DNA of 64,000 bases. Source: Streptomyces cadmiisoli. GTDB taxonomy: Bacteria > Actinomycetota > Actinomycetes > Streptomycetales > Streptomycetaceae. The translations under genes and the position numbers were made by a program. Location of the stretch: contig NZ_CP030073.1 of assembly GCF_003261055.1 (NCBI RefSeq), positions 3,348,001 through 3,412,000 on the forward strand, written 5' to 3'. Of this stretch, positions 1-64,000 are shown piece by piece. Every line of letters starts with the position of its first letter. The first letter of the stretch is position 1. The notes beneath the pieces were generated by a model. It was not told the origin of the DNA. It saw only the letters and a program-made list of their open reading frames with translations, and did not search any database.

Positions 1-885
1 GTCACACACACCACCGAGGGCGGCCGCAAGGTGTACGCCATCACGGACGCGGGCCGCGCCGAACTGGCCGACCGCAGCGGTGAACTGGCCGATCTGGAGC
101 TGGAGATCCGCGAGTCGGTGGCGGAGCTGGCAGCCGAGATCCGCGCCGACGTACGCGGCGCGGCGGGCGACCTGCGGCGCGAGATGCGGGCCGCGGCGAC
201 CGAGGCCCGCACCGGCACCGACGGCCGCGGCACCGCCGGGGACTCCGCAGGCCAGGGCGGCTTCGGCGGTTACGGCGACAGCGAGGCCTGGCGCGCCGCC
301 AAGGAGGAGATGCGCCGCGTGAAGCAGGAGTGGAAGGAGCAGGCCCGGCGCGCCAAGGACGAGAGCCGCCGGGCGCGCGAGGAGGCCCAGCGGGCCCGGC
401 ACCAGGCCAAGGAGGCGCAGGACCGTGCGCGGGCCCAGGCGACGGAGGAGGTGCAGCGCATCGCGCAGCGGGTCCAGGAACAGGTGCAGGACCACTTCTC
501 GCGGGGCGACTGGCCCACGGGCGTACGCGAGGGCCTGACGGAACTCGCCAAGGAGTTCGGCGACTTCGGCAAGCACTTCGGGGAGGACTTCGGCAAGGAC
601 TTCGGCTTCGGCCGCGGCGGCGCCGACAAGCCGGCCCCGGGACCGGACCGTGCGGCGGAGCCGCGGGACGTCCCGGCCGACCCCGAGCCGGCCTGGGCGC
701 ACGACGACGCCTCCACGGGCGACCCCGCCCGCGACCTGGACCGTCTGCTGGACCGCTTCCGCGACGACATCCGCGACGCGGCCCGCGACAACGGCGTCAC
801 CCCGGCCCAGCTCCGCGACGCCCGACGCCATCTGTCCACGGCGGCGGCCCACATCGGAGTGCTTCTGCGCTCCCCGAAGCAGTAG
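1..885 (+). CDS. PadR-family transcriptional regulator, C-terminal part
   Basis: The 5' end lies outside the window; the frame is open from base 1. The first visible residues (EGGRKVYAITDAGRAEL) are the beta-wing typical of PadR winged-helix repressors. What follows is an unusually long tail: a charged alanine/arginine/glutamate-rich helix (about residues 90-165) that should form a coiled coil, then a short phenylalanine-glycine stretch with FGDFGKHFGEDFG, then a conserved-looking C-terminal helix. The tail probably mediates dimerisation or ligand sensing. It is followed by a GC-rich intergenic stretch and a convergent operon. The target is not visible. Confidence 0.8.
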   Translation, partial: VTHTTEGGRKVYAITDAGRAELADRSGELADLELEIRESVAELAAEIRADVRGAAGDLRREMRAAATEARTGTDGRGTAGDSAGQGGFGGYGDSEAWRAAKEEMRRVKQEWKEQARRAKDESRRAREEAQRARHQAKEAQDRARAQATEEVQRIAQRVQEQVQDHFSRGDWPTGVREGLTELAKEFGDFGKHFGEDFGKDFGFGRGGADKPAPGPDRAAEPRDVPADPEPAWAHDDASTGDPARDLDRLLDRFRDDIRDAARDNGVTPAQLRDARRHLSTAAAHIGVLLRSPKQ

Positions 886-1002
886 GCCCGCCCCTCGCGT
901 CCCGCCGGTCGGCCTCGCGGCGACGGCCGCGCCCGGCCGCGCGGCCGAAGCCCGCCGGCGGGCCGGCCGTCCCCGGGCCGCCGGCCCGGGGCGAAGCCCC
1001 CG

Positions 1003-1569
1003 TCAGCCCGCCTCGACCTCTCCCCCGCCGTCCAGCACCCGCGTGACCGTGTCGTACGTGACCCCGTGGTCCGCGAGCACCTCCGCGGCGACGCCCGGCC
1101 GGGAGGCGAGGGCGAGGAGGATGTGCTCGTCCCCGATGTGGCGGTCCCGGCGGGCGACGGCGATGCGCAGGGACCTCTCCAGTACGTCCTTGGCGTCCCG
1201 GCCGAAGGAACCGCCCCCGGACCACCGCCCCCGGTCCTCGCGCTTCCCCGACATGGCGCCCACGCCGTGCGCCTCCTCCACCCGCGAGACGATCTCCGCG
1301 ACGTCGATGCCCAGTCCGGCCAGGGCGTCCGTGTCCGCCTGCGACAGCCCGGCGCGGCGGCGGGCCTCGTCCAGTGCCCGCGTCACCGACCCGGCACGCC
1401 CGGACAGCCCCAGTTCGGCCAGCGCGAAAGCGCCCCGGCCCTCGCCCCGGTCGAGCAGCGCCAGCAGCAGGTGCTCGGCCTCGACGGTCCCCGTCTCCGT
1501 GCTCTCGCGGTGCGCGACGGCCCCCTTGACCACGGCGCGGGCGTCCTTCGTGAACCGTTCGAACATCAT
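1003..1569 (-). CDS. Clp N-terminal (repeat) domain protein without AAA+ module
   Basis: 188 aa from an ATG at 1569. Two Clp-N repeats are visible: one near the start (FERFTKDARAVVKGAVAH ... EAEHLLLALLD) and one in the C-terminal half (LERSLRIAVARRDRHIGDEHILLALA). In ClpA/ClpC these repeats bind substrates or adaptors, but no Walker ATPase follows, so this resembles stand-alone ClpS/Clp-N adaptor-like proteins. Its start overlaps the stop of the upstream HTH gene (ATGATG around TGA, with GGGAGG ahead), so the two form a translationally coupled operon. An adaptor role is inference; the domain call is firm. Confidence 0.8.
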   Translation of the reverse strand: MMFERFTKDARAVVKGAVAHRESTETGTVEAEHLLLALLDRGEGRGAFALAELGLSGRAGSVTRALDEARRRAGLSQADTDALAGLGIDVAEIVSRVEEAHGVGAMSGKREDRGRWSGGGSFGRDAKDVLERSLRIAVARRDRHIGDEHILLALASRPGVAAEVLADHGVTYDTVTRVLDGGGEVEAG

Positions 1570-1775
1570 CGCCTCCCGTACTTCTTGTGCACGGCCTGCC
1601 TGCTCACGCCGAGTTCCGCGGCGATCTCCTGCCACGACCAGCCCTGATTGCGCGCGTTGCGCACCTGGACGGCCTCCAACTGCTCCAGCAGCCGCCGCAG
1701 CGCGGCGACCGCGCGCAGTCCGATCCGCGGATCGCGGTCACCGGCCCGCTCGGCGAGTTCCGTAGCTTCCGTCAT
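1566..1775 (-). CDS. Small helix-turn-helix protein, first gene of the Clp-N operon
   Basis: 69 aa from the ATG at 1775; a TTG at 1784 would add three residues. The C-terminal part (WSWQEIAAELGVSRQAVHKKYGRR) is a clear helix-turn-helix, and the N-terminal half is a leucine-rich helix suited to dimerisation. I chose 1775 because a -10 hexamer (TAGGTT, 1788-1783) ends 7 nt before it and no Shine-Dalgarno precedes it, so the transcript is probably leaderless. It is coupled to the Clp-N gene. Twin palindromes over its promoter suggest it regulates itself. Confidence 0.8.
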   Translation of the reverse strand: MTEATELAERAGDRDPRIGLRAVAALRRLLEQLEAVQVRNARNQGWSWQEIAAELGVSRQAVHKKYGRR

Positions 1776-1822
1776 GCATGTCAACCTACGTTGACGTCAG
1801 TCATCCGTCAACCCCAGTTGAC
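1773..1822 (-). promoter_or_regulatory. Leaderless promoter embedded in two 16-bp palindromes
   Basis: Two palindromes, GTCAACCTACGTTGAC (1780-1795) and GTCAACCCCAGTTGAC (1807-1822), have centres 27 bp apart. On the minus strand the -35 TTGACG (1811-1806) lies in the upstream palindrome and the -10 TAGGTT (1788-1783) in the downstream one, with a 17-nt spacer. Transcription should start at about 1776-1775, the first base of the HTH gene. This geometry fits repression by a dimer bound at each palindrome. Confidence 0.7.
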
Positions 1823-1830
1823 ATGACGAA

Positions 1831-1858
1831 CGGCCGGCCCGGAAATCCGGACCGGCCG
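1831..1858 (-). terminator. Hairpin after the MDR oxidoreductase gene
   Basis: Inverted repeat CGGCCGGCCCGGA / TCCGGACCGGCCG with one mismatch, placed between the oxidoreductase stop (1906) and the HTH promoter on the same strand. There is no T-tract. It would insulate the two transcription units. Confidence 0.5.
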
Positions 1859-1905
1859 TCGTACGACCCGAGGAGCAGCGGCCGCCGCGGCGGCGGCCGG
1901 CCGCG

Positions 1906-2871
1906 TCAGCCGTTGGTGAGCACGATCTTCCCGAACTGCTCGCCCGCCGCCATGCGTTCGAAGCCCTCCCGGGCCCGGTCCATCGGCAGCTCGTCGTCGA
2001 TGACGGGGCGCACCCCCGTGGCGGCGCAGAAGGACAGCAGGTCCTCCAGCTCCTCCTTGGTCCCCATCGTGGACCCGACGACCTTCAGCTCCAGGAAGAA
2101 GATGCGGGTGAGTTCGGCGTGCGAGGGCCGGTCGCCGCTGGTGGCGCCGGAGATGACCAGCGTGCCGCCGGGCCGCAGGGACTTCACCGAGTGCGACCAG
2201 GTGGCCGCTCCCACCGTCTCGATCACCGCGTCCACCCGCTGCGGCAGCCGCGCGCCCGCCTCCAGCGCCTCGACGGCGCCCAGTTCGAGGGCCCGCTTCC
2301 GCTTGGCCTCGTCCCGGCTGGTCGCGAAGACCCGCAGCCCGGCCGCCTTGGCGAGCACGATCGCCGCGGTGGCGACACCGCCGCCGGCGCCCTGCACCAG
2401 GACGGAGTCCCCCGGCCGTACACCGGCGTTGGTGAACAGCATCCGGTACGCCGTCAGCCAGGCGGTCGGCAGACAGGCGGCCTCCGCGAAGGACAGCTCC
2501 TTCGGCTTGGGCAGGACGTTCCAGGTCGGCACCGCGACCTGCTCGGCGAACGTGCCCTGGTAACGCTCGGTCAGGATCGAGCGCGGCTCCTTCGGGCCGA
2601 CGCCGTGGCCGGTCTGGCCGATGACGGAGTGCAGGACGACCTCGTTGCCGTCCTCGTCGACACCGGCGGCGTCGCAGCCGAGGATCATCGGCAGCCGGTC
2701 CTCCGCGAGACCGACGCCGCGCAGGGACCAGAGGTCGTGGTGGTTGAGGGAGGCGGCCCTGACGTCGACGACGCTCCAGCCCGGCCGGGCCTCGGGGGCG
2801 GGGCGCTCCCCCGACTCCAGGCCGGTGAGTGGCTGGTCGCGGTCGATCCGGGCGGCGTAGACAGCGAACAT
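1906..2871 (-). CDS. Zinc-independent MDR quinone oxidoreductase-like protein
   Basis: 321 aa, full length for the medium-chain dehydrogenase/reductase superfamily. The N-terminal GroES-like half contains NHHDLW where zinc alcohol dehydrogenases have a Cys ligand, and no four-cysteine structural zinc lobe is present. The Rossmann dinucleotide motif GAGGGVATAA is at residues 161-170. Family knowledge suggests NADPH-dependent reduction of quinones or enones in the cytosol; the substrate cannot be read from sequence. It is a monocistronic unit between hairpins. Confidence 0.85.
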   Translation of the reverse strand: MFAVYAARIDRDQPLTGLESGERPAPEARPGWSVVDVRAASLNHHDLWSLRGVGLAEDRLPMILGCDAAGVDEDGNEVVLHSVIGQTGHGVGPKEPRSILTERYQGTFAEQVAVPTWNVLPKPKELSFAEAACLPTAWLTAYRMLFTNAGVRPGDSVLVQGAGGGVATAAIVLAKAAGLRVFATSRDEAKRKRALELGAVEALEAGARLPQRVDAVIETVGAATWSHSVKSLRPGGTLVISGATSGDRPSHAELTRIFFLELKVVGSTMGTKEELEDLLSFCAATGVRPVIDDELPMDRAREGFERMAAGEQFGKIVLTNG

Positions 2872-3190
2872 GGGCCCGACGATAGGGTCCGCGTCCGCCC
2901 CGCGGAACCGTACGGCCCTGTGACCAATGCCCTCTTGTCACCCGCGGGCGCCGGACACCCGCGCCACCGAGGGGCCACCGGCAGTCGGCCGACGGGCGGC
3001 CGGCCGGGGCCTCGCCGTGGCCCGCGCGGGCCACTTCGCGAGTCGCTCCGGAGATTCCCGCCCGCCGCGCGACGCGCTGCGGGCGACGACGCGGTCCGCC
3101 GGACGGCCCCGGCACGACCACCCGAACGGACGCGGCCGGGCGGACAGGCGAACGGCCCCGTCCTCGGTGGACGGGGCCGTCGACCGGACG
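2872..3190. other. Intergenic region between MDR oxidoreductase and malic enzyme
   Basis: 319 bp containing the oxidoreductase promoter region and, at its right edge, the malic enzyme terminator. No additional gene or recognised operator is seen. Confidence 0.5.
3152..3180 (-). terminator. Terminator of malic enzyme
   Basis: Perfect 12-bp stem ACGGCCCCGTCC / GGACGGGGCCGT with a 5-nt loop, 11 nt after the malic enzyme stop. Confidence 0.75.
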
Positions 3191-4411
3191 TCAGCGGCGT
3201 GCCACGCCCTCGGCCCGTGCCGCCGCGGCGACCGCGGCCGTCACGGCGGGAGCGACCCGCTCGTCGAACGGTGAGGGAATGACGTAGTCGGCCGCGAGGT
3301 CGTCACCGACCACACCGGCCAGCGCCTCGGCCGCCGCGATCTTCATGCCCTCGGTGATCCGGGAGGCCCGGACCTGGAGCGCCCCCGCGAAGATGCCGGG
3401 GAAGGCGAGCACGTTGTTGATCTGGTTGGGGAAGTCCGACCGCCCGGTCGCCACGACCGCCGCGTACTTGTGCGCGACCTCGGGGTGCACCTCGGGGTTC
3501 GGGTTGGCCATGGCGAAGACGAACGCGCCCTCCGCCATCGAGGCCACCGCCTCCTCCGCCACCGTGCCGCCGGAGACCCCGATGAAGACGTCCGCGCCCT
3601 CCAGGGCCGCCTCCAGCGATCCGGAGAACCCGGCCTTGTTGGTGAACCCGGCCAGCTCCCGCTTGACCGGCGTCAGGTCCTCCCGGTCGGCCGAGACGAC
3701 GCCCTTGCGGTCGGCGACCGCGACATCGCCGATGCCGGCCTCGACCAGCATCCTGGCGATCGCGACACCCGCCGCTCCGGCGCCCGAGATGACGGCCCGC
3801 AGATCGCCGAGCCCCTTCCCGGTCAGCCGCGCGGCGTTGCGCAGCGCGGCCAGCGTCACGACCGCCGTGCCGTGCTGGTCGTCGTGGAAGACCGGGATGT
3901 CGAGCCGCTCCTGGAGCTTGCGCTCGATCTCGAAGCACCGCGGTGCCGAGATGTCCTCCAGGTTCACGCCGCCGAAGGAGGGCGCGAGCCGGACCACGGT
4001 CTCGACGATCTCGTCCACGTCGGTGCACGCCAACGCGATCGGCACGGCGTCCACGCCGCCGAACTGCTTGAACAGGATCGCCTTGCCCTCCATCACCGGG
4101 AGGGAGGCCTCGGGTCCGATGTCACCGAGCCCGAGCACGGCCGTGCCGTCGGTCACGACGGCGACGACGGACGACTTCCACGTGTAGTCGTGGACGAGTT
4201 CCGGCCGCTCGGCGATCGCGGTGCACACCTTCGCGACGCCGGGCGTGTACGCCAGGGACAGATCTTCCTTGTCGCGGACCGGCACGGTGGCCTGCACGGC
4301 CATCTTGCCGCCGCGGTGCAGCGCGAACGCCGGATCGATGGAATCGAGGGGCTCCGCCCCTCCCTCCTCCGTATTGCCGTCGCTGCGAGGATTGACGATC
4401 TCCGCTGCCAC
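3191..4411 (-). CDS. Malic enzyme (malate to pyruvate + CO2)
   Basis: 406 aa. The N-terminal malic domain carries SLAYTPGVA with the catalytic-type Tyr55 and [13 protein letters not shown] with the general-base-type Lys110; the NAD(P)-binding domain has [13 protein letters not shown]. The length is that of the short bacterial malic enzymes. It starts at a GTG (4411) behind AAGGGG. It oxidatively decarboxylates malate in the cytosol, supplying pyruvate and NAD(P)H. From memory the S. coelicolor orthologue (SCO5261) was reported as the NADP-preferring enzyme; cofactor preference cannot be settled here. Monocistronic, with a strong terminator downstream. Confidence 0.92.
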
Positions 4412-4963
4412 TTTGTTTGACCCCTTAAGTCTTCAAGGTTTGAGGGTTGACCACTCCTGGTGAGGGGTGGGCGGGCACCGCGCACGGCCCAGGTGAGTGA
4501 TGCGTACGGGCACATACGCGACGGGCGCGCCGCACACGCGCCCTGAGCCCCGGATGAGGGGTGTAAAGAACCTTCTTACCCGACGGAGGGTGTCAGCGAC
4601 GAGTCCGCAGAGCGAAGGTCACATGCCAGTGACATGACTCATGCCCGAATATGGGGACAGGGGCTCGACAAACCGGCGCAGACCGCTCAACGAACGCCCT
4701 GCCTCGACTATCGAACATCCACATTCTGGGACGGACCGGAGATCTTGCGGCCGGAATGGATGATTCCCGCAGAAGCTCCGGTCGGGATGTCCCGGAGTGG
4801 TGCGGTTCGAGGGTCACTCGTTATCCGATTTTGACATGACGCTTCGCCTGAGTGGTCGAGTCCGAATGGCAAGATGCGGTAATCACACGAGGTCGCGACA
4901 CCCGAAGCTGTGTGTTCTCGTCGACCCATCGGCAACTCCACCCATCCGCCGGAGGAACCCACA
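4412..4963. other. Divergent regulatory region, malic enzyme / amino-acid importer
   Basis: 552 bp without a convincing gene. Visible elements are an imperfect inverted repeat GTAAAGAA/TTCTTAC (4563-4579), GTCAC-N6-GTGAC (4618-4633), and a consensus-like TTGACA (4831-4836) without a good -10 at normal spacing. The AT-richer part (4640-4900) probably carries the importer promoter. No operator could be assigned to a known regulator. Confidence 0.5.
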
Positions 4964-5926
4964 ATGACCGCCAGCTCCACCCGTCGTACGACCGCCGCGC
5001 GTTCCCGGCTAGCCGCGGTCGGTGCGATCGCGGTCGCCGGTGCCCTGCTTCTCACCGGCTGCGGTGACCAGACGGAGAACAACGGCTCGGACGGCACCGA
5101 CACCGCGTCCAAGAGCTCGGCTCCGCTGGCCGACAAGCTGCCGCAGGAGATCCGCGACAAGGGCGTCATCAAGGTCGGTTCGGACATCGCCTACGCGCCG
5201 GTCGAGTTCAAGGACGACTCCGGCAAGACGGTGGGCATCGACCCCGACCTCGCCGCCGCCATGGGCAAGCAGCTCGGCGTGACGTTCCAGTTCGAGAACG
5301 GCACCTTCGACACCCTCATCACCGGTCTGCGCTCCAAGCGCTACGACATCGCCATGTCCGCGATGACCGACACCAAGGACCGCCAGGAGGGCGTCGACTC
5401 CGACACCGGCAAGAAGGTCGGTGAGGGCGTCGACTTCGTGGACTACTTCACCGCCGGTGTCTCGATCTACACCAAGAAGGGTGACGACCAGGGCATCAAG
5501 ACCTGGTCCGACCTGTGCGGCAAGAAGATCGTGGTGCAGCGCGGCACGGTCTCCGAGGACCTCGCCAAGGCCGAGGCGAAGAACTGCCCCAAGGGTGAGA
5601 AGCTCAGCATCGAGGCCTTCGACAACGACCAGCAGGCCCAGACCCGCCTGCGCGCGGGCGGCGCCGACGCCGGCTCCTCCGACTTCCCGGTCGCCGCGTA
5701 CGCCGTGCAGACGTCCGGCGGCGGCAACGACTTCGAGCTGGTCGGCGAGCAGGTCGAGGCCGCGCCGTACGGCATCGCGGTCGCCAAGTCCAACGCCGAG
5801 CTGCGCGACGCCCTCCAGGCCGCCCTGGATGCGATCATCGCGAACGGCGAGTACGACAAGATCATAAAGAAGTGGGGCGTCGAGGACGGCGCCGTCGACA
5901 AGGCCACCATCAACGGCGGCAAGTGA
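4964..5926 (+). CDS. Polar amino-acid ABC importer, substrate-binding lipoprotein
   Basis: 320 aa. Start ATG at 4964 behind CCGGAGGAA. An arginine-containing signal peptide and hydrophobic stretch end in the lipobox LLLTGC (Cys33), so the mature protein is lipid-anchored outside the membrane. The rest is a periplasmic-binding-protein type 2 fold of the glutamate/glutamine/polar amino-acid family (SBP_bac_3): KGVIKVGSDIAYAPVEF near the start and IANGEYDKIIKKWGV near the end. First gene of a three-gene importer operon. Substrate is probably glutamate, glutamine or a related amino acid; exact specificity is unknown. Confidence 0.92.
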   Translation: MTASSTRRTTAARSRLAAVGAIAVAGALLLTGCGDQTENNGSDGTDTASKSSAPLADKLPQEIRDKGVIKVGSDIAYAPVEFKDDSGKTVGIDPDLAAAMGKQLGVTFQFENGTFDTLITGLRSKRYDIAMSAMTDTKDRQEGVDSDTGKKVGEGVDFVDYFTAGVSIYTKKGDDQGIKTWSDLCGKKIVVQRGTVSEDLAKAEAKNCPKGEKLSIEAFDNDQQAQTRLRAGGADAGSSDFPVAAYAVQTSGGGNDFELVGEQVEAAPYGIAVAKSNAELRDALQAALDAIIANGEYDKIIKKWGVEDGAVDKATINGGK

Positions 5927-5967
5927 TCGCCGGGTCAGCGACCGGCGATCACTGAAAGGCAACACCC

Positions 5968-6906
5968 GTGACTGTTGACATCGACAAGACGACGGGGCCG
6001 GCCGGCACACCCCCGGCCGGACCGGAGGCCATCAAGGCCATCCCGGTCCGGCACTACGGGCGGTACGTCACCGCCGTCGTCGCGCTCGCGCTGTTCGGCG
6101 CGGTCGTCTACGCGTTCTCCCAGGGCAAGATCAACTGGGGTGCGATCCCGGACTACTTCTTCGACGACCGCGTCCTCAGCGGTGTGGGCAAGACGCTCCT
6201 GCTGACCGTGCTGTCCATGGCGATCGGCATCTTCGGCGGCATCCTGCTCGCCGTCATGCGCCTGTCGAAGAACCCGGTGACCTCGTCCATCGCGTGGTTC
6301 TACATCTGGTTCTTCCGCGGCACCCCGGTCCTGGTCCAGCTCATCGTCTGGTTCAACCTGGGCCTGGTCTTCGAGTTCATCAACCTCGGGCCGTTCTACC
6401 GGGACGAGTGGTCGGACTTCATGACCCCGTTCCTGACCGCGCTGCTCGGCCTCGGTCTGAACGAGGCCGCGTACATGGCGGAGATCTGCCGTGCCGGTCT
6501 GCTCGCGGTCGACGAGGGCCAGACCGAGGCGTCGCACGCGCTGGGCATGAGCCACGCCAAGACGCTGCGCCGGATCGTCATCCCGCAGGCGATGCGCGTG
6601 ATCGTGCCGCCCACGGGCAACGAGGTCATCAACATGCTGAAGACGACCTCGCTGGTGTCGGTCGTCCAGTACTCGGAGTTGCTGCGTGTCGCCCAGGACA
6701 TCGGCCAGACCTCCGGCGCCCCGGCCGAGATGCTCTTCCTGGCCGCGGCCTGGTACCTGCTGCTGACCTCGGTCTTCAGCGTCGGCCAGTACTACCTGGA
6801 GAGGTACTACGCCCGCGGTTCGAGCCGCTCGCTGCCGCCGACGCCGATGCAGAAGATCAAGGCCAACATGTTCTCCTTCGGCCGCCCGAAGGGAGGCGTG
6901 GCATGA
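5968..6906 (+). CDS. Polar amino-acid ABC importer, permease
   Basis: 312 aa, GTG start behind GAAAGG. A single permease with several membrane helices (about 33-51, 76-98, 108-140, 152-178 and 246-275) and the EAA loop of His/Glu/Gln-type permeases ([20 protein letters not shown], about 165-184), which couples to the ATPase. Because only one permease gene is present it should work as a homodimer. The 41-bp gap after the binding protein and the 4-bp overlap with the ATPase indicate one operon. Confidence 0.92.
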
Positions 6907-7709
6907 CCGAGAAGCCCAGCAAGACGGACGAGCCCGTGAAGCACTCCACCGTTCCGATGGTCAAGTCCGAGGGCGTGCACAAGTCCTTCGGTCACGTCGA
7001 GGTCCTCAAGGGCATCGACCTGGAGGTGAAGACCGGCGAGGTGTTCTGCCTCATCGGCCCCTCCGGTTCCGGCAAGTCGACCTTCCTCCGGTGCATCAAC
7101 CACCTGGAGAAGATCAACGCCGGACGGCTGTACGTCGACGGCGAGCTCGTCGGCTACCGCCAGAAGGGCGACAAGCTGTACGAGCTGAAGGACAGCGAGG
7201 TCGCGATCAAGCGGCGCGACATCGGCATGGTCTTCCAGCGCTTCAACCTCTTCCCGCACATGACGGCGGTGGAGAACATCATCGAGGCGCCGATCCAGGT
7301 CAAGGGCACCAGCAGGGCCCAGGCCCGGGAGCGGGCGCTGGAGCTGCTGGACCGGGTGGGTCTGGCCGACAAGGCGGGCAACTACCCCTCGCAGCTCTCC
7401 GGCGGCCAGCAGCAGCGTGTCGCCATCGCCCGGGCCCTCGCCATGGACCCGAAGCTGATGCTGTTCGACGAGCCGACGTCGGCGCTGGACCCGGAGCTGG
7501 TCGGTGACGTCCTCGACGTCATGCGCGACCTCGCCGAGTCCGGCATGACCATGATCGTCGTCACCCACGAGATGGGCTTCGCCCGCGAGGTCGGCGACAG
7601 CCTGGTCTTCATGGACGGCGGCGTGGTGGTCGAGTCCGGCAACCCGCGTGACGTGCTGACCGACCCGCAGCACGAGCGGACGCAGGCGTTCCTGTCCAAG
7701 GTGCTCTGA
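6903..7709 (+). CDS. Polar amino-acid ABC importer, ATPase
   Basis: 268 aa. ATG at 6903 overlaps the permease stop (ATGA). Walker [10 protein letters not shown] (52-60), Q-loop near 112, signature LSGGQQQR (165-172), Walker B LMLFDE (186-191) and the switch histidine in VTHEMGF are intact. An extra stretch around residues 84-103, between Walker A and the Q-loop, is longer than in enteric GlnQ. It energises the permease above. The operon ends at a perfect 21-bp hairpin. Confidence 0.95.
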
Positions 7710-7716
7710 CGGCGGA

Positions 7717-7762
7717 CACGGCGAAGGGGCGGTACGGCTTTCCGTACCGCCCCTTCGCCGTG
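7717..7762. terminator. Perfect 21-bp hairpin, bidirectional terminator
   Basis: Left arm 7717-7737 and right arm 7742-7762 pair without mismatch around a 4-nt loop. It separates the importer operon from the convergent methyltransferase gene and should act in both directions. Confidence 0.85.
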
Positions 7763-7797
7763 CCGCGGCCCGGCCCGGCCAAGCCGCCGCGTCCGGC

Positions 7798-8568
7798 CTA
7801 CCGCAGCGCGAGCAGGAGCGTGTCGGACGGCGAGCACCACACCGGGCGCGCCTCGGCGAAGCCCTTCTCGCGCAGGACGCGCGCGTGCCACGCGGCGGAG
7901 GGCATGTCGCCGTCGGCGTGCTCCCCGTAGATCTCGAACCGGCGGGCGGTGGGCCCGGCGAGCACCGGGTCCTGGGCGGCGAGCTGCCACCACTCGGCCC
8001 AGTCGACGGCTCCGGCCTGCCGGGCCCGGTCCATGCGCGCGTGCCGCCGGGCGCGCTCGGCGGCGTTGATCCGGGGCGTGGTCTCGTCGATCATGTGGTC
8101 GGCGTTCATGAAGACGCCACCGGGCCGGACGAGTCCGGCGAGCCGGCCGTAGAGCGCCTCCAGGGGCCCGGTGTGCAGCCAGTGGAGGGCCGTGGCCGTG
8201 AGGACGGCGTCGTACGACTCGTGGGGCAGGAGCGCGGGCCAGTCGGGGGCCTTGAGGTCGGCCTCGACGAGCGTGACGCGGTCGTCGCCCGCGAAGGTGC
8301 CGCGGGCGATGGCGAGCAGCGCGGGGTCGAGGTCGACGCCGGTGCTGGTGGCCCCGGGGAAGCGGTCGAGGAGGCGGGCGGTGATGCTGCCGGTGCCGCA
8401 GGCGAGGTCGAGGACGCGCGGCCGGTCGCCGACAAGGGCCTCGACCATGTCGAGCATGACCCTGAAGCGCTCCTCCCGGTCGGGCATGTACCACTCCTGC
8501 TGCCGGTCCCAGCCGGCCTGCCAGGCCTGCCAGTCGGTACCGGTGCCGGTGGTGTCCGTGTCCGTCAT
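7798..8568 (-). CDS. SAM-dependent methyltransferase (class I)
   Basis: 256 aa from ATG 8568, preceded by GGAGGG at good spacing; an in-frame upstream ATG at 8598 is less likely. SAM motif I RVLDLACGTGSITARLL lies near residue 50, followed by the acidic post-I region (GVDLDPALLAIAR). The fold is that of trans-aconitate/small-molecule methyltransferases. The substrate cannot be predicted. It converges on the importer operon and diverges from the CGNR gene. Confidence 0.85.
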   Translation of the reverse strand: MTDTDTTGTGTDWQAWQAGWDRQQEWYMPDREERFRVMLDMVEALVGDRPRVLDLACGTGSITARLLDRFPGATSTGVDLDPALLAIARGTFAGDDRVTLVEADLKAPDWPALLPHESYDAVLTATALHWLHTGPLEALYGRLAGLVRPGGVFMNADHMIDETTPRINAAERARRHARMDRARQAGAVDWAEWWQLAAQDPVLAGPTARRFEIYGEHADGDMPSAAWHARVLREKGFAEARPVWCSPSDTLLLALR

Positions 8569-8681
8569 TCGCGACCCTCCGTGACGCTCGTCGCACAACG
8601 CGATGCGTAATACCCTGGAAGCACGATCATCTGTTACCTGACCGCATGCACGACCATAGAGCGCCTCCGTAAGGACTACAA

Positions 8682-9311
8682 GTGGAACTGGCCTATTACT
8701 CGGACTACGCCGTACGTCTCGTGAACAGCGAGGAACCGGCCCGGGGCAAGGACTCGCTGACCTCCGTGGACGCCGTGCGCGATCTCTTCGGCGGGAACCA
8801 GTCGGCGGCCCGTCGTGCCGCCGAGGCGGACGTGACGCGGTTCCGCTCGGTGCGCGCCCGGCTGCGCGCGGTCTTCGAGGCGGCCGACGGCGGCGACGAG
8901 ACGCTCGCGGTGGACCTGCTCAACTCCCTGCTCCTGGAGTTCCCGGTCAGCCCGCAGATCTCCGGGCACGACTTCCGCGACGACGACGGCCGCCCGCTGT
9001 GGCACATGCACCTGGCGGACCACCCGTCCAACGCGACCGCCGGCTACGCGGCCATCGCCGCGATGGGCCTCGCCTTCCACCTGACGGAGTACGGCGTCGA
9101 CCGTCTGGGCCTGTGCGAGGCGTCCCCGTGCCGCAACGCCTATCTCGACACCTCGACCAACCGCTCCCGGCGCTACTGCTCCGACCGCTGCGCCACCCGC
9201 GCCAACGTGGCCGCCTACCGCGCCCGCAAACGCCTGGAGGCCGACCGGTCGGACAGCACGGGCCGGGCCGCCGACAGGGCCCAGGCCGCCACCGCCAGCG
9301 GCGAGCGCTGA
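8682..9311 (+). CDS. ABATE/CGNR zinc-finger protein
   Basis: 209 aa, GTG start. An N-terminal stress-associated ABATE-type domain is followed by a C-terminal zinc finger with Cys145, Cys150, Cys166 and Cys170 in CEASPC ... YCSDRCATRAN; the family signature CGNR appears here as CATR. Such proteins are presumed DNA-binding regulators of unknown targets. The last 97 bp overlap the 3' end of the convergent sodX gene, an unusually long antisense overlap for two apparently real genes. Confidence 0.85.
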   Translation: MELAYYSDYAVRLVNSEEPARGKDSLTSVDAVRDLFGGNQSAARRAAEADVTRFRSVRARLRAVFEAADGGDETLAVDLLNSLLLEFPVSPQISGHDFRDDDGRPLWHMHLADHPSNATAGYAAIAAMGLAFHLTEYGVDRLGLCEASPCRNAYLDTSTNRSRRYCSDRCATRANVAAYRARKRLEADRSDSTGRAADRAQAATASGER

Positions 9312-9646
9312 CCGGGCCGCCGCGGCCGGTAACGGAAGCGCACCCGCCCGAGGACAAGGTCCTCCGGCACGGTGCCGTAGTCGGTGCTGTCACCGCCCGC
9401 GTACGCGTTGTCCCCGAGCACCCACCAGCCGCCCTCGCGGCGCTCCGCGACCCGCTTCACGACCAGCAGGTCCTGCTGGAAGGGATGACGCAGCACGACC
9501 ACGTCCCCCGGCCGGATCCGAGCGCCGTAACGCACCACGAGCCGGTCCCCGTGGTACAGCGTGGGCACCATGGAAGGACCGGTCACCTCGGCCAGCCCGT
9601 ACGGCAACGACCCCCCGCGCTGGGTCTCCTGCGACAGCTCCGGCAT
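9215..9646 (-). CDS. sodX: Nickel-SOD maturation protease (signal-peptidase-like)
   Basis: 143 aa from ATG 9646 behind GGGGAGG. S24/S26-type Ser/Lys protease: nucleophile in GPSMVPT (Ser25) and catalytic-type lysine in LVVKR (Lys64), with the conserved LGDNAYAGGDSTDYG region of signal peptidases. No transmembrane anchor is obvious. It lies divergently next to sodN, as in other actinomycetes, and is known to remove the SodN propeptide so that His1 can bind nickel. The 3' end overlaps the CGNR gene. Confidence 0.9.
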   Translation of the reverse strand: MPELSQETQRGGSLPYGLAEVTGPSMVPTLYHGDRLVVRYGARIRPGDVVVLRHPFQQDLLVVKRVAERREGGWWVLGDNAYAGGDSTDYGTVPEDLVLGRVRFRYRPRRPGQRSPLAVAAWALSAARPVLSDRSASRRLRAR

Positions 9647-9791
9647 CGCCGGCACCTCCCCGGTTCGTTCCTCCACCAGTCTCAGTCTGACCCCGGACTT
9701 TTGTCCTAAGCCCATGGGGGCACTCGCGAAATCCCGTCCCTCAGGGAGTAATGTCCCACCTGAGAAGACGATCACGAGGGAGGAATGCTCC
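9647..9791. promoter_or_regulatory. sodX/sodN divergent promoter region
   Basis: 145 bp holding both promoters. A short palindrome GGAC-TTTT-GTCC lies at 9695-9706 and a TAATGT hexamer nearer sodN. No Fur-type (Nur) box could be assigned with confidence. Confidence 0.4.
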
Positions 9792-10187
9792 ATGCTTTCC
9801 CGCCTGTTTGCCCCCAAGGTCAAGGTCAGCGCACACTGCGACCTTCCCTGCGGTGTGTACGACCCTGCCCAGGCCCGCATCGAGGCGGAGTCGGTGAAGG
9901 CCGTCCAGGAGAAGATGGCCGCCAACGACGACCCGCACTTCCAGGCGCGCGCCACCGTCATCAAGGAGCAGCGCGCCGAGCTTGCCAAGCACCACGTCTC
10001 GGTCCTTTGGAGCGACTACTTCAAGCCCCCGCACTTCGAGAAGTACCCGGAGCTGCACCAGCTGGTCAACGACACGCTGAAGGCTCTTTCCGCCGCCAAG
10101 GCTTCGACCGACCCGGCGACGGGCCAGAAGGCCCTGGACTACATCGCCCAGATCGACAAGATCTTCTGGGAGACGAAGAAGGCTTGA
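9792..10187 (+). CDS. sodN: Nickel-containing superoxide dismutase
   Basis: 131-residue precursor; ATG at 9792 with GGGAGGA 8 nt upstream. A 14-residue propeptide precedes the nickel hook HCDLPCGVYDP, which begins at residue 15 and becomes His1-Cys2-...-Cys6 of the mature enzyme. Nickel is bound by His1, Cys2 and Cys6. The helical bundle that follows has the normal length. It dismutates superoxide in the cytosol as a hexamer. The divergent sodX supplies the propeptide protease. A strong T-rich terminator follows the 3' UTR. Confidence 0.98.
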   Translation: MLSRLFAPKVKVSAHCDLPCGVYDPAQARIEAESVKAVQEKMAANDDPHFQARATVIKEQRAELAKHHVSVLWSDYFKPPHFEKYPELHQLVNDTLKALSAAKASTDPATGQKALDYIAQIDKIFWETKKA

Positions 10188-10283
10188 TCTTCGATCATGC
10201 CGTTTGACCTGCGATTGCTCCGGTCGTCCGGTCCTCCGGCCCGCACCCGGCCCCGCTGAAGGGTCCGGGTGCGGTCTTTTTTT
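10188..10283 (+). ncRNA. sodN 3' UTR, candidate s-SodF-like small RNA
   Basis: In S. coelicolor a roughly 90-nt RNA (s-SodF) is processed from the sodN 3' UTR and silences the iron SOD mRNA. This 3' UTR has the right length, ends in a factor-independent terminator and contains GTCCTCCGG, which could pair with a Shine-Dalgarno region. sodF is not in the window, so pairing could not be tested. Confidence 0.35.
10241..10283 (+). terminator. Intrinsic terminator of sodN
   Basis: CCGCACCCGG (10241-10250) pairs with CCGGGTGCGG (10265-10274), followed by a T7 run (10277-10283). A real U-tract is uncommon among the terminators in this window. Confidence 0.9.
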
Positions 10284-10364
10284 GCCCGGCGGGCGGGACG
10301 GGGCGATCGCCGAGCGGAGAGAACCGCCCCGGCTCCCGTACGCCCGCGATCTACGATCGCGGCC

Positions 10365-11108
10365 ATGACCATCCGCTGGACGTACGCCTTCATCGACCGG
10401 CCCGTCGAACTCCTCGGCCCGGCCCAGGACTTCTGGACGGCCGTCACCGGCACCCGGCTGTCCGCGCCCCGGGGCGCCCACCAGGAGTTCGTGACGCTGC
10501 TGCCCGGCGCCGGGGCGGACGCCTGCGTGAAGGTCCAGGGGGTCGGCGGCGGGGACGGCGGGGCGCATCTCGACTTCTCCGTCGAGGACGTGCCGGAGTT
10601 CGTCGCCTCGGCCCGGCGGCTCGGGGCCGGGCCGGTCGCCGAGCACGAGGGGTGGGCCGTGCTGCGTTCACCCGCGGGGCAGCTGTTCTGCGCCGTGCCC
10701 TGGAGCGGGGAGTCGGCGCGCCCGCCCGTGGTGCGCGGCAGCCGCCTGGACCAGGTGTGCGTGGACGTACCGCCTTCGTCCTACGACGTCGAAGTCGCGT
10801 TCTGGAGCGGACTGCTGGACGACTGGGATTCCCGGCCGGGCTCGCTGCCCGAGTTCCACGCGGTCACACCGCCGGCCGGGCTGCCCGTACGGCTGCTGCT
10901 GCAGCGCCTGCGCGCCGAACGGCCGCCCTCCGCCCACCTCGACCTCGCCTGCGCGGACGTCGGGTCGACCCGCGCCGAGCACGAGCGGCTGGGCGCACGG
11001 CCGGTGTCGCGCGGCGCCCACTGGTCGGTGATGCGGGACCCGGCGGGCGGCACGTACTGCCTGACCGAGCGGGACCCGGAGACGGGCGGGCCGCCCACCC
11101 GGCGCTGA
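10365..11108 (+). CDS. VOC (glyoxalase/bleomycin-resistance fold) protein, two modules
   Basis: 247 aa, ATG at 10365. Two tandem beta-alpha-beta VOC modules are visible: TIRWTYAFIDRPVEL ... GGAHLDFSVEDV and SRLDQVCVDVP ... SAHLDLACADVGS. Each ends in WAVLRSPAGQLFC or WSVMRDPAGGTYCL. Such proteins serve as glyoxalases, dioxygenases or drug-binding proteins; the function here is unknown. Converges on the ECF42 sigma gene. Confidence 0.75.
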   Translation: MTIRWTYAFIDRPVELLGPAQDFWTAVTGTRLSAPRGAHQEFVTLLPGAGADACVKVQGVGGGDGGAHLDFSVEDVPEFVASARRLGAGPVAEHEGWAVLRSPAGQLFCAVPWSGESARPPVVRGSRLDQVCVDVPPSSYDVEVAFWSGLLDDWDSRPGSLPEFHAVTPPAGLPVRLLLQRLRAERPPSAHLDLACADVGSTRAEHERLGARPVSRGAHWSVMRDPAGGTYCLTERDPETGGPPTRR

Positions 11109-11167
11109 GCGCGCGGGCGTGCGGCACGGGGCTGCCGTCCACGGCGCCCGGCCGTAACGGACAGCCC

Positions 11168-12406
11168 TTAGGGCCTCAGCCGGGCCGCTCTGCCGCGCAG
11201 GTACCGCTGCTCGGGCAGGCTGAGCGTGCCGGCCGCCGCCGACTCGTAGGCGGCGCGGGCGGCCTCGTGGTCACCCGCCCGCTCCAGGAGATGGGCGCGC
11301 ACCGCGTCCAGCCGGTGCCGCATACCGGCCGGAGCGCCGGCCGGTTCCGCGAGCCGGTCCAGTTCGGTGAGCCCCGCGCGCGGACCGTGGACCATGGCGA
11401 GGGCCACGGCGCGGTTGAGGCGTTCGGCGGGACCGGGCACGAGCCGCACCAGCACGTCGTACAGCCCGAGGATCTCCCGCCAGTCCGTCGCCTCGGCGGA
11501 CGGGGCCTCGTCGTGCACCGCGGCGATGGCCGCCCGCAGTTGGTACGGGCCCGGGCGGCCCCCGCCCAGTGCCCGGGTGACCAGGAAGACGCCCTCCTCG
11601 ATCGCCGCCTTGTCCCAGCGGCCGCGGTCCTGTTCGTCGAGCGGGACGAGCTCGCCGTGGGGTCCGGTACGCGCGTCCCGGCGGGCGTCGGTGAGCAGCA
11701 TCAGCGCGAGCAGGCCGGCCACCTCGCCGTGGTCGGGCAGCAGGCGTCGGACCGTACGGGTGAGCCGGATCGCCTCGCCCGCGAGCTCGCGCCGCTGGAG
11801 CGCGGGACCGGACGTCGCCGTGTAGCCCTCGTTGAAGACGAGGTAGAGGGTGTGCAGGACGGCCGGGAGCCGGTCCTCCCAGTGGTCGGGCCGGCCGAAG
11901 CGGACACCGCGCACCTTCTGCTTGGCCCGGCTGATCCGCTGCGCCATGGTCGCCTCGGGGACCAGGCAGGCGCGGGCGATCTCCGCCGTGGTCAGTCCGC
12001 CGACCGCCCGCAGGGTGAGCGCGATCTGCGCGGGCGGCGTCAGGTCCGGGTGGCAGCACAGGAACAGCAGCGTGAGGGTGTCGTCCTCGCGCGGGGCGCG
12101 GTCGGTTCCGGGCGGCGGGGCGGTGAAGGCGTCACGCGGGGTGAGCGCCGCCGCCCGCTCCTCGCGCTGCCGGCGCGCCTGTTCACTGCGCAGCGCGTCG
12201 GTCAGCCGCCGTGCGGCGACCCTGATGAGCCAGCCGCGCGGATTGCCGGGCACGCCGTCCGACGGCCACCGGTCCGCCGCGGCGAGCAGGGCCTCCTGCA
12301 CGGCGTCCTCGGCGGCGTCGAAGTGCCCGTACCGCCGCACGACGGCGCCGAGGACCTGCGGCGCGTGCCGGCGCAGCAGGTCCTCGATCTCGTCCGTACG
12401 GTTCAT
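11168..12406 (-). CDS. ECF42-type RNA polymerase sigma factor with TPR-like C-terminus
   Basis: 412 aa from ATG 12406. The N-terminal sigma2 region (HFDAAEDAVQEALLAAADRWP) and sigma4 region (LTTAEIARACLVPEATMAQRISRAKQKVR) are followed by about 230 residues forming a helical, TPR-like extension, the hallmark of group ECF42. This group lacks a classical anti-sigma factor and is encoded beside a DGPF/YCII protein, exactly as here (8-bp gap to the upstream gene). The extension is thought to control activity. Target genes are typically the DGPF partner itself. Confidence 0.92.
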   Translation of the reverse strand: MNRTDEIEDLLRRHAPQVLGAVVRRYGHFDAAEDAVQEALLAAADRWPSDGVPGNPRGWLIRVAARRLTDALRSEQARRQREERAAALTPRDAFTAPPPGTDRAPREDDTLTLLFLCCHPDLTPPAQIALTLRAVGGLTTAEIARACLVPEATMAQRISRAKQKVRGVRFGRPDHWEDRLPAVLHTLYLVFNEGYTATSGPALQRRELAGEAIRLTRTVRRLLPDHGEVAGLLALMLLTDARRDARTGPHGELVPLDEQDRGRWDKAAIEEGVFLVTRALGGGRPGPYQLRAAIAAVHDEAPSAEATDWREILGLYDVLVRLVPGPAERLNRAVALAMVHGPRAGLTELDRLAEPAGAPAGMRHRLDAVRAHLLERAGDHEAARAAYESAAAGTLSLPEQRYLRGRAARLRP

Positions 12407-12414
12407 CGGGTGGT

Positions 12415-12828
12415 TCAGATGTCCCCGGCGCCGTCCAGGATGGGCCGGATCACCACCGGGTAGTCGGGGGCGCCCGCGGGCTGCGGGCAGCGCGCCACCC
12501 GGTCCGCGATCTCCGTGACGCGCTCCAGGCTCCGGCACTCCAGGACCCAGTAGCCGGCCAGCATCTCCTTCGTCTCGCCGTACGGCCCGTCGGTGATCAC
12601 GGTCGTTCCGTCCGCGCCGAGGGTGACGAGGCGGGTCCGGTCGGGCTCGGCGAGCCCCTGACCGTCGACCAGCTCACCGGACTCGGCGAGGTCGTCGTTG
12701 ATCGCGTTCATATGGGCGTACATGGCCTGGAGGTCCTCCTGGTTCCAGGCCGGGGACTGCTGCGAACCCTTGCCCTGCATCGCGTCGTAGTCCGCCTGGG
12801 TGCCCTGCACCATCACGAGGTACTTCAT
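12415..12828 (-). CDS. DGPF/YCII-domain protein, ECF42 partner
   Basis: 137 aa from ATG 12828 with AGGAGCGGAG upstream. MKYLVMVQGTQADYDAM starts the YCII-like dimeric alpha-beta fold; TDGPYGETKEMLAGYWVLEC carries the DGPF/Y motif that names the family. It is co-transcribed with the downstream ECF42 sigma factor. The biochemical role of DGPF proteins is not settled. Confidence 0.9.
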   Translation of the reverse strand: MKYLVMVQGTQADYDAMQGKGSQQSPAWNQEDLQAMYAHMNAINDDLAESGELVDGQGLAEPDRTRLVTLGADGTTVITDGPYGETKEMLAGYWVLECRSLERVTEIADRVARCPQPAGAPDYPVVIRPILDGAGDI

Positions 12829-12937
12829 GACTCCGCTCCTTCGGTTCCGCCGCCTTCCACGGGCGGCTTCCACGGGGGACGTCGGAGCCGGGTCCGGATT
12901 CTCGACATCGGTGCCGGAGATTTCTCCGGGGCGCGGT

Positions 12938-13168
12938 TCAGGACTTCTCGGCCTCGCTCACCCGGTGGGGCTCCTTCGCCTCCGGCGCGGCGGCGGGCCG
13001 CTCCTCGACGGGCTCGGCGTCGCCGCTCTCGGCGTGTGTCGCGCAGTCGGGGTTCCGGCACGGGCCCGGCACCCACTTCGGCACCCACGCGCCCAGTGTC
13101 TTGTACCGCCGGACGATCGTTTCGACGGGCTGTCCGCAGACGGGACAGTCGTGCTGTGCGCTGTCCAT
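12938..13168 (-). CDS. Small zinc-ribbon protein, function unknown
   Basis: 76 aa from ATG 13168. CPVCGQPV and CRNPDCATH place four cysteines as a probable zinc ribbon in the first 45 residues; the rest is an acidic, disordered tail. I do not recognise a function. It lies downstream of the DHFR-like gene in the same direction (27-bp gap), so co-transcription is likely. Confidence 0.6.
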   Translation of the reverse strand: MDSAQHDCPVCGQPVETIVRRYKTLGAWVPKWVPGPCRNPDCATHAESGDAEPVEERPAAAPEAKEPHRVSEAEKS

Positions 13169-13194
13169 GTCCTCAGAGTAGGGCGAAGGGCGAC

Positions 13195-13779
13195 TCAGCG
13201 CTTCCTTCTGTACGTCCGCACGATGATGCCGTTGCCGAACGTGCGCGTGGCCCCCGGCTCGAAGGCGTGGACGGCGGATCCGGAGCCGAACATCGGCATG
13301 CCGTCGCCGAGCACGACCGGGTAGGTCTTGACGACGAGTTCGTCGACCTCGTCGATCAGTTCGCCGGCGAGCCGCGAGCCGCCGCACAGGTAGATGTCGA
13401 ACCCGCTGTCCTCCGCCTTCAGTTGCCGGACCCTGCCGACCGGATCGTCCGCGACGATCTCGACGCCGGGATCGGGCGACTCCCCGAGGGTGCGCGAGGC
13501 GACGTACTGGCGCAGATGGGCGTACGGGCTGGTGATGCCCTCCTTCAGGGCGAGGTCGTAGCTGCCGCGGCCCTGGATGATCGTGTCGAACCGCTTGTTC
13601 GGCACGTCGTCCACGCCGAGTGCGCGGCGCCCCTGCGTCGGCAGGGTGTCGGGGTGCTCCGTCGTGAGGTACTCCAGGAACTCCGGGTCCACCAGGCCGA
13701 GCATGGCGGAGGCGTCGCCCTCCGGGTCACCGATGAACCCGTCGATGGAGCAGGCGATGTAGTACACGAGCTTTCGCAA
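13195..13779 (-). CDS. Dihydrofolate reductase-like (RibD C-terminal) protein
   Basis: 194 aa. Start TTG at 13779 (RKLVYYIACSIDGFIG) behind GGAAAGG; the family usually begins at exactly this MRKLVYY position. NADPH-binding features include YLCGGSRLAGELI and the closing VRTYRRKR strand. Family members are reductases of uncertain substrate. It is divergent from the TetR gene across a 118-bp region with tandem repeats, so it is the likely TetR target. Confidence 0.8.
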   Translation of the reverse strand: MRKLVYYIACSIDGFIGDPEGDASAMLGLVDPEFLEYLTTEHPDTLPTQGRRALGVDDVPNKRFDTIIQGRGSYDLALKEGITSPYAHLRQYVASRTLGESPDPGVEIVADDPVGRVRQLKAEDSGFDIYLCGGSRLAGELIDEVDELVVKTYPVVLGDGMPMFGSGSAVHAFEPGATRTFGNGIIVRTYRRKR

Positions 13780-13818
13780 GCCGATCCCTTTCCGTAGGCT
13801 GCGTCCCGTCCGTTGACC

Positions 13819-13846
13819 ACTCCAGTTGTAGTACTCCAGACGTAGT
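13819..13846. promoter_or_regulatory. Tandem 14-bp repeat, candidate TetR operator
   Basis: Two abutting repeats, ACTCCAGTTGTAGT (13819-13832) and ACTCCAGACGTAGT (13833-13846), each near-palindromic, lie between the DHFR-like gene and the TetR gene. Confidence 0.5.
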
Positions 13847-13897
13847 GGTTGCAAGGGCGTTTCCGAGGCACGAGTCAAGTGGGAGAGGGGATTCCGG

Positions 13898-14488
13898 ATG
13901 GCCGGCAATCCTGAACGCAGGGCGGCGCTGGTCGACGCCGGGGTCGAGGTCCTGGCCCGGGAGGGCGCCCGCGGGCTGACCTTCCGCGCCGTGGACGCCG
14001 CGGCGGGCGTGCCCGTGGGCACCGCCTCCAACTACTTCACCGCCCGCGACGACCTGCTGCGCCAGATCGACGACCGGCTGCACCGGCGACTCGCCCCGGA
14101 CCCCGATGTGCTCGCCGAACTGATGAAGGCGCCGAAGGACCGCTCGCTGGTGGTGGCCCTCATGCACGACCTGATCGGCCGGGTGACCCTGGACCGCACG
14201 GGCTACCTGGCCCTGCTGGAACTGCGCCTCGAAGCCACCCGGCGCCCCGAACTGCGCGAGTCGTACACCACGTCGGTCCGCGGCGATCTGGAGCACGGCA
14301 TGCGGTTCCACCGCGAGGCCGGGCTGCCCGGCGGCGACGAGACCGTGACGGTGCTCTATCTCGCGATGCAGGGCCTGATCGTCGAGCACCTGACCCTGCC
14401 GGGGGTGCTGGACGGCGTCCTGCCCGGAGTCGGCGTCCCGGAGGAACTGACCGAGCGGATCGTACGGTTGGTGGTACCGGAGAAGTGA
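13898..14488 (+). CDS. TetR-family regulator
   Basis: 196 aa. N-terminal helix-turn-helix GLTFRAVDAAAGVPVGTASNYFTARDDLL (about 28-57) is a textbook TetR reading head; the C-terminal helical domain would bind an unknown ligand. The divergent DHFR-like gene and the tandem operator between them suggest repression of that gene and of itself. Confidence 0.88.
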   Translation: MAGNPERRAALVDAGVEVLAREGARGLTFRAVDAAAGVPVGTASNYFTARDDLLRQIDDRLHRRLAPDPDVLAELMKAPKDRSLVVALMHDLIGRVTLDRTGYLALLELRLEATRRPELRESYTTSVRGDLEHGMRFHREAGLPGGDETVTVLYLAMQGLIVEHLTLPGVLDGVLPGVGVPEELTERIVRLVVPEK

Positions 14489-14540
14489 CGGCGGCGGGCT
14501 CCTGATCGGCGAAGTGACGGCCGCGGCCTCCTGGCCGACG
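14483..14540 (+). repeat. Imperfect 29-bp tandem duplication at the TetR 3' end
   Basis: The segment spanning the TetR stop codon (14483-14511) is followed by a similar copy (14512-14540); both begin GAAGTGACGGC and share the spacing of GCGG and CTCCTG. It looks like a local slippage duplication. Confidence 0.45.
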
Positions 14541-14587
14541 GCGACTGCCGGCCCCGCCATCGAGCGGTGGGCGCCGTACATGCATGA

Positions 14588-14626
14588 GGCGGGCCCCGCA
14601 CACCGTGGGGAAGTGCGGGACCCGCC
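14588..14626. terminator. Hairpin between convergent TetR and prenyl synthase genes
   Basis: GGCGGGCCCCGCAC (14588-14601) pairs with GTGCGGGACCCGCC (14613-14626) with one mismatch. It could stop transcription from either side. Confidence 0.6.
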
Positions 14627-14700
14627 GGGCCGGAGCCCTCGGGGACGGGCGGGTCAGGAACCGCTCGCCCCGGTGGCTCCGGGGTCCTTCGGTGCGGCGC

Positions 14701-15834
14701 TCAGCTGCTGCGCCGCGTCACGAACTCCGCGAGCGCGAGCAGGCCGCCGGCCGCCTCCGGGTCCGGGATCGCCCGGGACAGTTCGTGCATCGCCCGTGCC
14801 ATCCGGTCCGACGCCTGGGCCTGCGCCCAGTCGCGTCCGCCGGCCCGCTCCACGGCCAGCACGGTCGGCTCCAGATCCCCGCCGTCGTACGGGGCCTCGT
14901 ACAGCTCGGCGAGTTCGACGGCGGCCGGTGTCCCCGAGGTCAGCGCGGCGACCACCGGCAACGATTTCTTGCGGGCGGCGAGGTCCGCGCCGGCCGGTTT
15001 GCCGGTGCGGCTCGGGTCGCCCCATATGCCGATGACGTCGTCGATGAGCTGGAAGGCCAGCCCGGCCTCACGGCCGAACGCGTCCACCGCCTCCACATCG
15101 GCCGCGGACGCCCCGGCGTACAGCGCGCCCACGGCGCAGGCGCACCCCAGCAGCGCGCCCGTCTTGGCCTCGGCCATGGCGAGCACCTGGTCGAGCGTGA
15201 CGTCCGCGGGGCCGCGGCGCTCCATCGCCGTGTCCACCTGCTGGCCCTCGCACAGTTCGACGACGCAGGCGGCGAGCCGGACCGCCGCCGCGCCGGCCGC
15301 CGGGTGCGGATCCTGCGCGAGCAGGCGCTGGGCGAGCGCCTGGAGGGCGTCCCCGGCCAGGATGGCGTCCGGGACGCCGAACACCGTCCACGCGGTGGAC
15401 CGGTGCCGGCGGGTGGTGTCCCGGTCCATCACGTCGTCGTGCAGCAGGGTGAAGTTGTGGACCAGCTCCACCGCCACGGCCGCCCGGACGGCCGCCGCCC
15501 TGGCCCCGGGCCCGCCGAGCGCGGCGGCGGTGGTCAGCACCAGGGCGGGGCGGATCGCCTTGCCCGCGTTGCCCGCCGCGGGTGTGCCGTCGGCGTGCTC
15601 CCAGCCGAAGTGGTAGCGCGCGACCCGGCGCATGCCGTCGGGCAGCGACTCGATCGCGGCGCGCAGCTCGGGGTCGACCGACGCCCGGGTGCGCTCCAGA
15701 ATCACCCCGGCCTCGGGGCCGTCGAGCGGCAGCGGCCCGCTGTCCGTGTCGGTGGCGATGGAATGCCGCCCTTCGAGCGTCCCGACCGGACGCCGCTCGG
15801 CGTCCGTCAGTGACTGGGTGATGGACTCGGTCAT
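14701..15834 (-). CDS. Polyprenyl (isoprenyl) diphosphate synthase, likely encapsulin cargo
   Basis: 377 aa from ATG 15834. Trans-isoprenyl diphosphate synthase: GKAIRP (91-96), first aspartate-rich motif DDVMD (133-137), second DDVIGIWGD (265-273). It condenses isopentenyl diphosphate with an allylic diphosphate; chain length is not predictable here. The first ~45 residues (SLTDAERRPVGTLEGRHS ... LPLDGPEAG) are low-complexity and not part of the catalytic fold, as expected for a cargo-targeting tail. It lies 118 bp downstream of the family 2B encapsulin gene, same strand. Encapsulation is inference from this arrangement. Confidence 0.9.
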   Translation of the reverse strand: MTESITQSLTDAERRPVGTLEGRHSIATDTDSGPLPLDGPEAGVILERTRASVDPELRAAIESLPDGMRRVARYHFGWEHADGTPAAGNAGKAIRPALVLTTAAALGGPGARAAAVRAAVAVELVHNFTLLHDDVMDRDTTRRHRSTAWTVFGVPDAILAGDALQALAQRLLAQDPHPAAGAAAVRLAACVVELCEGQQVDTAMERRGPADVTLDQVLAMAEAKTGALLGCACAVGALYAGASAADVEAVDAFGREAGLAFQLIDDVIGIWGDPSRTGKPAGADLAARKKSLPVVAALTSGTPAAVELAELYEAPYDGGDLEPTVLAVERAGGRDWAQAQASDRMARAMHELSRAIPDPEAAGGLLALAEFVTRRSS

Positions 15835-15952
15835 GGGATCGGGGTCCCCCCTCGGAGAGTCGGCGGACGGTGGCGCTTCCGCTCCGGTCGGGCGCGTACC
15901 CCGAGGTGTACCCGCCCGGACGGGCGGGGACACGACGTGCCTTCCGGCCAGG

Positions 15953-17359
15953 TCACCGCCAGCGGCCGATCTCGACGTTCTCCAGCACGCCGAGCGCGTC
16001 CGGGACGAGGACCGCGGCCGAGTAGTAGGCCGTCACCAGGTACTTGATGATGGCCTGTTCGTTGATGCCCATGAACCGCACGGACAGACTCGGCTCGATC
16101 TCGTCCGGCAGCCCGGACTGCCGCAGACCGATGACGCCCTGCTCGGCCTCGCCCAGACGCATCGCGATGATGGAGGTCGTACGGGCCTCGGTGACCGGGA
16201 TCTTGTTGCACGGGTAGATGGGGACGCCGCGCCAGGTGGGGATGCGGTTGCCGCCGACGTCGATCGTCTCCGGCACCAGCCCCCGCTTGTTGAGTTCGCG
16301 GCCGAACGCGGCGATCGCACGCGGGTGGGCGAGGAACATCTTGGTGCCGCGGCGCCGGCTGAGCAGCTCGTCCATGTCGTCCGGGCCGGGCACGCCGTCG
16401 TGCGGCTGGATCCGCTGGTCGTACTCGCAGTTGGTCAGCAGGCCGAACTCGCGGTTGTTGACCAGCTCGTGCTCCTGGCGCTCCTTCAGCGCCTCGACGG
16501 TGAGCCGGAGTTGCTGCTCGGTCTGGTTCATCGGCTGGTTGTAGAGGTCGGCGACACGCGAATGGATGCGCAGCACGGTCTGGGCGACGCTCAGTTCGTA
16601 CTCACGGGGGCGGGCCTCGTAGTCCACGAAGGTGTGCGGGATGTCGGGCTCGCCGGAGTGGCCGGCCGCGAGGTCGATCGCCTTCTCGCCGTATTTGTTG
16701 GTGCGCTGCTGCGGGATCGCCCGGAGCTGTTCGAGGTGCTCGCGCAGCGTGTCGGAGCGCTCCGCGATCTGCTCGGCATCCCGCCGGGACAGGACGAGCA
16801 CGGTGCAGGGGGTGATGGCGCGGGCCGTGAACTCCCAGATGGCGTCCGGGTCGAGCAGGGCCTGGTCGCCGAGGTAGGCGCCGTCGGCGAGGACCCCGAG
16901 GCTCTCGTCGCTGCCGTACGGGCCGGTGCCGATCTTCTCCACCCTGCCGTGCGCCAGCAGATAGACCTCGTCCGCCTGGTTGCCGAAGTCGGCGATCACC
17001 TCACCCGCGGCGATCTCGCGCTGCTCGCAGCGCTGGGCCAGTTCGGCCAGAACCTCCTCGTCCTCGTACGACCGCAGCGCCGGCAGCTCGCCCAGCTCCG
17101 CGGGGATGACCTCGACCCGGTCGCCGGTCTTCACGAAGGTGATGCGTCCGTCGCCCACCGCGTAACTGAGCCGCCGGTTCACGCGGTACGTGCCGCCCTG
17201 GACGTCCGTCCACGGCAGCATGCGCAGCAGCCAGCGTGAGCTGATCTCCTGCATCTGGGGTACGGACTTGGTCGTGGTGGCCAGGTTCCGCGCGGCCGCC
17301 GTGCCGAGGCTCTGCTGCGGCTTGGTCTGCTCCGCACGGACCTCTTCGCCTACCGACAT
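15953..17359 (-). CDS. Family 2B encapsulin shell protein with cNMP-binding domain
   Basis: 468 aa, ATG 17359. An N-terminal arm ([19 protein letters not shown]) leads into HK97-like shell sequence, which is interrupted at about residues 90-215 by a cyclic-nucleotide-binding domain ([25 protein letters not shown] ... YLGDQALLD). The HK97-like fold then resumes ([61 protein letters not shown]). Older annotations call it Crp/Fnr regulator, but there is no helix-turn-helix. Family 2B shells assemble into nanocompartments and are paired with prenyl-transferring or terpene enzymes, as here. The ligand of the cNMP domain is unknown. Confidence 0.9.
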
Positions 17360-17627
17360 AAGGAATTGCCCTCCCGGTCATGCCCTGGCCGCCTGTGCGC
17401 CGGGCACCGATCTCCGCGAGCAAAGCCTTCCATCACGCACAGTGCTGGTGCTATTACCCGAAAGAGCGGGAATGGATCAGGAGCCGTTGGGCACGAACGC
17501 GGTTTTCGTCCAGTGGTGCGCGGCGCCCGCGCGCCTGACCGATTCGGCTCGCACGCTGCGCGAACCAGTGTCCCCGGCGATCCGGCCCCCCGGGCGGGTG
17601 CCGCCACGCCCGGGCGACAATGGCCGG

Positions 17628-18614
17628 GTGACCGGCCCCGACGCCCCCGCCCCAGGCCTCCTGCGCCCGCTGCTGCCCTCGCCCGTGCAGGAAGTGCGGG
17701 ACGACCGGTTCACCCGGCGCGGCGTGCGGCTGCTGCTCAAGCGCGACGATCTGATCCACCCGGACCTCATCGGCAACAAGTGGCGCAAGCTCGTGCCCAA
17801 CCTGACCGAGGCGGCGGGCCGGCCGGTCCTCACCTTCGGCGGCGCCTACTCCAACCATCTGCGCGCCACCGCCGCCGCGGGCCGCCTCCTCGGGCTGACC
17901 ACCGTCGGCGTGGTCCGCGGCCAGGAGCTGTCCGGCCGCCCCCTCAACCCGTCCCTGGCCCGCTGCGCCGCCGACGGCATGCGCCTGCACTTCGTCGACA
18001 GGTCGACCTATCGCCGCAAGACGGACCCGGAGACCCTCGCCGCCGTCCTGCGCGCGGCCGGCGCCGAGGACGCGTACGTCGTCCCGGAGGGCGGCAGCAA
18101 CTCCCTCGCCGTACACGGGTGCCGCGCGCTCGGCGAGGAGCTGCACGGCCGGGCGGCCGTCGTCGCCCTCGCCTGCGGTACCGGAGGCACCCTGGCGGGG
18201 CTCGCGGCGGGGCTGACCCCCGTACAGCGCGTGCTGGGCTTCCCGGTCCTCAGGGGCGGCTTCCTGACCGCCGACATACGCGCCCTCCAGGAGCAGGCCT
18301 TCGGCGGGCCGCGCGGCGAATGGCGCCTCGACGACCGCTTCCACTTCGGCGGCTACGCCCGTACCTCCCCCGACCTCGACGCCTTCGCCGCGGACTTCGA
18401 GACGCGTCACGGACTGCCCGTCGAACGCCTCTACGTCGCCAAGATGCTGTTCGGCCTGCTGGCCCTCGCGCAGGAGGGCGCGTTCGCGCGCGGGACGGCC
18501 GTGGCCGCGGTGATCACCGGCCGGCCCTTCCCCGAACGTGCCGGGGACGGGCCGCACACGACGGACCGGACGTCGGTCGACTCCCCGGAGGGGCCGTCCG
18601 GCCACGCACCCTAG
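17628..18614 (+). CDS. PLP-dependent deaminase/desulfhydrase (ACC deaminase/D-cysteine desulfhydrase family)
   Basis: 328 aa from GTG 17628; the upstream frame is open, so the start is a best guess. Fold-type II PLP enzyme: LKRDDLIHPDLIGNKWRKL contains the Schiff-base-type lysine (Lys51), FGGAYSNHLRATAAAG binds substrate and ACGTGGTLAGLAAGL the cofactor phosphate. The family cleaves 1-aminocyclopropane-1-carboxylate or D-cysteine; most actinobacterial members behave like desulfhydrases. Its TAG stop is shared palindromically (CTAG) with the convergent antiporter gene. Confidence 0.85.
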   Translation: MTGPDAPAPGLLRPLLPSPVQEVRDDRFTRRGVRLLLKRDDLIHPDLIGNKWRKLVPNLTEAAGRPVLTFGGAYSNHLRATAAAGRLLGLTTVGVVRGQELSGRPLNPSLARCAADGMRLHFVDRSTYRRKTDPETLAAVLRAAGAEDAYVVPEGGSNSLAVHGCRALGEELHGRAAVVALACGTGGTLAGLAAGLTPVQRVLGFPVLRGGFLTADIRALQEQAFGGPRGEWRLDDRFHFGGYARTSPDLDAFAADFETRHGLPVERLYVAKMLFGLLALAQEGAFARGTAVAAVITGRPFPERAGDGPHTTDRTSVDSPEGPSGHAP

Positions 18615-20206
18615 GTCGTCTCCCGGTACGCCGCCGCCTCCTCCAGGTCCAGTCTGCGCAGCAGGGTGCGGAACATCTCGTCGTCGATGTAGCGGCCGTC
18701 GCGCAGGCGCCGGAACATGTCGCGTTCGGCGCCGATCATCTCCCGGGCCAGTCGGCGGTAGGTGTCGTCGGCGCTCTCACCGGTGATGGGGTTGGGCTGG
18801 CCGAGGCGCTCCCAGACGGAGTTGCGGCGGCGTTCGAGGACCGAGCGCAGGCGGTCGGCGAGCGGATCGGGCAGGGCGTTCCGCTCGTCGGTCAGGAGTT
18901 CCTGCAGACGGCGCTCCGCGGCCCGGGACGCCTGCGCCTGGGCGTTCGCCTCGGCGAGCGTCTGGGTCTGGAGGTCGGGGCGCGGCAGCTTGAGCACCCC
19001 GATCAGCGGGGGCAGGGTCAGCCCCTGCAGCACCAGGGTGCCGATGACCGTCGTGAAGGTCAGGAAGAGGATCAGGTTGCGGCCGGGGAAGGGCTCGCCG
19101 CCGTGCACGGTCGCCGGGATCGAGAAGGCGATGGCGAGCGAGACCACGCCCCGCATCCCGGCCCAGGAGATGATGAACGTGCCCTTCCAGCCGGGGTTCG
19201 TCTCCCGTGCCCGGATGCGCGCCGACAGCACGCGCGGCAGGAACGTCGCCGGGTACACCCACACGAACCGGGTCACGACGACGACCAGGAAGAGGGCGAT
19301 CGCGTACCAGGCGGCGTCCATGCCCTCGTACTCCCCGAGCCCCCTGAGCACCACCGGCAGTTGCAGTCCGATGAGCGCGAAGACCGACGACTCCAGGACG
19401 AAGGCGACCATCCGCCACACCGCCTCCTCCTGGAGCCGGGTGGCGAAGTCGACCTCCCAGGCCCGATGCCCGAGATAGAGGGCGACCACGACGACCGCGA
19501 GGACACCGGAGGCGTGCACCTGCTCGGCGACGGCGTACGCGACGAACGGGATCAGCAGGGAGAGGGTGTTCTGGAGCAGCGGCTCCTTCAGGCGGGTGCG
19601 CAGCCAGTGGATCGGCACCATGAGGATCAGTCCGACACCGACACCGCCGATCGCGGCGAGCAGGAACTCGCCGATCCCGCCCATCCAGGTCGCGCCCTCG
19701 CCGACGGCGGCGGCGATCGCCACGCGGTAGGCGGTGATCGCGGTGGCGTCGTTCACCAGGGACTCGCCCTGGAGGATCGTGGTGATCCGGGACGGCAGGC
19801 CCACCCGGCGGGCGATCGCCGTGGCCGCCACCGCGTCCGGCGGCGCCACCACCGCGCCCAGCACCAGGGCCGCCGTCAGCGGCAGACCCGGCACGATCAT
19901 GTACGCGGCCCAGCCCACGACGAAGGTCGCGAACAGCACGTATCCCACCGACAGCAGAGCGACGGGCCGCATCTGCGCCCGCAGGTCGAGGTAGGAGCTG
20001 TCGATGGCCGCGGTGTGCAGCAGGGGCGGCAGCAGCAAGGGCAGGACGATGTGCGGGTCCAGGGTGTACTCGGGCACCCCCGGCACATAGGAAACGATCA
20101 GTCCCGCCGCCACCAGCACCAGTGGCGCCGGCACGGGAGTGCGTCTCCCGGCCGCCGCGACCGCGGCGCTGCCCGCGATCAGGAGCAGCAGTGGCATCAC
20201 GTCCAT
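18611..20206 (-). CDS. Na+/H+ antiporter, CPA1 family
   Basis: 531 aa. About 12 membrane helices up to residue ~410 (first hydrophobic segment at residues 3-17), with the CPA1 signature VVAPPDAVAATAIARRVGLP (the acidic ion-binding region) and ESLVNDATAITAYR. The C-terminal ~120 residues are cytoplasmic and helical (EANAQAQASRAAERRLQELL), probably regulatory. It exchanges Na+ or K+ for protons across the cell membrane. Monocistronic, convergent with the PLP enzyme, 4-bp tail overlap. Confidence 0.92.
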   Translation of the reverse strand: MDVMPLLLLIAGSAAVAAAGRRTPVPAPLVLVAAGLIVSYVPGVPEYTLDPHIVLPLLLPPLLHTAAIDSSYLDLRAQMRPVALLSVGYVLFATFVVGWAAYMIVPGLPLTAALVLGAVVAPPDAVAATAIARRVGLPSRITTILQGESLVNDATAITAYRVAIAAAVGEGATWMGGIGEFLLAAIGGVGVGLILMVPIHWLRTRLKEPLLQNTLSLLIPFVAYAVAEQVHASGVLAVVVVALYLGHRAWEVDFATRLQEEAVWRMVAFVLESSVFALIGLQLPVVLRGLGEYEGMDAAWYAIALFLVVVVTRFVWVYPATFLPRVLSARIRARETNPGWKGTFIISWAGMRGVVSLAIAFSIPATVHGGEPFPGRNLILFLTFTTVIGTLVLQGLTLPPLIGVLKLPRPDLQTQTLAEANAQAQASRAAERRLQELLTDERNALPDPLADRLRSVLERRRNSVWERLGQPNPITGESADDTYRRLAREMIGAERDMFRRLRDGRYIDDEMFRTLLRRLDLEEAAAYRETT

Positions 20207-20267
20207 CGAACTCGCCCGCCCTCATTTTCCGCGCGGTCTTCCGCACGCCCGTCGTAACCTGGCAATC

Positions 20268-20528
20268 ATGAAACAGTGCACGCACGCCGACGCGCTGCCG
20301 CACCCGGAACCGGGTGCCGTCACGGAGACCTGCCCGCAATGCCTGGCGGAGGGAGTGCACCCGGTGCAGTTGCGGCTGTGCCTCACCTGCGGTCACGTCG
20401 GTTGCTGCGATTCATCCCCGGGCCGGCACGCCACGGAGCACCACGAGCAGTCCGGCCACCCCTTGATGCGGACCCTGGAACCCGGCGAGAGCTGGCGCTG
20501 GTGCTTCGTCGACCATGTCCTCGCCTGA
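20268..20528 (+). CDS. UBP-type zinc-finger protein
   Basis: 86 aa, ATG 20268. Cysteines and histidines are spaced as in ubiquitin-carboxyl-hydrolase-type zinc fingers (CPQC ... LRLCLTCGHVGCCDSSPGRHATEHHEQSGHPLM), covering nearly the whole protein. Bacterial stand-alone UBP fingers are common in actinobacteria but of unknown role; there is no ubiquitin here, although these genomes have Pup. Divergent from the antiporter gene. Confidence 0.85.
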   Translation: MKQCTHADALPHPEPGAVTETCPQCLAEGVHPVQLRLCLTCGHVGCCDSSPGRHATEHHEQSGHPLMRTLEPGESWRWCFVDHVLA

Positions 20529-20655
20529 GGGCCGGCGGCGACGCGAAGCGGACGGTTCGACCGTCTGACGTCTGGGTACGTCAACCCGGCGCGCGCTGTT
20601 CCCAATTGGGGCCGCCCGCCCTCTAGCCACTGTGCGTATTCATGTGTTTACTATG

Positions 20656-20714
20656 AGTGACAGCAAGGGGCGGGGTCCCGGGGACAGGACGGTTGCGAGC
20701 GCGGTAGCGTCACC
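20656..20714. promoter_or_regulatory. sigH operon upstream region, possible BldD half-sites
   Basis: BldD binds the developmental sigH promoter in S. coelicolor. AGTGA (20656-20660) and TCACC (20710-20714) match BldD half-sites but are far apart. A TACTAT hexamer at 20649-20654 could be a -10. Weak assignment. Confidence 0.3.
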
Positions 20715-20788
20715 GCTGAAGCACACATCGCGTCATCCCGAGGGAAGACCCTCGGCCCCGTAAAGCTTGTACCACCTTGGAGGTGAGG

Positions 20789-21202
20789 GTGTCCCAGATC
20801 GCAGGCGAGCCCGCGACCCAGGACTTCGTGGAAGTCCGGCTGCCGGCTGCGGGTGCCTACCTGTCGGTGCTGCGGACGGCCACGGCCGGCCTCGCGGCCC
20901 GTTTGGACTTCACCCTCGACGAGATCGAGGACCTGCGCATCGCGGTCGACGAGGCCTGCGCGATCCTGCTCCAGCAGGCCGTGCCCGGCTCGGTGCTCAG
21001 CTGCGTCTTCCGGCTCGTCGACGACTCGCTGGAGGTCACCGTCTCGGCGCCGACCACGGACGGTCACGCCCCCTCACGGGACACCTTCGCCTGGACCGTC
21101 CTGTCCGCCCTCGCGGGCAAGGTCTCCTCCGCCGTGGACGACGACAAAACCGTTTCGATCAGCCTCTACAAACAGCGCGGCGCGGGACCCGGGCCGGCGT
21201 GA
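20789..21202 (+). CDS. prsH: Anti-sigma factor of SigH (RsbW-like kinase fold)
   Basis: 137 aa from GTG 20789, with GGAGGTGAGG immediately upstream. GHKL/HATPase_c fold: EIEDLRIAVDEACAILLQ is the N-box helix, and SAPTTDG with the later strand VSISLYKQRG completes the domain. The RsbW/SpoIIAB family binds SigB-type sigma factors and is released by anti-anti-sigma partners. The GTGA overlap with sigH shows operon coupling. In S. coelicolor the orthologue (PrsH/UshX) antagonises SigH. Confidence 0.92.
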   Translation: MSQIAGEPATQDFVEVRLPAAGAYLSVLRTATAGLAARLDFTLDEIEDLRIAVDEACAILLQQAVPGSVLSCVFRLVDDSLEVTVSAPTTDGHAPSRDTFAWTVLSALAGKVSSAVDDDKTVSISLYKQRGAGPGPA

Positions 21203-22401
21203 GGAACGGGGACGGGCCGGTGCGGGACGAAGATCGCGGCACACGGGAGCAGCCGGCCGAGGACGGGGGTCCCGACGGTTCCCGCCGCATGGCGGACGGC
21301 ATCGACAGCATCCCCGAGCAGGCCCGGCCGCATCCGGAGGACGAATCCGACGACACGGCGGAGGCCGGCTTCCCGGACGACGGGCAGCGAGAGCAGGAAG
21401 GTGCCGTGCAGAGCGCGCCTCTGGAACGGCGGATCGGGGTGTCCCCTGCCCCTGGGGCTCCCCCCGCTCGAGCGAAGTCGAGAGCGGGGGAGGAGACGAG
21501 GGCTCGGGGAAGGGCGACGGGCGGGACGATGAGCGAGCACGAGCGATACTCCGAGCATGACGCGCCGGCCGCACGGGCCACGCAGGCCGCACCGGCCGCG
21601 CAGGCGACACAGGCCACGCCGGTCACGCATGCGACGCAGCACAATCCGCAGGACCGCAGCGGAGCGCGCGCCATGTTCATCGAGCTGCGCAAGCTGAAGG
21701 AGGGCAGCGCGGAGTACGCGGAGCTGCGCAACCAGCTGGTGCGTATGCATCTGCCGCTCGTCGAGCACCTCGCCCGCCGCTTCCGCAACCGGGGCGAGCC
21801 GCTGGACGACCTCACCCAGGTCGCCACCATCGGCCTGATCAAGTCGGTCGACCGCTTCGACCCGGAGCGCGGCGTCGAGTTCTCGACGTACGCGACCCCG
21901 ACGGTCGTCGGCGAGATCAAGCGGCACTTCCGCGACAAGGGCTGGGCGGTGCGCGTCCCGCGCCGGCTCCAGGAGCTGCGGCTGTCGCTGACCACCGCGA
22001 CCGCCGAGCTCTCACAGCTGCACGGCCGCTCCCCCACCGTCCACGAACTCGCCGAGAAGCTGGCCATCTCGGAGGAGGAGGTCCTGGAGGGCCTGGAGTC
22101 CGCCAACGCGTACTCCACGCTGTCCCTGGACGTCCCCGACACGGACGACGAGTCGCCCGCCGTCGCCGACACACTCGGCGCGGAGGACGAGGCGCTGGAG
22201 GGCGTGGAGTACCGGGAGTCGCTCAAGCCGCTCCTGGAGGACCTCCCGCCGCGCGAGAAGCGGATCCTGCTGCTGCGGTTCTTCGGCAACATGACGCAGT
22301 CGCAGATCGCTCAGGAGGTCGGCATCTCGCAGATGCATGTCTCGCGGCTGCTGGCTCGGACACTGGCCCAGCTGCGGGAGAAGCTCCTCGTCGAGGAGTA
22401 G
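21199..22401 (+). CDS. sigH: Stress/developmental sigma factor SigH (SigB/SigF family) with long N-terminal extension
   Basis: 400 aa from the coupled GTG at 21199. The sigma core begins near residue 155: sigma2 (PLVEHLARRFRNRGEPLDDLTQVATIGLIKSVDRFD), sigma3 and sigma4 (MTQSQIAQEVGISQMHVSRLL). An internal ATG at 21529 (MSEHERYSEHD) would give a 290-aa form; S. coelicolor SigH is known in several sizes. The ~110-residue extension is acidic and partly encoded by a palindromic GC-rich element at 21461-21490. It directs osmotic-stress and septation genes and is held by PrsH encoded just upstream. Confidence 0.93.
   Translation: MRNGDGPVRDEDRGTREQPAEDGGPDGSRRMADGIDSIPEQARPHPEDESDDTAEAGFPDDGQREQEGAVQSAPLERRIGVSPAPGAPPARAKSRAGEETRARGRATGGTMSEHERYSEHDAPAARATQAAPAAQATQATPVTHATQHNPQDRSGARAMFIELRKLKEGSAEYAELRNQLVRMHLPLVEHLARRFRNRGEPLDDLTQVATIGLIKSVDRFDPERGVEFSTYATPTVVGEIKRHFRDKGWAVRVPRRLQELRLSLTTATAELSQLHGRSPTVHELAEKLAISEEEVLEGLESANAYSTLSLDVPDTDDESPAVADTLGAEDEALEGVEYRESLKPLLEDLPPREKRILLLRFFGNMTQSQIAQEVGISQMHVSRLLARTLAQLREKLLVEE
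21461..21490. repeat. REP-like palindrome inside the sigH coding region
   Basis: CCCCCGCTC (21461-21469) pairs with GAGCGGGGG (21482-21490) around GAGCGAAGTCGA. It resembles the palindromic repeat common in Streptomyces intergenic DNA, here read in frame within the N-terminal extension of SigH. Confidence 0.6.
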
Positions 22402-22404
22402 CGG

Positions 22405-22857
22405 CTAGCTCTGGTCCTGCGCGTTGCCGGGCCCTCGGATCCCGAGGGCCCGGGTCGTCTCGGCGTTGACCAGCAGCACGAGCGCCGTGACGGCGACGAC
22501 GGCCAGCACGATGCCCCCGGGGATGGCCATGCTGTCGGCCTGGAGCAGGTTGTAGGCCACGGGCAGCGCGATGATCTGGGTGATGAGGGCCGGGCCGCGG
22601 CTCCAGCTGCGCCGGCCGAGCAGTCCCCGCGCCGCCAGCAGCGGCAGCAGGGCGAGCACGACCAGCGTGATGCCCCCGGTCACGGCCTGCTGCCGGTCGT
22701 CCGGGTGCCCGGTCAGCCCCAGCACCCCGATCCAGACGCCGCCGACCACCAGCGCGAGCCCCTCCAGCGCGGTGAGCGCCGCGGCTGCGGTCAGCCGGAC
22801 GGGACGGGGGCCCGCCTCTTCGGCGGCTTCTGACGCGGGGTTCTGCTGAGAGCTCAC
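22405..22857 (-). CDS. Integral membrane protein, function unknown
   Basis: 150 aa from GTG 22857. Four hydrophobic segments (about 29-50, 65-85, 94-110 and 113-135). The N-terminus is hydrophilic and the C-terminus short and polar. No recognised domain. It converges tail-to-tail with sigH (3 bp between stops), so transcripts probably run into one another. Confidence 0.7.
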   Translation of the reverse strand: MSSQQNPASEAAEEAGPRPVRLTAAAALTALEGLALVVGGVWIGVLGLTGHPDDRQQAVTGGITLVVLALLPLLAARGLLGRRSWSRGPALITQIIALPVAYNLLQADSMAIPGGIVLAVVAVTALVLLVNAETTRALGIRGPGNAQDQS

Positions 22858-23166
22858 CCCTGAAGGGTAGCCCCGACCGCACGGCCCCCTGCGTCGAGGC
22901 CGGGCGCGCGCGGATCCGGCGGCCCCTCCCCCGCGGGCCGTGCGTACCGCGCCGGAGCGACGGCGGGACAGGAGCACCCGGGGCCGGTCCGGGTGTTCTC
23001 GAAAGGGTGACCCGCGCGCCCGCCCGCGCCCCTCGACGGCCCGGCACCGCAAGGCACGAGGGGCAGGAGACGGCGGGGGCGCCCGTGTCCAGACTCACGC
23101 CTCGATCTCCGGCTGATCTCCCATCCGGTCTGGGCCAGGTACCCCCCAGTAGGTACCCTGCCAGTC
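22858..23166. other. Divergent intergenic region, membrane protein / lipid kinase
   Basis: 309 bp, GC-rich on the left. Just before the kinase gene, AGGTACCC occurs twice (in 23137-23160), forming two GGTACC palindromes. No gene seen. Confidence 0.45.
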
Positions 23167-24135
23167 ATGCGTGCACTTCTCGTGGTCAATCCGGCGGCAA
23201 CCACCACAAGCGCACGTACGCGCGATGTCCTCATCCACGCCCTCGCCAGTGAGATGAAGCTGGAGGCGGTCACCACCGAGTACCGCGGGCACGCGCGCGA
23301 TCTGGGCCGGCAGGCCGCGGAGAGCGACGACATAGACATGGTCGTGGCGCTCGGCGGCGACGGCACGGTCAACGAGGTCGTCAACGGCCTCCTGCACGCC
23401 GGGCCCGACCCGGAGCGCCTGCCCGGCCTCGCCGTGGTCCCCGGCGGCTCCACCAATGTCTTCGCCCGCGCCCTCGGCCTGCCCAACGACGCCGTGGAGG
23501 CGACCGGCGCGCTGCTGGACGCCCTGCGCGAGGGCAGCGAGCGGACCGTCGGTCTGGGGCTGACCTCGGGCACACCGGGCACCGAGGACGAGGCCGTGCC
23601 GTCCCGCTGGTTCACCTTCAACTCCGGACTCGGCTTCGACGCGGGTGTTGTCGGCCGGGTCGAGCAGCAGCGCGAGCGCGGCAAGAAATCGACGCACGCC
23701 CTCTACGTCCGCCAGGTGCTCCGCCAGCTCATCGGCGAGCCCAGTCGCCGCAACGGCACGATCACTCTGGAACGGGCCGGCGAGGACCCCGTGACTGATC
23801 TGATGGTGTGCATAGCGTCCAACACGGCGCCCTGGACGTTTCTCGGCAATCGCCCGATGTACGCGTCTCCTAAAGCCTCGTTCGACACAGGGCTCGACGT
23901 ATTCGGTCTCAGCCGTTTGTCCACGGCTGCGGTTGCCCGGTATGGGACCCAGTTGCTCACTTCGTCCCCCGAGCGCGGCCCCCGTGGAAAGCACGCATTG
24001 TCCCTGCACGACCTGAGTGAGTTCACCTTGCATTCGAAGGTGCCACTGCCCCTTCAGATGGACGGCGACCATCTGGGACTGCGTACGAGCGTGACGTTCA
24101 CAGGCGTACGCCGTGCACTGCGTGTGATTGTGTGA
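23167..24135 (+). CDS. Diacylglycerol/lipid kinase family protein
   Basis: 322 aa. The DAGK catalytic signature GGDGTVNEV sits at residues 63-71, followed by the glycine-rich VVPGGSTNVFARALG; the C-terminal half is the lipid-binding beta-domain. The length matches bacterial DgkB/YegS-type kinases, which phosphorylate diacylglycerol or related lipids at the membrane. Substrate is inference. Read in the same direction as the following wblE but separated by 317 bp with its own control. Confidence 0.9.
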   Translation: MRALLVVNPAATTTSARTRDVLIHALASEMKLEAVTTEYRGHARDLGRQAAESDDIDMVVALGGDGTVNEVVNGLLHAGPDPERLPGLAVVPGGSTNVFARALGLPNDAVEATGALLDALREGSERTVGLGLTSGTPGTEDEAVPSRWFTFNSGLGFDAGVVGRVEQQRERGKKSTHALYVRQVLRQLIGEPSRRNGTITLERAGEDPVTDLMVCIASNTAPWTFLGNRPMYASPKASFDTGLDVFGLSRLSTAAVARYGTQLLTSSPERGPRGKHALSLHDLSEFTLHSKVPLPLQMDGDHLGLRTSVTFTGVRRALRVIV

Positions 24136-24452
24136 GCAGAAGAGGCTAAAGTCCTTTCACTCGAACGTTTAGGCCAGGATCCACCCCATGGAAGTACGGC
24201 TGTGACCTAGTCGACACCGAGGAATCAAAAAAAACTTTTCGGAAGGGGTTGTATCCGTCGCCGAGGTTTGCGAGTCTCTACATGGCGATCGGGACGGCCC
24301 GCAACACCGGCCTCCACAGATCACCGGAACCCCTCAACACACCACAGGACCACGCCAGGGAACCTGGCGGTCGGCCCTTCACTTGTTGAGGGATTCGTGA
24401 AAGCGTTCACATTCACAAGCAACCTGCACGTAATCAAGGAGAGGTAGCAGCC
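24136..24452 (+). promoter_or_regulatory. wblE upstream region
   Basis: 317 bp without a gene. It contains an A8 tract (24227-24234), GGGGTTGTATCC (24245-24256) as a possible -35 area, and a CRP-like palindrome at 24396-24411 close to the start. The promoter itself is not resolved. Confidence 0.5.
24396..24411 (+). promoter_or_regulatory. CRP-like binding site upstream of wblE
   Basis: CGTGAAAGCGTTCACA matches TGTGA-N6-TCACA at 9 of 10 conserved positions, 41 bp before the wblE ATG. The M. tuberculosis orthologue whiB1 is controlled by a CRP (Rv3676) and cAMP, which supports the assignment. Confidence 0.6.
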
Positions 24453-24710
24453 ATGGACTGGCGTCACAACGCCGTTTGCCGCGAGGAAGACCCCGAGCTC
24501 TTCTTCCCCATCGGCAACACCGGTCCTGCGCTGCTGCAGATCGAGGAAGCCAAGGCCGTCTGCCGTCGCTGCCCCGTCATGGAGCAGTGCCTGCAGTGGG
24601 CGCTCGAGTCCGGTCAGGACTCCGGCGTCTGGGGTGGTCTCAGCGAGGACGAGCGCCGCGCCATGAAGCGCCGCGCCGCCCGCAACCGGGCTCGTCAGGC
24701 CTCCGCCTGA
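24453..24710 (+). CDS. wblE: WhiB-family iron-sulfur regulator WblE
   Basis: 85 aa. Four cluster cysteines at 9, 37, 40 and 46 (CXXC spacing), the G-V-W-G-G turn at 58-62 and a basic C-terminal DNA-contact tail (MKRRAARNRARQ). RBS AAGGAGAGG. Orthologue of mycobacterial WhiB1, a 4Fe-4S, nitric-oxide-sensitive protein that binds the primary sigma factor; probably essential. Followed by a perfect terminator. Confidence 0.95.
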   Translation: MDWRHNAVCREEDPELFFPIGNTGPALLQIEEAKAVCRRCPVMEQCLQWALESGQDSGVWGGLSEDERRAMKRRAARNRARQASA

Positions 24711-24822
24711 CACACCCACCCCGCTGACAGCCTGAGCTTGGCGGCGCGTACAGCGAGTACGCATCTCCCGCCCCCGAGCCGCAGCGCGCAGTACCCCCGA
24801 TGCGCTTGACACAGCAGCAAGC

Positions 24823-24853
24823 AAAGCCCCGGACGACACCGTCCGGGGCTTTT
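24823..24853. terminator. Terminator after wblE
   Basis: AAAGCCCCGGACG (24823-24835) pairs with CGTCCGGGGCTTT (24840-24852) around a 4-nt loop, with A and T tracts on either side; bidirectional. It separates wblE from the convergent kinase gene. Confidence 0.88.
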
Positions 24854-24930
24854 CGCTGCGCCGGGCCGCCCGGCCGGCGGCGGACGGCGCGAGCGGCTGC
24901 CGGTTCAGCGGCGCGCGGGCCCCGCGCTGG

Positions 24931-26406
24931 TCACTTCTGTGCCCGTACCGGGATGTCCAGGACCACCTGGGTGCCGCGCTCCGGAGCCGGGACCATGTCG
25001 AACGTGCCGCCCAACTCCCCCTCCACCAGCGTCCGGACGATCTGGAGGCCCAGGTTGCCGGAGGTGTGCGGGTCGAAGCCCTCGGGCAGGCCGACACCGT
25101 CGTCCTGGACGGTGACCCGAAGGCGGGTCTCCTTCGTCGTGCCGGTACGGATGGCCGAGACCTCGACCGTGCCGGTGTCGCCCTCGCGGAAGCCGTGCTC
25201 CAGCGCGTTCTGAAGAACCTCGGTCAGCACCATCGACAGCGGGGTGGCGACCTCGGCGTCGAGGATGCCGAAGCGGCCGGTGCGCCGGCCGGCCACCTTG
25301 CCCGGTGAGATCTCCGCGACCATCGCGAGCACCCGGTCGGCGATCTCGTCGAACTCCACGCGCTCGTCCAGGTTCTGGGACAGCGTCTCATGCACGATGG
25401 CGATGGAGCCGACCCTGCGCACCGCCTCCTCCAGGGCCGCGCGGCCCCGCTCGGACTCGATGCGCCGGGCCTGGAGGCGCAGCAGGGCGGCCACCGTCTG
25501 GAGGTTGTTCTTCACCCGGTGGTGGATCTCCCGGATGGTCGCGTCCTTGGTGATCAACTCCCGCTCGCGGCGGCGCAGTTCCGTGACGTCCCGGAGCAGG
25601 ACCAGCGAACCGATCCGGGTGCCCTTGGGCTTGAGCGGGATCGCCCGGAACTGGATGACGCCGTCGTGTGCCTCGATCTCGAACTCGCGCGGCGCCCATC
25701 CGCTGGCCACCTTGGCGAGCGCCTCGTCCACCGGTCCCCGGGACGGCGCGAGTTCGGCGGTCGTACGGCCGAGGTGGTGGCCCACGAGGTCGGCGGCCAG
25801 GCCCATGCGGTGGTAGGCGGACAGGGCGTTCGGGGAGGCGTACTGCACGATGCCGTCCGCGTCGAGCCGGATCAGCCCGTCGCCCACGCGCGGCGAGGCG
25901 TCCATGTCGACCTGCTGGTTCGCGAAGGGGAAGGCGCCTGCCGCGATCATCTGGGCGAGGTCCGACGCGCTCTGGAGGTACGTCAGCTCCAGGCGGCTCG
26001 GGGTGCGGACGGTGAGCAGGTTGGTGTTGCGGGCGATGACGCCGAGGACCCGCCCGTCCCGCCGTACCGGGATCGACTCGACGCGGACCGGGACCTCTTC
26101 GCGCCACTCCGGGTCGCCCTCGCGCACGATGCGCCCCTCGTCGAGGGCGGCGTCCAGCAGGGGGCGCCGGCCGCGCGGGACGAGGTGACCGACCATGTCG
26201 TCCTGGTAGGAGGTGGGGCCGGTGTTCGGGCGCATCTGGGCGACCGAGACATAACGGGTGCCGTCGCGGGTGGGGACCCACAGAACCAGGTCGGCGAAGG
26301 AGAGGTCGGAGAGCAGTTGCCACTCCGAGACCAGCAGATGGAGCCACTCGAGGTCGGAGTCGTCGAGGGCGGTGTGCTGGCGGACCAGTTCGTTCATGGA
26401 GGGCAC
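24931..26406 (-). CDS. Cytosolic sensor histidine kinase (HisKA_2/HWE-like, PdtaS type)
   Basis: 491 aa, GTG 26406 (an ATG follows three codons later). N-terminal GAF-like domain (1-150), PAS domain (about 175-275, DGLIRLDADGIVQYASPNALSAY), then the HisKA_2 motif IREIHHRVKNNLQTV with the phospho-acceptor histidine at 295/296, and a HATPase (LTEVLQNALEHGF, DDGVGLP, NLGLQIV). No membrane segment. Architecture matches PdtaS, which signals to an ANTAR RNA-binding response regulator (PdtaR) encoded elsewhere. A dre-like palindrome lies about 290 bp upstream. Confidence 0.9.
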   Translation of the reverse strand: MPSMNELVRQHTALDDSDLEWLHLLVSEWQLLSDLSFADLVLWVPTRDGTRYVSVAQMRPNTGPTSYQDDMVGHLVPRGRRPLLDAALDEGRIVREGDPEWREEVPVRVESIPVRRDGRVLGVIARNTNLLTVRTPSRLELTYLQSASDLAQMIAAGAFPFANQQVDMDASPRVGDGLIRLDADGIVQYASPNALSAYHRMGLAADLVGHHLGRTTAELAPSRGPVDEALAKVASGWAPREFEIEAHDGVIQFRAIPLKPKGTRIGSLVLLRDVTELRRRERELITKDATIREIHHRVKNNLQTVAALLRLQARRIESERGRAALEEAVRRVGSIAIVHETLSQNLDERVEFDEIADRVLAMVAEISPGKVAGRRTGRFGILDAEVATPLSMVLTEVLQNALEHGFREGDTGTVEVSAIRTGTTKETRLRVTVQDDGVGLPEGFDPHTSGNLGLQIVRTLVEGELGGTFDMVPAPERGTQVVLDIPVRAQK

Positions 26407-26868
26407 GATGTGAGCGTACCTGGGGGTTTGTACGGGCCCCTAATGGTCCGCCGCGGGGTCCGGGGGGTGCCGTACGGCCCTGGAAGCACCCGCGGGCCGC
26501 GGCGCCTGGGAGGGACCCTCAACCCTCCCGGCACCGCAGCCCGGAGCAGCATCGGCCACGGGGTGTGCGGTCCCGGTCGGCCGAAGGATGAGGAGCCGGG
26601 GCAGTCAGGGCAGAGAGCTCCGGTTCCTCGGTCCGTCCTCCTGTGCGGGGAGGACGGAGGCTCTTGGTGGTTCCGTCGCGATGGACACTTGCATTCTGGA
26701 CTAGACCACTGTGCGGTGTCCATGCGTCGGGACCGTTGTTGTCGGAGCCTGTTTGGAGTTGGCGCTTCGCAGCCTAACCCGCCCGGCTCGCCTACGGGGC
26801 CGGATGGCCGTTGCAATTTCCGCGGGCGCCGCTCGGTCCGCTCCGCCCCCACCGGGCACGCGGGGCGC
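26407..26868. other. Intergenic region between the SIS-domain gene and the sensor kinase gene
   Basis: 462 bp with no credible gene. It contains a 9-bp hairpin CCGTCCTCC/GGAGGACGG (26633-26657) and a DasR-type site nested in a larger palindrome (26681-26723). Both flanking genes run leftward, so the site lies downstream of one and upstream of the other. Confidence 0.55.
26681..26723. promoter_or_regulatory. dre (DasR) site nested in a 43-bp palindrome
   Basis: TCTGGACTAGACCACT (26695-26710) agrees with the dre consensus ACTGGTCTAGACCACT at 14 of 16 positions. ATGGACAC (26681-26688) and GTGTCCAT (26716-26723) flank it as a perfect inverted repeat on nearly the same centre. Confidence 0.7.
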
Positions 26869-27954
26869 TCAGTGGGTCTCCGTGATCTTCGCCAGGGCGC
26901 GCGGGGCGTCGGGGTCCTGGCCGCGCGCGATCGTGACCTCGTGGGCGAGGAGCTGGAGCGGGATGATCTCCAGGACGGGCTGGACCTCCTCGGCGACGTT
27001 CTCGGTGGGCAGGACGAAGCCGACGGAGGCGCGTTCGACCCGGTTCCCCGGGCCGACCACGAACAGATCGGCGCCGCGCCCGCGCAGCCGGTCGAGGACC
27101 GGCTGGAGCATCTCGCCGCCCTTGCCGTCGGTCACCACGGCGATGACCGGCGAGACGTTGTCGACCATGGCGAGGGGGCCGTGCAGCAGGTCGGCGCCGG
27201 AGTAGGACAGGGCGGGGATGTAGCTGGTCTCCATCAGCTTCAGGGCGGCCTCCTTCGCGGTGGGGTAGCCGTAGCCGCGCGAGGTGATCACCATGCGCTC
27301 GGCGAAGCGGTAGCGGGCGGCGATGGCGCGCACCTCGTCCTGCCGGGCGAGCAGTTGCTCGGCGAGGCCGGGCAGCACCCGCGCGGCGCTGCCGTCGCCG
27401 CCGCGCAGCCCCTCGGCGAAGAGGTACAGCGCGAGGAGGGAGGCGGTGTAGGTCTTGGTTGCGGGGAGGGCCTTCTCCGGCCCGGCCAGGATGTCGATGT
27501 GGTACTCGGAGACACCGGCCAGCGCCGAGTCCGCGTTGTTGGTGACCGCGAGAGTGATCGCGCCGGACTCGCGGGCCGCCCGGGTCGAGGCCACGAGGTC
27601 GGGGGAGCCTCCGGACTGGCTGACGGCGATGACGAGGACGTCGGTGAGGTCGGGGCGGGCCCCGTAGGCCGTCGTCGTGGACATCGAGGTGAGCCCGCAG
27701 GGCAGGCCCAGACGGATCTCCAGCAGGTACTTGGCGTACAGGGCGGCGTTGTCGGACGTACCGCGGGCGGTGAGCAGCACGAAGCGGGGCGCGCGGGCGG
27801 CGATCTCCTGGGCGACCCGGCGGACGGCGGGGGCGCCCTTGTCCAGGATCCGCTGCAGGACGGCGGGCTGCTCGGCCATCTCGCGCGCCATGATCCGGCC
27901 GGGGACGTCGATGTGCGGGGCGTGGGGGTCGTGCGGGTACGGGGTGGCGGTCAT
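26869..27954 (-). CDS. SIS-domain sugar-phosphate isomerase/deaminase-like protein (GlmS C-terminal type)
   Basis: 361 aa from ATG 27954, RBS GAGGAT. Two tandem SIS domains: one with VLLTARGTSDNAALYAKYLLE and VLVIAVSQSGGSPD, the other with TSRGYGYPTAKEAALKLMET. It resembles the isomerase half of glucosamine-6-phosphate synthase without the glutaminase domain (AgaS/NagB-II type), so it probably deaminates or isomerises an amino-sugar phosphate. Divergent from nagB across a dre-containing region, which supports a role in GlcNAc metabolism. Exact reaction unknown. Confidence 0.85.
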   Translation of the reverse strand: MTATPYPHDPHAPHIDVPGRIMAREMAEQPAVLQRILDKGAPAVRRVAQEIAARAPRFVLLTARGTSDNAALYAKYLLEIRLGLPCGLTSMSTTTAYGARPDLTDVLVIAVSQSGGSPDLVASTRAARESGAITLAVTNNADSALAGVSEYHIDILAGPEKALPATKTYTASLLALYLFAEGLRGGDGSAARVLPGLAEQLLARQDEVRAIAARYRFAERMVITSRGYGYPTAKEAALKLMETSYIPALSYSGADLLHGPLAMVDNVSPVIAVVTDGKGGEMLQPVLDRLRGRGADLFVVGPGNRVERASVGFVLPTENVAEEVQPVLEIIPLQLLAHEVTIARGQDPDAPRALAKITETH

Positions 27955-28261
27955 AAAGAGATCCTCCGCGTCTGGCCCTGGCGTTGTCCTGACGGCTCTC
28001 TTCCGACCTTCCCATTGCACTCCCCCGCGGCGCGCCACGCCTGCGCGCGGGAAGCCTCGGACGCCGCCGCCCGGGGAGCGCCACCGCCCGGCGGGCCCGG
28101 CCCCGTGCCCCCTTCCGGCGCCGCCGCCACCCCCGGGACCGCCCATCGCCCGGCGGTCGTCGGCCCCTGCGGTGAACAGGGCCGCTCTGTTAGATTGGTC
28201 TAAACCACATGGCCCCTATCCGGGTCCCTACGAGTCTCCTCTCCAGATCGGCAGGCCCAGC
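27955..28261. other. Divergent region, SIS-domain gene / nagB
   Basis: 307 bp. The nagB-proximal part has the dre site (28194-28209). The remainder is very GC-rich (27995-28160) with no recognisable promoter hexamers. Confidence 0.5.
28194..28209. promoter_or_regulatory. dre (DasR) site upstream of nagB
   Basis: ATTGGTCTAAACCACA, 13 of 16 matches to the dre consensus, ends 52 bp before the nagB start. nagB is an established DasR target in S. coelicolor. Confidence 0.85.
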
Positions 28262-29047
28262 GTGGAAGTTGTCATCGTTCCCGACGCCGAGGCGGGCGGC
28301 GAGCTGATCGCCGAGGCCATGGCCCAGCTGCTCGGGCGCAGGCCCGACGCCCTGCTGGGTGTGGCCACCGGCTCGACCCCGCTGCCCGTGTACCAGGCGC
28401 TGGCGGCCAGGGTGCGGTCCGGCGCCGTGGACACCTCGCGGGCGCGGATCGCGCAGCTCGACGAGTACGTGGGGCTGCCGGCCGAGCATCCGGAGTCGTA
28501 CCGCTCGGTGCTGCGGCGCGAGGTGCTGGAGCCGCTCGGTGTGCCCATGGCCGCGTTCATGGGGCCGGACGGCACGGCCGAGGACATCCCGGGAGCCTGC
28601 GAGGCGTACGACCGGGCACTGGCCGAGGCGGGCGGGGTGGACCTCCAGCTGCTCGGCATCGGCACCGACGGGCACATCGGGTTCAACGAGCCGTGCTCCT
28701 CGCTGGCCTCGCGCACCCGGATCAAGACGCTGACCGAGCAGACCCGGATCGACAACGCCCGCTTCTTCGACGGCGACATCGACCAGGTGCCGCAGCACGT
28801 CATCACACAGGGCATCGGGACGATCCTGGAGGCGCGGCATCTGGTGCTGCTGGCCACCGGAGAGGGCAAGGCGGAGGCGGTCGCCGCGACCGTCGAGGGC
28901 CCGATCGCCGCGGTGTGCCCGGCCTCCGCGCTCCAGTTGCACCCGCACGCGACCGTCGTCGTCGACGAGGCCGCCGCGTCCGAGCTGAAGCTCGCGGACT
29001 ACTTCCGGCACACCTACGCCAACAAGCCGCAGTGGCAGGGGATCTAG
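28262..29047 (+). CDS. nagB: Glucosamine-6-phosphate deaminase
   Basis: 261 aa from GTG 28262. Signature LDEYVGLP and LLGIGTDGHIGFNEP carry the catalytic aspartate and histidine of NagB; the length is normal. It converts glucosamine-6-P to fructose-6-P and ammonia in the cytosol, the last step of GlcNAc catabolism. Glucosamine-6-P is the inducer that removes DasR from dre sites, so NagB also drains the signal. A perfect terminator follows. Confidence 0.95.
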   Translation: MEVVIVPDAEAGGELIAEAMAQLLGRRPDALLGVATGSTPLPVYQALAARVRSGAVDTSRARIAQLDEYVGLPAEHPESYRSVLRREVLEPLGVPMAAFMGPDGTAEDIPGACEAYDRALAEAGGVDLQLLGIGTDGHIGFNEPCSSLASRTRIKTLTEQTRIDNARFFDGDIDQVPQHVITQGIGTILEARHLVLLATGEGKAEAVAATVEGPIAAVCPASALQLHPHATVVVDEAAASELKLADYFRHTYANKPQWQGI

Positions 29048-29079
29048 TGCCGTAGCAGGCAACGTTCGCCCCGATGCCC

Positions 29080-29113
29080 GAAGGCGCCGGTCCCGTGCGG
29101 GACCGGCGCCTTC
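29080..29113. terminator. Perfect 15-bp terminator between nagB and dasD
   Basis: GAAGGCGCCGGTCCC (29080-29094) pairs with its complement at 29099-29113 around a 4-nt loop; it serves two convergent units. Confidence 0.85.
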
Positions 29114-29144
29114 CTGCGTGTCCGGCGCGGGCGCCGGGGCCGGC

Positions 29145-30635
29145 TCAGCGAGCCCCGGCGATGACCTCCGCCGCGGCCCGGCCGCACACCCGGGCCGCGC
29201 CGTGGGTGGCGATGTGCAGGGCGCCGCGGGGGGCAGCCTGGGGCACGCCCATCTCGACCACGATCGTGTCGGGGCGTGCGGTCAGCAGCATGTCGAGCGC
29301 CGCCGCCATCCACGGGTGCCGGTGCTCGTCGCGCACGACGGCCACGATCCTGCGGGTGCCGGCCGCGGTGAGCGCGGCGGGTCCGGCGTCCTCACCCGCG
29401 AAGGTGCCCGCCTCCGTGCCGGGGAGCAGCCCGGCCAGTTCCGCGGTCACGCCCCAGGGGGTCTCGTCGCCGACGGCGATGTTGGCGGCGGGCGTCAGGG
29501 TGGCGATGTACGGGGCCTCGGTGAGCGGGACGGCGGTGTCCGCGCCGGTGATCCTCAGGGCGCGCCGGGCCGCGCGCAGTCCGACGTCGCTGCCGGGGCC
29601 GGACCGGCCGGCGTCCTCTGCCGCGGTCGCCGCCCAGCGGGCCAGCTCCCGGACGCGGTGGGCGGCGTCGGCCAGGCGTTCCTCGGCGAGCCGGCCGCTG
29701 CGCACCGCTCCCACGAGGGCGTCGCGCAGCCGGCGTACCGTCTCGTCGTCGGCCAGTCCGCCGCCCACGCAGATCGCGTCGGCGCCGGCCGCGACGGCGA
29801 GCACGCTGCCCGTCTCGATGCCGTACGTGCCCGCGATGGCCTGCATCTCCATGCCGTCGGTGACGATCAGGCCGTCGTGGCCGAGGTCGCGGCGCAGCAG
29901 GTTCGCCAGGATCCCGGCGGACAGGGTCGCCGGCCGCTCCGGGTCCAGGGCGGGGACGAGGATGTGGGCGCTCATCACGGCCCGGGAGCCGGCGGCGACG
30001 GCGGCGCGGAACGGCGCCAGTTCGCGGTCGCCGAGCACGGACGCGTCCGCGTCGATGCGGGGCATCGCGTGGTGCGAGTCGACGGCGGTGTCGCCGTGGC
30101 CGGGGAAGTGCTTGGTGCAGGCGGCGACGCCGGCGGACTGGAGGCCGGCGACGTAGGCGGCGGTGTGCCGGGCGACCAGGGCGGGGTCGGCACCGAAGGA
30201 CCGGACACCGATCACCGGGTTGCGGGGGTTGGAGTTGACGTCCGCCGACGGGGCCCAGTTGAGGTTGACGCCGCAGGCGGCCAGCCGGCGGCCGAGTTCG
30301 TGGGCCACCTCGCGGGTCAGGTCGACGTCGTCGACCGCGCCGAGGGCGTGGTTGCCGGGGAAGGAGGAACCGGTGCGCACCTCCAGGCGGGTGACGTCGC
30401 CGCCCTCCTCGTCGACGGCGACCAGGACGTCCTCCCGTTCGGCGCGCAACTGGGCGGTCAGCGCGGAAAGTTGCTCGGGGGAGGCGATGTTGCGGCCGAA
30501 CAGTCCGACGGAGGCGAGGCCCTCGCCCAGGCGGCGCAGCAGCCAGTCCGGTGCCGTGGTACCGGTGAAGCCGGGTTGGAGGACCGTCAGCGCGTCCCGG
30601 GTGAGCGTGTCGGTTTCGCTGGCGAATGTGGTCAT
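29145..30635 (-). CDS. dasD: GH3 beta-N-acetylglucosaminidase DasD
   Basis: 496 aa from ATG 30635. NagZ-type glycoside hydrolase family 3: KHFPGHGDTAVDSHH carries the catalytic His/Asp dyad and the nucleophile region is IVTDGMEMQAI. An extra ~130-residue C-terminal part follows the TIM barrel. No signal peptide, so it acts in the cytosol on imported chitobiose or on GlcNAc-containing muropeptides. Last gene of dasA-dasB-dasC-dasD, 8 bp after dasC. Confidence 0.92.
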   Translation of the reverse strand: MTTFASETDTLTRDALTVLQPGFTGTTAPDWLLRRLGEGLASVGLFGRNIASPEQLSALTAQLRAEREDVLVAVDEEGGDVTRLEVRTGSSFPGNHALGAVDDVDLTREVAHELGRRLAACGVNLNWAPSADVNSNPRNPVIGVRSFGADPALVARHTAAYVAGLQSAGVAACTKHFPGHGDTAVDSHHAMPRIDADASVLGDRELAPFRAAVAAGSRAVMSAHILVPALDPERPATLSAGILANLLRRDLGHDGLIVTDGMEMQAIAGTYGIETGSVLAVAAGADAICVGGGLADDETVRRLRDALVGAVRSGRLAEERLADAAHRVRELARWAATAAEDAGRSGPGSDVGLRAARRALRITGADTAVPLTEAPYIATLTPAANIAVGDETPWGVTAELAGLLPGTEAGTFAGEDAGPAALTAAGTRRIVAVVRDEHRHPWMAAALDMLLTARPDTIVVEMGVPQAAPRGALHIATHGAARVCGRAAAEVIAGAR

Positions 30636-30643
30636 CGAGGGCG

Positions 30644-31474
30644 TTATCCCTTCACAGCGCCGGCGGTCAGCCCGCTGACGGCCCTGCGCTGGAGGAAGAC
30701 GAAGAGGATCAGGATCGGAACGGCGAAGAGGGAGGAGGCCGCCATGGTCGCGCCCCAGTCGTTGCCGAAGACGGTCTGGAAGCTGGTGAGCCACAGCGGC
30801 AGCGTCTGGGCGCCGGCCTCCTTGTTGACGACCAGGACGAGCGGCAGCTCGTTCCAGGCGGTGATGAAGCCGAACATCGAGGTGGCCATCAGGCCCGGCG
30901 CGAGCAGCGGGAAGATGATCTTGAGGAAGGCCTGGCCGCGGGTGCAGCCGTCGACCATCGCCGACTCCTCCAGTTCCCGGGGCACCGCGGCGACGAAGCC
31001 GCGCAGCGTCAGGACGGTGAAGGGCAGGATCATCATCGTGTAGAAGAGGGTCAGCGGAACCAGGCTGTTCAGCATCGACGCGTCCCGCACGATCATGTAG
31101 ATCGCGATGACCATGACTTCCCAGGGCGCCATCTGCGCCATCATGAAGCCGACGATGAAGCCGCGCCGTCCCCTGAACCGCATACGGGCCAGGGCGAACG
31201 CCCCGGCGAGCGCGATGAGCAGCGAGAAGACGACCGCGAGCACCGTGACGATCAGCGAGTTGGCGACGAACGTCCAGAAGTTGTCGGCGTCGGTCGCGGT
31301 CTTGAAGTGGTCGAAGGTGATGTCGGTCGGGAACCAGACCGGATTCTCCGAGATGATGTCGCCGGTCGGTTTGAACGCCGTGGCGAACATCCAGTACACG
31401 GGGAAGACGAAGCCGATGAACAGCACGACGGCCGTGACGTTGGGCCACAGGCGGCCGAAGAGCGAGCGCTTCAC
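30644..31474 (-). CDS. dasC: Chitobiose/GlcNAc ABC importer permease DasC
   Basis: 276 aa from GTG 31474, overlapping the dasB stop (GTGA). Six membrane helices; the EAA loop is ELEESAMVDGCTRGQAFLKIIFPLLAPGL. MalG-type sugar permease that pairs with DasB. The ATPase is not encoded here; in S. coelicolor the shared ATPase MsiK energises the system. Confidence 0.95.
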   Translation of the reverse strand: MKRSLFGRLWPNVTAVVLFIGFVFPVYWMFATAFKPTGDIISENPVWFPTDITFDHFKTATDADNFWTFVANSLIVTVLAVVFSLLIALAGAFALARMRFRGRRGFIVGFMMAQMAPWEVMVIAIYMIVRDASMLNSLVPLTLFYTMMILPFTVLTLRGFVAAVPRELEESAMVDGCTRGQAFLKIIFPLLAPGLMATSMFGFITAWNELPLVLVVNKEAGAQTLPLWLTSFQTVFGNDWGATMAASSLFAVPILILFVFLQRRAVSGLTAGAVKG

Positions 31475-32457
31475 AGCTCGTCCTCCTCTTGCTTGAGCAC
31501 GACCCGCAGGTAGTACGCGGTCAGAGCGAGCAGGATCAGGATGGTCAGGACGGCGATGGCCGCGCCCATTCCGTAGTGCTGGTTGCCGACGCCCTCGATG
31601 TAGGCGTAGACGGGCAGGATCTCCGTGAGCCGGTCGGGGCCGCCGCCGTTGAAGGCGAAGACCTGCACGAACGCCTTGAAGACCCAGATGATCTCCAGGA
31701 ACGTGGTGGCGTAGAGGAACGGACGCAGGAACGGGAACGTCACGGTGGAGAAGATCCGCCAGGCACCGGCGCCGTCGAGGGCGGCGGCCTCGTAGAGCTC
31801 GTCCGGGATGGTGGTGGTCGCGGCGTAGAGGTTGAGCGCGACGAAGGGGATCGACATCCAGACGATCAGCACGGTGACGACGAAGAACGTCGACATCTGG
31901 CTGCTGGTCCAGCTGTAGTCGGCCATGGAGTGCCAGCCGAGCTTGTCGAGCACCCAGTTGACGACCCCGAAGCGCTGGGCGAACAGCCACTGGTAGACGG
32001 TGGTCGCGGCGACCACGGGCATCGCCCAGGCCAGCACGAGCCCGATCATCAGCATGACCCGCATGCGCCTGCCGAGGCGGGCGAGCAGCAGGCCGATCAG
32101 GGCGCCGAAGATCATGATCAGGACGACGTTGACCGCCGTGAACAGGATCGAGCGCAGGGTGACGCGCCAGAAGTCCTCGCCGGTGAGGACCTCTTTGTAG
32201 TTGTCGATGCCGTTCCACTCGGTGACGTGCTGGATCAGCTGCGCCATGTTGAGGTTCTGGAAGGACAGCAGAACGTCCTTCAGCAGCGGCCAGCCCAGCA
32301 GCAGCACGGTGGCCGCGCAGGCCGGCAGCAGCAGCAAATACGGGGCCAGCGCGCCGGCCCGCGACGTCACGCGCTGCCCCGGCCCGCCGGATCCGCTCTT
32401 GCCCGATGGGGTGGTGTCCAGCGGACCGGAGGGCGGCCGTTCGGTCTGCACGGTCAT
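31471..32457 (-). CDS. dasB: Chitobiose/GlcNAc ABC importer permease DasB
   Basis: 328 aa. MalF-type permease with a proline-rich cytoplasmic N-terminus (about 35 residues), six helices and the EAA loop DELYEAAALDGAGAWRIFSTVTFPFL. It forms the channel with DasC. Separated from dasA by 97 bp, same operon. Confidence 0.95.
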   Translation of the reverse strand: MTVQTERPPSGPLDTTPSGKSGSGGPGQRVTSRAGALAPYLLLLPACAATVLLLGWPLLKDVLLSFQNLNMAQLIQHVTEWNGIDNYKEVLTGEDFWRVTLRSILFTAVNVVLIMIFGALIGLLLARLGRRMRVMLMIGLVLAWAMPVVAATTVYQWLFAQRFGVVNWVLDKLGWHSMADYSWTSSQMSTFFVVTVLIVWMSIPFVALNLYAATTTIPDELYEAAALDGAGAWRIFSTVTFPFLRPFLYATTFLEIIWVFKAFVQVFAFNGGGPDRLTEILPVYAYIEGVGNQHYGMGAAIAVLTILILLALTAYYLRVVLKQEEDEL

Positions 32458-32554
32458 GCTCGCGATCTCTCTTCTCGGCCTACGAAGTCCCGTCAGCGGG
32501 AACAGGAGCGGGAGCGGGGGCCATGAGCGGCCCCCGCCCCGTCGGCGCCGGCTG

Positions 32555-33829
32555 TCAGCTCTCCTGCGACAGGCGCTTGTTGAACTCCTCCTCGACCTGC
32601 TGGGCGGCCTCGGCGGGGGACTTGCCGTTCAGAACGGCGGTCATGTAGGTCTTCACCGGGTTCGGCGCGTTCTCGACGGCGGCCCACTCGGGGATCAGCG
32701 GTGTGGTGCCACCGCCCGCGGCGGCCGGCGCGGCGGCCTCGGCGGCGGCGTTGCCCGCCAGGTTGGACTGGAGCGACTCCTTGTTCGGGATGACGCCGTT
32801 GAGCTTGGCGAGCCGGCCCTCGTGCGTGTCGGACAGGGCGATCCTCAGGAACTCCTTGGCCAGCTCCTGCTTCTTGCTGCCCGCGGCGACCGAGAGGTTG
32901 GAGCCGCCGAGGAAGACACCCTCGGGCTGGTCGGCGGTGTCACCCGGGATGGTGAAGTAGCCGATCTGCTCCTCGATCTCCGGGTTGGCCTCGATGGCGA
33001 TGCCGGCCTCCCAGCCCATCGAGATGATGGCGCCGACGTTGCCCTTGGCGAAGACCTCGCCCTGCTGCGGGGTGGCCTCGTCCTTGTCCTTGGGCGCCTT
33101 GGAGAGGGCCTGGAACTTCTGGTAGGTCTCCATCGCGGCGGCGACCTTGGGGTCACCGAGGTTGGAGACGTACTTGTCCCCGTCCTTCTTGACCAGTTCG
33201 CCGCCCTCGCCGACGACCAGGCCGACGAAGTGGTACCAGTTCTGGCCGGGCAGGTAGATCGGCTCGGCGTCGGTCTTGTCGCCGATCGTCTTCAGGGCGT
33301 CGTAGAACTCGTCGCGGGTCTTGGGGGTGTCCTTGATGCCGGCGTCGGCCCAGACCTTCTTGTTGTACATGACCACGCGGTTGGCGAAGTACCAGGGCGC
33401 CGCGTACTGCTTGCCCTCGAAGACCGAGGAGTTGTTCAGGGACTCGGTCCACTCCGCGCCGATCTCGGACTTCAGGTCCGCGAGGTCGGCGAGGCCGCCG
33501 GTCTTGGCGTAGGCCGGGGTCTGCGTGTTGCCGATCTCGAAGACGTCGGGCGGGTTCTCCTCGGACAGGGCGGTGGTCAGCTTCTGCTGGATGCCGTTCC
33601 ACTGCTGGATCTCGAACTTGACCTTGGCCTTGGTCTTCTTCTCGAAGGCAGCGGCGACGTCCTTCTGCCACTGGTCGGGTGACGAACCGTCCATCACCCA
33701 CACGGTGAGCGTCTGGCCCGCGAAGCCGTCCGCCCCGGTCTTGCCCTCGTCGCCTTCGTCGCCCCCGCAGGCCGCAATGGAGACCATCATCGCCGCGACA
33801 CCGATCGCGGATATCAGCTTGCGCTTCAC
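32555..33829 (-). CDS. dasA: Chitobiose-binding lipoprotein DasA
   Basis: 424 aa from GTG 33829 with AGGAGGATGG upstream. Signal peptide ends in SIAAC (lipobox, Cys21), followed by an acidic linker and an extracellular solute-binding domain of the SBP family 1 (LTVWVMDGSSPDQWQKDVAAAFEKKTKAKVKFE). It captures chitobiose outside the cell for DasBC. The promoter region has one good and one degenerate dre site. Divergent from dasR. Confidence 0.95.
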   Translation of the reverse strand: MKRKLISAIGVAAMMVSIAACGGDEGDEGKTGADGFAGQTLTVWVMDGSSPDQWQKDVAAAFEKKTKAKVKFEIQQWNGIQQKLTTALSEENPPDVFEIGNTQTPAYAKTGGLADLADLKSEIGAEWTESLNNSSVFEGKQYAAPWYFANRVVMYNKKVWADAGIKDTPKTRDEFYDALKTIGDKTDAEPIYLPGQNWYHFVGLVVGEGGELVKKDGDKYVSNLGDPKVAAAMETYQKFQALSKAPKDKDEATPQQGEVFAKGNVGAIISMGWEAGIAIEANPEIEEQIGYFTIPGDTADQPEGVFLGGSNLSVAAGSKKQELAKEFLRIALSDTHEGRLAKLNGVIPNKESLQSNLAGNAAAEAAAPAAAGGGTTPLIPEWAAVENAPNPVKTYMTAVLNGKSPAEAAQQVEEEFNKRLSQES

Positions 33830-33918
33830 GCCATCCTCCTCAGGGATGCCACAAACCCCCCTCGTCCCCACGGTGAGCGTCAACTCCGTGCGTACCGTCC
33901 GGGGCCGGGACCTGGACC

Positions 33919-33934
33919 AATGGTGTAGACCAGT
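33919..33934. promoter_or_regulatory. dre (DasR) site upstream of dasA
   Basis: AATGGTGTAGACCAGT fits the dre consensus core TGGTCTAGACCA with one change, 90 bp before the dasA start. Confidence 0.9.
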
Positions 33935-33943
33935 AGGGGGAGC

Positions 33944-33959
33944 TTGGCTCAGACCAAAT
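33944..33959. promoter_or_regulatory. Degenerate second dre-like site upstream of dasA
   Basis: TTGGCTCAGACCAAAT keeps 9 of 12 core bases; its centre is 25 bp from that of the first site. Confidence 0.45.
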
Positions 33960-34064
33960 GGCGTGTCAAGGGTGCTCGTGCGCCTCCGACCAGCCGTTAT
34001 GGGACCTACATATGCAGGAACCTTTAAGTAAGAACCCGTCGAAAACACCGGCTCGACGAGGCAC

Positions 34065-34080
34065 ACTTGGGTAGACCACT
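34065..34080. promoter_or_regulatory. dre site 1 upstream of dasR
   Basis: ACTTGGGTAGACCACT matches 13 of 16 dre consensus positions. With the next site it suggests DasR controls its own gene. Confidence 0.7.
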
Positions 34081-34086
34081 TGACTG

Positions 34087-34996
<910 letters not shown>

Positions 34997-35080
34997 CCGG
35001 AGGCACAGCCCGCGCGGGCGGCGCGGCCCGCGCCGCCCGGTCCGGAACCCAAGGGCCCCGCGACACAACCCTGTTCGCGG

Positions 35081-35096
35081 TGTAGCGCAGATCACA
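35081..35096 (+). promoter_or_regulatory. Weak CRP-like site upstream of cstA
   Basis: TGTAGCGCAGATCACA has a perfect right half (TCACA) and a 3/5 left half relative to TGTGA-N6-TCACA. cstA is CRP-activated in E. coli, which makes the match worth noting. Confidence 0.35.
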
Positions 35097-35110
35097 TCGA
35101 CTGTCCTACG

Positions 35111-35141
35111 GTCCTCCCGTCATCGCATACGACGGGAGGAC
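35111..35141 (+). promoter_or_regulatory. Hairpin sequestering the cstA ribosome-binding site
   Basis: GTCCTCCCGTC (35111-35121) pairs perfectly with GACGGGAGGAC (35131-35141). The right arm contains the Shine-Dalgarno GGGAGGA, 6 bp ahead of the GTG start, so the folded leader should block translation. Confidence 0.65.
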
Positions 35142-35146
35142 GACCC

Positions 35147-37291
35147 GTGCGCACAGCGAACGCCCGAACCATCGTCATCTGGAGCCTCGTCGCACTGGTC
35201 GGCGCCGCCGGCTGGACCGTACTCGCGTTGTCGCGCGGTGAGGAGGTCTCGGCCGCCTGGATGGTCGCGGCCGCCCTCGGCTCGTACGCGATCGCCTACC
35301 GCTTCTACTCCAAGTTCATCGCGAACCGGGTCCTGAAGGTCGACAAGACCCGTGCCACCCCGGCCGAACGCCTCGACAACGGCATCGACTTCCACCCGAC
35401 CGACCGCCGCGTCCTGCTGGGCCACCACTTCGCGGCGATCGCGGGCGCGGGACCCCTGGTCGGTCCGGTGCTCGCCGCGCAGATGGGCTATCTGCCCGGC
35501 ACGATCTGGATCATCGTCGGCGTCATCTTCGCGGGCGCCGTCCAGGACATGGTGGTGCTGTTCTTCTCCACCCGGCGCGACGGACGGTCCCTGGGCCAGA
35601 TGGCGCGGGAGGAGATAGGGCCGTTCGGCGGGGCGGCGGCGCTGCTGGCCGCCTTCGCCATCATGATCATCCTGCTCGGGGTGCTCGCCCTGGTGATCGT
35701 CAACGCGCTGGCGGCCTCCCCGTGGGGCACCTTCTCCATCGCGATGACCGTCCCGATCGCCCTGCTGATGGGCTTCTACCTGCGGGTCCTGCGGCCCGGG
35801 CGGGTCGCGGAGGTCTCCCTGATCGGCGTGGCGCTGCTGCTGGTCGCGCTCGTCGCGGGCCGCTGGGTCGCCGAGTCGTCCTGGGCCGACACGTTCACCC
35901 TGGCGCCGTCCACGCTCGTGATCTGGCTGGTGGCGTACGGCTTCATCGCCTCGATCCTGCCGGTGTGGATGCTGCTCGCTCCCCGCGACTACCTGTCCAC
36001 CTTCATGAAGATCGGCACGATCGTGCTGCTCGCGGCCGGCGTGGTGATCGCGCTGCCGACGCTGAAGATGGACGCCGTCACCGACTTCGCCTCCCGCGGC
36101 GACGGTCCGGTCTTCGCGGGCTCCCTGTTCCCGTTCGTCTTCATCACCATCGCCTGCGGCGCGCTCTCCGGCTTCCACGCCCTGATCTCCAGCGGGACGA
36201 CGCCGAAGATGATCCAGAAGGAGACGCAGGTCCGGATGATCGGCTACGGCTCCATGCTGATGGAGTCCTCGGTCGCCGTGATGGCGCTGATCGCGGCCAG
36301 CATCATCGACCCCGGCCTGTACTTCGCGATGAACGCGCCCGCCGGAGTGATCGGCACCACCGTGGAGAGCGCCTCCCAGGTGGTGGGCAGCTGGGGTTAC
36401 CAGATCTCGCCGGCCGACCTGGCCAAGGCCGCGGAGAGCGTCGAGGAGTCGACCCTGCTGTCCCGCACCGGCGGCGCGCCCACCCTCGCGGTCGGCGTCT
36501 CGGAGATCTTCTCCCAGGTGACCGGCGGCGGCCTCAAGGCGTTCTGGTACCACTTCGCCATCATGTTCGAGGCGCTGTTCATCCTGACCGCGCTGGACGC
36601 CGGCACCCGCGTCGGCCGGTTCATGCTCCAGGACATGCTGGGCAACGTCCACCGGTCGTTCAGGAACGTCAGCTGGAAGCCGGGGCTGGTCATCACCAGC
36701 GCGATCGTGTGCGGCCTGTGGGGCTACTTCCTGTGGGTGGGCGTCCACGAGCCGCTCGGCGGCATCAACCAGCTGTTCCCGATCTTCGGCATCTCGAACC
36801 AGCTGCTGGCGGCCGTCGCGCTGGCGGTGTGCACCACGCTGCTGGTGAAGTCGGGCCGCCTGAAGTGGGCGTGGATCACCGGCGTCCCGCTCGCCTGGGA
36901 CGCCACCGTGACCCTGACCGCCAGCTGGCAGAAGGTGTTCTCCAGCGACCCCAAGGTCGGCTTCTTCAAGCAGCGGCAGGTGTTCCAGGACGCCATCGAC
37001 CGCGGGGAGATCCTGCCGCCGGCCAAGACCATGGACGACATGCGCACGGTCGTCACCAACTCCACGGTCGACGGTGTGCTCACCGCCCTGCTCGCCCTGC
37101 TGATCGTCGTCGTGATCGTGGACGCGACCCGGATCTGCGTCCGGCACGTCCGCCGACCCGCGCTGTCCACGCTCAGTGAGGTGCCGTACACCGAGTCGAA
37201 GATCGTCGCGCCGGCCGGGCTGTTCCCGACGCAGGAGGAGAAGGAGGAACAGCGCCGTGCGTCCGTCACCGCTGCTGCGCCGGGTGATTAG
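35147..37291 (+). CDS. cstA: Carbon starvation protein CstA (pyruvate/peptide transporter)
   Basis: 714 aa, GTG start. Multi-spanning membrane protein with the CstA signature region (GHHFAAIAGAGPLVGPVLAAQMGYLPG near 88-114) and the C-terminal CstA domain. E. coli CstA/BtsT act in peptide and pyruvate uptake. It overlaps the DUF466 gene by 35 bp, its usual partner. Translation is probably controlled by the leader hairpin. The block starts 150 bp after dasR but has no dre site that I could find. Confidence 0.93.
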   Translation: MRTANARTIVIWSLVALVGAAGWTVLALSRGEEVSAAWMVAAALGSYAIAYRFYSKFIANRVLKVDKTRATPAERLDNGIDFHPTDRRVLLGHHFAAIAGAGPLVGPVLAAQMGYLPGTIWIIVGVIFAGAVQDMVVLFFSTRRDGRSLGQMAREEIGPFGGAAALLAAFAIMIILLGVLALVIVNALAASPWGTFSIAMTVPIALLMGFYLRVLRPGRVAEVSLIGVALLLVALVAGRWVAESSWADTFTLAPSTLVIWLVAYGFIASILPVWMLLAPRDYLSTFMKIGTIVLLAAGVVIALPTLKMDAVTDFASRGDGPVFAGSLFPFVFITIACGALSGFHALISSGTTPKMIQKETQVRMIGYGSMLMESSVAVMALIAASIIDPGLYFAMNAPAGVIGTTVESASQVVGSWGYQISPADLAKAAESVEESTLLSRTGGAPTLAVGVSEIFSQVTGGGLKAFWYHFAIMFEALFILTALDAGTRVGRFMLQDMLGNVHRSFRNVSWKPGLVITSAIVCGLWGYFLWVGVHEPLGGINQLFPIFGISNQLLAAVALAVCTTLLVKSGRLKWAWITGVPLAWDATVTLTASWQKVFSSDPKVGFFKQRQVFQDAIDRGEILPPAKTMDDMRTVVTNSTVDGVLTALLALLIVVVIVDATRICVRHVRRPALSTLSEVPYTESKIVAPAGLFPTQEEKEEQRRASVTAAAPGD

Positions 37292-37463
37292 CGGGGTCCG
37301 CTGGTACGTGCGGGAGCTGACCGATGAATCGGCCTACGACCGCTATGTCGCCCACCTGCGCAAGAACCGCCCGGAGGCGGAGATTCCGTCCCGACGGGAC
37401 TTCGAGCGCATGCGGACGGACCAGCAGGAAAGGGACCCGCGGCAAAGTTTCCGCTGCTGTTGA
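37257..37463 (+). CDS. YbdD/YjiX-like small protein (DUF466), CstA partner
   Basis: 68 aa from GTG 37257, within the 3' end of cstA (35-bp overlap), with a strong purine-rich RBS (AAGGAGGAAC). WYVRELTDESAYDRYVAHLRKNRPEAEIPSRRDFERMR is the DUF466 core with the conserved D-Y and P-R-F residues. In E. coli, YbdD is required with CstA for pyruvate uptake. Its C-terminal FRCC dicysteine is frequent in the family. Confidence 0.88.
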   Translation: MRPSPLLRRVISGVRWYVRELTDESAYDRYVAHLRKNRPEAEIPSRRDFERMRTDQQERDPRQSFRCC

Positions 37464-37562
37464 GGAACCGGTATGTGAACAAGGGCTTCCGCATGTGGGA
37501 CACCGTGACCTACATTGCCTGCGCGTTGCACCAGGTGATCAGCGAGGGGACGGAGCCACCAG

Positions 37563-37826
37563 ATGTCACAAGCCCCACCGACGAGCGGAGAAGCGGTGGT
37601 GACGCCCGTGCGCGTCATCATCGCCCTCTGTCTCACAGCGCCCTTCGTGGCGATGCTGTGGGTCGGTTCGTACGCGAAGACCGACCCGGCCTTCATCGGC
37701 ATTCCGTTCTTCTACTGGTACCAGATGGCCTGGGTGGTCATCTCCACGGTGCTCACGATGATCGCCTACCGGCTGTGGCAGCGTGACCAGCGCGCCCGCA
37801 AGTCCGAGGGGGGTGCCGACGCATGA
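37563..37826 (+). CDS. DUF3311 small membrane protein, symporter accessory subunit
   Basis: 87 aa, ATG 37563. Two membrane helices (about 16-36 and 48-66) joined by a short loop with PAFIGIPFFYWYQM, typical of DUF3311. The stop overlaps the symporter start (ATGA). DUF3311 proteins are nearly always fused to or beside monocarboxylate-type sodium:solute symporters and are presumed accessory subunits. Confidence 0.85.
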   Translation: MSQAPPTSGEAVVTPVRVIIALCLTAPFVAMLWVGSYAKTDPAFIGIPFFYWYQMAWVVISTVLTMIAYRLWQRDQRARKSEGGADA

Positions 37827-39433
37827 ACGACGGCGTGAACGGCGTCGCGCTCGCCGTATTCATCCTCTTCTTCCTGGCCGTGACGGTCATGGGCTTCCTG
37901 GCCTCGCGCTGGCGCAGGGCCGAGAACGAGCAGAGCCTCGACGAGTGGGGTCTGGGCGGCCGGTCCTTCGGCACCTGGGTCACCTGGTTCCTGCTCGGCG
38001 GCGACCTCTACACCGCGTACACCTTCGTGGCGGTGCCGGCGGCGATCTACGCTGCGGGCGCGGCCGGCTTCTTCGCCGTGCCGTACACGATCCTGATCTA
38101 CCCGCTGATGTTCCTCTTCCTGCCCCGTCTGTGGTCGGTCTCGCACAAGCACGGCTATGTGACCACCTCGGACTTCGTCCGGGGCCGCTTCGGCTCCAAG
38201 GGCCTGTCGCTGGCGGTCGCGGTGACCGGCATCCTGGCGACCATGCCGTACATCGCGCTCCAGCTGGTCGGCATCCAGGCCGTGCTGGACGTGATGGGCG
38301 TCGGCGGCGGTGAGAACACGCACTGGTTCATCAAGGACCTGCCGCTGCTGATCGCCTTCGGCGTGCTGGCCGCCTACACGTACTCGTCGGGTCTGCGCGC
38401 GCCGGCCCTGATCGCGTTCGTGAAGGACACGCTGATCTACCTCGTCATCGCCGTCGCGATCATCTACATCCCGATCAAGCTGGGCGGTTTCGACGACATC
38501 TTCGCCGCGGCGAGCGACAAGTACACGGAGGCCGGAGCGGGCGGGCTGGTGCCGCTGGACGGCTCGCAGTGGACGTACGCCACCCTGGCGCTCGGTTCGG
38601 CCCTCGCGCTGTTCATGTACCCGCACAGCGTGACGGCCGTGCTGTCCAGCCGCAGCCGGGACGTCATCCGCCGCAACTCCACCATCCTGCCGCTGTACTC
38701 GCTGATGCTCGGCCTGCTCGGCCTGCTCGGCTTCATGGCGATCGCGGCCGGCATCAAGGTGGAGAACGGCCAGCTGGCCATCCCCCAGCTGTTCGAGAAC
38801 ATGTTCCCGGACTGGTTCACCGGCGTCGCCTTCGCGGCGATCGGCATCGGCGCGCTGGTGCCGGCGGCGATCATGTCGATCGCGGCCGCGAACCTCTTCA
38901 CCCGCAACATCTACAAGGACTTCCTGAAGCCGGACGCGACGCCGGCGCAGGAGACCAAGGTCTCCAAGCTGGTCTCGCTGCTGGTGAAGGTGGGTGCGCT
39001 GGTCTTCGTCCTCGGCATGGACAAGACCGTCGCGATCAACTTCCAGCTGCTGGGCGGCATCTGGATCCTGCAGACCTTCCCGGCCCTGGTCGGCGGCCTG
39101 TTCACCCGCTGGTTCCACCGCTGGGCGCTGCTGGCCGGCTGGGCGGTCGGCATGCTCTACGGCACGGTCGCCGCGTACGGCGTCGCCTCGCCGACGCAGA
39201 AGCACTTCGGCGGCTCGTCGGCCGAGATCCCCGGCATCGGCGAGATCGGCTACATCGGTCTGACGGCGTTCGTGCTGAACCTCGTCGTCACGGTGGTCAT
39301 GACCTTCGTCCTGCGGGCCGCCAAGGCCCCCGAGGGCGTCGACGAGACCAGCCCCTCGGACTACACGGCCGACGCGGGCGACCCGGGCGTGCAGAAGGAG
39401 CTGCCGCCGGCCGTGGCCGGCGCCTCGCACTGA
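37823..39433 (+). CDS. mctP: Sodium:solute symporter, monocarboxylate (MctP-like)
   Basis: 536 aa with about 13 membrane helices. SSS-family motifs SLDEWGLGGRSFGTWVTWFLLGGD near the start and the helix around AAAIPAAI-like VPAAIMSIAAANLFTRNIYKDF. Rhizobial MctP and corynebacterial MctC homologues take up acetate, propionate, lactate and pyruvate. Coupled to the DUF3311 gene; together with CstA upstream it suggests a locus for scavenging small carboxylates. Ends at a clear terminator. Confidence 0.9.
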   Translation: MNDGVNGVALAVFILFFLAVTVMGFLASRWRRAENEQSLDEWGLGGRSFGTWVTWFLLGGDLYTAYTFVAVPAAIYAAGAAGFFAVPYTILIYPLMFLFLPRLWSVSHKHGYVTTSDFVRGRFGSKGLSLAVAVTGILATMPYIALQLVGIQAVLDVMGVGGGENTHWFIKDLPLLIAFGVLAAYTYSSGLRAPALIAFVKDTLIYLVIAVAIIYIPIKLGGFDDIFAAASDKYTEAGAGGLVPLDGSQWTYATLALGSALALFMYPHSVTAVLSSRSRDVIRRNSTILPLYSLMLGLLGLLGFMAIAAGIKVENGQLAIPQLFENMFPDWFTGVAFAAIGIGALVPAAIMSIAAANLFTRNIYKDFLKPDATPAQETKVSKLVSLLVKVGALVFVLGMDKTVAINFQLLGGIWILQTFPALVGGLFTRWFHRWALLAGWAVGMLYGTVAAYGVASPTQKHFGGSSAEIPGIGEIGYIGLTAFVLNLVVTVVMTFVLRAAKAPEGVDETSPSDYTADAGDPGVQKELPPAVAGASH

Positions 39434-39445
39434 GCGACTCCCCGA

Positions 39446-39474
39446 CGGGCCGCCGGACGAAATCCGGCGGCCCG
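39446..39474. terminator. Terminator after the symporter gene
   Basis: CGGGCCGCCGGA (39446-39457) pairs perfectly with TCCGGCGGCCCG (39463-39474), loop of 5 nt. Confidence 0.85.
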
Positions 39475-39504
39475 TTGCCGTACCCCTCGGGCACACTCGC
39501 CCCC

Positions 39505-40011
39505 ATGGACATCGTGATCCGCCCGGCGGCGCCCGAGGAGTACGAGACACTCGGCGAGATCACCGCCCGGGCCTACCTCCAGGACGGCCTGCTCGACTTC
39601 GGGGAGAGCGACGCCTACCTCGGCGAGCTGAAGGACGTGGCCAAGCGGGCCGCCGCCGCGCAGGTCCTGGTCGCGGTGGCGGACGGCGCTCTCGTGGGCG
39701 GTGTGACCTTCGTGCCGTCCGGCGGCCCGATGGCGGACATCGCGGGTCCGGCGGAGGCCGAGATCCGTATGCTCGCCGTCGACCGCGAGGCCCGCGGGCG
39801 CGGCGCCGGGGAGAGCCTGGTGCGCGCCTGCGTCGACCGCGCGCGGGCCACGGAGGGCTGCGTACGCGTCGTGCTGTCGACCCAGCGGAGCATGCGCTCC
39901 GCCCACCGGATCTACGAACGGATGGGCTTCGTCCGCACACCCGAGCGGGACTGGAACCCTCTGCCGCAGCTCGACGGCATCACTCTCCTCACCTATCGGC
40001 TGACGCTCTGA
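39505..40011 (+). CDS. GNAT-family N-acetyltransferase
   Basis: 168 aa, ATG 39505. Acetyl-CoA binding motif in EIRMLAVDREARGRGAGESLVRACVDRA, then VLSTQRSMRSAHRIYERMGFVRT. A stand-alone acetyltransferase of unknown acceptor. It starts 30 bp after the symporter terminator and ends just before the nrd control region. Confidence 0.88.
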   Translation: MDIVIRPAAPEEYETLGEITARAYLQDGLLDFGESDAYLGELKDVAKRAAAAQVLVAVADGALVGGVTFVPSGGPMADIAGPAEAEIRMLAVDREARGRGAGESLVRACVDRARATEGCVRVVLSTQRSMRSAHRIYERMGFVRTPERDWNPLPQLDGITLLTYRLTL

Positions 40012-40021
40012 AACCGGCGCG

Positions 40022-40068
40022 ACACAACATCTGGGGGCGTCACCCGAACCCGGCACAAGATGTATGCT
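40022..40068 (+). promoter_or_regulatory. Tandem NrdR boxes over the nrdAB promoter
   Basis: ACACAACATCTGGGGG (40022-40037) and GCACAAGATGTATGCT (40053-40068) resemble NrdR boxes and start 31 bp apart, the known three-turn spacing. The second box contains the -10 TATGCT (40063-40068), so NrdR binding would block polymerase. Confidence 0.75.
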
Positions 40069-40071
40069 CAT

Positions 40072-40190
40072 GCTCGCTGTCGCCGCAGGGGAATCCGGTG
40101 CGAATCCGGAACTGTCCCGCAACGGTGTACTCGTACACGTATGCCCGCATGCGTTCATACGAGCGTCAGTCCGAGGACCTGCCGACAGCG
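40072..40190 (+). ncRNA. Cobalamin (B12) riboswitch
   Basis: Conserved core GGAATCCGGTGCGAATCCGG with ACTGTCCCGCAACGGT, and the B12 box AGTCCGAGGACCTGCC (40168-40183), followed by GACAGC. It lies just upstream of nrdA. In S. coelicolor the equivalent element shuts off nrdABS when B12 is available, leaving the B12-dependent class II reductase to work. Confidence 0.93.
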
Positions 40191-40323
40191 CGCCCGACCG
40201 TCCGGTTCGGGTGCCATGACGTCCGGGCCTCGTGGAATGGGTCGGTGGACGCGACGCCGCGTGCGCTCGTGAGCTGCCCCCTGCCCTCCGCAAGGCCCCG
40301 TGCCGAGCGAGGGAGAGCCCCAC

Positions 40324-42696
40324 GTGACCATCGCGCCAGCCGAACCGGCTTCAGCGACTGAGGCGGCCCAGGAGCCCGACGGACCCGGTGCCGCACTGCT
40401 GCGCACGCTGACCGAGCTGACCGCCGACCTCCCCGACGCCGACGCCGGCCGGGTCGCCGCCGCCGCGCTGCGCGGCCGGTCCGCGCGGGCCGACGAGACG
40501 GAGTTGCGCGAGCTGGCCACGGAGGCCGCCGCCGGCCTCATCTCGGAGGACCCCGCCTACTCGCGGCTGGCCGCCCGGCTGCTGACCGTCTCCGTCGCCG
40601 CCGAGGCCGCCTCGCAGGGCGTCACCTCCTTCACCGGGTCCGTCGCCGTGGGCCACCGGGAAGGGCTCATCGCCGACCGGACCGCGGAGTTCGTGGGCCT
40701 GCACGGCGAGCGTCTCGACACGCTGATCGACACCGCGGGCGACGACCGGTTCGGCTACTTCGGACTGCGCACGCTGCACAGCCGCTACCTGCTGCGCCAC
40801 CCGATCACCCGGCGGGTGATCGAGACGCCGCAGCACTTCATGCTGCGGGTGGCGTGCGGGCTCGCCGAGGACGACTCCAGCCGGTCCGTCGACGAAGTCG
40901 CGGCGCTCTACGGGCTCATGAGCCGCCTCGACTACCTGCCCTCCTCCCCCACGCTGTTCAACTCCGGCACGCGGCACCCCCAGATGTCGTCCTGCTACCT
41001 GCTGGACTCCCCCCTGGACGAGCTGGACTCGATCTACGACCGCTACCACCAGGTCGCGCGTCTGTCCAAGCACGCCGGCGGCATCGGGCTGTCGTACTCC
41101 CGCATCCGCTCCCGCGGCTCGCTGATCCGCGGCACGAACGGCCACTCCAACGGCATCGTCCCGTTCCTGAAGACGCTCGACGCCTCCGTCGCCGCCGTGA
41201 ACCAGGGCGGGCGGCGCAAGGGCGCGGCCGCGGTCTATCTGGAGACCTGGCACTCCGACATCGAGGAGTTCCTGGAGCTGCGCGACAACACCGGTGAGGA
41301 CGCCCGGCGCACGCACAACCTCAACCTGGCGCACTGGGTCCCGGACGAGTTCATGCGGCGGGTCGACACGGACGCGCAGTGGTCGCTGTTCTCCCCGGCC
41401 GACGTGCCCGAACTGGTGGACCTGTACGGCGAGGAGTTCGACGCCGCCTACCGCCGGGCGGAGTCGGCCGGGCTCGCCCGGAAGACGGTGCCCGCCCGGG
41501 AGCTGTACGGCCGCATGATGCGCACCCTCGCGCAGACCGGCAACGGCTGGATGACGTTCAAGGACGCCGCCAACCGCACCGCCAACCAGACGGCCGAGCC
41601 GGGCCATGTCGTGCACTCCTCCAACCTCTGCACGGAGATCCTGGAGGTCACCGACGACTCGGAGACCGCGGTCTGCAACCTGGGCTCGGTCAACCTGGGC
41701 GCCTTCGTGGACACGGCGGCCGGCGACATCGACTGGGAGCGGCTGGACGCCACCGTCCGCACCGCCGTCACGTTCCTGGACCGCGTGGTCGACATCAACT
41801 TCTACCCGACCGAGCAGGCGGGCCGGTCCAACAGCAGGTGGCGGCCGGTCGGTCTGGGCGCGATGGGCCTCCAGGACGTGTTCTTCAAGCTGCGGCTGCC
41901 CTTCGACTCCCCGGAGGCCAGGCAGCTGTCCACCCGGATCGCCGAGCGCGTCATGCTCGCCGCGTACGAGGCCTCCGCCGACCTCGCCGAGCGCAACGGC
42001 CCGCTGCCGGCCTGGGAGAAGACCCGTACCGCGCGCGGTGTGCTGCACCCCGACCACTACGGCGTCGAGCCGGCCTGGCCGGAGCGCTGGGCGGCGCTGC
42101 GCGAGCGGATCGCCGCGGTCGGCATGCGCAACGCGCTGCTGCTGGCCATCGCCCCCACCGCCACCATCGCCTCGATCGCCGGTGTGTACGAGTGCATCGA
42201 GCCGCAGGTGTCGAACCTGTTCAAGCGCGAGACGCTCTCCGGTGAGTTCCTCCAGGTCAACTCCTACCTGGTGAACGAGCTCAAGGAGCTCGGCGTCTGG
42301 GACGCCCGCACCCGTGAGGCGCTGCGCGACGCGGGCGGCTCGGTGCAGGACTTCACCTGGATCCCCGAGGACGCGCGGCGGCTCTACCGCACGGCGTGGG
42401 AGATTCCGCAGCGGGGCCTGATCGACATGGCCGCGGCCCGCACCCCGTACCTCGACCAGTCCCAGTCCCTGAACCTGTTCCTGGAGACGCCGACCATCGG
42501 CAAGCTCTCCTCGATGTACGCGTACGCGTGGAAGCAGGGCCTGAAGACGACGTACTACCTGCGTTCGCGCCCGGCGACCCGGATCGCGCGCGCCGCGCGG
42601 GCCCAGACCACCGTCCCCGTACCGCAGCCGGCGGCTCCCGTTGACGCCGTCGCCTGCTCCCTGGAAAACCCCGAGTCCTGCGAGGCCTGCCAGTAA
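40324..42696 (+). CDS. nrdA: Class Ia ribonucleoside-diphosphate reductase, alpha subunit
   Basis: 790 aa from GTG 40324 behind GAGGGAGAG. The catalytic centre HSSNLCTEIL contains the active cysteine and glutamate; the C-terminal CEAC pair receives electrons. The N-terminal ~100 residues are alanine-rich and divergent. It reduces ribonucleotides to deoxyribonucleotides with NrdB, without needing B12. Stop and nrdB start overlap (TAATG). Confidence 0.95.
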   Translation: MTIAPAEPASATEAAQEPDGPGAALLRTLTELTADLPDADAGRVAAAALRGRSARADETELRELATEAAAGLISEDPAYSRLAARLLTVSVAAEAASQGVTSFTGSVAVGHREGLIADRTAEFVGLHGERLDTLIDTAGDDRFGYFGLRTLHSRYLLRHPITRRVIETPQHFMLRVACGLAEDDSSRSVDEVAALYGLMSRLDYLPSSPTLFNSGTRHPQMSSCYLLDSPLDELDSIYDRYHQVARLSKHAGGIGLSYSRIRSRGSLIRGTNGHSNGIVPFLKTLDASVAAVNQGGRRKGAAAVYLETWHSDIEEFLELRDNTGEDARRTHNLNLAHWVPDEFMRRVDTDAQWSLFSPADVPELVDLYGEEFDAAYRRAESAGLARKTVPARELYGRMMRTLAQTGNGWMTFKDAANRTANQTAEPGHVVHSSNLCTEILEVTDDSETAVCNLGSVNLGAFVDTAAGDIDWERLDATVRTAVTFLDRVVDINFYPTEQAGRSNSRWRPVGLGAMGLQDVFFKLRLPFDSPEARQLSTRIAERVMLAAYEASADLAERNGPLPAWEKTRTARGVLHPDHYGVEPAWPERWAALRERIAAVGMRNALLLAIAPTATIASIAGVYECIEPQVSNLFKRETLSGEFLQVNSYLVNELKELGVWDARTREALRDAGGSVQDFTWIPEDARRLYRTAWEIPQRGLIDMAAARTPYLDQSQSLNLFLETPTIGKLSSMYAYAWKQGLKTTYYLRSRPATRIARAARAQTTVPVPQPAAPVDAVACSLENPESCEACQ

Positions 42697-43748
42697 TGCC
42701 CGACCACCTCCCCTCGACGACGGCGCCCCGCGCCGGCAAGAGCCGGAACCAGAACCTCCTCGACCCCGGCTTCGAGCTGACTCTGCGCCCCATGCGCTAC
42801 CCGGACTTCTACGAGCGCTACCGGGACGCCATCAAGAACACCTGGACCGTGGAGGAGGTCGACCTCCACTCGGACGTGGCCGACCTCGCGAAGCTGTCGC
42901 CCGCCGAACAGCACCTGATCGGCCGCCTGGTGGCCTTCTTCGCCACGGGCGACTCGATCGTCGCGAACAACCTGGTGCTGACGCTGTACAAGCACATCAA
43001 CTCCCCCGAGGCGCGCCTGTATCTGTCCAGGCAGCTGTTCGAGGAAGCGGTGCACGTCCAGTTCTATCTGACGCTCCTGGACACCTATCTGCCCGACCCG
43101 GAGGACCGTGCCGCCGCGTTCGACGCGGTGGAGAACATCCCCTCCATCCGGGAGAAGGCCGAGTTCTGCTTCAAGTGGATGGACTCGGTCGAGAAGCTGG
43201 ACCGCCTGGAGTCCATGGCCGACCGCCGCCGCTTCCTGCTCAACCTGATCTGCTTCGCGGCGTGCATCGAGGGCCTGTTCTTCTACGGCGCGTTCGCCTA
43301 CGTCTACTGGCTGCGCAGCCGGGGTCTGCTGCACGGCCTCGCCACCGGCACCAACTGGGTCTTCCGTGACGAGACGATGCACATGAGCTTCGCCTTCGAC
43401 GTGGTGGACACCGTCCGCAAGGAGGAGCCGGAGCTGTTCGACGACCAGCTTCAGCAGCAGGTCACCGACATGCTGCGGGAGGCCGTCGGCGCCGAGCTCC
43501 AGTTCGCCCGCGACCTGTGCGGCGACGGCCTGCCGGGCATGAACACCGACTCGATGCGGCAGTACCTGGAGTGCGTCGCCGACCAGCGTCTGACCCGGCT
43601 GGGCTTCGCGCCGGTGTACGGCTCGGAGAACCCGTTCTCCTTCATGGAGCTCCAGGGCGTCCAGGAACTGACCAACTTCTTCGAGCGCCGCCCCTCGGCC
43701 TACCAGGTCGCGGTGGAGGGCACGGTGGACCTGGACGAGGACTTCTAG
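42696..43748 (+). CDS. nrdB: Class Ia ribonucleoside-diphosphate reductase, beta subunit
   Basis: 350 aa. Ferritin-like four-helix bundle with diiron ligands in DSIVANN, QLFEEAVHVQFY and FRDETMHMSF, and a C-terminal tail ending DLDEDF for docking in NrdA. It houses the radical/metal cofactor. Translationally coupled to nrdA; the perfect hairpin after the stop may separate it partly from nrdS. Confidence 0.96.
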   Translation: MPDHLPSTTAPRAGKSRNQNLLDPGFELTLRPMRYPDFYERYRDAIKNTWTVEEVDLHSDVADLAKLSPAEQHLIGRLVAFFATGDSIVANNLVLTLYKHINSPEARLYLSRQLFEEAVHVQFYLTLLDTYLPDPEDRAAAFDAVENIPSIREKAEFCFKWMDSVEKLDRLESMADRRRFLLNLICFAACIEGLFFYGAFAYVYWLRSRGLLHGLATGTNWVFRDETMHMSFAFDVVDTVRKEEPELFDDQLQQQVTDMLREAVGAELQFARDLCGDGLPGMNTDSMRQYLECVADQRLTRLGFAPVYGSENPFSFMELQGVQELTNFFERRPSAYQVAVEGTVDLDEDF

Positions 43749-43776
43749 TCAGTCCTCCTCAGGTCGCTCGCTCCCC

Positions 43777-43815
43777 GACGCCGGCCGCGGTCCTCGACGG
43801 ACCGCGGCCGGCGTC
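43777..43815. terminator. Perfect 17-bp hairpin after nrdB
   Basis: Arms 43777-43793 and 43799-43815 pair without mismatch around TCGAC. It lies between nrdB and a convergent small gene. Confidence 0.85.
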
Positions 43816-43870
43816 GCTCGTGGGCCGGCGCCTTTCCGGTCGCGGCCGGCGGTGGGCCGGTCGCCGCCGG

Positions 43871-44089
43871 TCAACGGGTGGTGTGCAGACGGTAGGTGCG
43901 GGTACGGACCCCGCCGTCGCTGCGGTACGACCGCTCGCCCGCGGTGCGGCGGCGCCGCTCGGACTGCCTGAGCTGGCGGTCGATGCGCCGGTCGCGGACG
44001 ACACCGACGGCCGCGGGCAGGATCATGATCGCGAAGAGTGCGACGACGGCCAGCATTCCGATGAGGGCTTCGATCTGGTTCGTGTTCAT
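43871..44089 (-). CDS. Small single-pass membrane protein, function unknown
   Basis: 72 aa from ATG 44089. One hydrophobic helix (about 8-32) followed by an arginine-rich tail (RDRRIDRQLRQSERRRR). I do not recognise it. It is inserted between nrdB and nrdS on the opposite strand, divergent from nrdS, so nrdS needs its own promoter or read-through. Confidence 0.65.
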   Translation of the reverse strand: MNTNQIEALIGMLAVVALFAIMILPAAVGVVRDRRIDRQLRQSERRRRTAGERSYRSDGGVRTRTYRLHTTR

Positions 44090-44182
44090 AGACACCACTG
44101 TCGCGCCGGACACTCCTTACCGGCAGTGGCAGGACTGCCGTAGGCCCTCGAATTCCTGCCAGCGCTCGGGCACACTGGAAAG

Positions 44183-45145
44183 ATGCTCCGGAACGTGGCG
44201 GCCGTCCTCGTCGACGGCGTGAATCCCTTCGAACTCGGCGTCGTCTGCGAGGTCTTCGGCATCGACCGCAGCGACGACGGACTGCCGGTCTACGACTTCG
44301 CGGTCGCCTCGGCCGAGCAGCCGGTGCTGCGCGCCAACGCGGGCTTCTCGATGCAGGTCGAGCACGGGCTCGAGCGGCTGGAGGCGGCCGATCTGATCGC
44401 CGTGCCGGCCGGCTCGGGGTACGAGTCCCGGACCTTCCCGCCCGGTCTGCTGGACGCCCTGAACCGGGCGGTGGAGCGCGGCGCCCGGGTGCTCAGCGTG
44501 TGCTCCGGCGTCTTCGTGCTGGGCGCCGCGGGGCTGCTGGACGGGCGGCGCTGCGCCGTGCACTGGCGGCACGCCCAGGAGCTGTCCCGGCGGTATCCAC
44601 GGGCGATCGTCGAGCCGGACGTGCTCTACGTCGACGAGGACCCGGTGATCACCTCGGCGGGCACCGCCGCCGGCATCGACGCCTGTCTGCACATCGTGCG
44701 CAAGGAGCAGGGGCCGGAGGTCGCCAACCGGATCGCCCGGCGGATGGTGGTGCCGCCGCACCGGGACGGCGGACAGGCCCAGTACATCGAACGGCCACTG
44801 CCCCGCTCCGAGTGCGACACGGTCGCCGAGGTGCTGGTGTGGATGGAGCGCAACCTGGACCAGGAGGTGACCGTCGAGCAGCTCGCCGCCCGCGCGCTGA
44901 TGTCGCCGCGCACCTTCGCCCGCCGCTTCCAGCAGGAGACGGGGACGACTCCGTACCGCTGGATCCTGCGCCAACGGGTGCTGCTGGCCCAGCGGTTGCT
45001 GGAAGTGACGGACGAGACGGTGGACGCGATCGCGGGCCGCACGGGGTTCGGCAACGCGGCCGCGCTGCGCCATCAGTTCGTACGGGCGGTGGGCACCACG
45101 CCGCACGCGTACCGGCGCACGTTCAGGGGACCGCAGGCCGCCTGA
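44183..45145 (+). CDS. nrdS: AraC-family regulator NrdS (DJ-1/PfpI plus HTH)
   Basis: 320 aa. N-terminal GATase1/DJ-1-like domain (LRNVAAVLVDGVNPFELGVVCEVFGIDRS, with VCSGVFVLGAAGLLDGRR around the nucleophile-elbow position) and C-terminal AraC double helix-turn-helix (VTVEQLAARALMSPRTFARRFQQETGTTPYRWI). GlxA-type regulator. In S. coelicolor the third gene of nrdABS is an AraC-like protein; its function is not essential and poorly understood. Confidence 0.88.
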   Translation: MLRNVAAVLVDGVNPFELGVVCEVFGIDRSDDGLPVYDFAVASAEQPVLRANAGFSMQVEHGLERLEAADLIAVPAGSGYESRTFPPGLLDALNRAVERGARVLSVCSGVFVLGAAGLLDGRRCAVHWRHAQELSRRYPRAIVEPDVLYVDEDPVITSAGTAAGIDACLHIVRKEQGPEVANRIARRMVVPPHRDGGQAQYIERPLPRSECDTVAEVLVWMERNLDQEVTVEQLAARALMSPRTFARRFQQETGTTPYRWILRQRVLLAQRLLEVTDETVDAIAGRTGFGNAAALRHQFVRAVGTTPHAYRRTFRGPQAA

Positions 45146-45160
45146 ACGCGCGCCCGTCGC

Positions 45161-46534
45161 TCACCTCCGCACCGGCCTGAGCAGCAGTTCGTGCGGGCGG
45201 AGCGTGATGCCCACACGGGTCGTGTCATCGGACCCGGGCACCTGCTCGAAGCGGTACGCGGTCGCCACCGCCGCCGTGATCAGTGAGAGCTGCGCCATCG
45301 AGAAGTGGTCACTCGGGCACTTGCGGTTGCCCACGCTGAACGGGCTCATGGCGTATTTCGGTACGTCCTTGGCACGTTCCGGAAGCCACCGGTCGGGATC
45401 GAACTCCAGGTTGTCCGCGTACGAACGCGCATCGCGCTGGATCGCATACGGGCTGTACACGATGTCCGCCCCGGCCGGAATGCGATAGCCGCCGAGTTCC
45501 GTGTCGGTGACCGCCCGCCGCGTCAGTATCCATACGGCCGGGCGCAAACGCATCGCCTCGACGACGACATTGTTGGTGTGGGTGAGCTTGCGGACGTCCT
45601 CGAATGCGACGGGCCGCCCACCGGTTACCGATTCAACTTCGTCCCGGACCCTGTCCGCGTGTTCCGGATGTTCGGCGAGCACCTGGAGCAGCCACATGAT
45701 CGTGGAAGCCACGGTTTCGCTCCCGGGAGTGAGTATCGCGACGACCTGGTCGTGGATCTCCTGTTCACCGATCGGGTCCCCATTCTCGTCCTCGGCCTCC
45801 AGCAACGCCGTCAGCAAATCGTCCGGCTTTTGACCGGACGCCCGGCGCTCGGCCACGATCTCGTCGACCAGGAGATGCAAATCGGCCAGCGCCCGGTTGA
45901 ATTCCCGGTTGGCCGGAAGCGGCAGCCGGTACAGCGGTCCGAGCGGTACGACCATGCGCCGGTACATACCGCGGAACACGGTGGCGAGCGCGACGCACAG
46001 CCGCTCCGCCCGCTCGTCCATGTACTCGCCGCGCAGCAGGCAGCGGGCCGCGATGCGCACGGCGACCCGGAAGGACTCGGAGGTGCACTCGATCGTCTCG
46101 CCGGGCTTCCAGCGCTCGGCCAGCGCGTGCGCCTCCTCCTCCATGATCGGGCCGTACGCCGGGATGGCGTCGAGCCGGAAGGCGGGCTGGATGGTGCGCC
46201 GCTGGCGGCGGTGGCGCGGGCCGTTCGCGGTGGCCACGCCCTCCTTGCCGAGCAGCCCCTCCAGGGACTCCCACAGCGGGCCGTCGATCTTGTAGTCGGG
46301 GCTCAGCGCGAGGGCTCCGGTGAGCGCCGGGGTGGTGACCGCGTACACCGTCTTCGGGCCGAGTTTCAGCCGGACGACATCGCCGTGCTCGCGCAGCCCG
46401 GACATGAAGGCCAACGGATCACGGACCAGCTTGAGGCCGTGCCCGAGGACCGGGACCCGACCGCCCGCGAGGGGCGGTACACGCAGTTCCGAAGCCGGTG
46501 CCGGGGCTTCGGGCTTGACAGACTCGACGGTCAT
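45161..46534 (-). CDS. cyp170A1: Cytochrome P450 CYP170A (epi-isozizaene to albaflavenone)
   Basis: 457 aa. Heme loop [13 protein letters not shown] with the thiolate cysteine, I-helix [13 protein letters not shown] and K-helix EAMRLRP. CYP170A1 oxidises epi-isozizaene in two steps to the antibiotic albaflavenone; the S. coelicolor enzyme also has a moonlighting farnesene synthase activity. Start overlaps the eizA stop (ATGA). Converges with nrdS. Confidence 0.94.
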
Positions 46535-47616
46535 TTCTCACCTGCCGTTTCGTTGTTGACGTACGGGGGCGTGGACCGGTCGTCCCAGCTGTCGACCGTG
46601 TAGCGGCCGGACTCGTGGTGGAACCAGTAGACCGAGCTGAACCAGTTGCGCATATTCGCGAGGCAGGCCCGGACGGCAACACTCAATTCCTTGCCGTCCG
46701 GCGTTCCGTCGTCGAGGCCGTCGGCGAACCGCAAGGCCTTCTCTTCGACCACGACGAATTCGGTGATGCAGCCGTCGACACGCCGCCGGACTTCCGCGAC
46801 CGCCTCTTCCAGCGTCAGCCCCTCATGGGTGATGAGGCTGATTCCGAGATTGTGGACGTCATCGCCCGCGATTTCCTTGGGAAGTGAACACAGGTCGTTG
46901 TACCAGGCGGCGAATTCCTGACTCAGCAGCGCCGCCCTTCGATATGCCGGATGTTTCCGTACGGCGTCCGGGAGTTCCCGTCCGGCGCTCGGCTCCAACA
47001 GGTCGGTCCAGATCCAGTGCGCAAAGGTGAGCCGCCGCAGCGCCAGATATTCCTGGACCGGGGGAATCACCCCCTCGGTACGGTTGCGGAACTCGCGGTC
47101 GTAGGCCTCGATCACTTCGTGGAAGTGCCGGGCGAAGCGTTCGTTCCAGGTTCGGGGCAGGAACGCGTACAAGCGCAGCACACTGTCCGCGAAACCCGCG
47201 ACCAGGGGATCCTCGTGGTGCAGATGGTGCCGAGGAGAGTCGAGTGCCTCGTGCAACCGCGTCCTCAACCGGCGCCATGCCGCCGGCCGGCGGTGGACGA
47301 CGTCTCGGTCGTGACGGTCGTCCCAGACGAAGAACCACGCGCTGTAGTCCGTTATCGCCTGGAGCACCTCGTCCGGGGCACCGAGGTAGTACCCCGCCAT
47401 CAGATCCGTGTAGCACAGGCCGTCGGCATATTCCTCGACCTTGTCGGCCGGCATGAGCCGCTTTTCCAGGAGCCAGGCCCGGGTCTTCTCCTGGAGCCTG
47501 GGCCAATACGGGTGCAATTGCCTGGGAAACGCCGCCTCGATCACCGGAAGGGAGAGCGACGGTGGTATGGCGATCGCTGTCGCGGTCGATGTGGTGCTGT
47601 GTGGGAAAGCAGGCAC
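46531..47616 (-). CDS. eizA: epi-Isozizaene synthase (sesquiterpene cyclase)
   Basis: 361 aa from GTG 47616 (RBS AGAGGGG), the same length as the S. coelicolor enzyme. Metal motif DDRHD at 99-103 and NDLCSLPKE near 240-248 chelate the three Mg2+ ions that ionise farnesyl diphosphate. It cyclises FPP to epi-isozizaene in the cytosol and hands it to the P450 encoded by the overlapping downstream gene. Confidence 0.97.
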
Positions 47617-47835
47617 GAACAAACCCCTCTCAGCCGCCAGTTGCGCACACCCCTCCCGCCGTGCCGGGCGTGCGCCGTTGCGTATCTCCGCACTTCCCAT
47701 TCAGCACCACAACTGACCGATCTGGGAACGGATTTGCTTCATTCACTACCCCACAGTGCTGAGAATCCCCTCTTGCCTGACCGGTTTTGGATCACTAGGG
47801 GAGCGCATCCGATCGAACGTGCGACGGACACACGA

Positions 47836-47874
47836 ACGGCGCCTGATCGGGGAGGGACCCTGATCAGACGCCGT
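47836..47874 (-). terminator. Hairpin after peptide deformylase
   Basis: ACGGCGCCTGATC pairs with GATCAGACGCCGT (one mismatch), 24 bp after the deformylase stop on its strand. Confidence 0.65.
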
Positions 47875-47897
47875 ACGAAGGAAGGCGGTGCGGCGGC

Positions 47898-48548
47898 TCA
47901 GCCGTTCGCGACCACGGGGTAGCGGGGCTCGTTCTCGGCCATCTGCCGCAGCGCGTCCTTGCGTTCGCGCTTGGAGAGCCGGTCGATGTAGAGGTACCCG
48001 TAGAGGTGATCGGTCTCGTGCTGCAAACACCGAGCGAAGTAGCCGGTGCCGCGCACCTTGATCGGGTTGCCCCGCTCGTCCTGCCCGGTCACCTCGGCGT
48101 AGTCCGGGCGCGCGAGCGGCGCGTACGCGGTGGGCACGGACAGGCAGCCCTCGTTGCTGTCGTCCAGCCGGCGCTGCTCCGCGGGCAGCTCGACCACCGC
48201 GGGGTTGCACACCACACCGACGTGCCGGACGCCCTCGTCGTCCTGGCAGTCGTAGACGAAGACCTTCAGGTCGACACCGATCTGGTTGGCGGCCAGGCCG
48301 ACGCCCTCGGCGGTGCGCTGCGAGGCGAACATGTCCGCCACCAGCTGCTCCAGCTCGGGGCCGAAGTCGGTGACGTCCTTGCACTCCTTGTGCAGCACCG
48401 GGTTCCCGACGACCGTGATCGGCCGCGAGGTGCCGCGCTCGCGCCAGGCGCTCTCCCGCTCCTCGGCGTCCTCCGTGTCGATGACGAAGCCCTCGTCGTC
48501 CACGGGGAGCACGCCCGCGTGCTGCTGATCGGTGTCCTGCTGCGCCAT
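47898..48548 (-). CDS. def: Peptide deformylase
   Basis: 216 aa from ATG 48548. All three deformylase motifs are present: [17 protein letters not shown] and QHETDH (metal ligands Cys and two His). It removes the formyl group from nascent proteins. A ~45-residue acidic N-terminal extension ([18 protein letters not shown]) precedes the catalytic domain and is longer than in E. coli. It is read after the TPR gene with a 62-bp gap that contains a TATAAC hexamer. Confidence 0.95.
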
Positions 48549-48610
48549 GACCGACGTATGCCTTTCCTGCAAAGAACTGGGGTGTGCGGTTATACAGGGT
48601 ACGGGGACGG

Positions 48611-49591
48611 TCAGCAGACCTCTTCCAGGTCCCGCCAGTCCCGGGAGTCCGGGCTGTCCGCGACCCAGCCGTCCAGCAGCCCCCGTACCAGTGAGGCCGG
48701 CGCGGCCACCCCGCACTCCCGCTCCGGCACCCACAACTGCCCGTCCGTGCGGTGGCCCAGCGGCCCTGGGTGCCCCGGCTCGCTGTGGTCGTGCGGGTCG
48801 AGGTGCTCGCCGTCGCCCTCGTCGGACGGCATCCGTGACTCCGAGCACAGCCGGCACAGCAGCCGCACGGAGGACGACCAGTCCTCGGCGGCGAAGCCGG
48901 CATCCGCGGCGAGCTGCTCCAGGGCGTCCCGGTCGGACTCGGTGGCGGCCTCCAGCAGGACCACCCAGGTGGGCACCGGCGAGGGCGCCCACAGCTCGAT
49001 CTCGTCGAAGACGGGGTAGGCGTGTCCGGCGGTCGTGGTGCGCTCCCCGTGGGGCACACCGTCGTGCAGGACCACCTCGCCCCAGCGCCGCCCCGAGGAC
49101 GGCAGGGGAATGGACAGCACCTCGATCCGGGCGGGATCCAGCCGCCGTCCCCACACCACCTCGGCCTCGCCCTCGGGTGACAGCCGTACGGCCGAGCTGC
49201 CCAGGTCCATGCCGACCGGCTCACCGGACACCGCGGCGCCGCCGGGCACGTGCAGCCCGTAGGCCTGCCAGGCGCGGCGGGCCAGCGGCCAGTCCTGGAG
49301 CGCGGTCGCGGCGATGCCGACGTTCCACCAGTCGGGTGCGCCGGCCTCGCGGTCGAGCAGGGCCACGGCCCGCAGACCGGCCGCGCGGGCCTGCTCCCAG
49401 TCGTGCCGGAACTTGTGCAGCAGGGCGAGGTTGAACCAGGACTCCGACAGCCAGGGCTCCAGGTCGGCGGCCCGGGTCAGCAGCGCGCCCGCGTCCTCGT
49501 ACCGGCCGTCCCCGATCAGCGTGAACGCGCGGTCGGTGGCCTGCCGCCAGGAGGCGGAGGGCCGGTGCCGTCCCTTGCCGAAGATCCTCAC
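48611..49591 (-). CDS. Tetratricopeptide-repeat protein, function unknown
   Basis: 326 aa from GTG 49591 ([22 protein letters not shown]); an upstream start at 49663 would add 24 residues. The N-terminal third consists of TPR helices ([48 protein letters not shown]). The rest is a mixed domain of unknown function with a cysteine pair in [31 protein letters not shown], rich in His and acidic residues. Conserved in Streptomyces but unassigned. Confidence 0.75.
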
Positions 49592-49762
49592 GATTCCCGC
49601 CTGCCACTTCCGTTCGGTGGGCTGGCCTTGCCCCCGGACACCCTTCTCTTCGCATCCAACCATGTACGGCTGGAAGGGCGCTCATTACCCATGGGTTACC
49701 CAGCCGGCAGCGGGGTCAGACCGCCCGGCCGGGGCTCGGCGCGCCCCTCTTGCGGGCCGCTG

Positions 49763-51019
49763 TCATCCCAGTCGTTCACGGGCCGCTCCCTGATTCCACA
49801 GCACCCGGGCCAGCGCCTCGACGACCTCGGGGGCGTAGTCCCCGGCCGTCGCCAGCCGCAGTTCCTCCAGCGCCGTCAGCGCCCCGCCGGGCCCCGCGTC
49901 GCGCACCTTCTCCTCGTAGGCGTTGACCGCGCGGACGATCCGGGCGGCGAGGGGCTGCTCCGGGCAGGGATCGGCCTGCCGCTCCACGATCAGCGCCACC
50001 GAGGGGGCCACACCGGTCCGGCGCACGACGGCGCCGCCGAGCAGCGCGATCCGGCGCTGCTCGGCGGCGGGGAGCCCGGCCGTGGCCCCGGCGGGCACCG
50101 GATCGACCAGGCTGAGCTGACCGATGTCGTGCATCAGCGCCGCGTACTCCAGCACGGTGAGGTCCGGCTCGCTCAGCCCGAGTTCCCGTCCGACGGCCCG
50201 GCTGAGCGCGGCGACCCTGCGGGCGTGCCCCGCCGGGGTGTAGCCCGCGATCTCGGTCGCCCGCGCGAGGGAGGCGATGGTCTGGCGGTAGGTGGTCCGC
50301 ACCGCCGCGTACCGACGCAGGGACACCTGGGCCAGCAGCAGCGGCAGACAGAACACCGGCAGCGCCCACAGCCCCACCACGGCGACCCCGAGCGCCATCA
50401 CCGCGCCCGTCGCGCACACGGCCGATCCGATGCCGGGCAGGGCCCGCAGCTCGTCCCGCAGCAGCGGGCCGAAGGGCCACCCGGTGCGGGAGTGCGCCAG
50501 CGCCGCGGCGAGCACGGCGTCGCACAGCTCGCTGACCGCGAGCAGGGTGATCAGCAGCAGCGCGTAGGCCGGTCCGCTCCAGTGCCCGAACGTGCCGTGG
50601 CCGTACAGGGATTGGAAGCACATGGCGGCGCAGGCGACGGTGAGCACGCGCCGGGCCAGATGATCGGGCGTCGGCCCGCGCCCGCGCGCGATGTGCGGCA
50701 CGCATCCGACGAGTGACGCGGCGAGCACGACGCTGACCACCTGGGCGACACCGTGCGCGGTGGGCTGCCCGGCGTCCTGCCCGAGCAGCGCGTACGACAG
50801 CGCTCCCGCGGCCCCGAGCGGCGCCGCCTCCCTGACCTGCGGTCCCGTCCAGCGGGCGAGTTCACCGACGGTGACCAGCAGACCGAAGGCGAGGGCGGCC
50901 CGCCGGTCCTCCAGTCCGGTCCGGAGGGTGACGCCGAGGCAGACGCAGGCGATGAGGGCGGCGAGGCCGTGGAGGGCGCGGAGGAGGGCGAGGGGGCGGC
51001 GCGCCCCGGGCGAGCTCAA
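49763..51019 (-). CDS. Membrane protein with degenerate HD domain
   Basis: 418 aa from TTG 51019, coupled to the upstream gene by a TTGA overlap. About seven hydrophobic helices (residues 10-220), then an HD-like domain GHARRVAALSRAVGRELGLSEPDLTVLEYAALMHDIGQLSLVDP. The HD pair survives, but the lysine is Gln, the distal metal histidines of HD-GYP proteins are absent, and there is no GYP motif. It looks like a diverged paralogue of its neighbour that has lost phosphodiesterase activity, possibly a partner or sensor. Confidence 0.8.
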   Translation of the reverse strand: MSSPGARRPLALLRALHGLAALIACVCLGVTLRTGLEDRRAALAFGLLVTVGELARWTGPQVREAAPLGAAGALSYALLGQDAGQPTAHGVAQVVSVVLAASLVGCVPHIARGRGPTPDHLARRVLTVACAAMCFQSLYGHGTFGHWSGPAYALLLITLLAVSELCDAVLAAALAHSRTGWPFGPLLRDELRALPGIGSAVCATGAVMALGVAVVGLWALPVFCLPLLLAQVSLRRYAAVRTTYRQTIASLARATEIAGYTPAGHARRVAALSRAVGRELGLSEPDLTVLEYAALMHDIGQLSLVDPVPAGATAGLPAAEQRRIALLGGAVVRRTGVAPSVALIVERQADPCPEQPLAARIVRAVNAYEEKVRDAGPGGALTALEELRLATAGDYAPEVVEALARVLWNQGAARERLG

Positions 51020-52341
51020 CGGTGCGCTCCCGTCCGGCCGGCGACGGACGGATCGGACCGGTCGGCCGGCCCGCGCGGGCGCGAGGGGGCGCCGTCGGCG
51101 GTCACGACGGGATGCCAGCCGCAGCGCACGACGGCCCGTCCGAGGGCCGCGACCATCACCGGGTCGAACTGCGCCCCGGCGCATCTCTCCAGTTCCTCCA
51201 GGGCGGCCGCCACGGGGCGTCCGCGCCGGTAGGAACGGGTGGAGGTCATCGCGTCGAAGGCGTCCGCGACGGCGACGACCCGCGCGGACTCGGGGATCTG
51301 ACCGCCGGCGAGCCCGTACGGGTAGCCGCTGCCGTCCAGCCGCTCGTGATGGTGCAGTACGGCCGCCCGGGCCTCGCCGAGGAAGGAGATGCCCCGCACC
51401 ATCTCGTGCCCATACTCGGGGTGCAGCTCGATCACCCGCCGCTCCTCGGGCGTGAGCGGCCCGTCCTTGCGCAGCAGGCGCGTGGGCACGCCCAGCTTGC
51501 CCACGTCGTGCAGGATCCCGGCGAACCGCAGGACCTCCACCCGCTCGTCGTCCATGCCGAGCTCGCGGGCGATCATCATCGAGGCCTGTCCGACCCGCTC
51601 GCTGTGCCCGCGTGTGTACCGGTCCTTGATGTCGACCGCCTGGACCAGCGCCCGGATCGTCGCCTGATGGGCGCCGCGCTCCCGGTGGTACTGCGCGAAG
51701 GCCCACCACGACACGCACATCGGCAGCAGCACGAGCAGCGCGGCCGGCGGCCCGTACGGGCTGCGCCACAGGACGGCCATCATCAGCCCGGCGAGCCCGT
51801 GCACCGCGAGCGGTGCCAGCGTCCGCGGGAACAGCCCCCGCCAGGCGGACCGCACCGGCACGTGCTCGGCCAGGGCGAGAATGCCGCCGTCCAGCACCGT
51901 CAGCACCAGGCAGAAGGCCAGGACGGCGGCCGCGGCGGGGACGAGCGCGTAGGGGAAGTCGGGGGTTCCGACGGCGGTGCCCCCGTCGAGCGCCGTGTGC
52001 GTCCGGGCGGCCGCCCAGACGGCGAGGACGAGCTGAGCGGTCCGCCAGATCCGTCGCAGCCCGGCCGGCCGCTGCTCCACCGGCGCCACGAGCGCCCCCG
52101 GCAGCACGACCAGCGCCGCGGCGCACGGCGGGAGCAGGAAGGCGGCGGCGAGCAGGACGGGATGGAAGCTGCCGGGGAACCGCCTGCGGGCGAACCACTC
52201 GCCGCCGGCGTACAGAACCGCGGGCAGCACGACGGCCCACCAGGGCGGGTACGCCGTGGTGGGCCGTGGCAGCAGACAGAGCAGGGCGCCGAGGACGACA
52301 CAGGCGATGTACACACGTGCCCGTCCCGGTACCGCCTCCAT
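51016..52341 (-). CDS. Membrane HD-GYP phosphodiesterase
   Basis: 441 aa. Six to seven membrane helices in the first 210 residues, then an intact HD-GYP domain: TRGHSERVGQAS, FAGILHDVGKLGVP, HPEYGHEMV, HHHERLDGSGYP and ADAFDAMTS. Such domains hydrolyse cyclic di-nucleotides, in Streptomyces probably c-di-GMP, which controls development through BldD and WhiG. The S. coelicolor orthologue is, from memory, SCO5218. It lies immediately downstream of sigR-rsrA on the same strand (129-bp gap). Confidence 0.9.
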   Translation of the reverse strand: MEAVPGRARVYIACVVLGALLCLLPRPTTAYPPWWAVVLPAVLYAGGEWFARRRFPGSFHPVLLAAAFLLPPCAAALVVLPGALVAPVEQRPAGLRRIWRTAQLVLAVWAAARTHTALDGGTAVGTPDFPYALVPAAAAVLAFCLVLTVLDGGILALAEHVPVRSAWRGLFPRTLAPLAVHGLAGLMMAVLWRSPYGPPAALLVLLPMCVSWWAFAQYHRERGAHQATIRALVQAVDIKDRYTRGHSERVGQASMMIARELGMDDERVEVLRFAGILHDVGKLGVPTRLLRKDGPLTPEERRVIELHPEYGHEMVRGISFLGEARAAVLHHHERLDGSGYPYGLAGGQIPESARVVAVADAFDAMTSTRSYRRGRPVAAALEELERCAGAQFDPVMVAALGRAVVRCGWHPVVTADGAPSRPRGPADRSDPSVAGRTGAHR

Positions 52342-52470
52342 GACGTCGCCCCTCCCCCGGTCCCGCGGACCATGCCTGTCCAGGCTCCGGAGCCTAGGAC
52401 GGCGGGTGGGTGGGCGTGGCCGTCGAGCGGCCGATTAGCACGTTCGGGTGATGGTGCCCGCGAAGCGGAG

Positions 52471-52773
52471 TCAGGACTCCTGCGGCGTGGCCGTCACGTC
52501 GTGCTCGGGCACGGTCTGCCCGGAGCGGATCAGATCGATCCGCCCCATCACCTTGGCCCGCAGGTCGGTGGGCACGTCGTCATGCCCGCAGCACCGCTTG
52601 ACCAGTTTCTTCACGGCCTGCTCCAGACCGTACTTCTCCAGGCACGGCGAGCATTCCTCGAAGTGGTGCTGGAACTTGTCGCGGTCGATCTCCGGCATCT
52701 CGCTGTCGAGGAACTCGTACAGGTGGTCGAGGACCTCACTGCAGTCCGTCTCGTGCGACTCTCCGCAGCTCAT
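52471..52773 (-). CDS. rsrA: Zinc-binding anti-sigma factor RsrA (redox sensor)
   Basis: 100 aa, ATG 52773 overlapping the sigR stop. ZAS family: Cys11, His37, Cys41 and Cys44 form the HX3CX2C zinc/redox centre; Cys3, Cys61 and Cys62 are also conserved with S. coelicolor RsrA. In the reduced state it holds SigR; disulfide stress oxidises Cys11-Cys44, expels zinc and frees SigR. Slightly shorter at the C-terminus than the S. coelicolor protein. Confidence 0.97.
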
Positions 52774-53453
52774 GAGCCCGAGCCTTTCGCTTCGTTCGAC
52801 TCTCCGGCGCCGGCCGGGACGAGCCCGCGTTCACGGGCGTAGTCCTCGAGCATGCCGCGCAGCTGACGGCGGCCCCGGTGCAGCCGGGACATCACCGTAC
52901 CGATGGGTGTCCCCATGATGTCCGCGATCTCCTTGTACGCAAAGCCCTCGACATCCGCGAGATAGACGGCGATGCGGAATTCCTCGGGGATCGCCTGCAG
53001 CGCTGCCTTGACGTCCGAGTCGGGCAGGTGGTCGAGCGCCTGCGACTCGGCGGAGCGCAGACCGGTCGACATGTGCGACTCGGCGCGTGCCAGCTGCCAG
53101 TCCTCGATCTCCTCGGCCGCGCTGCGCTGGGGTTCGCGCTGCTTCTTGCGGTACGAGTTGATGAAGGTGTTCGTGAGGATCCGGTACAGCCACGCCTTCA
53201 GGTTCGTGCCCTCCCGGAACTGGTGGAAGGACGCGTAGGCCTTGGCGTAGGTCTCCTGCACCAGGTCCTCGGCATCGGCCGGGTTGCGCGTCATGCGCAG
53301 CGCGGCGGAGTACATCTGGTCGAGGTATTCGAGCGCGTCCCGCTCGAAGCGCGCACTGCGCTCCGCGGTCGTCTCAGCGCCGTTGCCCTGGCCCTCGGGC
53401 AGCTCCGCCTGGCCGTTGTCGGTCCCTGCGTCGGTACCGGTGACCGGACCCAC
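52770..53453 (-). CDS. sigR: ECF sigma factor SigR (thiol-oxidative stress)
   Basis: 227 aa from GTG 53453, the length of the constitutive S. coelicolor form as I recall it. Sigma2 ([32 protein letters not shown]) and sigma4 ([33 protein letters not shown]) are intact. The frame stays open upstream to an ATG at 53639, giving room for the longer unstable form known from the stress-induced promoter. SigR directs thioredoxin, mycothiol and proteolysis genes and its own operon. Confidence 0.96.
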
Positions 53454-53698
53454 CTCCTCAAGATTGCGGGCAGGACCGAACCCGGTCCCACTCGAATCGG
53501 AGAATAGACGACCTTCGGCGGGGGGCGCCTGTCGATCCGTCCCCGATCCCGCCCGAACCCGGGCGTTCTTGGCCGCGTGCAGCACCGTCCAGTCCAGGTC
53601 GGCACGGCTGCTGCGGCTCGGGCAGAAGGTCGAACCCATGCGGCGGACTTCCTCTCCTACGACGTCGGTGCACACCGATCAGCACTTCCGTCCGCCTC

Positions 53699-53725
53699 AA
53701 CAGTGACCGGGGCCGCGGCATTCCC
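53699..53725 (-). promoter_or_regulatory. SigR-dependent autoregulatory promoter (sigRp2 type)
   Basis: -35 GGGAAT (53725-53720), 18-nt spacer and -10 GTT (53701-53699) match the SigR consensus GGGAAT-N18-GTT exactly. It lies 60 bp upstream of the ATG at 53639, which would initiate the extended SigR form. Confidence 0.9.
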
Positions 53726-53731
53726 GGGGCT

Positions 53732-54358
53732 TCATCCGAGTGACGCCGCCCACCGCGCCACGGCGTCGGTGAGCACGTCCAGGGCCTGCTCCTGGGTGAT
53801 CTCGGCGCGCTTCGGCACGGCGAAGCCGTGATCGGCGTCCGGCACCTCGACCAGCTCGTGCCGCCCCTCGGGGAACTCCGGGGGCCTTCCCCACGGGTCG
53901 TTGCCGCCCTGCACGACGAGGGTCGGCACGCCGGCTGCCAGCAGTTCCTCGGCGCGGGACTTCTCGGGCCTGCCCGGCGGGTGGAGGGGGAAGGCGAGGG
54001 CGAGCACCGCCGCCGCGCCCAGCTCCGCGGCCGTACGGCAGGCGACCCGGGCGCCCGCGCTGCGGCCGCCGGCGACGACCGGCAGTCCTCGTGCGGCCAG
54101 GGCAGGCCAGATTCCGCGCCAGCCCGTGTCCAGCGTCTTCGGCGCGGGCGCCATCTTCTTGCCGGCGACCCGCCAGGGCTGCTCGACGCGGGCCACGCTC
54201 ACGCCGATGCGGGGCAGCGCGTCCGCGAGCGCCTTGAGGTCGCGCGCCTCGATGCCGCCGCCCGCGCCGTGGCCGACGGCCAGCACCAGCCTGGCCTTCT
54301 TCGCCTCGTCCCAGGTGATCCGGGCGGTACCGGCGTCCGTCTCGATGATCTCCGTCAC
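53732..54358 (-). CDS. Alpha/beta-hydrolase, KANL3/Tex30-like
   Basis: 208 aa, ATG 54358. Hydrolase fold with LAVGHGAGGGIEARDL (oxyanion region), nucleophile elbow AGGRSAGARVA and C-terminal DADHGFAVP carrying the catalytic histidine. Predicted dienelactone-hydrolase-like; substrate unknown. One base separates its start from the SRAP stop, so both are one operon; it ends just before the SigR promoter. Confidence 0.82.
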   Translation of the reverse strand: MTEIIETDAGTARITWDEAKKARLVLAVGHGAGGGIEARDLKALADALPRIGVSVARVEQPWRVAGKKMAPAPKTLDTGWRGIWPALAARGLPVVAGGRSAGARVACRTAAELGAAAVLALAFPLHPPGRPEKSRAEELLAAGVPTLVVQGGNDPWGRPPEFPEGRHELVEVPDADHGFAVPKRAEITQEQALDVLTDAVARWAASLG

Positions 54359-54359
54359 A

Positions 54360-55175
54360 TCAGAAGAGTGTGCCCTCCACGGGCCCCTCCAGCTCCTTCA
54401 GCAGCTCCGCGCCGTTGTTGCGGACGTTGCTGACGGCGGTGGTCACCGGGTAGGCGCGCATCAGGCCGGGCGGGGGCGCCACGAGCAGCTCGCGCAGATC
54501 GTCGGGGTCGGTGCGGGAGGGGTCGAGCCAGGCGTCCCAGCGGTCGGGGGTGAGCATCAGCGGCATCCGGGGGTGGATGTCGGCGAGTGTGCGGGGGCCG
54601 TCCGCGGGGGCCACCGCCAGCGGGGACGTCTCGGCCTCGGTGGTGATCACCGAGCAGGTCACCCACCAGGCCAGCGGGTGGTCGTCGGGCAGTGTCCGGT
54701 CCCGCCAGAACTCGTACAGCCCGGCCATCGCGAAGACCGAGCCGTCGGCGGGGAGCACGAAGTAGGGCTGCTTGCGCGGCCGCTTCTTCTTCCCCTCGAC
54801 CTCCAGCTCCCGCTCCTGCGTGCCGGTGACCCACTCGTAGTAGCCGTCGGCGGGCAGGATGCAGCGCCGGGCGGCGAAGGCGCGGCGGTAGGAGGGCTTC
54901 TCGTGGACCGTCTCGGCCCGCGCGTTGATCATCCGGGCGCCGCCCTCGGGCGTCTTGGCCCAGGACGGCACGAGCCCCCACTTCAGCCTGCGCAGCTGGC
55001 GAACCGGCCGCGGATCGCCGGCGTCCTTCACAGGACGGTCGAGGACCGCGTAGACCTCTTTGGTCGGAGCCACGTTGTAGTCGGGTGCCGGGGTCTCCTC
55101 CGGCTCCCACTTCTCGATCTCGAAGGTCGCTGCGAGATCCTCGGGCCCACGACTGGCCGCATACCGTCCGCACAT
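54360..55175 (-). CDS. SRAP-domain (HMCES/YedK) protein, abasic-site cross-linker
   Basis: 271 aa. The protein begins MCGRY, so Cys2 becomes N-terminal after Met removal and can link to abasic sites in single-stranded DNA. Other family motifs are PDYNVAPTKEVYAV, INARAETVHEKPSYRRAFAARRCILPADGYYEW (catalytic glutamate region) and HPRMPLML. It shields abasic sites during replication stress. Divergent from the membrane peptidase gene. Confidence 0.93.
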   Translation of the reverse strand: MCGRYAASRGPEDLAATFEIEKWEPEETPAPDYNVAPTKEVYAVLDRPVKDAGDPRPVRQLRRLKWGLVPSWAKTPEGGARMINARAETVHEKPSYRRAFAARRCILPADGYYEWVTGTQERELEVEGKKKRPRKQPYFVLPADGSVFAMAGLYEFWRDRTLPDDHPLAWWVTCSVITTEAETSPLAVAPADGPRTLADIHPRMPLMLTPDRWDAWLDPSRTDPDDLRELLVAPPPGLMRAYPVTTAVSNVRNNGAELLKELEGPVEGTLF

Positions 55176-55225
55176 ACCTGCAACACTGCCAGACTCCGCC
55201 GACCCGAGGGGCCCACGTCGAACAT

Positions 55226-55948
55226 ATGAACACCATCGCTTCCTCCTCGCTCGCCTCCGTCTGGGACGAGGTCTCCGGCACCCAGCCCGATCCCGACCTG
55301 TGGGTGGTGATCGCGACGCTGGTCGCCGCCCTCGCCGTGGTCGTCCCGCAGGCGCTGTGGCGCGTCTCCCGCAACGCGATCACCATCGCCCACGAGGGCG
55401 GTCACGGCCTGGTCGCCCTGCTGACCGGCCGCACCCTGACCGGCATACGCCTGCACTCCGACACCAGCGGCCTGACCGTCAGCCGCGGCAAGCCGTACGG
55501 CCTCGGCATGATCCTCACCGCCGCCGCCGGCTACACCGCTCCCCCGCTGCTCGGCCTGGGCGGCGCCGCGCTGCTCACCACGGGCCGCATCACGCTGCTG
55601 CTGTGCGCCGCCACGGCGCTGCTGGTGGCGATGCTGGTGATGATCCGCAACGCCTACGGGGCGCTGACCGTCGTCCTGACCGGCGCCACCTTCGTGCTCG
55701 TGTCCTGGCTGACCGGACCGCAGGTGCAGGCGGCGTTCGCGTACGCGGTGGTGTGGTTCCTGCTGCTCGGCGGGGTCCGCCCGGCCTTCGAGCTCCAGGC
55801 CAAGCGCTCCCGGGGCGGGGCCGGCGACTCGGACGCGGACCAGCTCTCCCGGCTGACGCACGTGCCGGCGGGGCTGTGGTTCTTCCTGTTCCACGCGGTG
55901 TCGCTGTGCTCACTGCTCGGTGGGGGCAGATGGCTGCTGGAGCTGTGA
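55226..55948 (+). CDS. M50-like (site-2-protease type) membrane metallopeptidase
   Basis: 240 aa from ATG 55226. A membrane segment at about 25-45 precedes [18 protein letters not shown], a zinc-binding HExxH-type motif (HEGGH); several more helices follow. It belongs to the M50B-like/DUF group of actinobacterial membrane proteins. Proteolytic activity has not been shown for close relatives, to my knowledge. Confidence 0.8.
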
Positions 55949-56072
55949 CGGCCCCCGCGGCGGCACGCTGACGGCGGCGCCCCGCCGTGTCGACGCGCGG
56001 CTCCGCCGCCCGGGCACGACCAGCCACGACGCAGCAGCACCCGAAACGCGCCCTCCTTATAAAGTGGGGCCC

Positions 56073-57404
56073 ATGGTCCCGAACCCCGCACCCACCGCCC
56101 TCTGGCCCGCCCCGTACGCGGGCGGAGCCGTCGACGCCACGGTCCACGTGCCGGGGTCCAAGTCGGTCACCAACCGCGCCCTGGTGCTCGCCGCCCTGGC
56201 GTCCGAGCCGGGCTGGCTGCGCCGCCCGCTGCGCTCGCGCGACACGCTCCTGATGGCGGGCGCCCTGCGCGCGATGGGTGTCGGCATCGAGGAGACGGTG
56301 TCCTCCAGTTCCTCCGTCGCCGGCGGTACCGGCGAGGCGTGGCGGGTGCTCCCCGCCGGTCTGGGCGGCCCGGCCACGGTCGACGTCGGCAACGCCGGCA
56401 CGGTGATGCGGTTCCTGCCGCCGGTGGCCGCGCTCGCCGACGGGCCCATCCGCTTCGACGGCGACCCGCGGTCCTACGAACGCCCCCTGAACGGTGTGAT
56501 CGACGCGCTGCGGGTGCTCGGCGCCCGGATCGACGACGACGGCCGGGGCTCGCTGCCGCTGACGGTGCACGGCGGGGGCGCGCTGGACGGCGGTCCGGTC
56601 GAGATCGACGCCTCCTCGTCCTCGCAGTTCGTCAGCGCACTGCTGCTGTCGGGGCCGCGTTTCAACCAGGGCGTCGAGGTCCGCCACACGGGCTCGTCGC
56701 TGCCGTCCCTGCCGCACATCCGCATGACGGTCGACATGCTGCGCGCGGTCGGCGCCCAGGTCGACTCCCCGGAGTCGGGCGGCGAGCCGAACGTGTGGCG
56801 GGTCACCCCGGGCGCACTGCTCGGCCGTGATCTGACCGTCGAGCCGGACCTGTCCAACGCCCAGCCGTTCCTGGCCGCGGCCCTGGTGACGGGGGGCAAG
56901 GTGCTCATCCCGGACTGGCCGGCCCGCACCACCCAGCCCGGCGACCGGCTGCGCGAGATCTTCACCGAGATGGGCGGTTCCTGCGAACTGACCGACTACG
57001 GCCTGGAGTTCACCGGTTCCGGCGCGGTCCACGGCATCGACGTCGACCTCGGCGACGTCGGCGAGCTGACCCCCGGTGTCGCGGCGGTCGCCGCCCTCGC
57101 CGACTCCCCCTCCACGCTCCGCGGCGTCGCGCACCTGCGCCTGCACGAGACGGACCGGCTGGCCGCGCTCACCAAGGAGATCAACGAGCTCGGCGGTGAC
57201 GTCACGGAGACCGCCGACGGCCTGCACATCCGCCCCCGCCCGCTGCACGGCGGGGTCTTCCACACCTACGAGGACCACCGCATGGCCACCGCCGGCGCGA
57301 TCATCGGCCTGGCGGTGGAGGGGGTGCGGATCGAGAACGTGGCGACGACGGCCAAGACCCTGCCGGACTTCCCCGATCTGTGGACCGGGATGCTCGGGGC
57401 GTAG
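56073..57404 (+). CDS. aroA: 3-Phosphoshikimate 1-carboxyvinyltransferase (EPSP synthase)
   Basis: 443 aa, ATG 56073. [17 protein letters not shown] binds shikimate-3-P and [18 protein letters not shown] is the conserved glycine loop, and GDRLREIF and [18 protein letters not shown] complete the active site. It makes EPSP in the shikimate pathway to aromatic amino acids. The inhibitor-contact region reads [11 protein letters not shown], of the class I/actinobacterial type. Likely co-transcribed with rsgA (18-bp gap). Confidence 0.96.
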
Positions 57405-57422
57405 AGACGCAGGGATCAGGTC

Positions 57423-58433
57423 ATGCGCCGCTACGGCAAGCACACCGACGAGGACGACATCCGCTCCCGTCCCAACCGCAAGGGCAACCGGCCCCGCACC
57501 CATATCCGCCCCAAGCACGAGGACGCCGCCGAGGGCATGGTCCTCACCGTCGACCGGGGGCGCCTGACCTGTCTCGTCGAGGGCCGGGTCGTGATGGCCA
57601 TGAAGGCGCGCGAACTGGGCCGCAAGGCCGCGGTGGTCGGCGACCGGGTGGCCCTGGTCGGGGACCTGTCCGGGAAGAAGGACACGCTCGCGCGGATCGT
57701 CCGCATCGAGGACCGCACGTCGGTGCTGCGCCGCACCGCGGACGACGACGACCCCTACGAGCGGGTGGTCGTCGCCAACGCCGACCAGCTCGCCATCGTC
57801 ACCGCCCTCGCCGACCCCGAGCCGCGCCCCAGGCTGATCGACCGCTGCCTGGTCGCCGCGTACGACGGCGGACTGGAGCCGCTGCTGGTGATGACCAAGT
57901 CGGACCTCGCGCCGCCCGACAAACTCCTGGAGCTGTACGGCGCCCTGGACATCCCCTACGTCGTGACCAGCCGAGAGGAACTGGAGACCGGCGACGCGGC
58001 GGACCGGGTGCGCGAGGAACTGGACGGCAAGATCACGGCCTTCGTCGGTCACTCGGGCGTCGGCAAGACGACCCTGGTCAACGCGCTGGTGCCGGTGGAG
58101 CGCCGCCGTCTGACGGGCCATGTGAACGCGGTGACGGGCCGCGGCCGCCATACGACGACCTCGGCCCTGGTGCTGCCGCTGCCGGACGGTGCGGGCTGGG
58201 TGGTCGACACCCCGGGCGTACGGTCCTTCGGCCTCGCCCACATCGACCCGTCGCGGGTGATCCACGCCTTTCCCGACCTGGAGCCGGGCACGGAGGGCTG
58301 CCCGCGCGCGTGCAGCCACGACGAGCCGGACTGCGCGCTGGACGCCTGGGTGGCCGAGGGCCACGCGGACCCCGCGCGCCTCTATTCGCTGCGGCGCCTG
58401 CTGGCCACGCGGGAGCGGACGGAAGGCGACTGA
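57423..58433 (+). CDS. rsgA: Ribosome small-subunit biogenesis GTPase RsgA
   Basis: 336 aa. N-terminal OB fold, then a circularly permuted GTPase in which the G4 motif (TKSD) precedes G1 (GHSGVGKTT) and G3 (DTPG). The C-terminal zinc module has CPRACSH and a later cysteine (EPDCAL). It promotes late 30S maturation. The basic N-terminus (RSRPNRKGNRPRTHIRPKHED) suggests RNA contact. Confidence 0.95.
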   Translation: MRRYGKHTDEDDIRSRPNRKGNRPRTHIRPKHEDAAEGMVLTVDRGRLTCLVEGRVVMAMKARELGRKAAVVGDRVALVGDLSGKKDTLARIVRIEDRTSVLRRTADDDDPYERVVVANADQLAIVTALADPEPRPRLIDRCLVAAYDGGLEPLLVMTKSDLAPPDKLLELYGALDIPYVVTSREELETGDAADRVREELDGKITAFVGHSGVGKTTLVNALVPVERRRLTGHVNAVTGRGRHTTTSALVLPLPDGAGWVVDTPGVRSFGLAHIDPSRVIHAFPDLEPGTEGCPRACSHDEPDCALDAWVAEGHADPARLYSLRRLLATRERTEGD

Positions 58434-58472
58434 CCCGCGCGGTGTTTCTCTTCATGCGGGGTTTGTCGTGCT

Positions 58473-58511
58473 TCGGGTCCGGTAAGGGCATAATCGCAAA
58501 GCCGGATCCGA
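58473..58511 (+). other. Leader hairpin between rsgA and the SMR gene
   Basis: TCGGGTCCGG (58473-58482) pairs with CCGGATCCGA (58502-58511), one G-U. It may end rsgA transcription or be part of an SMR leader RNA; it does not match guanidine riboswitch classes that I know. Confidence 0.4.
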
Positions 58512-58568
58512 GCGGGAGCAAAGTCCGACGAGCGGTCACACGACGTGGAGATACGGGGAGGACAGCAC

Positions 58569-58892
58569 ATGGCGTGGCTGCTGGTCATCGTGGCCGGGTT
58601 GCTGGAAACCGGCTTCGCGGTGTGTCTGAAGCTGTCGCACGGCTTCACCCGGCTGTGGCCGACCATCGCCTTCTGCGTCTTCGCGCTGGGCAGCTTCGGT
58701 CTGCTGACCCTGGCGCTGAAGAAGCTCGACGTGGGTCCGGCGTACGCGGTGTGGACCGGCATCGGCGCCGCCGGTACCGCGATCTACGGCATGGTCTTCC
58801 TCGGCGACCTGGTCTCGACGCTGAAGATCGTGTCGATCAGCCTGGTGATCATCGGCGTCGTCGGTCTTCAGCTGTCCGGCTCGGCGCACTGA
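58569..58892 (+). CDS. SMR-family transporter, SugE/Gdx-like
   Basis: 107 aa, four membrane helices. LLVIVAGLLETGFAVCLKLSHGFTRLWP contains the membrane glutamate (Glu13) that couples protons to substrate, and AYAVWTGIGAAGTAIYG is typical of the SugE (Gdx) branch, which exports guanidinium. The usual tryptophan before the AVGLK-type segment is Phe here, so specificity may differ. Convergent with a TetR gene, 9 bp between stops. Confidence 0.88.
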   Translation: MAWLLVIVAGLLETGFAVCLKLSHGFTRLWPTIAFCVFALGSFGLLTLALKKLDVGPAYAVWTGIGAAGTAIYGMVFLGDLVSTLKIVSISLVIIGVVGLQLSGSAH

Positions 58893-58901
58893 GCGCCCGG
58901 C

Positions 58902-59510
58902 TCACACCGGATGCCGGTGCAGAGCGCCGCGCACCAGGTCGGTGACACCGCCCCGGTCGGGCGGCGCGACCACGCACGACAGCGCGAGGCGGACGACCAG
59001 CTCGCAGGACCGGGCCAGATCCGCGGCGTCCGCCGGGCGCGCGCCGGGACCGGCCAGCGCCGCCACGGCCCGGTCGCGGACCAGTTCCACGAAGTCGCCG
59101 GGCGAGGGCAGCGGCCCGTCGGCACGCCGCTGGGCCGGTACGGCGGAGGTGGACGGCACGGCCGACAGCCTCGGCTCGGGCAGCTTCTCGTTCCAGCAGC
59201 CGGTGAGCATGGCGTGCACCAGCGCGTTGTTCCGGGCGGCCGACGCGGTCCACTCGGCGGTGGCGGTGAGCCGGTCGCGGGTGTCGCTCGGGGTGGCGAG
59301 CGCCCGTTCCACGCCGGCGAGGTAGCCGTCGGCCTCCCGGCGCACCAGCGCCCGGGCCAGCCCGTCCTTGCTGCCGAACTCGTTGTACAGCGTCTGCCGG
59401 GACACCCCGGCCGCCGCGGCCACGTCGACCATCCGCACCGCGCCCCACGGTCTGCGCGCCAGTGCCGTGTAAGCGGCGTCCAGCAGTGACTCCCGCGCCA
59501 CAGGCATCAT
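58902..59510 (-). CDS. TetR-family regulator next to SMR transporter
   Basis: 202 aa. Helix-turn-helix GAVRMVDVAAAAGVSRQTLYNEFGSKDGLARAL (about 23-55). The C-terminal ligand domain is family-specific. It may respond to the transporter substrate, but it is convergent rather than divergent to the SMR gene, so control of that gene is not proven by layout. Confidence 0.85.
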   Translation of the reverse strand: MMPVARESLLDAAYTALARRPWGAVRMVDVAAAAGVSRQTLYNEFGSKDGLARALVRREADGYLAGVERALATPSDTRDRLTATAEWTASAARNNALVHAMLTGCWNEKLPEPRLSAVPSTSAVPAQRRADGPLPSPGDFVELVRDRAVAALAGPGARPADAADLARSCELVVRLALSCVVAPPDRGGVTDLVRGALHRHPV

Positions 59511-59543
59511 CGCCTCCCCGGGACGGCAACTCTGCGCCCAGGT

Positions 59544-59568
59544 TTGACGCGCCGCCGGGCACTGTCAA
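59544..59568 (-). promoter_or_regulatory. Candidate TetR autoregulatory site
   Basis: TTGAC (59544-59548) and GTCAA (59564-59568) form an inverted repeat; on the minus strand the right arm gives a perfect -35 TTGACA (59568-59563). The -10 is poor (AAACCT). Confidence 0.35.
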
Positions 59569-59760
59569 GGGGTCTCGTCGGCCTCGCGACAGCGTGCCCG
59601 CGCCGGGCCCGCGGTCCGGTCGCGGGACCCGTTCCGGGGCCGGGCGGCGGCCGGCCGCGCCGGCCGGCCGAACGCGGCCCACTCCTTTGCCGCACAACGA
59701 ACCCCTGACGCACCACAGCCCCCATAGCCCGGCGCCGCCGGATCCGGATACGGTTCACGC

Positions 59761-60561
59761 ATGCCCGACTATCTCGACGACCTGCGTCTCGCCCACGTCC
59801 TGGCGGATGCCGCCGACGCCACGACGACGGCCCGCTTCAAGGCTCTCGACCTCAAGGTCGACACGAAGCCTGACATGACGCCGGTGTCCGAGGCCGACCG
59901 GGCGGCCGAGGAGCTCATCCGCGGCCAGCTCCAGCGCGCCCGCCCCCGTGACGCCATCCTCGGTGAGGAGTACGGCGTCGAGGGCACCGGCCCGCGCCGC
60001 TGGGTCATCGACCCGATCGACGGCACCAAGAACTACATCCGCGGTGTCCCGGTGTGGGCCACCCTCATCTCGCTGATGGAGGCCGGGGAGGGCGGCTACC
60101 AGCCCGTCGTCGGCCTGGTCTCCGCCCCTGCCCTCGGCCGCCGCTGGTGGGCCGCCAAGGGCCACGGCGCCTTCACCGGCCGCAGCCTGTCCTCCGCGTC
60201 CCGGCTGCAGGTGTCCCGGGTCGGGAAGCTGTCGGACGCCTCCTTCGCGTACTCCTCGCTCTCCGGCTGGGAGGAGCGGGACCGGCTGGTCGGCTTCCTG
60301 GACCTCACCCGAGAGGTCTGGCGCACCCGCGCGTACGGGGACTTCTGGCCGTACATGATGGTCGCCGAGGGCTCGATCGACATGTGCGCCGAACCCGAGC
60401 TGTCGCTCTGGGACATGGCCGCGAACGCGATCATCGTCACGGAGGCGGGCGGCACCTTCACCGGTCTCGATGGCCGCCCGGGCCCGCACAGCGGCGACGC
60501 GGCCGCCTCGAACGGCCTGCTCCACGACGAACTGCTCGGGTACCTCAACCAGCGTTACTGA
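59761..60561 (+). CDS. hisN: Histidinol-phosphatase (inositol-monophosphatase fold)
   Basis: 266 aa. IMPase metal motifs [17 protein letters not shown] and [21 protein letters not shown]. From memory, the S. coelicolor orthologue SCO5208 supplies histidinol-phosphatase activity for histidine synthesis. No other his gene is adjacent. Confidence 0.9.
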
Positions 60562-60673
60562 ACGTCCTCTTGTTGACCCTCTCTTTGCCTGCCACTCTGA
60601 GAGTCCCCCCACTTGTGCATTTGTGAAACCGTGAACAATCGGCGGGGGGCACTCCAGGAGGTGGCTCCATCCC

Positions 60674-61066
60674 ATGCTCGTTCGCGACGCCATGAGCTCG
60701 GTGGTCCTCACCATCGGTCCCACCCACACCCTTCGCCAGGCAGCCGCCCTGATGTCCGCCCGCCGGGTCGGCGCGGCGGTCGTCCACGATCCCGACGCCG
60801 GCGGGATCGGCATCCTCACCGAGCGGGACATCCTCAACTCCGTGGGTCTCGGACAGGACCCCGACACAGAGCTCTCCCACGCCCACACCACCGCCGACGT
60901 CGTCTTCGCCGCCCCGGCGTGGACCCTGGAGGAGGCGGCCCGCGCCATGGCGCACGGCGGCTTCCGTCACCTCATCGTCCTCGACCGCGGCGAGCCCGTC
61001 GGCATCGTCTCGGTCCGCGACATCATCCGCTGCTGGGCACCCGCCCGGCAGCACGTCCCGGCCTGA
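60674..61066 (+). CDS. Tandem CBS-domain protein
   Basis: 130 aa, ATG 60674. Two CBS motifs (MLVRDAMSSVVLTIGPTHTLRQAAALM ... GILTERDIL and HTTADVVFAAPAWTLEEAARAMAHGGFRHLIVLD ... VSVRDII) form one Bateman module that would bind an adenosyl nucleotide. No effector domain, so it probably acts on a partner protein. RBS AGGAGG is 12-14 nt from the start, rather far. Confidence 0.85.
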   Translation: MLVRDAMSSVVLTIGPTHTLRQAAALMSARRVGAAVVHDPDAGGIGILTERDILNSVGLGQDPDTELSHAHTTADVVFAAPAWTLEEAARAMAHGGFRHLIVLDRGEPVGIVSVRDIIRCWAPARQHVPA

Positions 61067-61083
61067 GAGGCGGCGGACGGCGA

Positions 61084-61117
61084 GACGGGCCGGGCTCCCG
61101 GGGGAGTCCGGCCCGTC
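61084..61117. terminator. Bidirectional hairpin between CBS and catalase genes
   Basis: GACGGGCCGG (61084-61093) pairs with CCGGCCCGTC (61108-61117); an inner CTCCC/GGGAG extends the stem after one mismatch. Confidence 0.8.
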
Positions 61118-61148
61118 CGCCACGGCAAGCGGTCCAGTGCTGGTGTGA

Positions 61149-62603
61149 TCAGCCGCGCAGGGCCTGGACCGCGGCCTCCAGCCGCTTGCCGAAGTCGGCG
61201 TCCGCCCGGCGGAAGTTGTCGACGGCGCGCGCCGCGATGTCCTCGCGCGAGACACCGGCGATGCTGCCCGCCAGGTTGGCGATCAGCCGCTCCCGCTCGT
61301 CCTCGGACATCAGGCGGTAGAGGTTGCCCGCCTGGACGAAGTCGTCGTCCTCGGCGTGTGCGGGGACGGGGTGGTTGCCCGTGCCGCCGGTGAAGTCCGC
61401 GACCGGCGCCCACAGCGGGCGGTTCGTCTGGAAGGGTCCGCCGAAGCTGTTCGGCTCGTAGTTCTTCGCGCCCTTGTGGCGGCCGTCGTACAGGTGGCCG
61501 TCACGGCCGTGGGTGCGGGCCTCGGTGGCGTGCGGGCGGTTCACCGGCAGATGGTCGGCGTTGATGCCGACGCGGTAGCGGTGGGCGTCGCCGTAGGCGA
61601 AGAGGCGGCCCTGGAGCATCTTGTCCGGGGACGGGCCGATGCCGGGCACGAAGTGGGCCGGGCTGAAGATGCTCTGCTCGACCTCGGCGAAGATGTTCTC
61701 CGGGTTGCGGTCGAGCACCAGCCGGCCGATCTCGATCGGCGGGTAGTCCTCGTGCGGCCACACCCTGGTGAGGTCGAACGGGTTGAAGCGGTACGCCGCC
61801 GCCTCGGCCGCCGGCATGATCTGCACCTGCACGGTCCAGCTCGGGAACTCGCCGCGCTCGATGGCCTCGCGCAGGTCCCGCTGGTGCGAGTCGGGGTCCC
61901 GGCCGGCCAGCACCTCCGCCTCCTGCGCGGTGAGGTTCTTGATGCCCTGGTCGGTCTTGAAGTGGTACTTGACCCAGAAGACCTCGCCGGCCTCGTTGTT
62001 CCACTGGAACGTGTGCGAGCCGTAGCCGTTCATGTGGCGGTACGAGGCGGGAATGCCGCGGTCGCCGAACAGCCAGGTCACCTGGTGGGTCGACTCGGGC
62101 GACAGACCCCAGAAGTCCCAGACGTTGTCCGCCTCCTGCGAGCCGGTGTACGGATCGCGCTTCTGGGTGTGGATGAAGTCAGGGAACTTGACGGCGTCCT
62201 TGATGAAGAACACCGGGGTGTTGTTGCCGACGAGGTCGTAATTGCCCTCCTCGGTGTAGAACTTCACCGAGAAGCCGCGCGGGTCGCGGACCGCGTCGGC
62301 CGCGCCCAGGTTGCCGGCCACCGTCGAGAAGCGCAGGAAGACCTCCGTCTCCCGGCCGATCTCCGAGAGGAACGCGGCGCGCGTCCAGCGGCTCACGTCG
62401 GCGGTCACCGTGAAGGTGCCGTAGGCGCCGGCGCCACGGGCGTGCACGACACGCTCCGGGATGCGCTCACGGTTGAAGTGGGCCAGCTTCTCCAGCAGGA
62501 GCTGGTCCTGGACGAGCACCGGGCCGCCGATGCCCGCGGTCTCGCTGTTCTGGTTGTCCGCTACCGGGGCACCGGCCTCCGTCGTGAGCGACCCCTGGGT
62601 CAC
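61149..62603 (-). CDS. catA: Monofunctional heme catalase
   Basis: 484 aa from GTG 62603 behind GGGAGG; a longer frame to 62675 has no RBS and covers the operator. Catalytic His54 ([12 protein letters not shown]), Asn127/128 ([11 protein letters not shown]) and proximal heme tyrosine in [12 protein letters not shown]. Small-subunit clade 3 catalase. It destroys hydrogen peroxide. Divergent from catR, with a perfect palindrome in its promoter. Confidence 0.96.
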
Positions 62604-62659
62604 GTGCGCCTCCCGCGTCAGTCCTGATTGTTCCTGTTTCTCGGCCAAAGCCAGGCTCG

Positions 62660-62687
62660 ATCCTACAATGGACATTGTCTAAGTCAA
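62660..62687 (-). promoter_or_regulatory. catA promoter with CatR operator
   Basis: -35 TTGACT (62687-62682), 16-nt spacer, -10 TAGGAT (62665-62660). The palindrome ACAATG-GA-CATTGT (62665-62678) fills the spacer, as expected for a peroxide-sensitive Fur/PerR repressor. Confidence 0.8.
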
Positions 62688-62710
62688 ATGAGGTTCCAAA
62701 GTCACACCCG

Positions 62711-62740
62711 TTCGGAAACTCGCCCCCTGACTGTTAGGCT
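62711..62740 (+). promoter_or_regulatory. catR promoter, leaderless
   Basis: TTCGGA (62711-62716), 18-nt spacer, TAGGCT (62735-62740), 7 nt before the catR ATG. No Shine-Dalgarno is present. Confidence 0.6.
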
Positions 62741-62747
62741 GGTCCTC

Positions 62748-63164
62748 ATGAGCGACCTTCTGGAACGACTGCGCGGACGTGGATGGCGGATGACCGCGCA
62801 ACGGCGCGTCGTGGCCGAGGTCCTCGACGGCGAACACGTCCATCTGACGGCCGACGAGGTCCACGCGCGGGCCGTCGCCAAGCTGCCCGAGATCTCCCGG
62901 GCGACCGTCTACAACACGCTGGGCGAGCTGGTCACCCTCGGCGAGGTGCTCGAGGTCTCCACCGACAAGCGCGCCAAGCGGTACGACCCGAACGCCCACC
63001 GCCCGCACCACCACCTGGTGTGCGCCCGGTGCGGCGCGATCCGCGACGTCCACCCGAGCGGCAACCCGCTGGCCGACCTCCCCGACTCGGAGCGCTTCGG
63101 CTTCACCGTCTCGGACGTCGAGGTGACGTACCGCGGCGTCTGCCCGAACTGCGCAGCGGCCTAG
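62748..63164 (+). CDS. catR: Fur-family peroxide-responsive repressor CatR
   Basis: 138 aa from ATG 62748. Winged helix (MTAQRRVVAEVLDG ... EISRATVYNTLGELVTLGEV), metal-binding HRPHHHLVC, and two structural zinc CxxC pairs at 92/95 and 132/135. PerR-like Fe repressor; in S. coelicolor CatR represses catA and itself until peroxide oxidises it. Divergent from catalase. A hairpin terminator follows. Confidence 0.94.
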   Translation: MSDLLERLRGRGWRMTAQRRVVAEVLDGEHVHLTADEVHARAVAKLPEISRATVYNTLGELVTLGEVLEVSTDKRAKRYDPNAHRPHHHLVCARCGAIRDVHPSGNPLADLPDSERFGFTVSDVEVTYRGVCPNCAAA

Positions 63165-63178
63165 CGCCCGCGCTGCGA

Positions 63179-63207
63179 GCCCCGGCACCGATGGGTGCCG
63201 GGGCTTT
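63179..63207 (+). terminator. Terminator of catR
   Basis: GCCCCGGCACC (63179-63189) pairs with GGTGCCGGGGC (63194-63204), then TTT. Confidence 0.8.
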
Positions 63208-63291
63208 CTGCTGCGCAGATCCTTCCGCTCCGTGATCGCGTATCCGAGGGAGCGGGGCCTGGAAGGCGGTGGGTCACAGGCCGCGAACGCA

Positions 63292-63325
63292 CCGAAGGCC
63301 GGGACCATGTGGTCCCGGCCTTCGG
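63292..63325 (-). terminator. Terminator of tRNA-fMet
   Basis: Perfect 15-bp stem (63292-63306 with 63311-63325) just 3' of the tRNA on its strand. Confidence 0.8.
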
Positions 63326-63332
63326 CCTTCAG

Positions 63333-63406
63333 TAGCGGGGACAGGATTTGAACCTGCGACCTCTGGGTTATGAGCCCAGCGAGCTACCGAGCTGCTCCAC
63401 CCCGCG
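63333..63406 (-). tRNA. tRNA-fMet (CAT), initiator
   Basis: 74 nt without encoded CCA. Anticodon arm CTGGGCTCATAACCCAG has three G-C pairs next to the loop, and position 1 (C) mismatches position 72, both initiator hallmarks. T-loop GGTTCAAATCC. Confidence 0.95.
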
Positions 63407-63514
63407 TCGATGAACGCAACATTACGTCAGTGACCAGCAAAGAGGCAAATCAGTTGTCCGGAGCCGGTCGCCCGCGTCCCGCCGGGCGCCGTCGGCGACC
63501 GGACCGGGACGCGG

Positions 63515-64000
63515 CTACGCGGACAGTTCCTCCCGCAGCGCGTCGCGCAGGCGGGCCGCCCGCTGCGACAGCTCCGGCGGGCCCAGGTTCACCGCGAGGT
63601 CGGCCCACCGCTGCCCCTCGGCGAGTTCTCCGCGCCGTGTGTAGACGAGGGCGAGCCGGAGTGCCGCGCGGCCGTGGCCGGCCTCGGCGGCCCGGGTCCA
63701 CCACACGGCCGCCTCCGGCTCGCTGCCCTCCCGTGCCAGCAGCAGCCCCAGGTTGAACGCGCCGTTGCGCGACCCGGCCTCGGCGGCCACCCGGTACCAC
63801 CGGGCGGCCTCGACGACGTCGCCCCGCGCCGCCGCGAGCATCCCGACCCGCACCTGCGCCCGGCGGTGCCCCTGGGTGGCCGCCCGCTCGTACCACTCCT
63901 CGCACTCGGACTTCTGGTGCGCCGGTTCGCCCAGTTCGTGCGGTGACACCGGCGGGCGCCGCGCGTCGAGCAGGGCCGCCAGCCGGTACGCCGCCTCCGC
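63515..64000 (-). CDS. Sel1/TPR-repeat protein, C-terminal part (cut by window edge)
   Basis: The frame is open to the window end; 161 residues are visible. Repeats such as CEEWYERAATQGHRRAQVRVGMLAAARGD and AARWYRVAAEAGSRNGAFNLGLLLARE are Sel1-like (A-x-x-G-x-x-x-A spacing), giving a protein-interaction solenoid. No partner can be inferred. Confidence 0.8.
   Translation of the reverse strand, partial: AEAAYRLAALLDARRPPVSPHELGEPAHQKSECEEWYERAATQGHRRAQVRVGMLAAARGDVVEAARWYRVAAEAGSRNGAFNLGLLLAREGSEPEAAVWWTRAAEAGHGRAALRLALVYTRRGELAEGQRWADLAVNLGPPELSQRAARLRDALREELSA

Follow-up and report, generated by a model that had tools for sequence, protein, structure and literature searches.

A single-shell Family 2B encapsulin locus of the eshB type with a putative prenyl diphosphate synthase cargo in Streptomyces cadmiisoli

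Family 2B encapsulin shells encoded beside a polyprenyl transferase form a catalogued operon type. A 2021 survey lists 900 such operons, 888 of them in Actinobacteria (PMC8346489), and a second study of that year names polyprenyl diphosphate synthase as the commonest Family 2b neighbour (eLife, PMC8049743). The survey proposes that disordered termini serve in cargo loading, and its passages on polyprenyl-transferase cargo describe 50–100 disordered residues and no motif (PMC8346489). In Streptomyces coelicolor, SCO5249 is named eshB and described as a putative cyclic nucleotide-binding protein; its promoter is up-regulated in development, and AtrA possibly targets the gene. SCO5250, cited among isoprenoid-pathway genes, rose 4.4-fold on glucose in one data set, and eshA, the eshB paralogue, sits in the 2-methylisoborneol operon of S. 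venezuelae (PMC3878966, PMC6428758, PMC7494193, PMC13170358, PMC3610822, PMC8229669). A literature search, with bioRxiv outside its scope, returned no report on the loading of polyprenyl transferases into shells.

The window analyzed here is a 64,000-nucleotide stretch of the S. cadmiisoli genome (NZ_CP030073.1, positions 3,348,001 to 3,412,000). The two open reading frames of the pair were confirmed at the coordinates and on the strand given in the first-pass annotation (Table 1). The shell gene lies directly upstream of the synthase gene, with 118 nt between them. A profile search of the source genome (10.24 Mb, two contigs) gave two matches above the Family 2B shell cut-off and revealed no second shell gene within 10 kb of the window shell. 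Since the two shells are ∼4.5 Mb apart, the window locus is a single-shell system rather than a two-component one. The other shell gene (L002) adjoins a terpene cyclase, which scored 424 bits against the Family 2 terpene-cyclase cargo model (cut-off 400).

Table 1. Coordinates of the features discussed, in positions of the window
Feature	Position	Strand	Basis
Short-chain prenyl diphosphate synthase gene, putative cargo	14701..15834	minus	ATG start, 377 aa, ORF confirmed
Disordered synthase tail, residues 1–38	15721..15834	minus	pLDDT <50; poorly conserved in relatives
Family 2B encapsulin shell gene	15953..17359	minus	ATG start, 468 aa, ORF confirmed
cNMP-like domain in shell, residues 114–201	16757..17020	minus	PF00027, 55.6 bits
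Conserved shell N-arm, residues 17–32	17264..17311	minus	Alignment of 22 Family 2B shells
Conserved upstream block TGATCCATTCCCGCTCTTTCGGGTAATAGCACCA, putatively promoter-like	17446..17479	minus	Upstream alignment, 83 loci; 120 nt before shell ATG
eizA	46534..47700		G000:C1:3394534-3395700

The upstream protein belongs to Family 2B, as had been claimed. It scored 770 bits against the NCBIfam model encap_f2b (NF041163, equivalog cut-off 400), and an SrpI-like domain (PF19307) at residues 216–466 (456 bits, 2.5e-137) identifies, by sequence, an HK97-type capsid part. The cNMP_binding domain (PF00027) sits between the N-arm and this C-terminal capsid part, which is the Family 2B layout. Pfam and NCBIfam were queried with the protein minus Met1; residue numbers given here are those of the full-length protein. 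Besides these two domains, the Pfam search returned nothing at E ≤ 0.001, and no DNA-binding or helix-turn-helix domain was found; the protein thus lacks the DNA-binding domain of a Crp/Fnr transcription factor, in agreement with the earlier reading.

In a phmmer search of the PDB, residues 7–467 aligned with 9bhu (654 bits), whose title names it a Family 2B encapsulin shell of Streptomyces griseus, and solved Family 2B shells were the closest matches. An AlphaFold model of the shell built from 22 sequences was poor (mean pLDDT 52.7). Foldseek returned 9bhu as the top match of this model at a TM of only 0.27, so that this match was driven by sequence. The HK97 fold of the shell is predicted from homology to the solved shells. 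Within the N-arm, S17, L18, T20, A22, A23, R24, L26, T28, T29, T30 and K31 did not vary across an alignment of 22 Family 2B shells.

The downstream protein is a prenyl diphosphate synthase, as the first-pass annotation had it. A polyprenyl_synt domain (PF00348) covers residues 89–313, and the protein scored 487 bits against the cargo model f2_encap_cargo4 (NF041169, cut-off 450), so that both the cargo model and the adjoining shell place it in this cargo class. The first Asp-rich motif is DDVMD at residue 133 and the second is DDVIG at residue 265. The AlphaFold model (mean pLDDT 87.7) has a confident helix from residue 40; its top fold match was 3nf2, and archaeal GGPP synthases were among the best. 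In this enzyme class, product chain length follows from the residue before DDxxD and from insertions in the motif. Here a Phe precedes DDxxD by five residues, and the motif carries no insertion, a combination that reads as C20 under this rule. The product is probably C20 (GGPP) and the enzyme a dimer. Because the score against the IdsB GGPP-synthase model (354 bits) was below the equivalog cut-off of 475, the C20 product remains a prediction. Shell-linked synthases differ from a shell-free paralogue at 21 positions, most of which are also kept in synthase-like proteins with no visible shell; these positions are therefore marks of the subfamily, and they were rejected as candidates for a shell interface.

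The genomic position of the pair was compared across the best-scoring 80 of 545 related stretches, which are not a random sample. In 78 of them the synthase gene directly follows a shell gene on the same strand, and at the other two (L086, L109) the match lay at a contig edge, so that the pairing goes beyond chance. A shell likewise adjoined the synthase at each of the 30 loci with the highest synthase scores in the genus. Some Family 2B shell was present in 240 of the 246 genomes of the genus, and a synthase partner over the cut-off in 186, i.e., in about three quarters of the sampled Streptomyces species (the 186, like the 109 eizA-like matches given below, is a program tally, and the genome tables give best places only). 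Upstream of the shell lie, in order, genes that we take to encode a sigma factor, an RsbW-like protein, a UBP-type zinc finger protein, an NhaP-like antiporter and a D-cysteine desulfhydrase-like protein. These neighbors were kept in 69, 70, 70, 70 and 71 of the 80 related loci, respectively, and the genes past the synthase varied. The locus would thus occupy a core-chromosome position and not a natural-product cluster. A relaxed core pattern of the upstream block, TGATCCATTCCCGCTC...GTAAT, was found in 57 of 83 loci, at 94–145 nt before the shell ATG.

We read these data, with a probability of about 0.7, as an EshB-type, two-gene, single-shell operon whose C20-type synthase is probably enclosed and loaded without its tail; encapsulation is likely, and the synthase is a putative cargo. 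In this operon (i) the shell protein would assemble into an HK97-type cage, with the cNMP-like domain placed in the E-loop; (ii) the synthase, probably a C20-making dimer, would be packed inside; (iii) the inserted domain would not respond to cyclic nucleotides, and the pore, if gated at all, would be gated sterically or by another ligand; and (iv) packing would not require the disordered tail, as this gene pair is widespread without one. Docking by the folded domain of the synthase, or co-assembly of the two proteins from what would be one transcript, appears the more likely route. The long tail would then be a later Streptomyces addition, an age read from its distribution among the loci compared.

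The synthase might instead be a metabolic partner and not a cargo; in that case, history and co-regulation would keep the genes together, and the shell would hold other content or act outside. Shell and synthase can indeed be separated: an EshB-type shell at L043 had no synthase within 1.5 kb downstream, and at L025 a full-length shell stands beside a synthase whose first Asp-rich motif reads DGVLD, i.e., is lost, so that the enzyme is probably inactive. In other genera, no shell was seen in 13 of 45 synthase rows (∼1.5 kb upstream examined). The other 32 rows had an adjoining shell even though these synthases are ∼50–57% identical to that of the window, and at such distance history alone is a poor explanation for adjacency. 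One of these loci, L231, carries two synthase-like ORFs downstream of its shell. The same alternative could draw on the distribution of an LGTxAAR-type motif, which was present as SGLGTSAARLGLTSL or GPTGLGTSAARIGLTTTRR in two of the five terpene cyclases that adjoin Family 2B shells (ORFs in L026 and L022) and in none of the 120 synthase N-terminal regions (duplicates and the paralogue L008 included). Taken with the adjacency in distant genera, we consider it unlikely that the synthase is only a metabolic partner.

If the synthase is enclosed, as we favor, the role of its tail becomes the next point. The first-pass annotation had proposed a disordered N-terminal tail of ∼45 residues acting as a targeting signal. 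The disorder held, and the model shortens the tail to ∼38 residues. Such a stretch fits the proposal that disordered termini load cargo (PMC8346489), and the notion of a targeting peptide combined with a sealed prenyl-diphosphate compartment, gated through the cNMP domain by a cyclic-nucleotide-like ligand, can also point to the PF00027 fold in the shell. We measured the room available for a tail in the best-scoring related loci, with lengths taken as upper bounds (first in-frame ATG, GTG or TTG lying no more than 30 nt ahead of the stop codon of the shell; synthases with the same core were removed beforehand). Shell-adjacent Streptomyces synthases made up 124 rows: 101 in a DDVMD clade, which includes the window, 20 in a DDVID clade and three in neither. 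The DDVMD clade had room for 20–274 residues (median 63), with ≤20 in only 1 of 101 rows. In the DDVID clade, the median was 14 and the room was ≤20 residues in 15 of the 20 rows, L032, L033, L056, L060 and L075 being above this length. The upper bounds of the three remaining rows were 26, 14 and 85. No C-terminal extension making up for the missing tail was found in 19 DDVID loci.

Other genera gave a similar result. After removal of the second L231 row, 31 shell-adjacent loci remained, and 26 of them had room for ≤20 residues (the exceptions being L215, L231, L232, L238 and L240); the shell stop was often only ∼40–60 nt before the first helix of the synthase. A disordered N-terminal domain of 50–100 residues is therefore not class-defining. 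Three short-tailed synthases scored 489–500 bits on the cargo model. A shell-free, IdsB-like paralogue (L157–L186), with no shell in the 30 loci examined, carries an N-terminal extension of 18–38 residues; a TRGETVPTVP-like motif was seen in this extension in 24 of the 30 loci. Since the tail is missing in much of the class and an extension is present in a paralogue that does not adjoin a shell, the tail is a weak candidate for a general loading signal, contrary to the earlier proposal.

The tails themselves are poorly conserved. Within the tailed clade, the folded part of the synthase was 85% identical (median) and the tails 37%, although this exceeds the 26% of shuffled tails (300 pairs, distinct tails), so that some weak constraint remains. 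Among 64 distinct long tails, M-x-E-F, M-T-E or E-x-T-E at the start, and P-A-G, exceeded shuffles; the excess at the start may partly reflect a ribosome-binding site ahead of a second ATG. A loose ERRxPI-like pattern occurred in 39 of 73 longer N-terminal regions, an uncontrolled count. The ∼10 residues that tail-less forms still have may contain a signal, or a loading signal may be used by the tailed species only. The shell–synthase pair would be older than the tail, which would have arisen in one Streptomyces clade, and this argues for docking by the folded synthase or for co-assembly.

The inserted domain was then the other half of the targeting-and-gating account. Residue 175 of the shell, which by eye aligns with the Arg that contacts the phosphate in E. 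coli CRP, was Trp in each of the 154 Family 2B shell rows of the alignment, i.e., 143 distinct shells once duplicates are removed; clade-wise shell counts refer to the 154 rows. The window shell thus has W175 in place of the Arg of a functional cyclic-nucleotide-binding domain. Of the 143 distinct shells, 85 have Asp and 58 have Glu at residue 165, the canonical Glu position. In line with this, a lack of cyclic-nucleotide binding is reported for the inserted domains of Family 2B (S. griseus shell study, as cited in the discussion of PMC12407261). The reported lack of binding and the Trp at the Arg position speak against the cyclic-nucleotide gate of the first-pass annotation, and any gate would be steric or answer to a ligand other than a cyclic nucleotide. 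With both of its halves weighed, the account of a targeting tail and a cyclic-nucleotide-like gate appears distinctly improbable.

Loading without a tail, as in our preferred reading, may be only one of the routes used by this shell family. The LGTSAARxxLT(T/S) stretches of the cyclases mentioned above resemble the N-arm of the shell itself. For geosmin-synthase-like cyclases, the 2021 survey gives the consensus GPTGLGTSAAR and regards it as a possible targeting motif (PMC8346489). The geosmin-synthase-like frame of the source genome (L012) had no match to the LGTxAAR pattern, only a GLGTS stretch. It is possible that some cyclases copy the shell arm as a simple loading principle, which would not apply to the window synthase. 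Tentatively, and at somewhat less than even odds, we suggest that polyprenyl-transferase cargo of Family 2B loads without a tail and that some cyclases mimic the N-arm, giving two loading principles for one shell family.

The sesquiterpene cyclase gene eizA, placed by the first-pass annotation at 30 kb and found ∼29 kb from the shell gene, was proposed to use the synthase product, and the two are spaced at ∼24–37 kb in the listed genomes that have both on one contig (compared by eye), but this is highly improbable, because 85 of the 186 synthase genomes have no eizA-like match, so that eizA is not an obligate partner, and because the cyclase would require a C15 substrate whereas the predicted product is C20. 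An eizA-like match (E ≤ 1e-90) was found in 109 of the 246 genomes, 101 of which also had a synthase over the cut-off (counted by eye, with a best E <1e-134 taken as over the synthase cut-off).

The tailed, tail-less, synthase-free and decayed-synthase versions amount to a natural deletion series of one operon, which turns the loading question for polyprenyl-transferase cargo into a simple co-purification test set. As an operon, the window locus is of a standard, catalogued type.

When compared with known systems, the locus matches the operons of the 2021 surveys: a shell with a cNMP domain and an adjoining polyprenyl transferase, almost all in Actinobacteria, and the NCBIfam names agree (PMC8346489, PMC8049743). 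The first-pass annotation had taken the pair to be undescribed. It is an ordinary Family 2B shell/polyprenyl-transferase pair of a named operon type, with an NCBI model for each protein, and eshB is an existing name for SCO5249. Unlike the 50–100 disordered residues of the survey, the window tail has 38, and many shell-adjacent relatives have room for ≤20 (PMC8346489). The shell shares near full-length homology with those of S. griseus (9bhu, 654 bits) and S. lydicus (9bix, 620 bits; 9bje, 610 bits), but the window locus has one shell gene and S. lydicus has two. The N-terminus MSVG(E/D)E (residues 1–6) was seen in every tailed-clade shell whose N-terminus was present (79 of 79) and in 5 of 6 unclassed ones. 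It was not seen in any of 11 other Family 2B shells, in any of 4 DDVID-clade shells or in the single shell without a synthase; two truncated DDVID shells start VGEEVR. The synthase has the same fold as the IdsB-like polyprenyl synthetase 3nf2 of S. coelicolor (43% identity). However, 3nf2 fits the shell-free paralogue of the source genome far better than the synthase (685 vs. 245 bits), so that it is not the structure of the shell-linked enzyme. The S. coelicolor genes eshB (SCO5249) and SCO5250 are, judged by the kind of gene, of the same type and have adjacent numbers. Disruption of eshB reportedly leaves antibiotic production unchanged. We assume synteny of the window pair with SCO5249–SCO5250; on this assumption, the window shell is probably the orthologue of EshB, and the window pair that of SCO5249–SCO5250.
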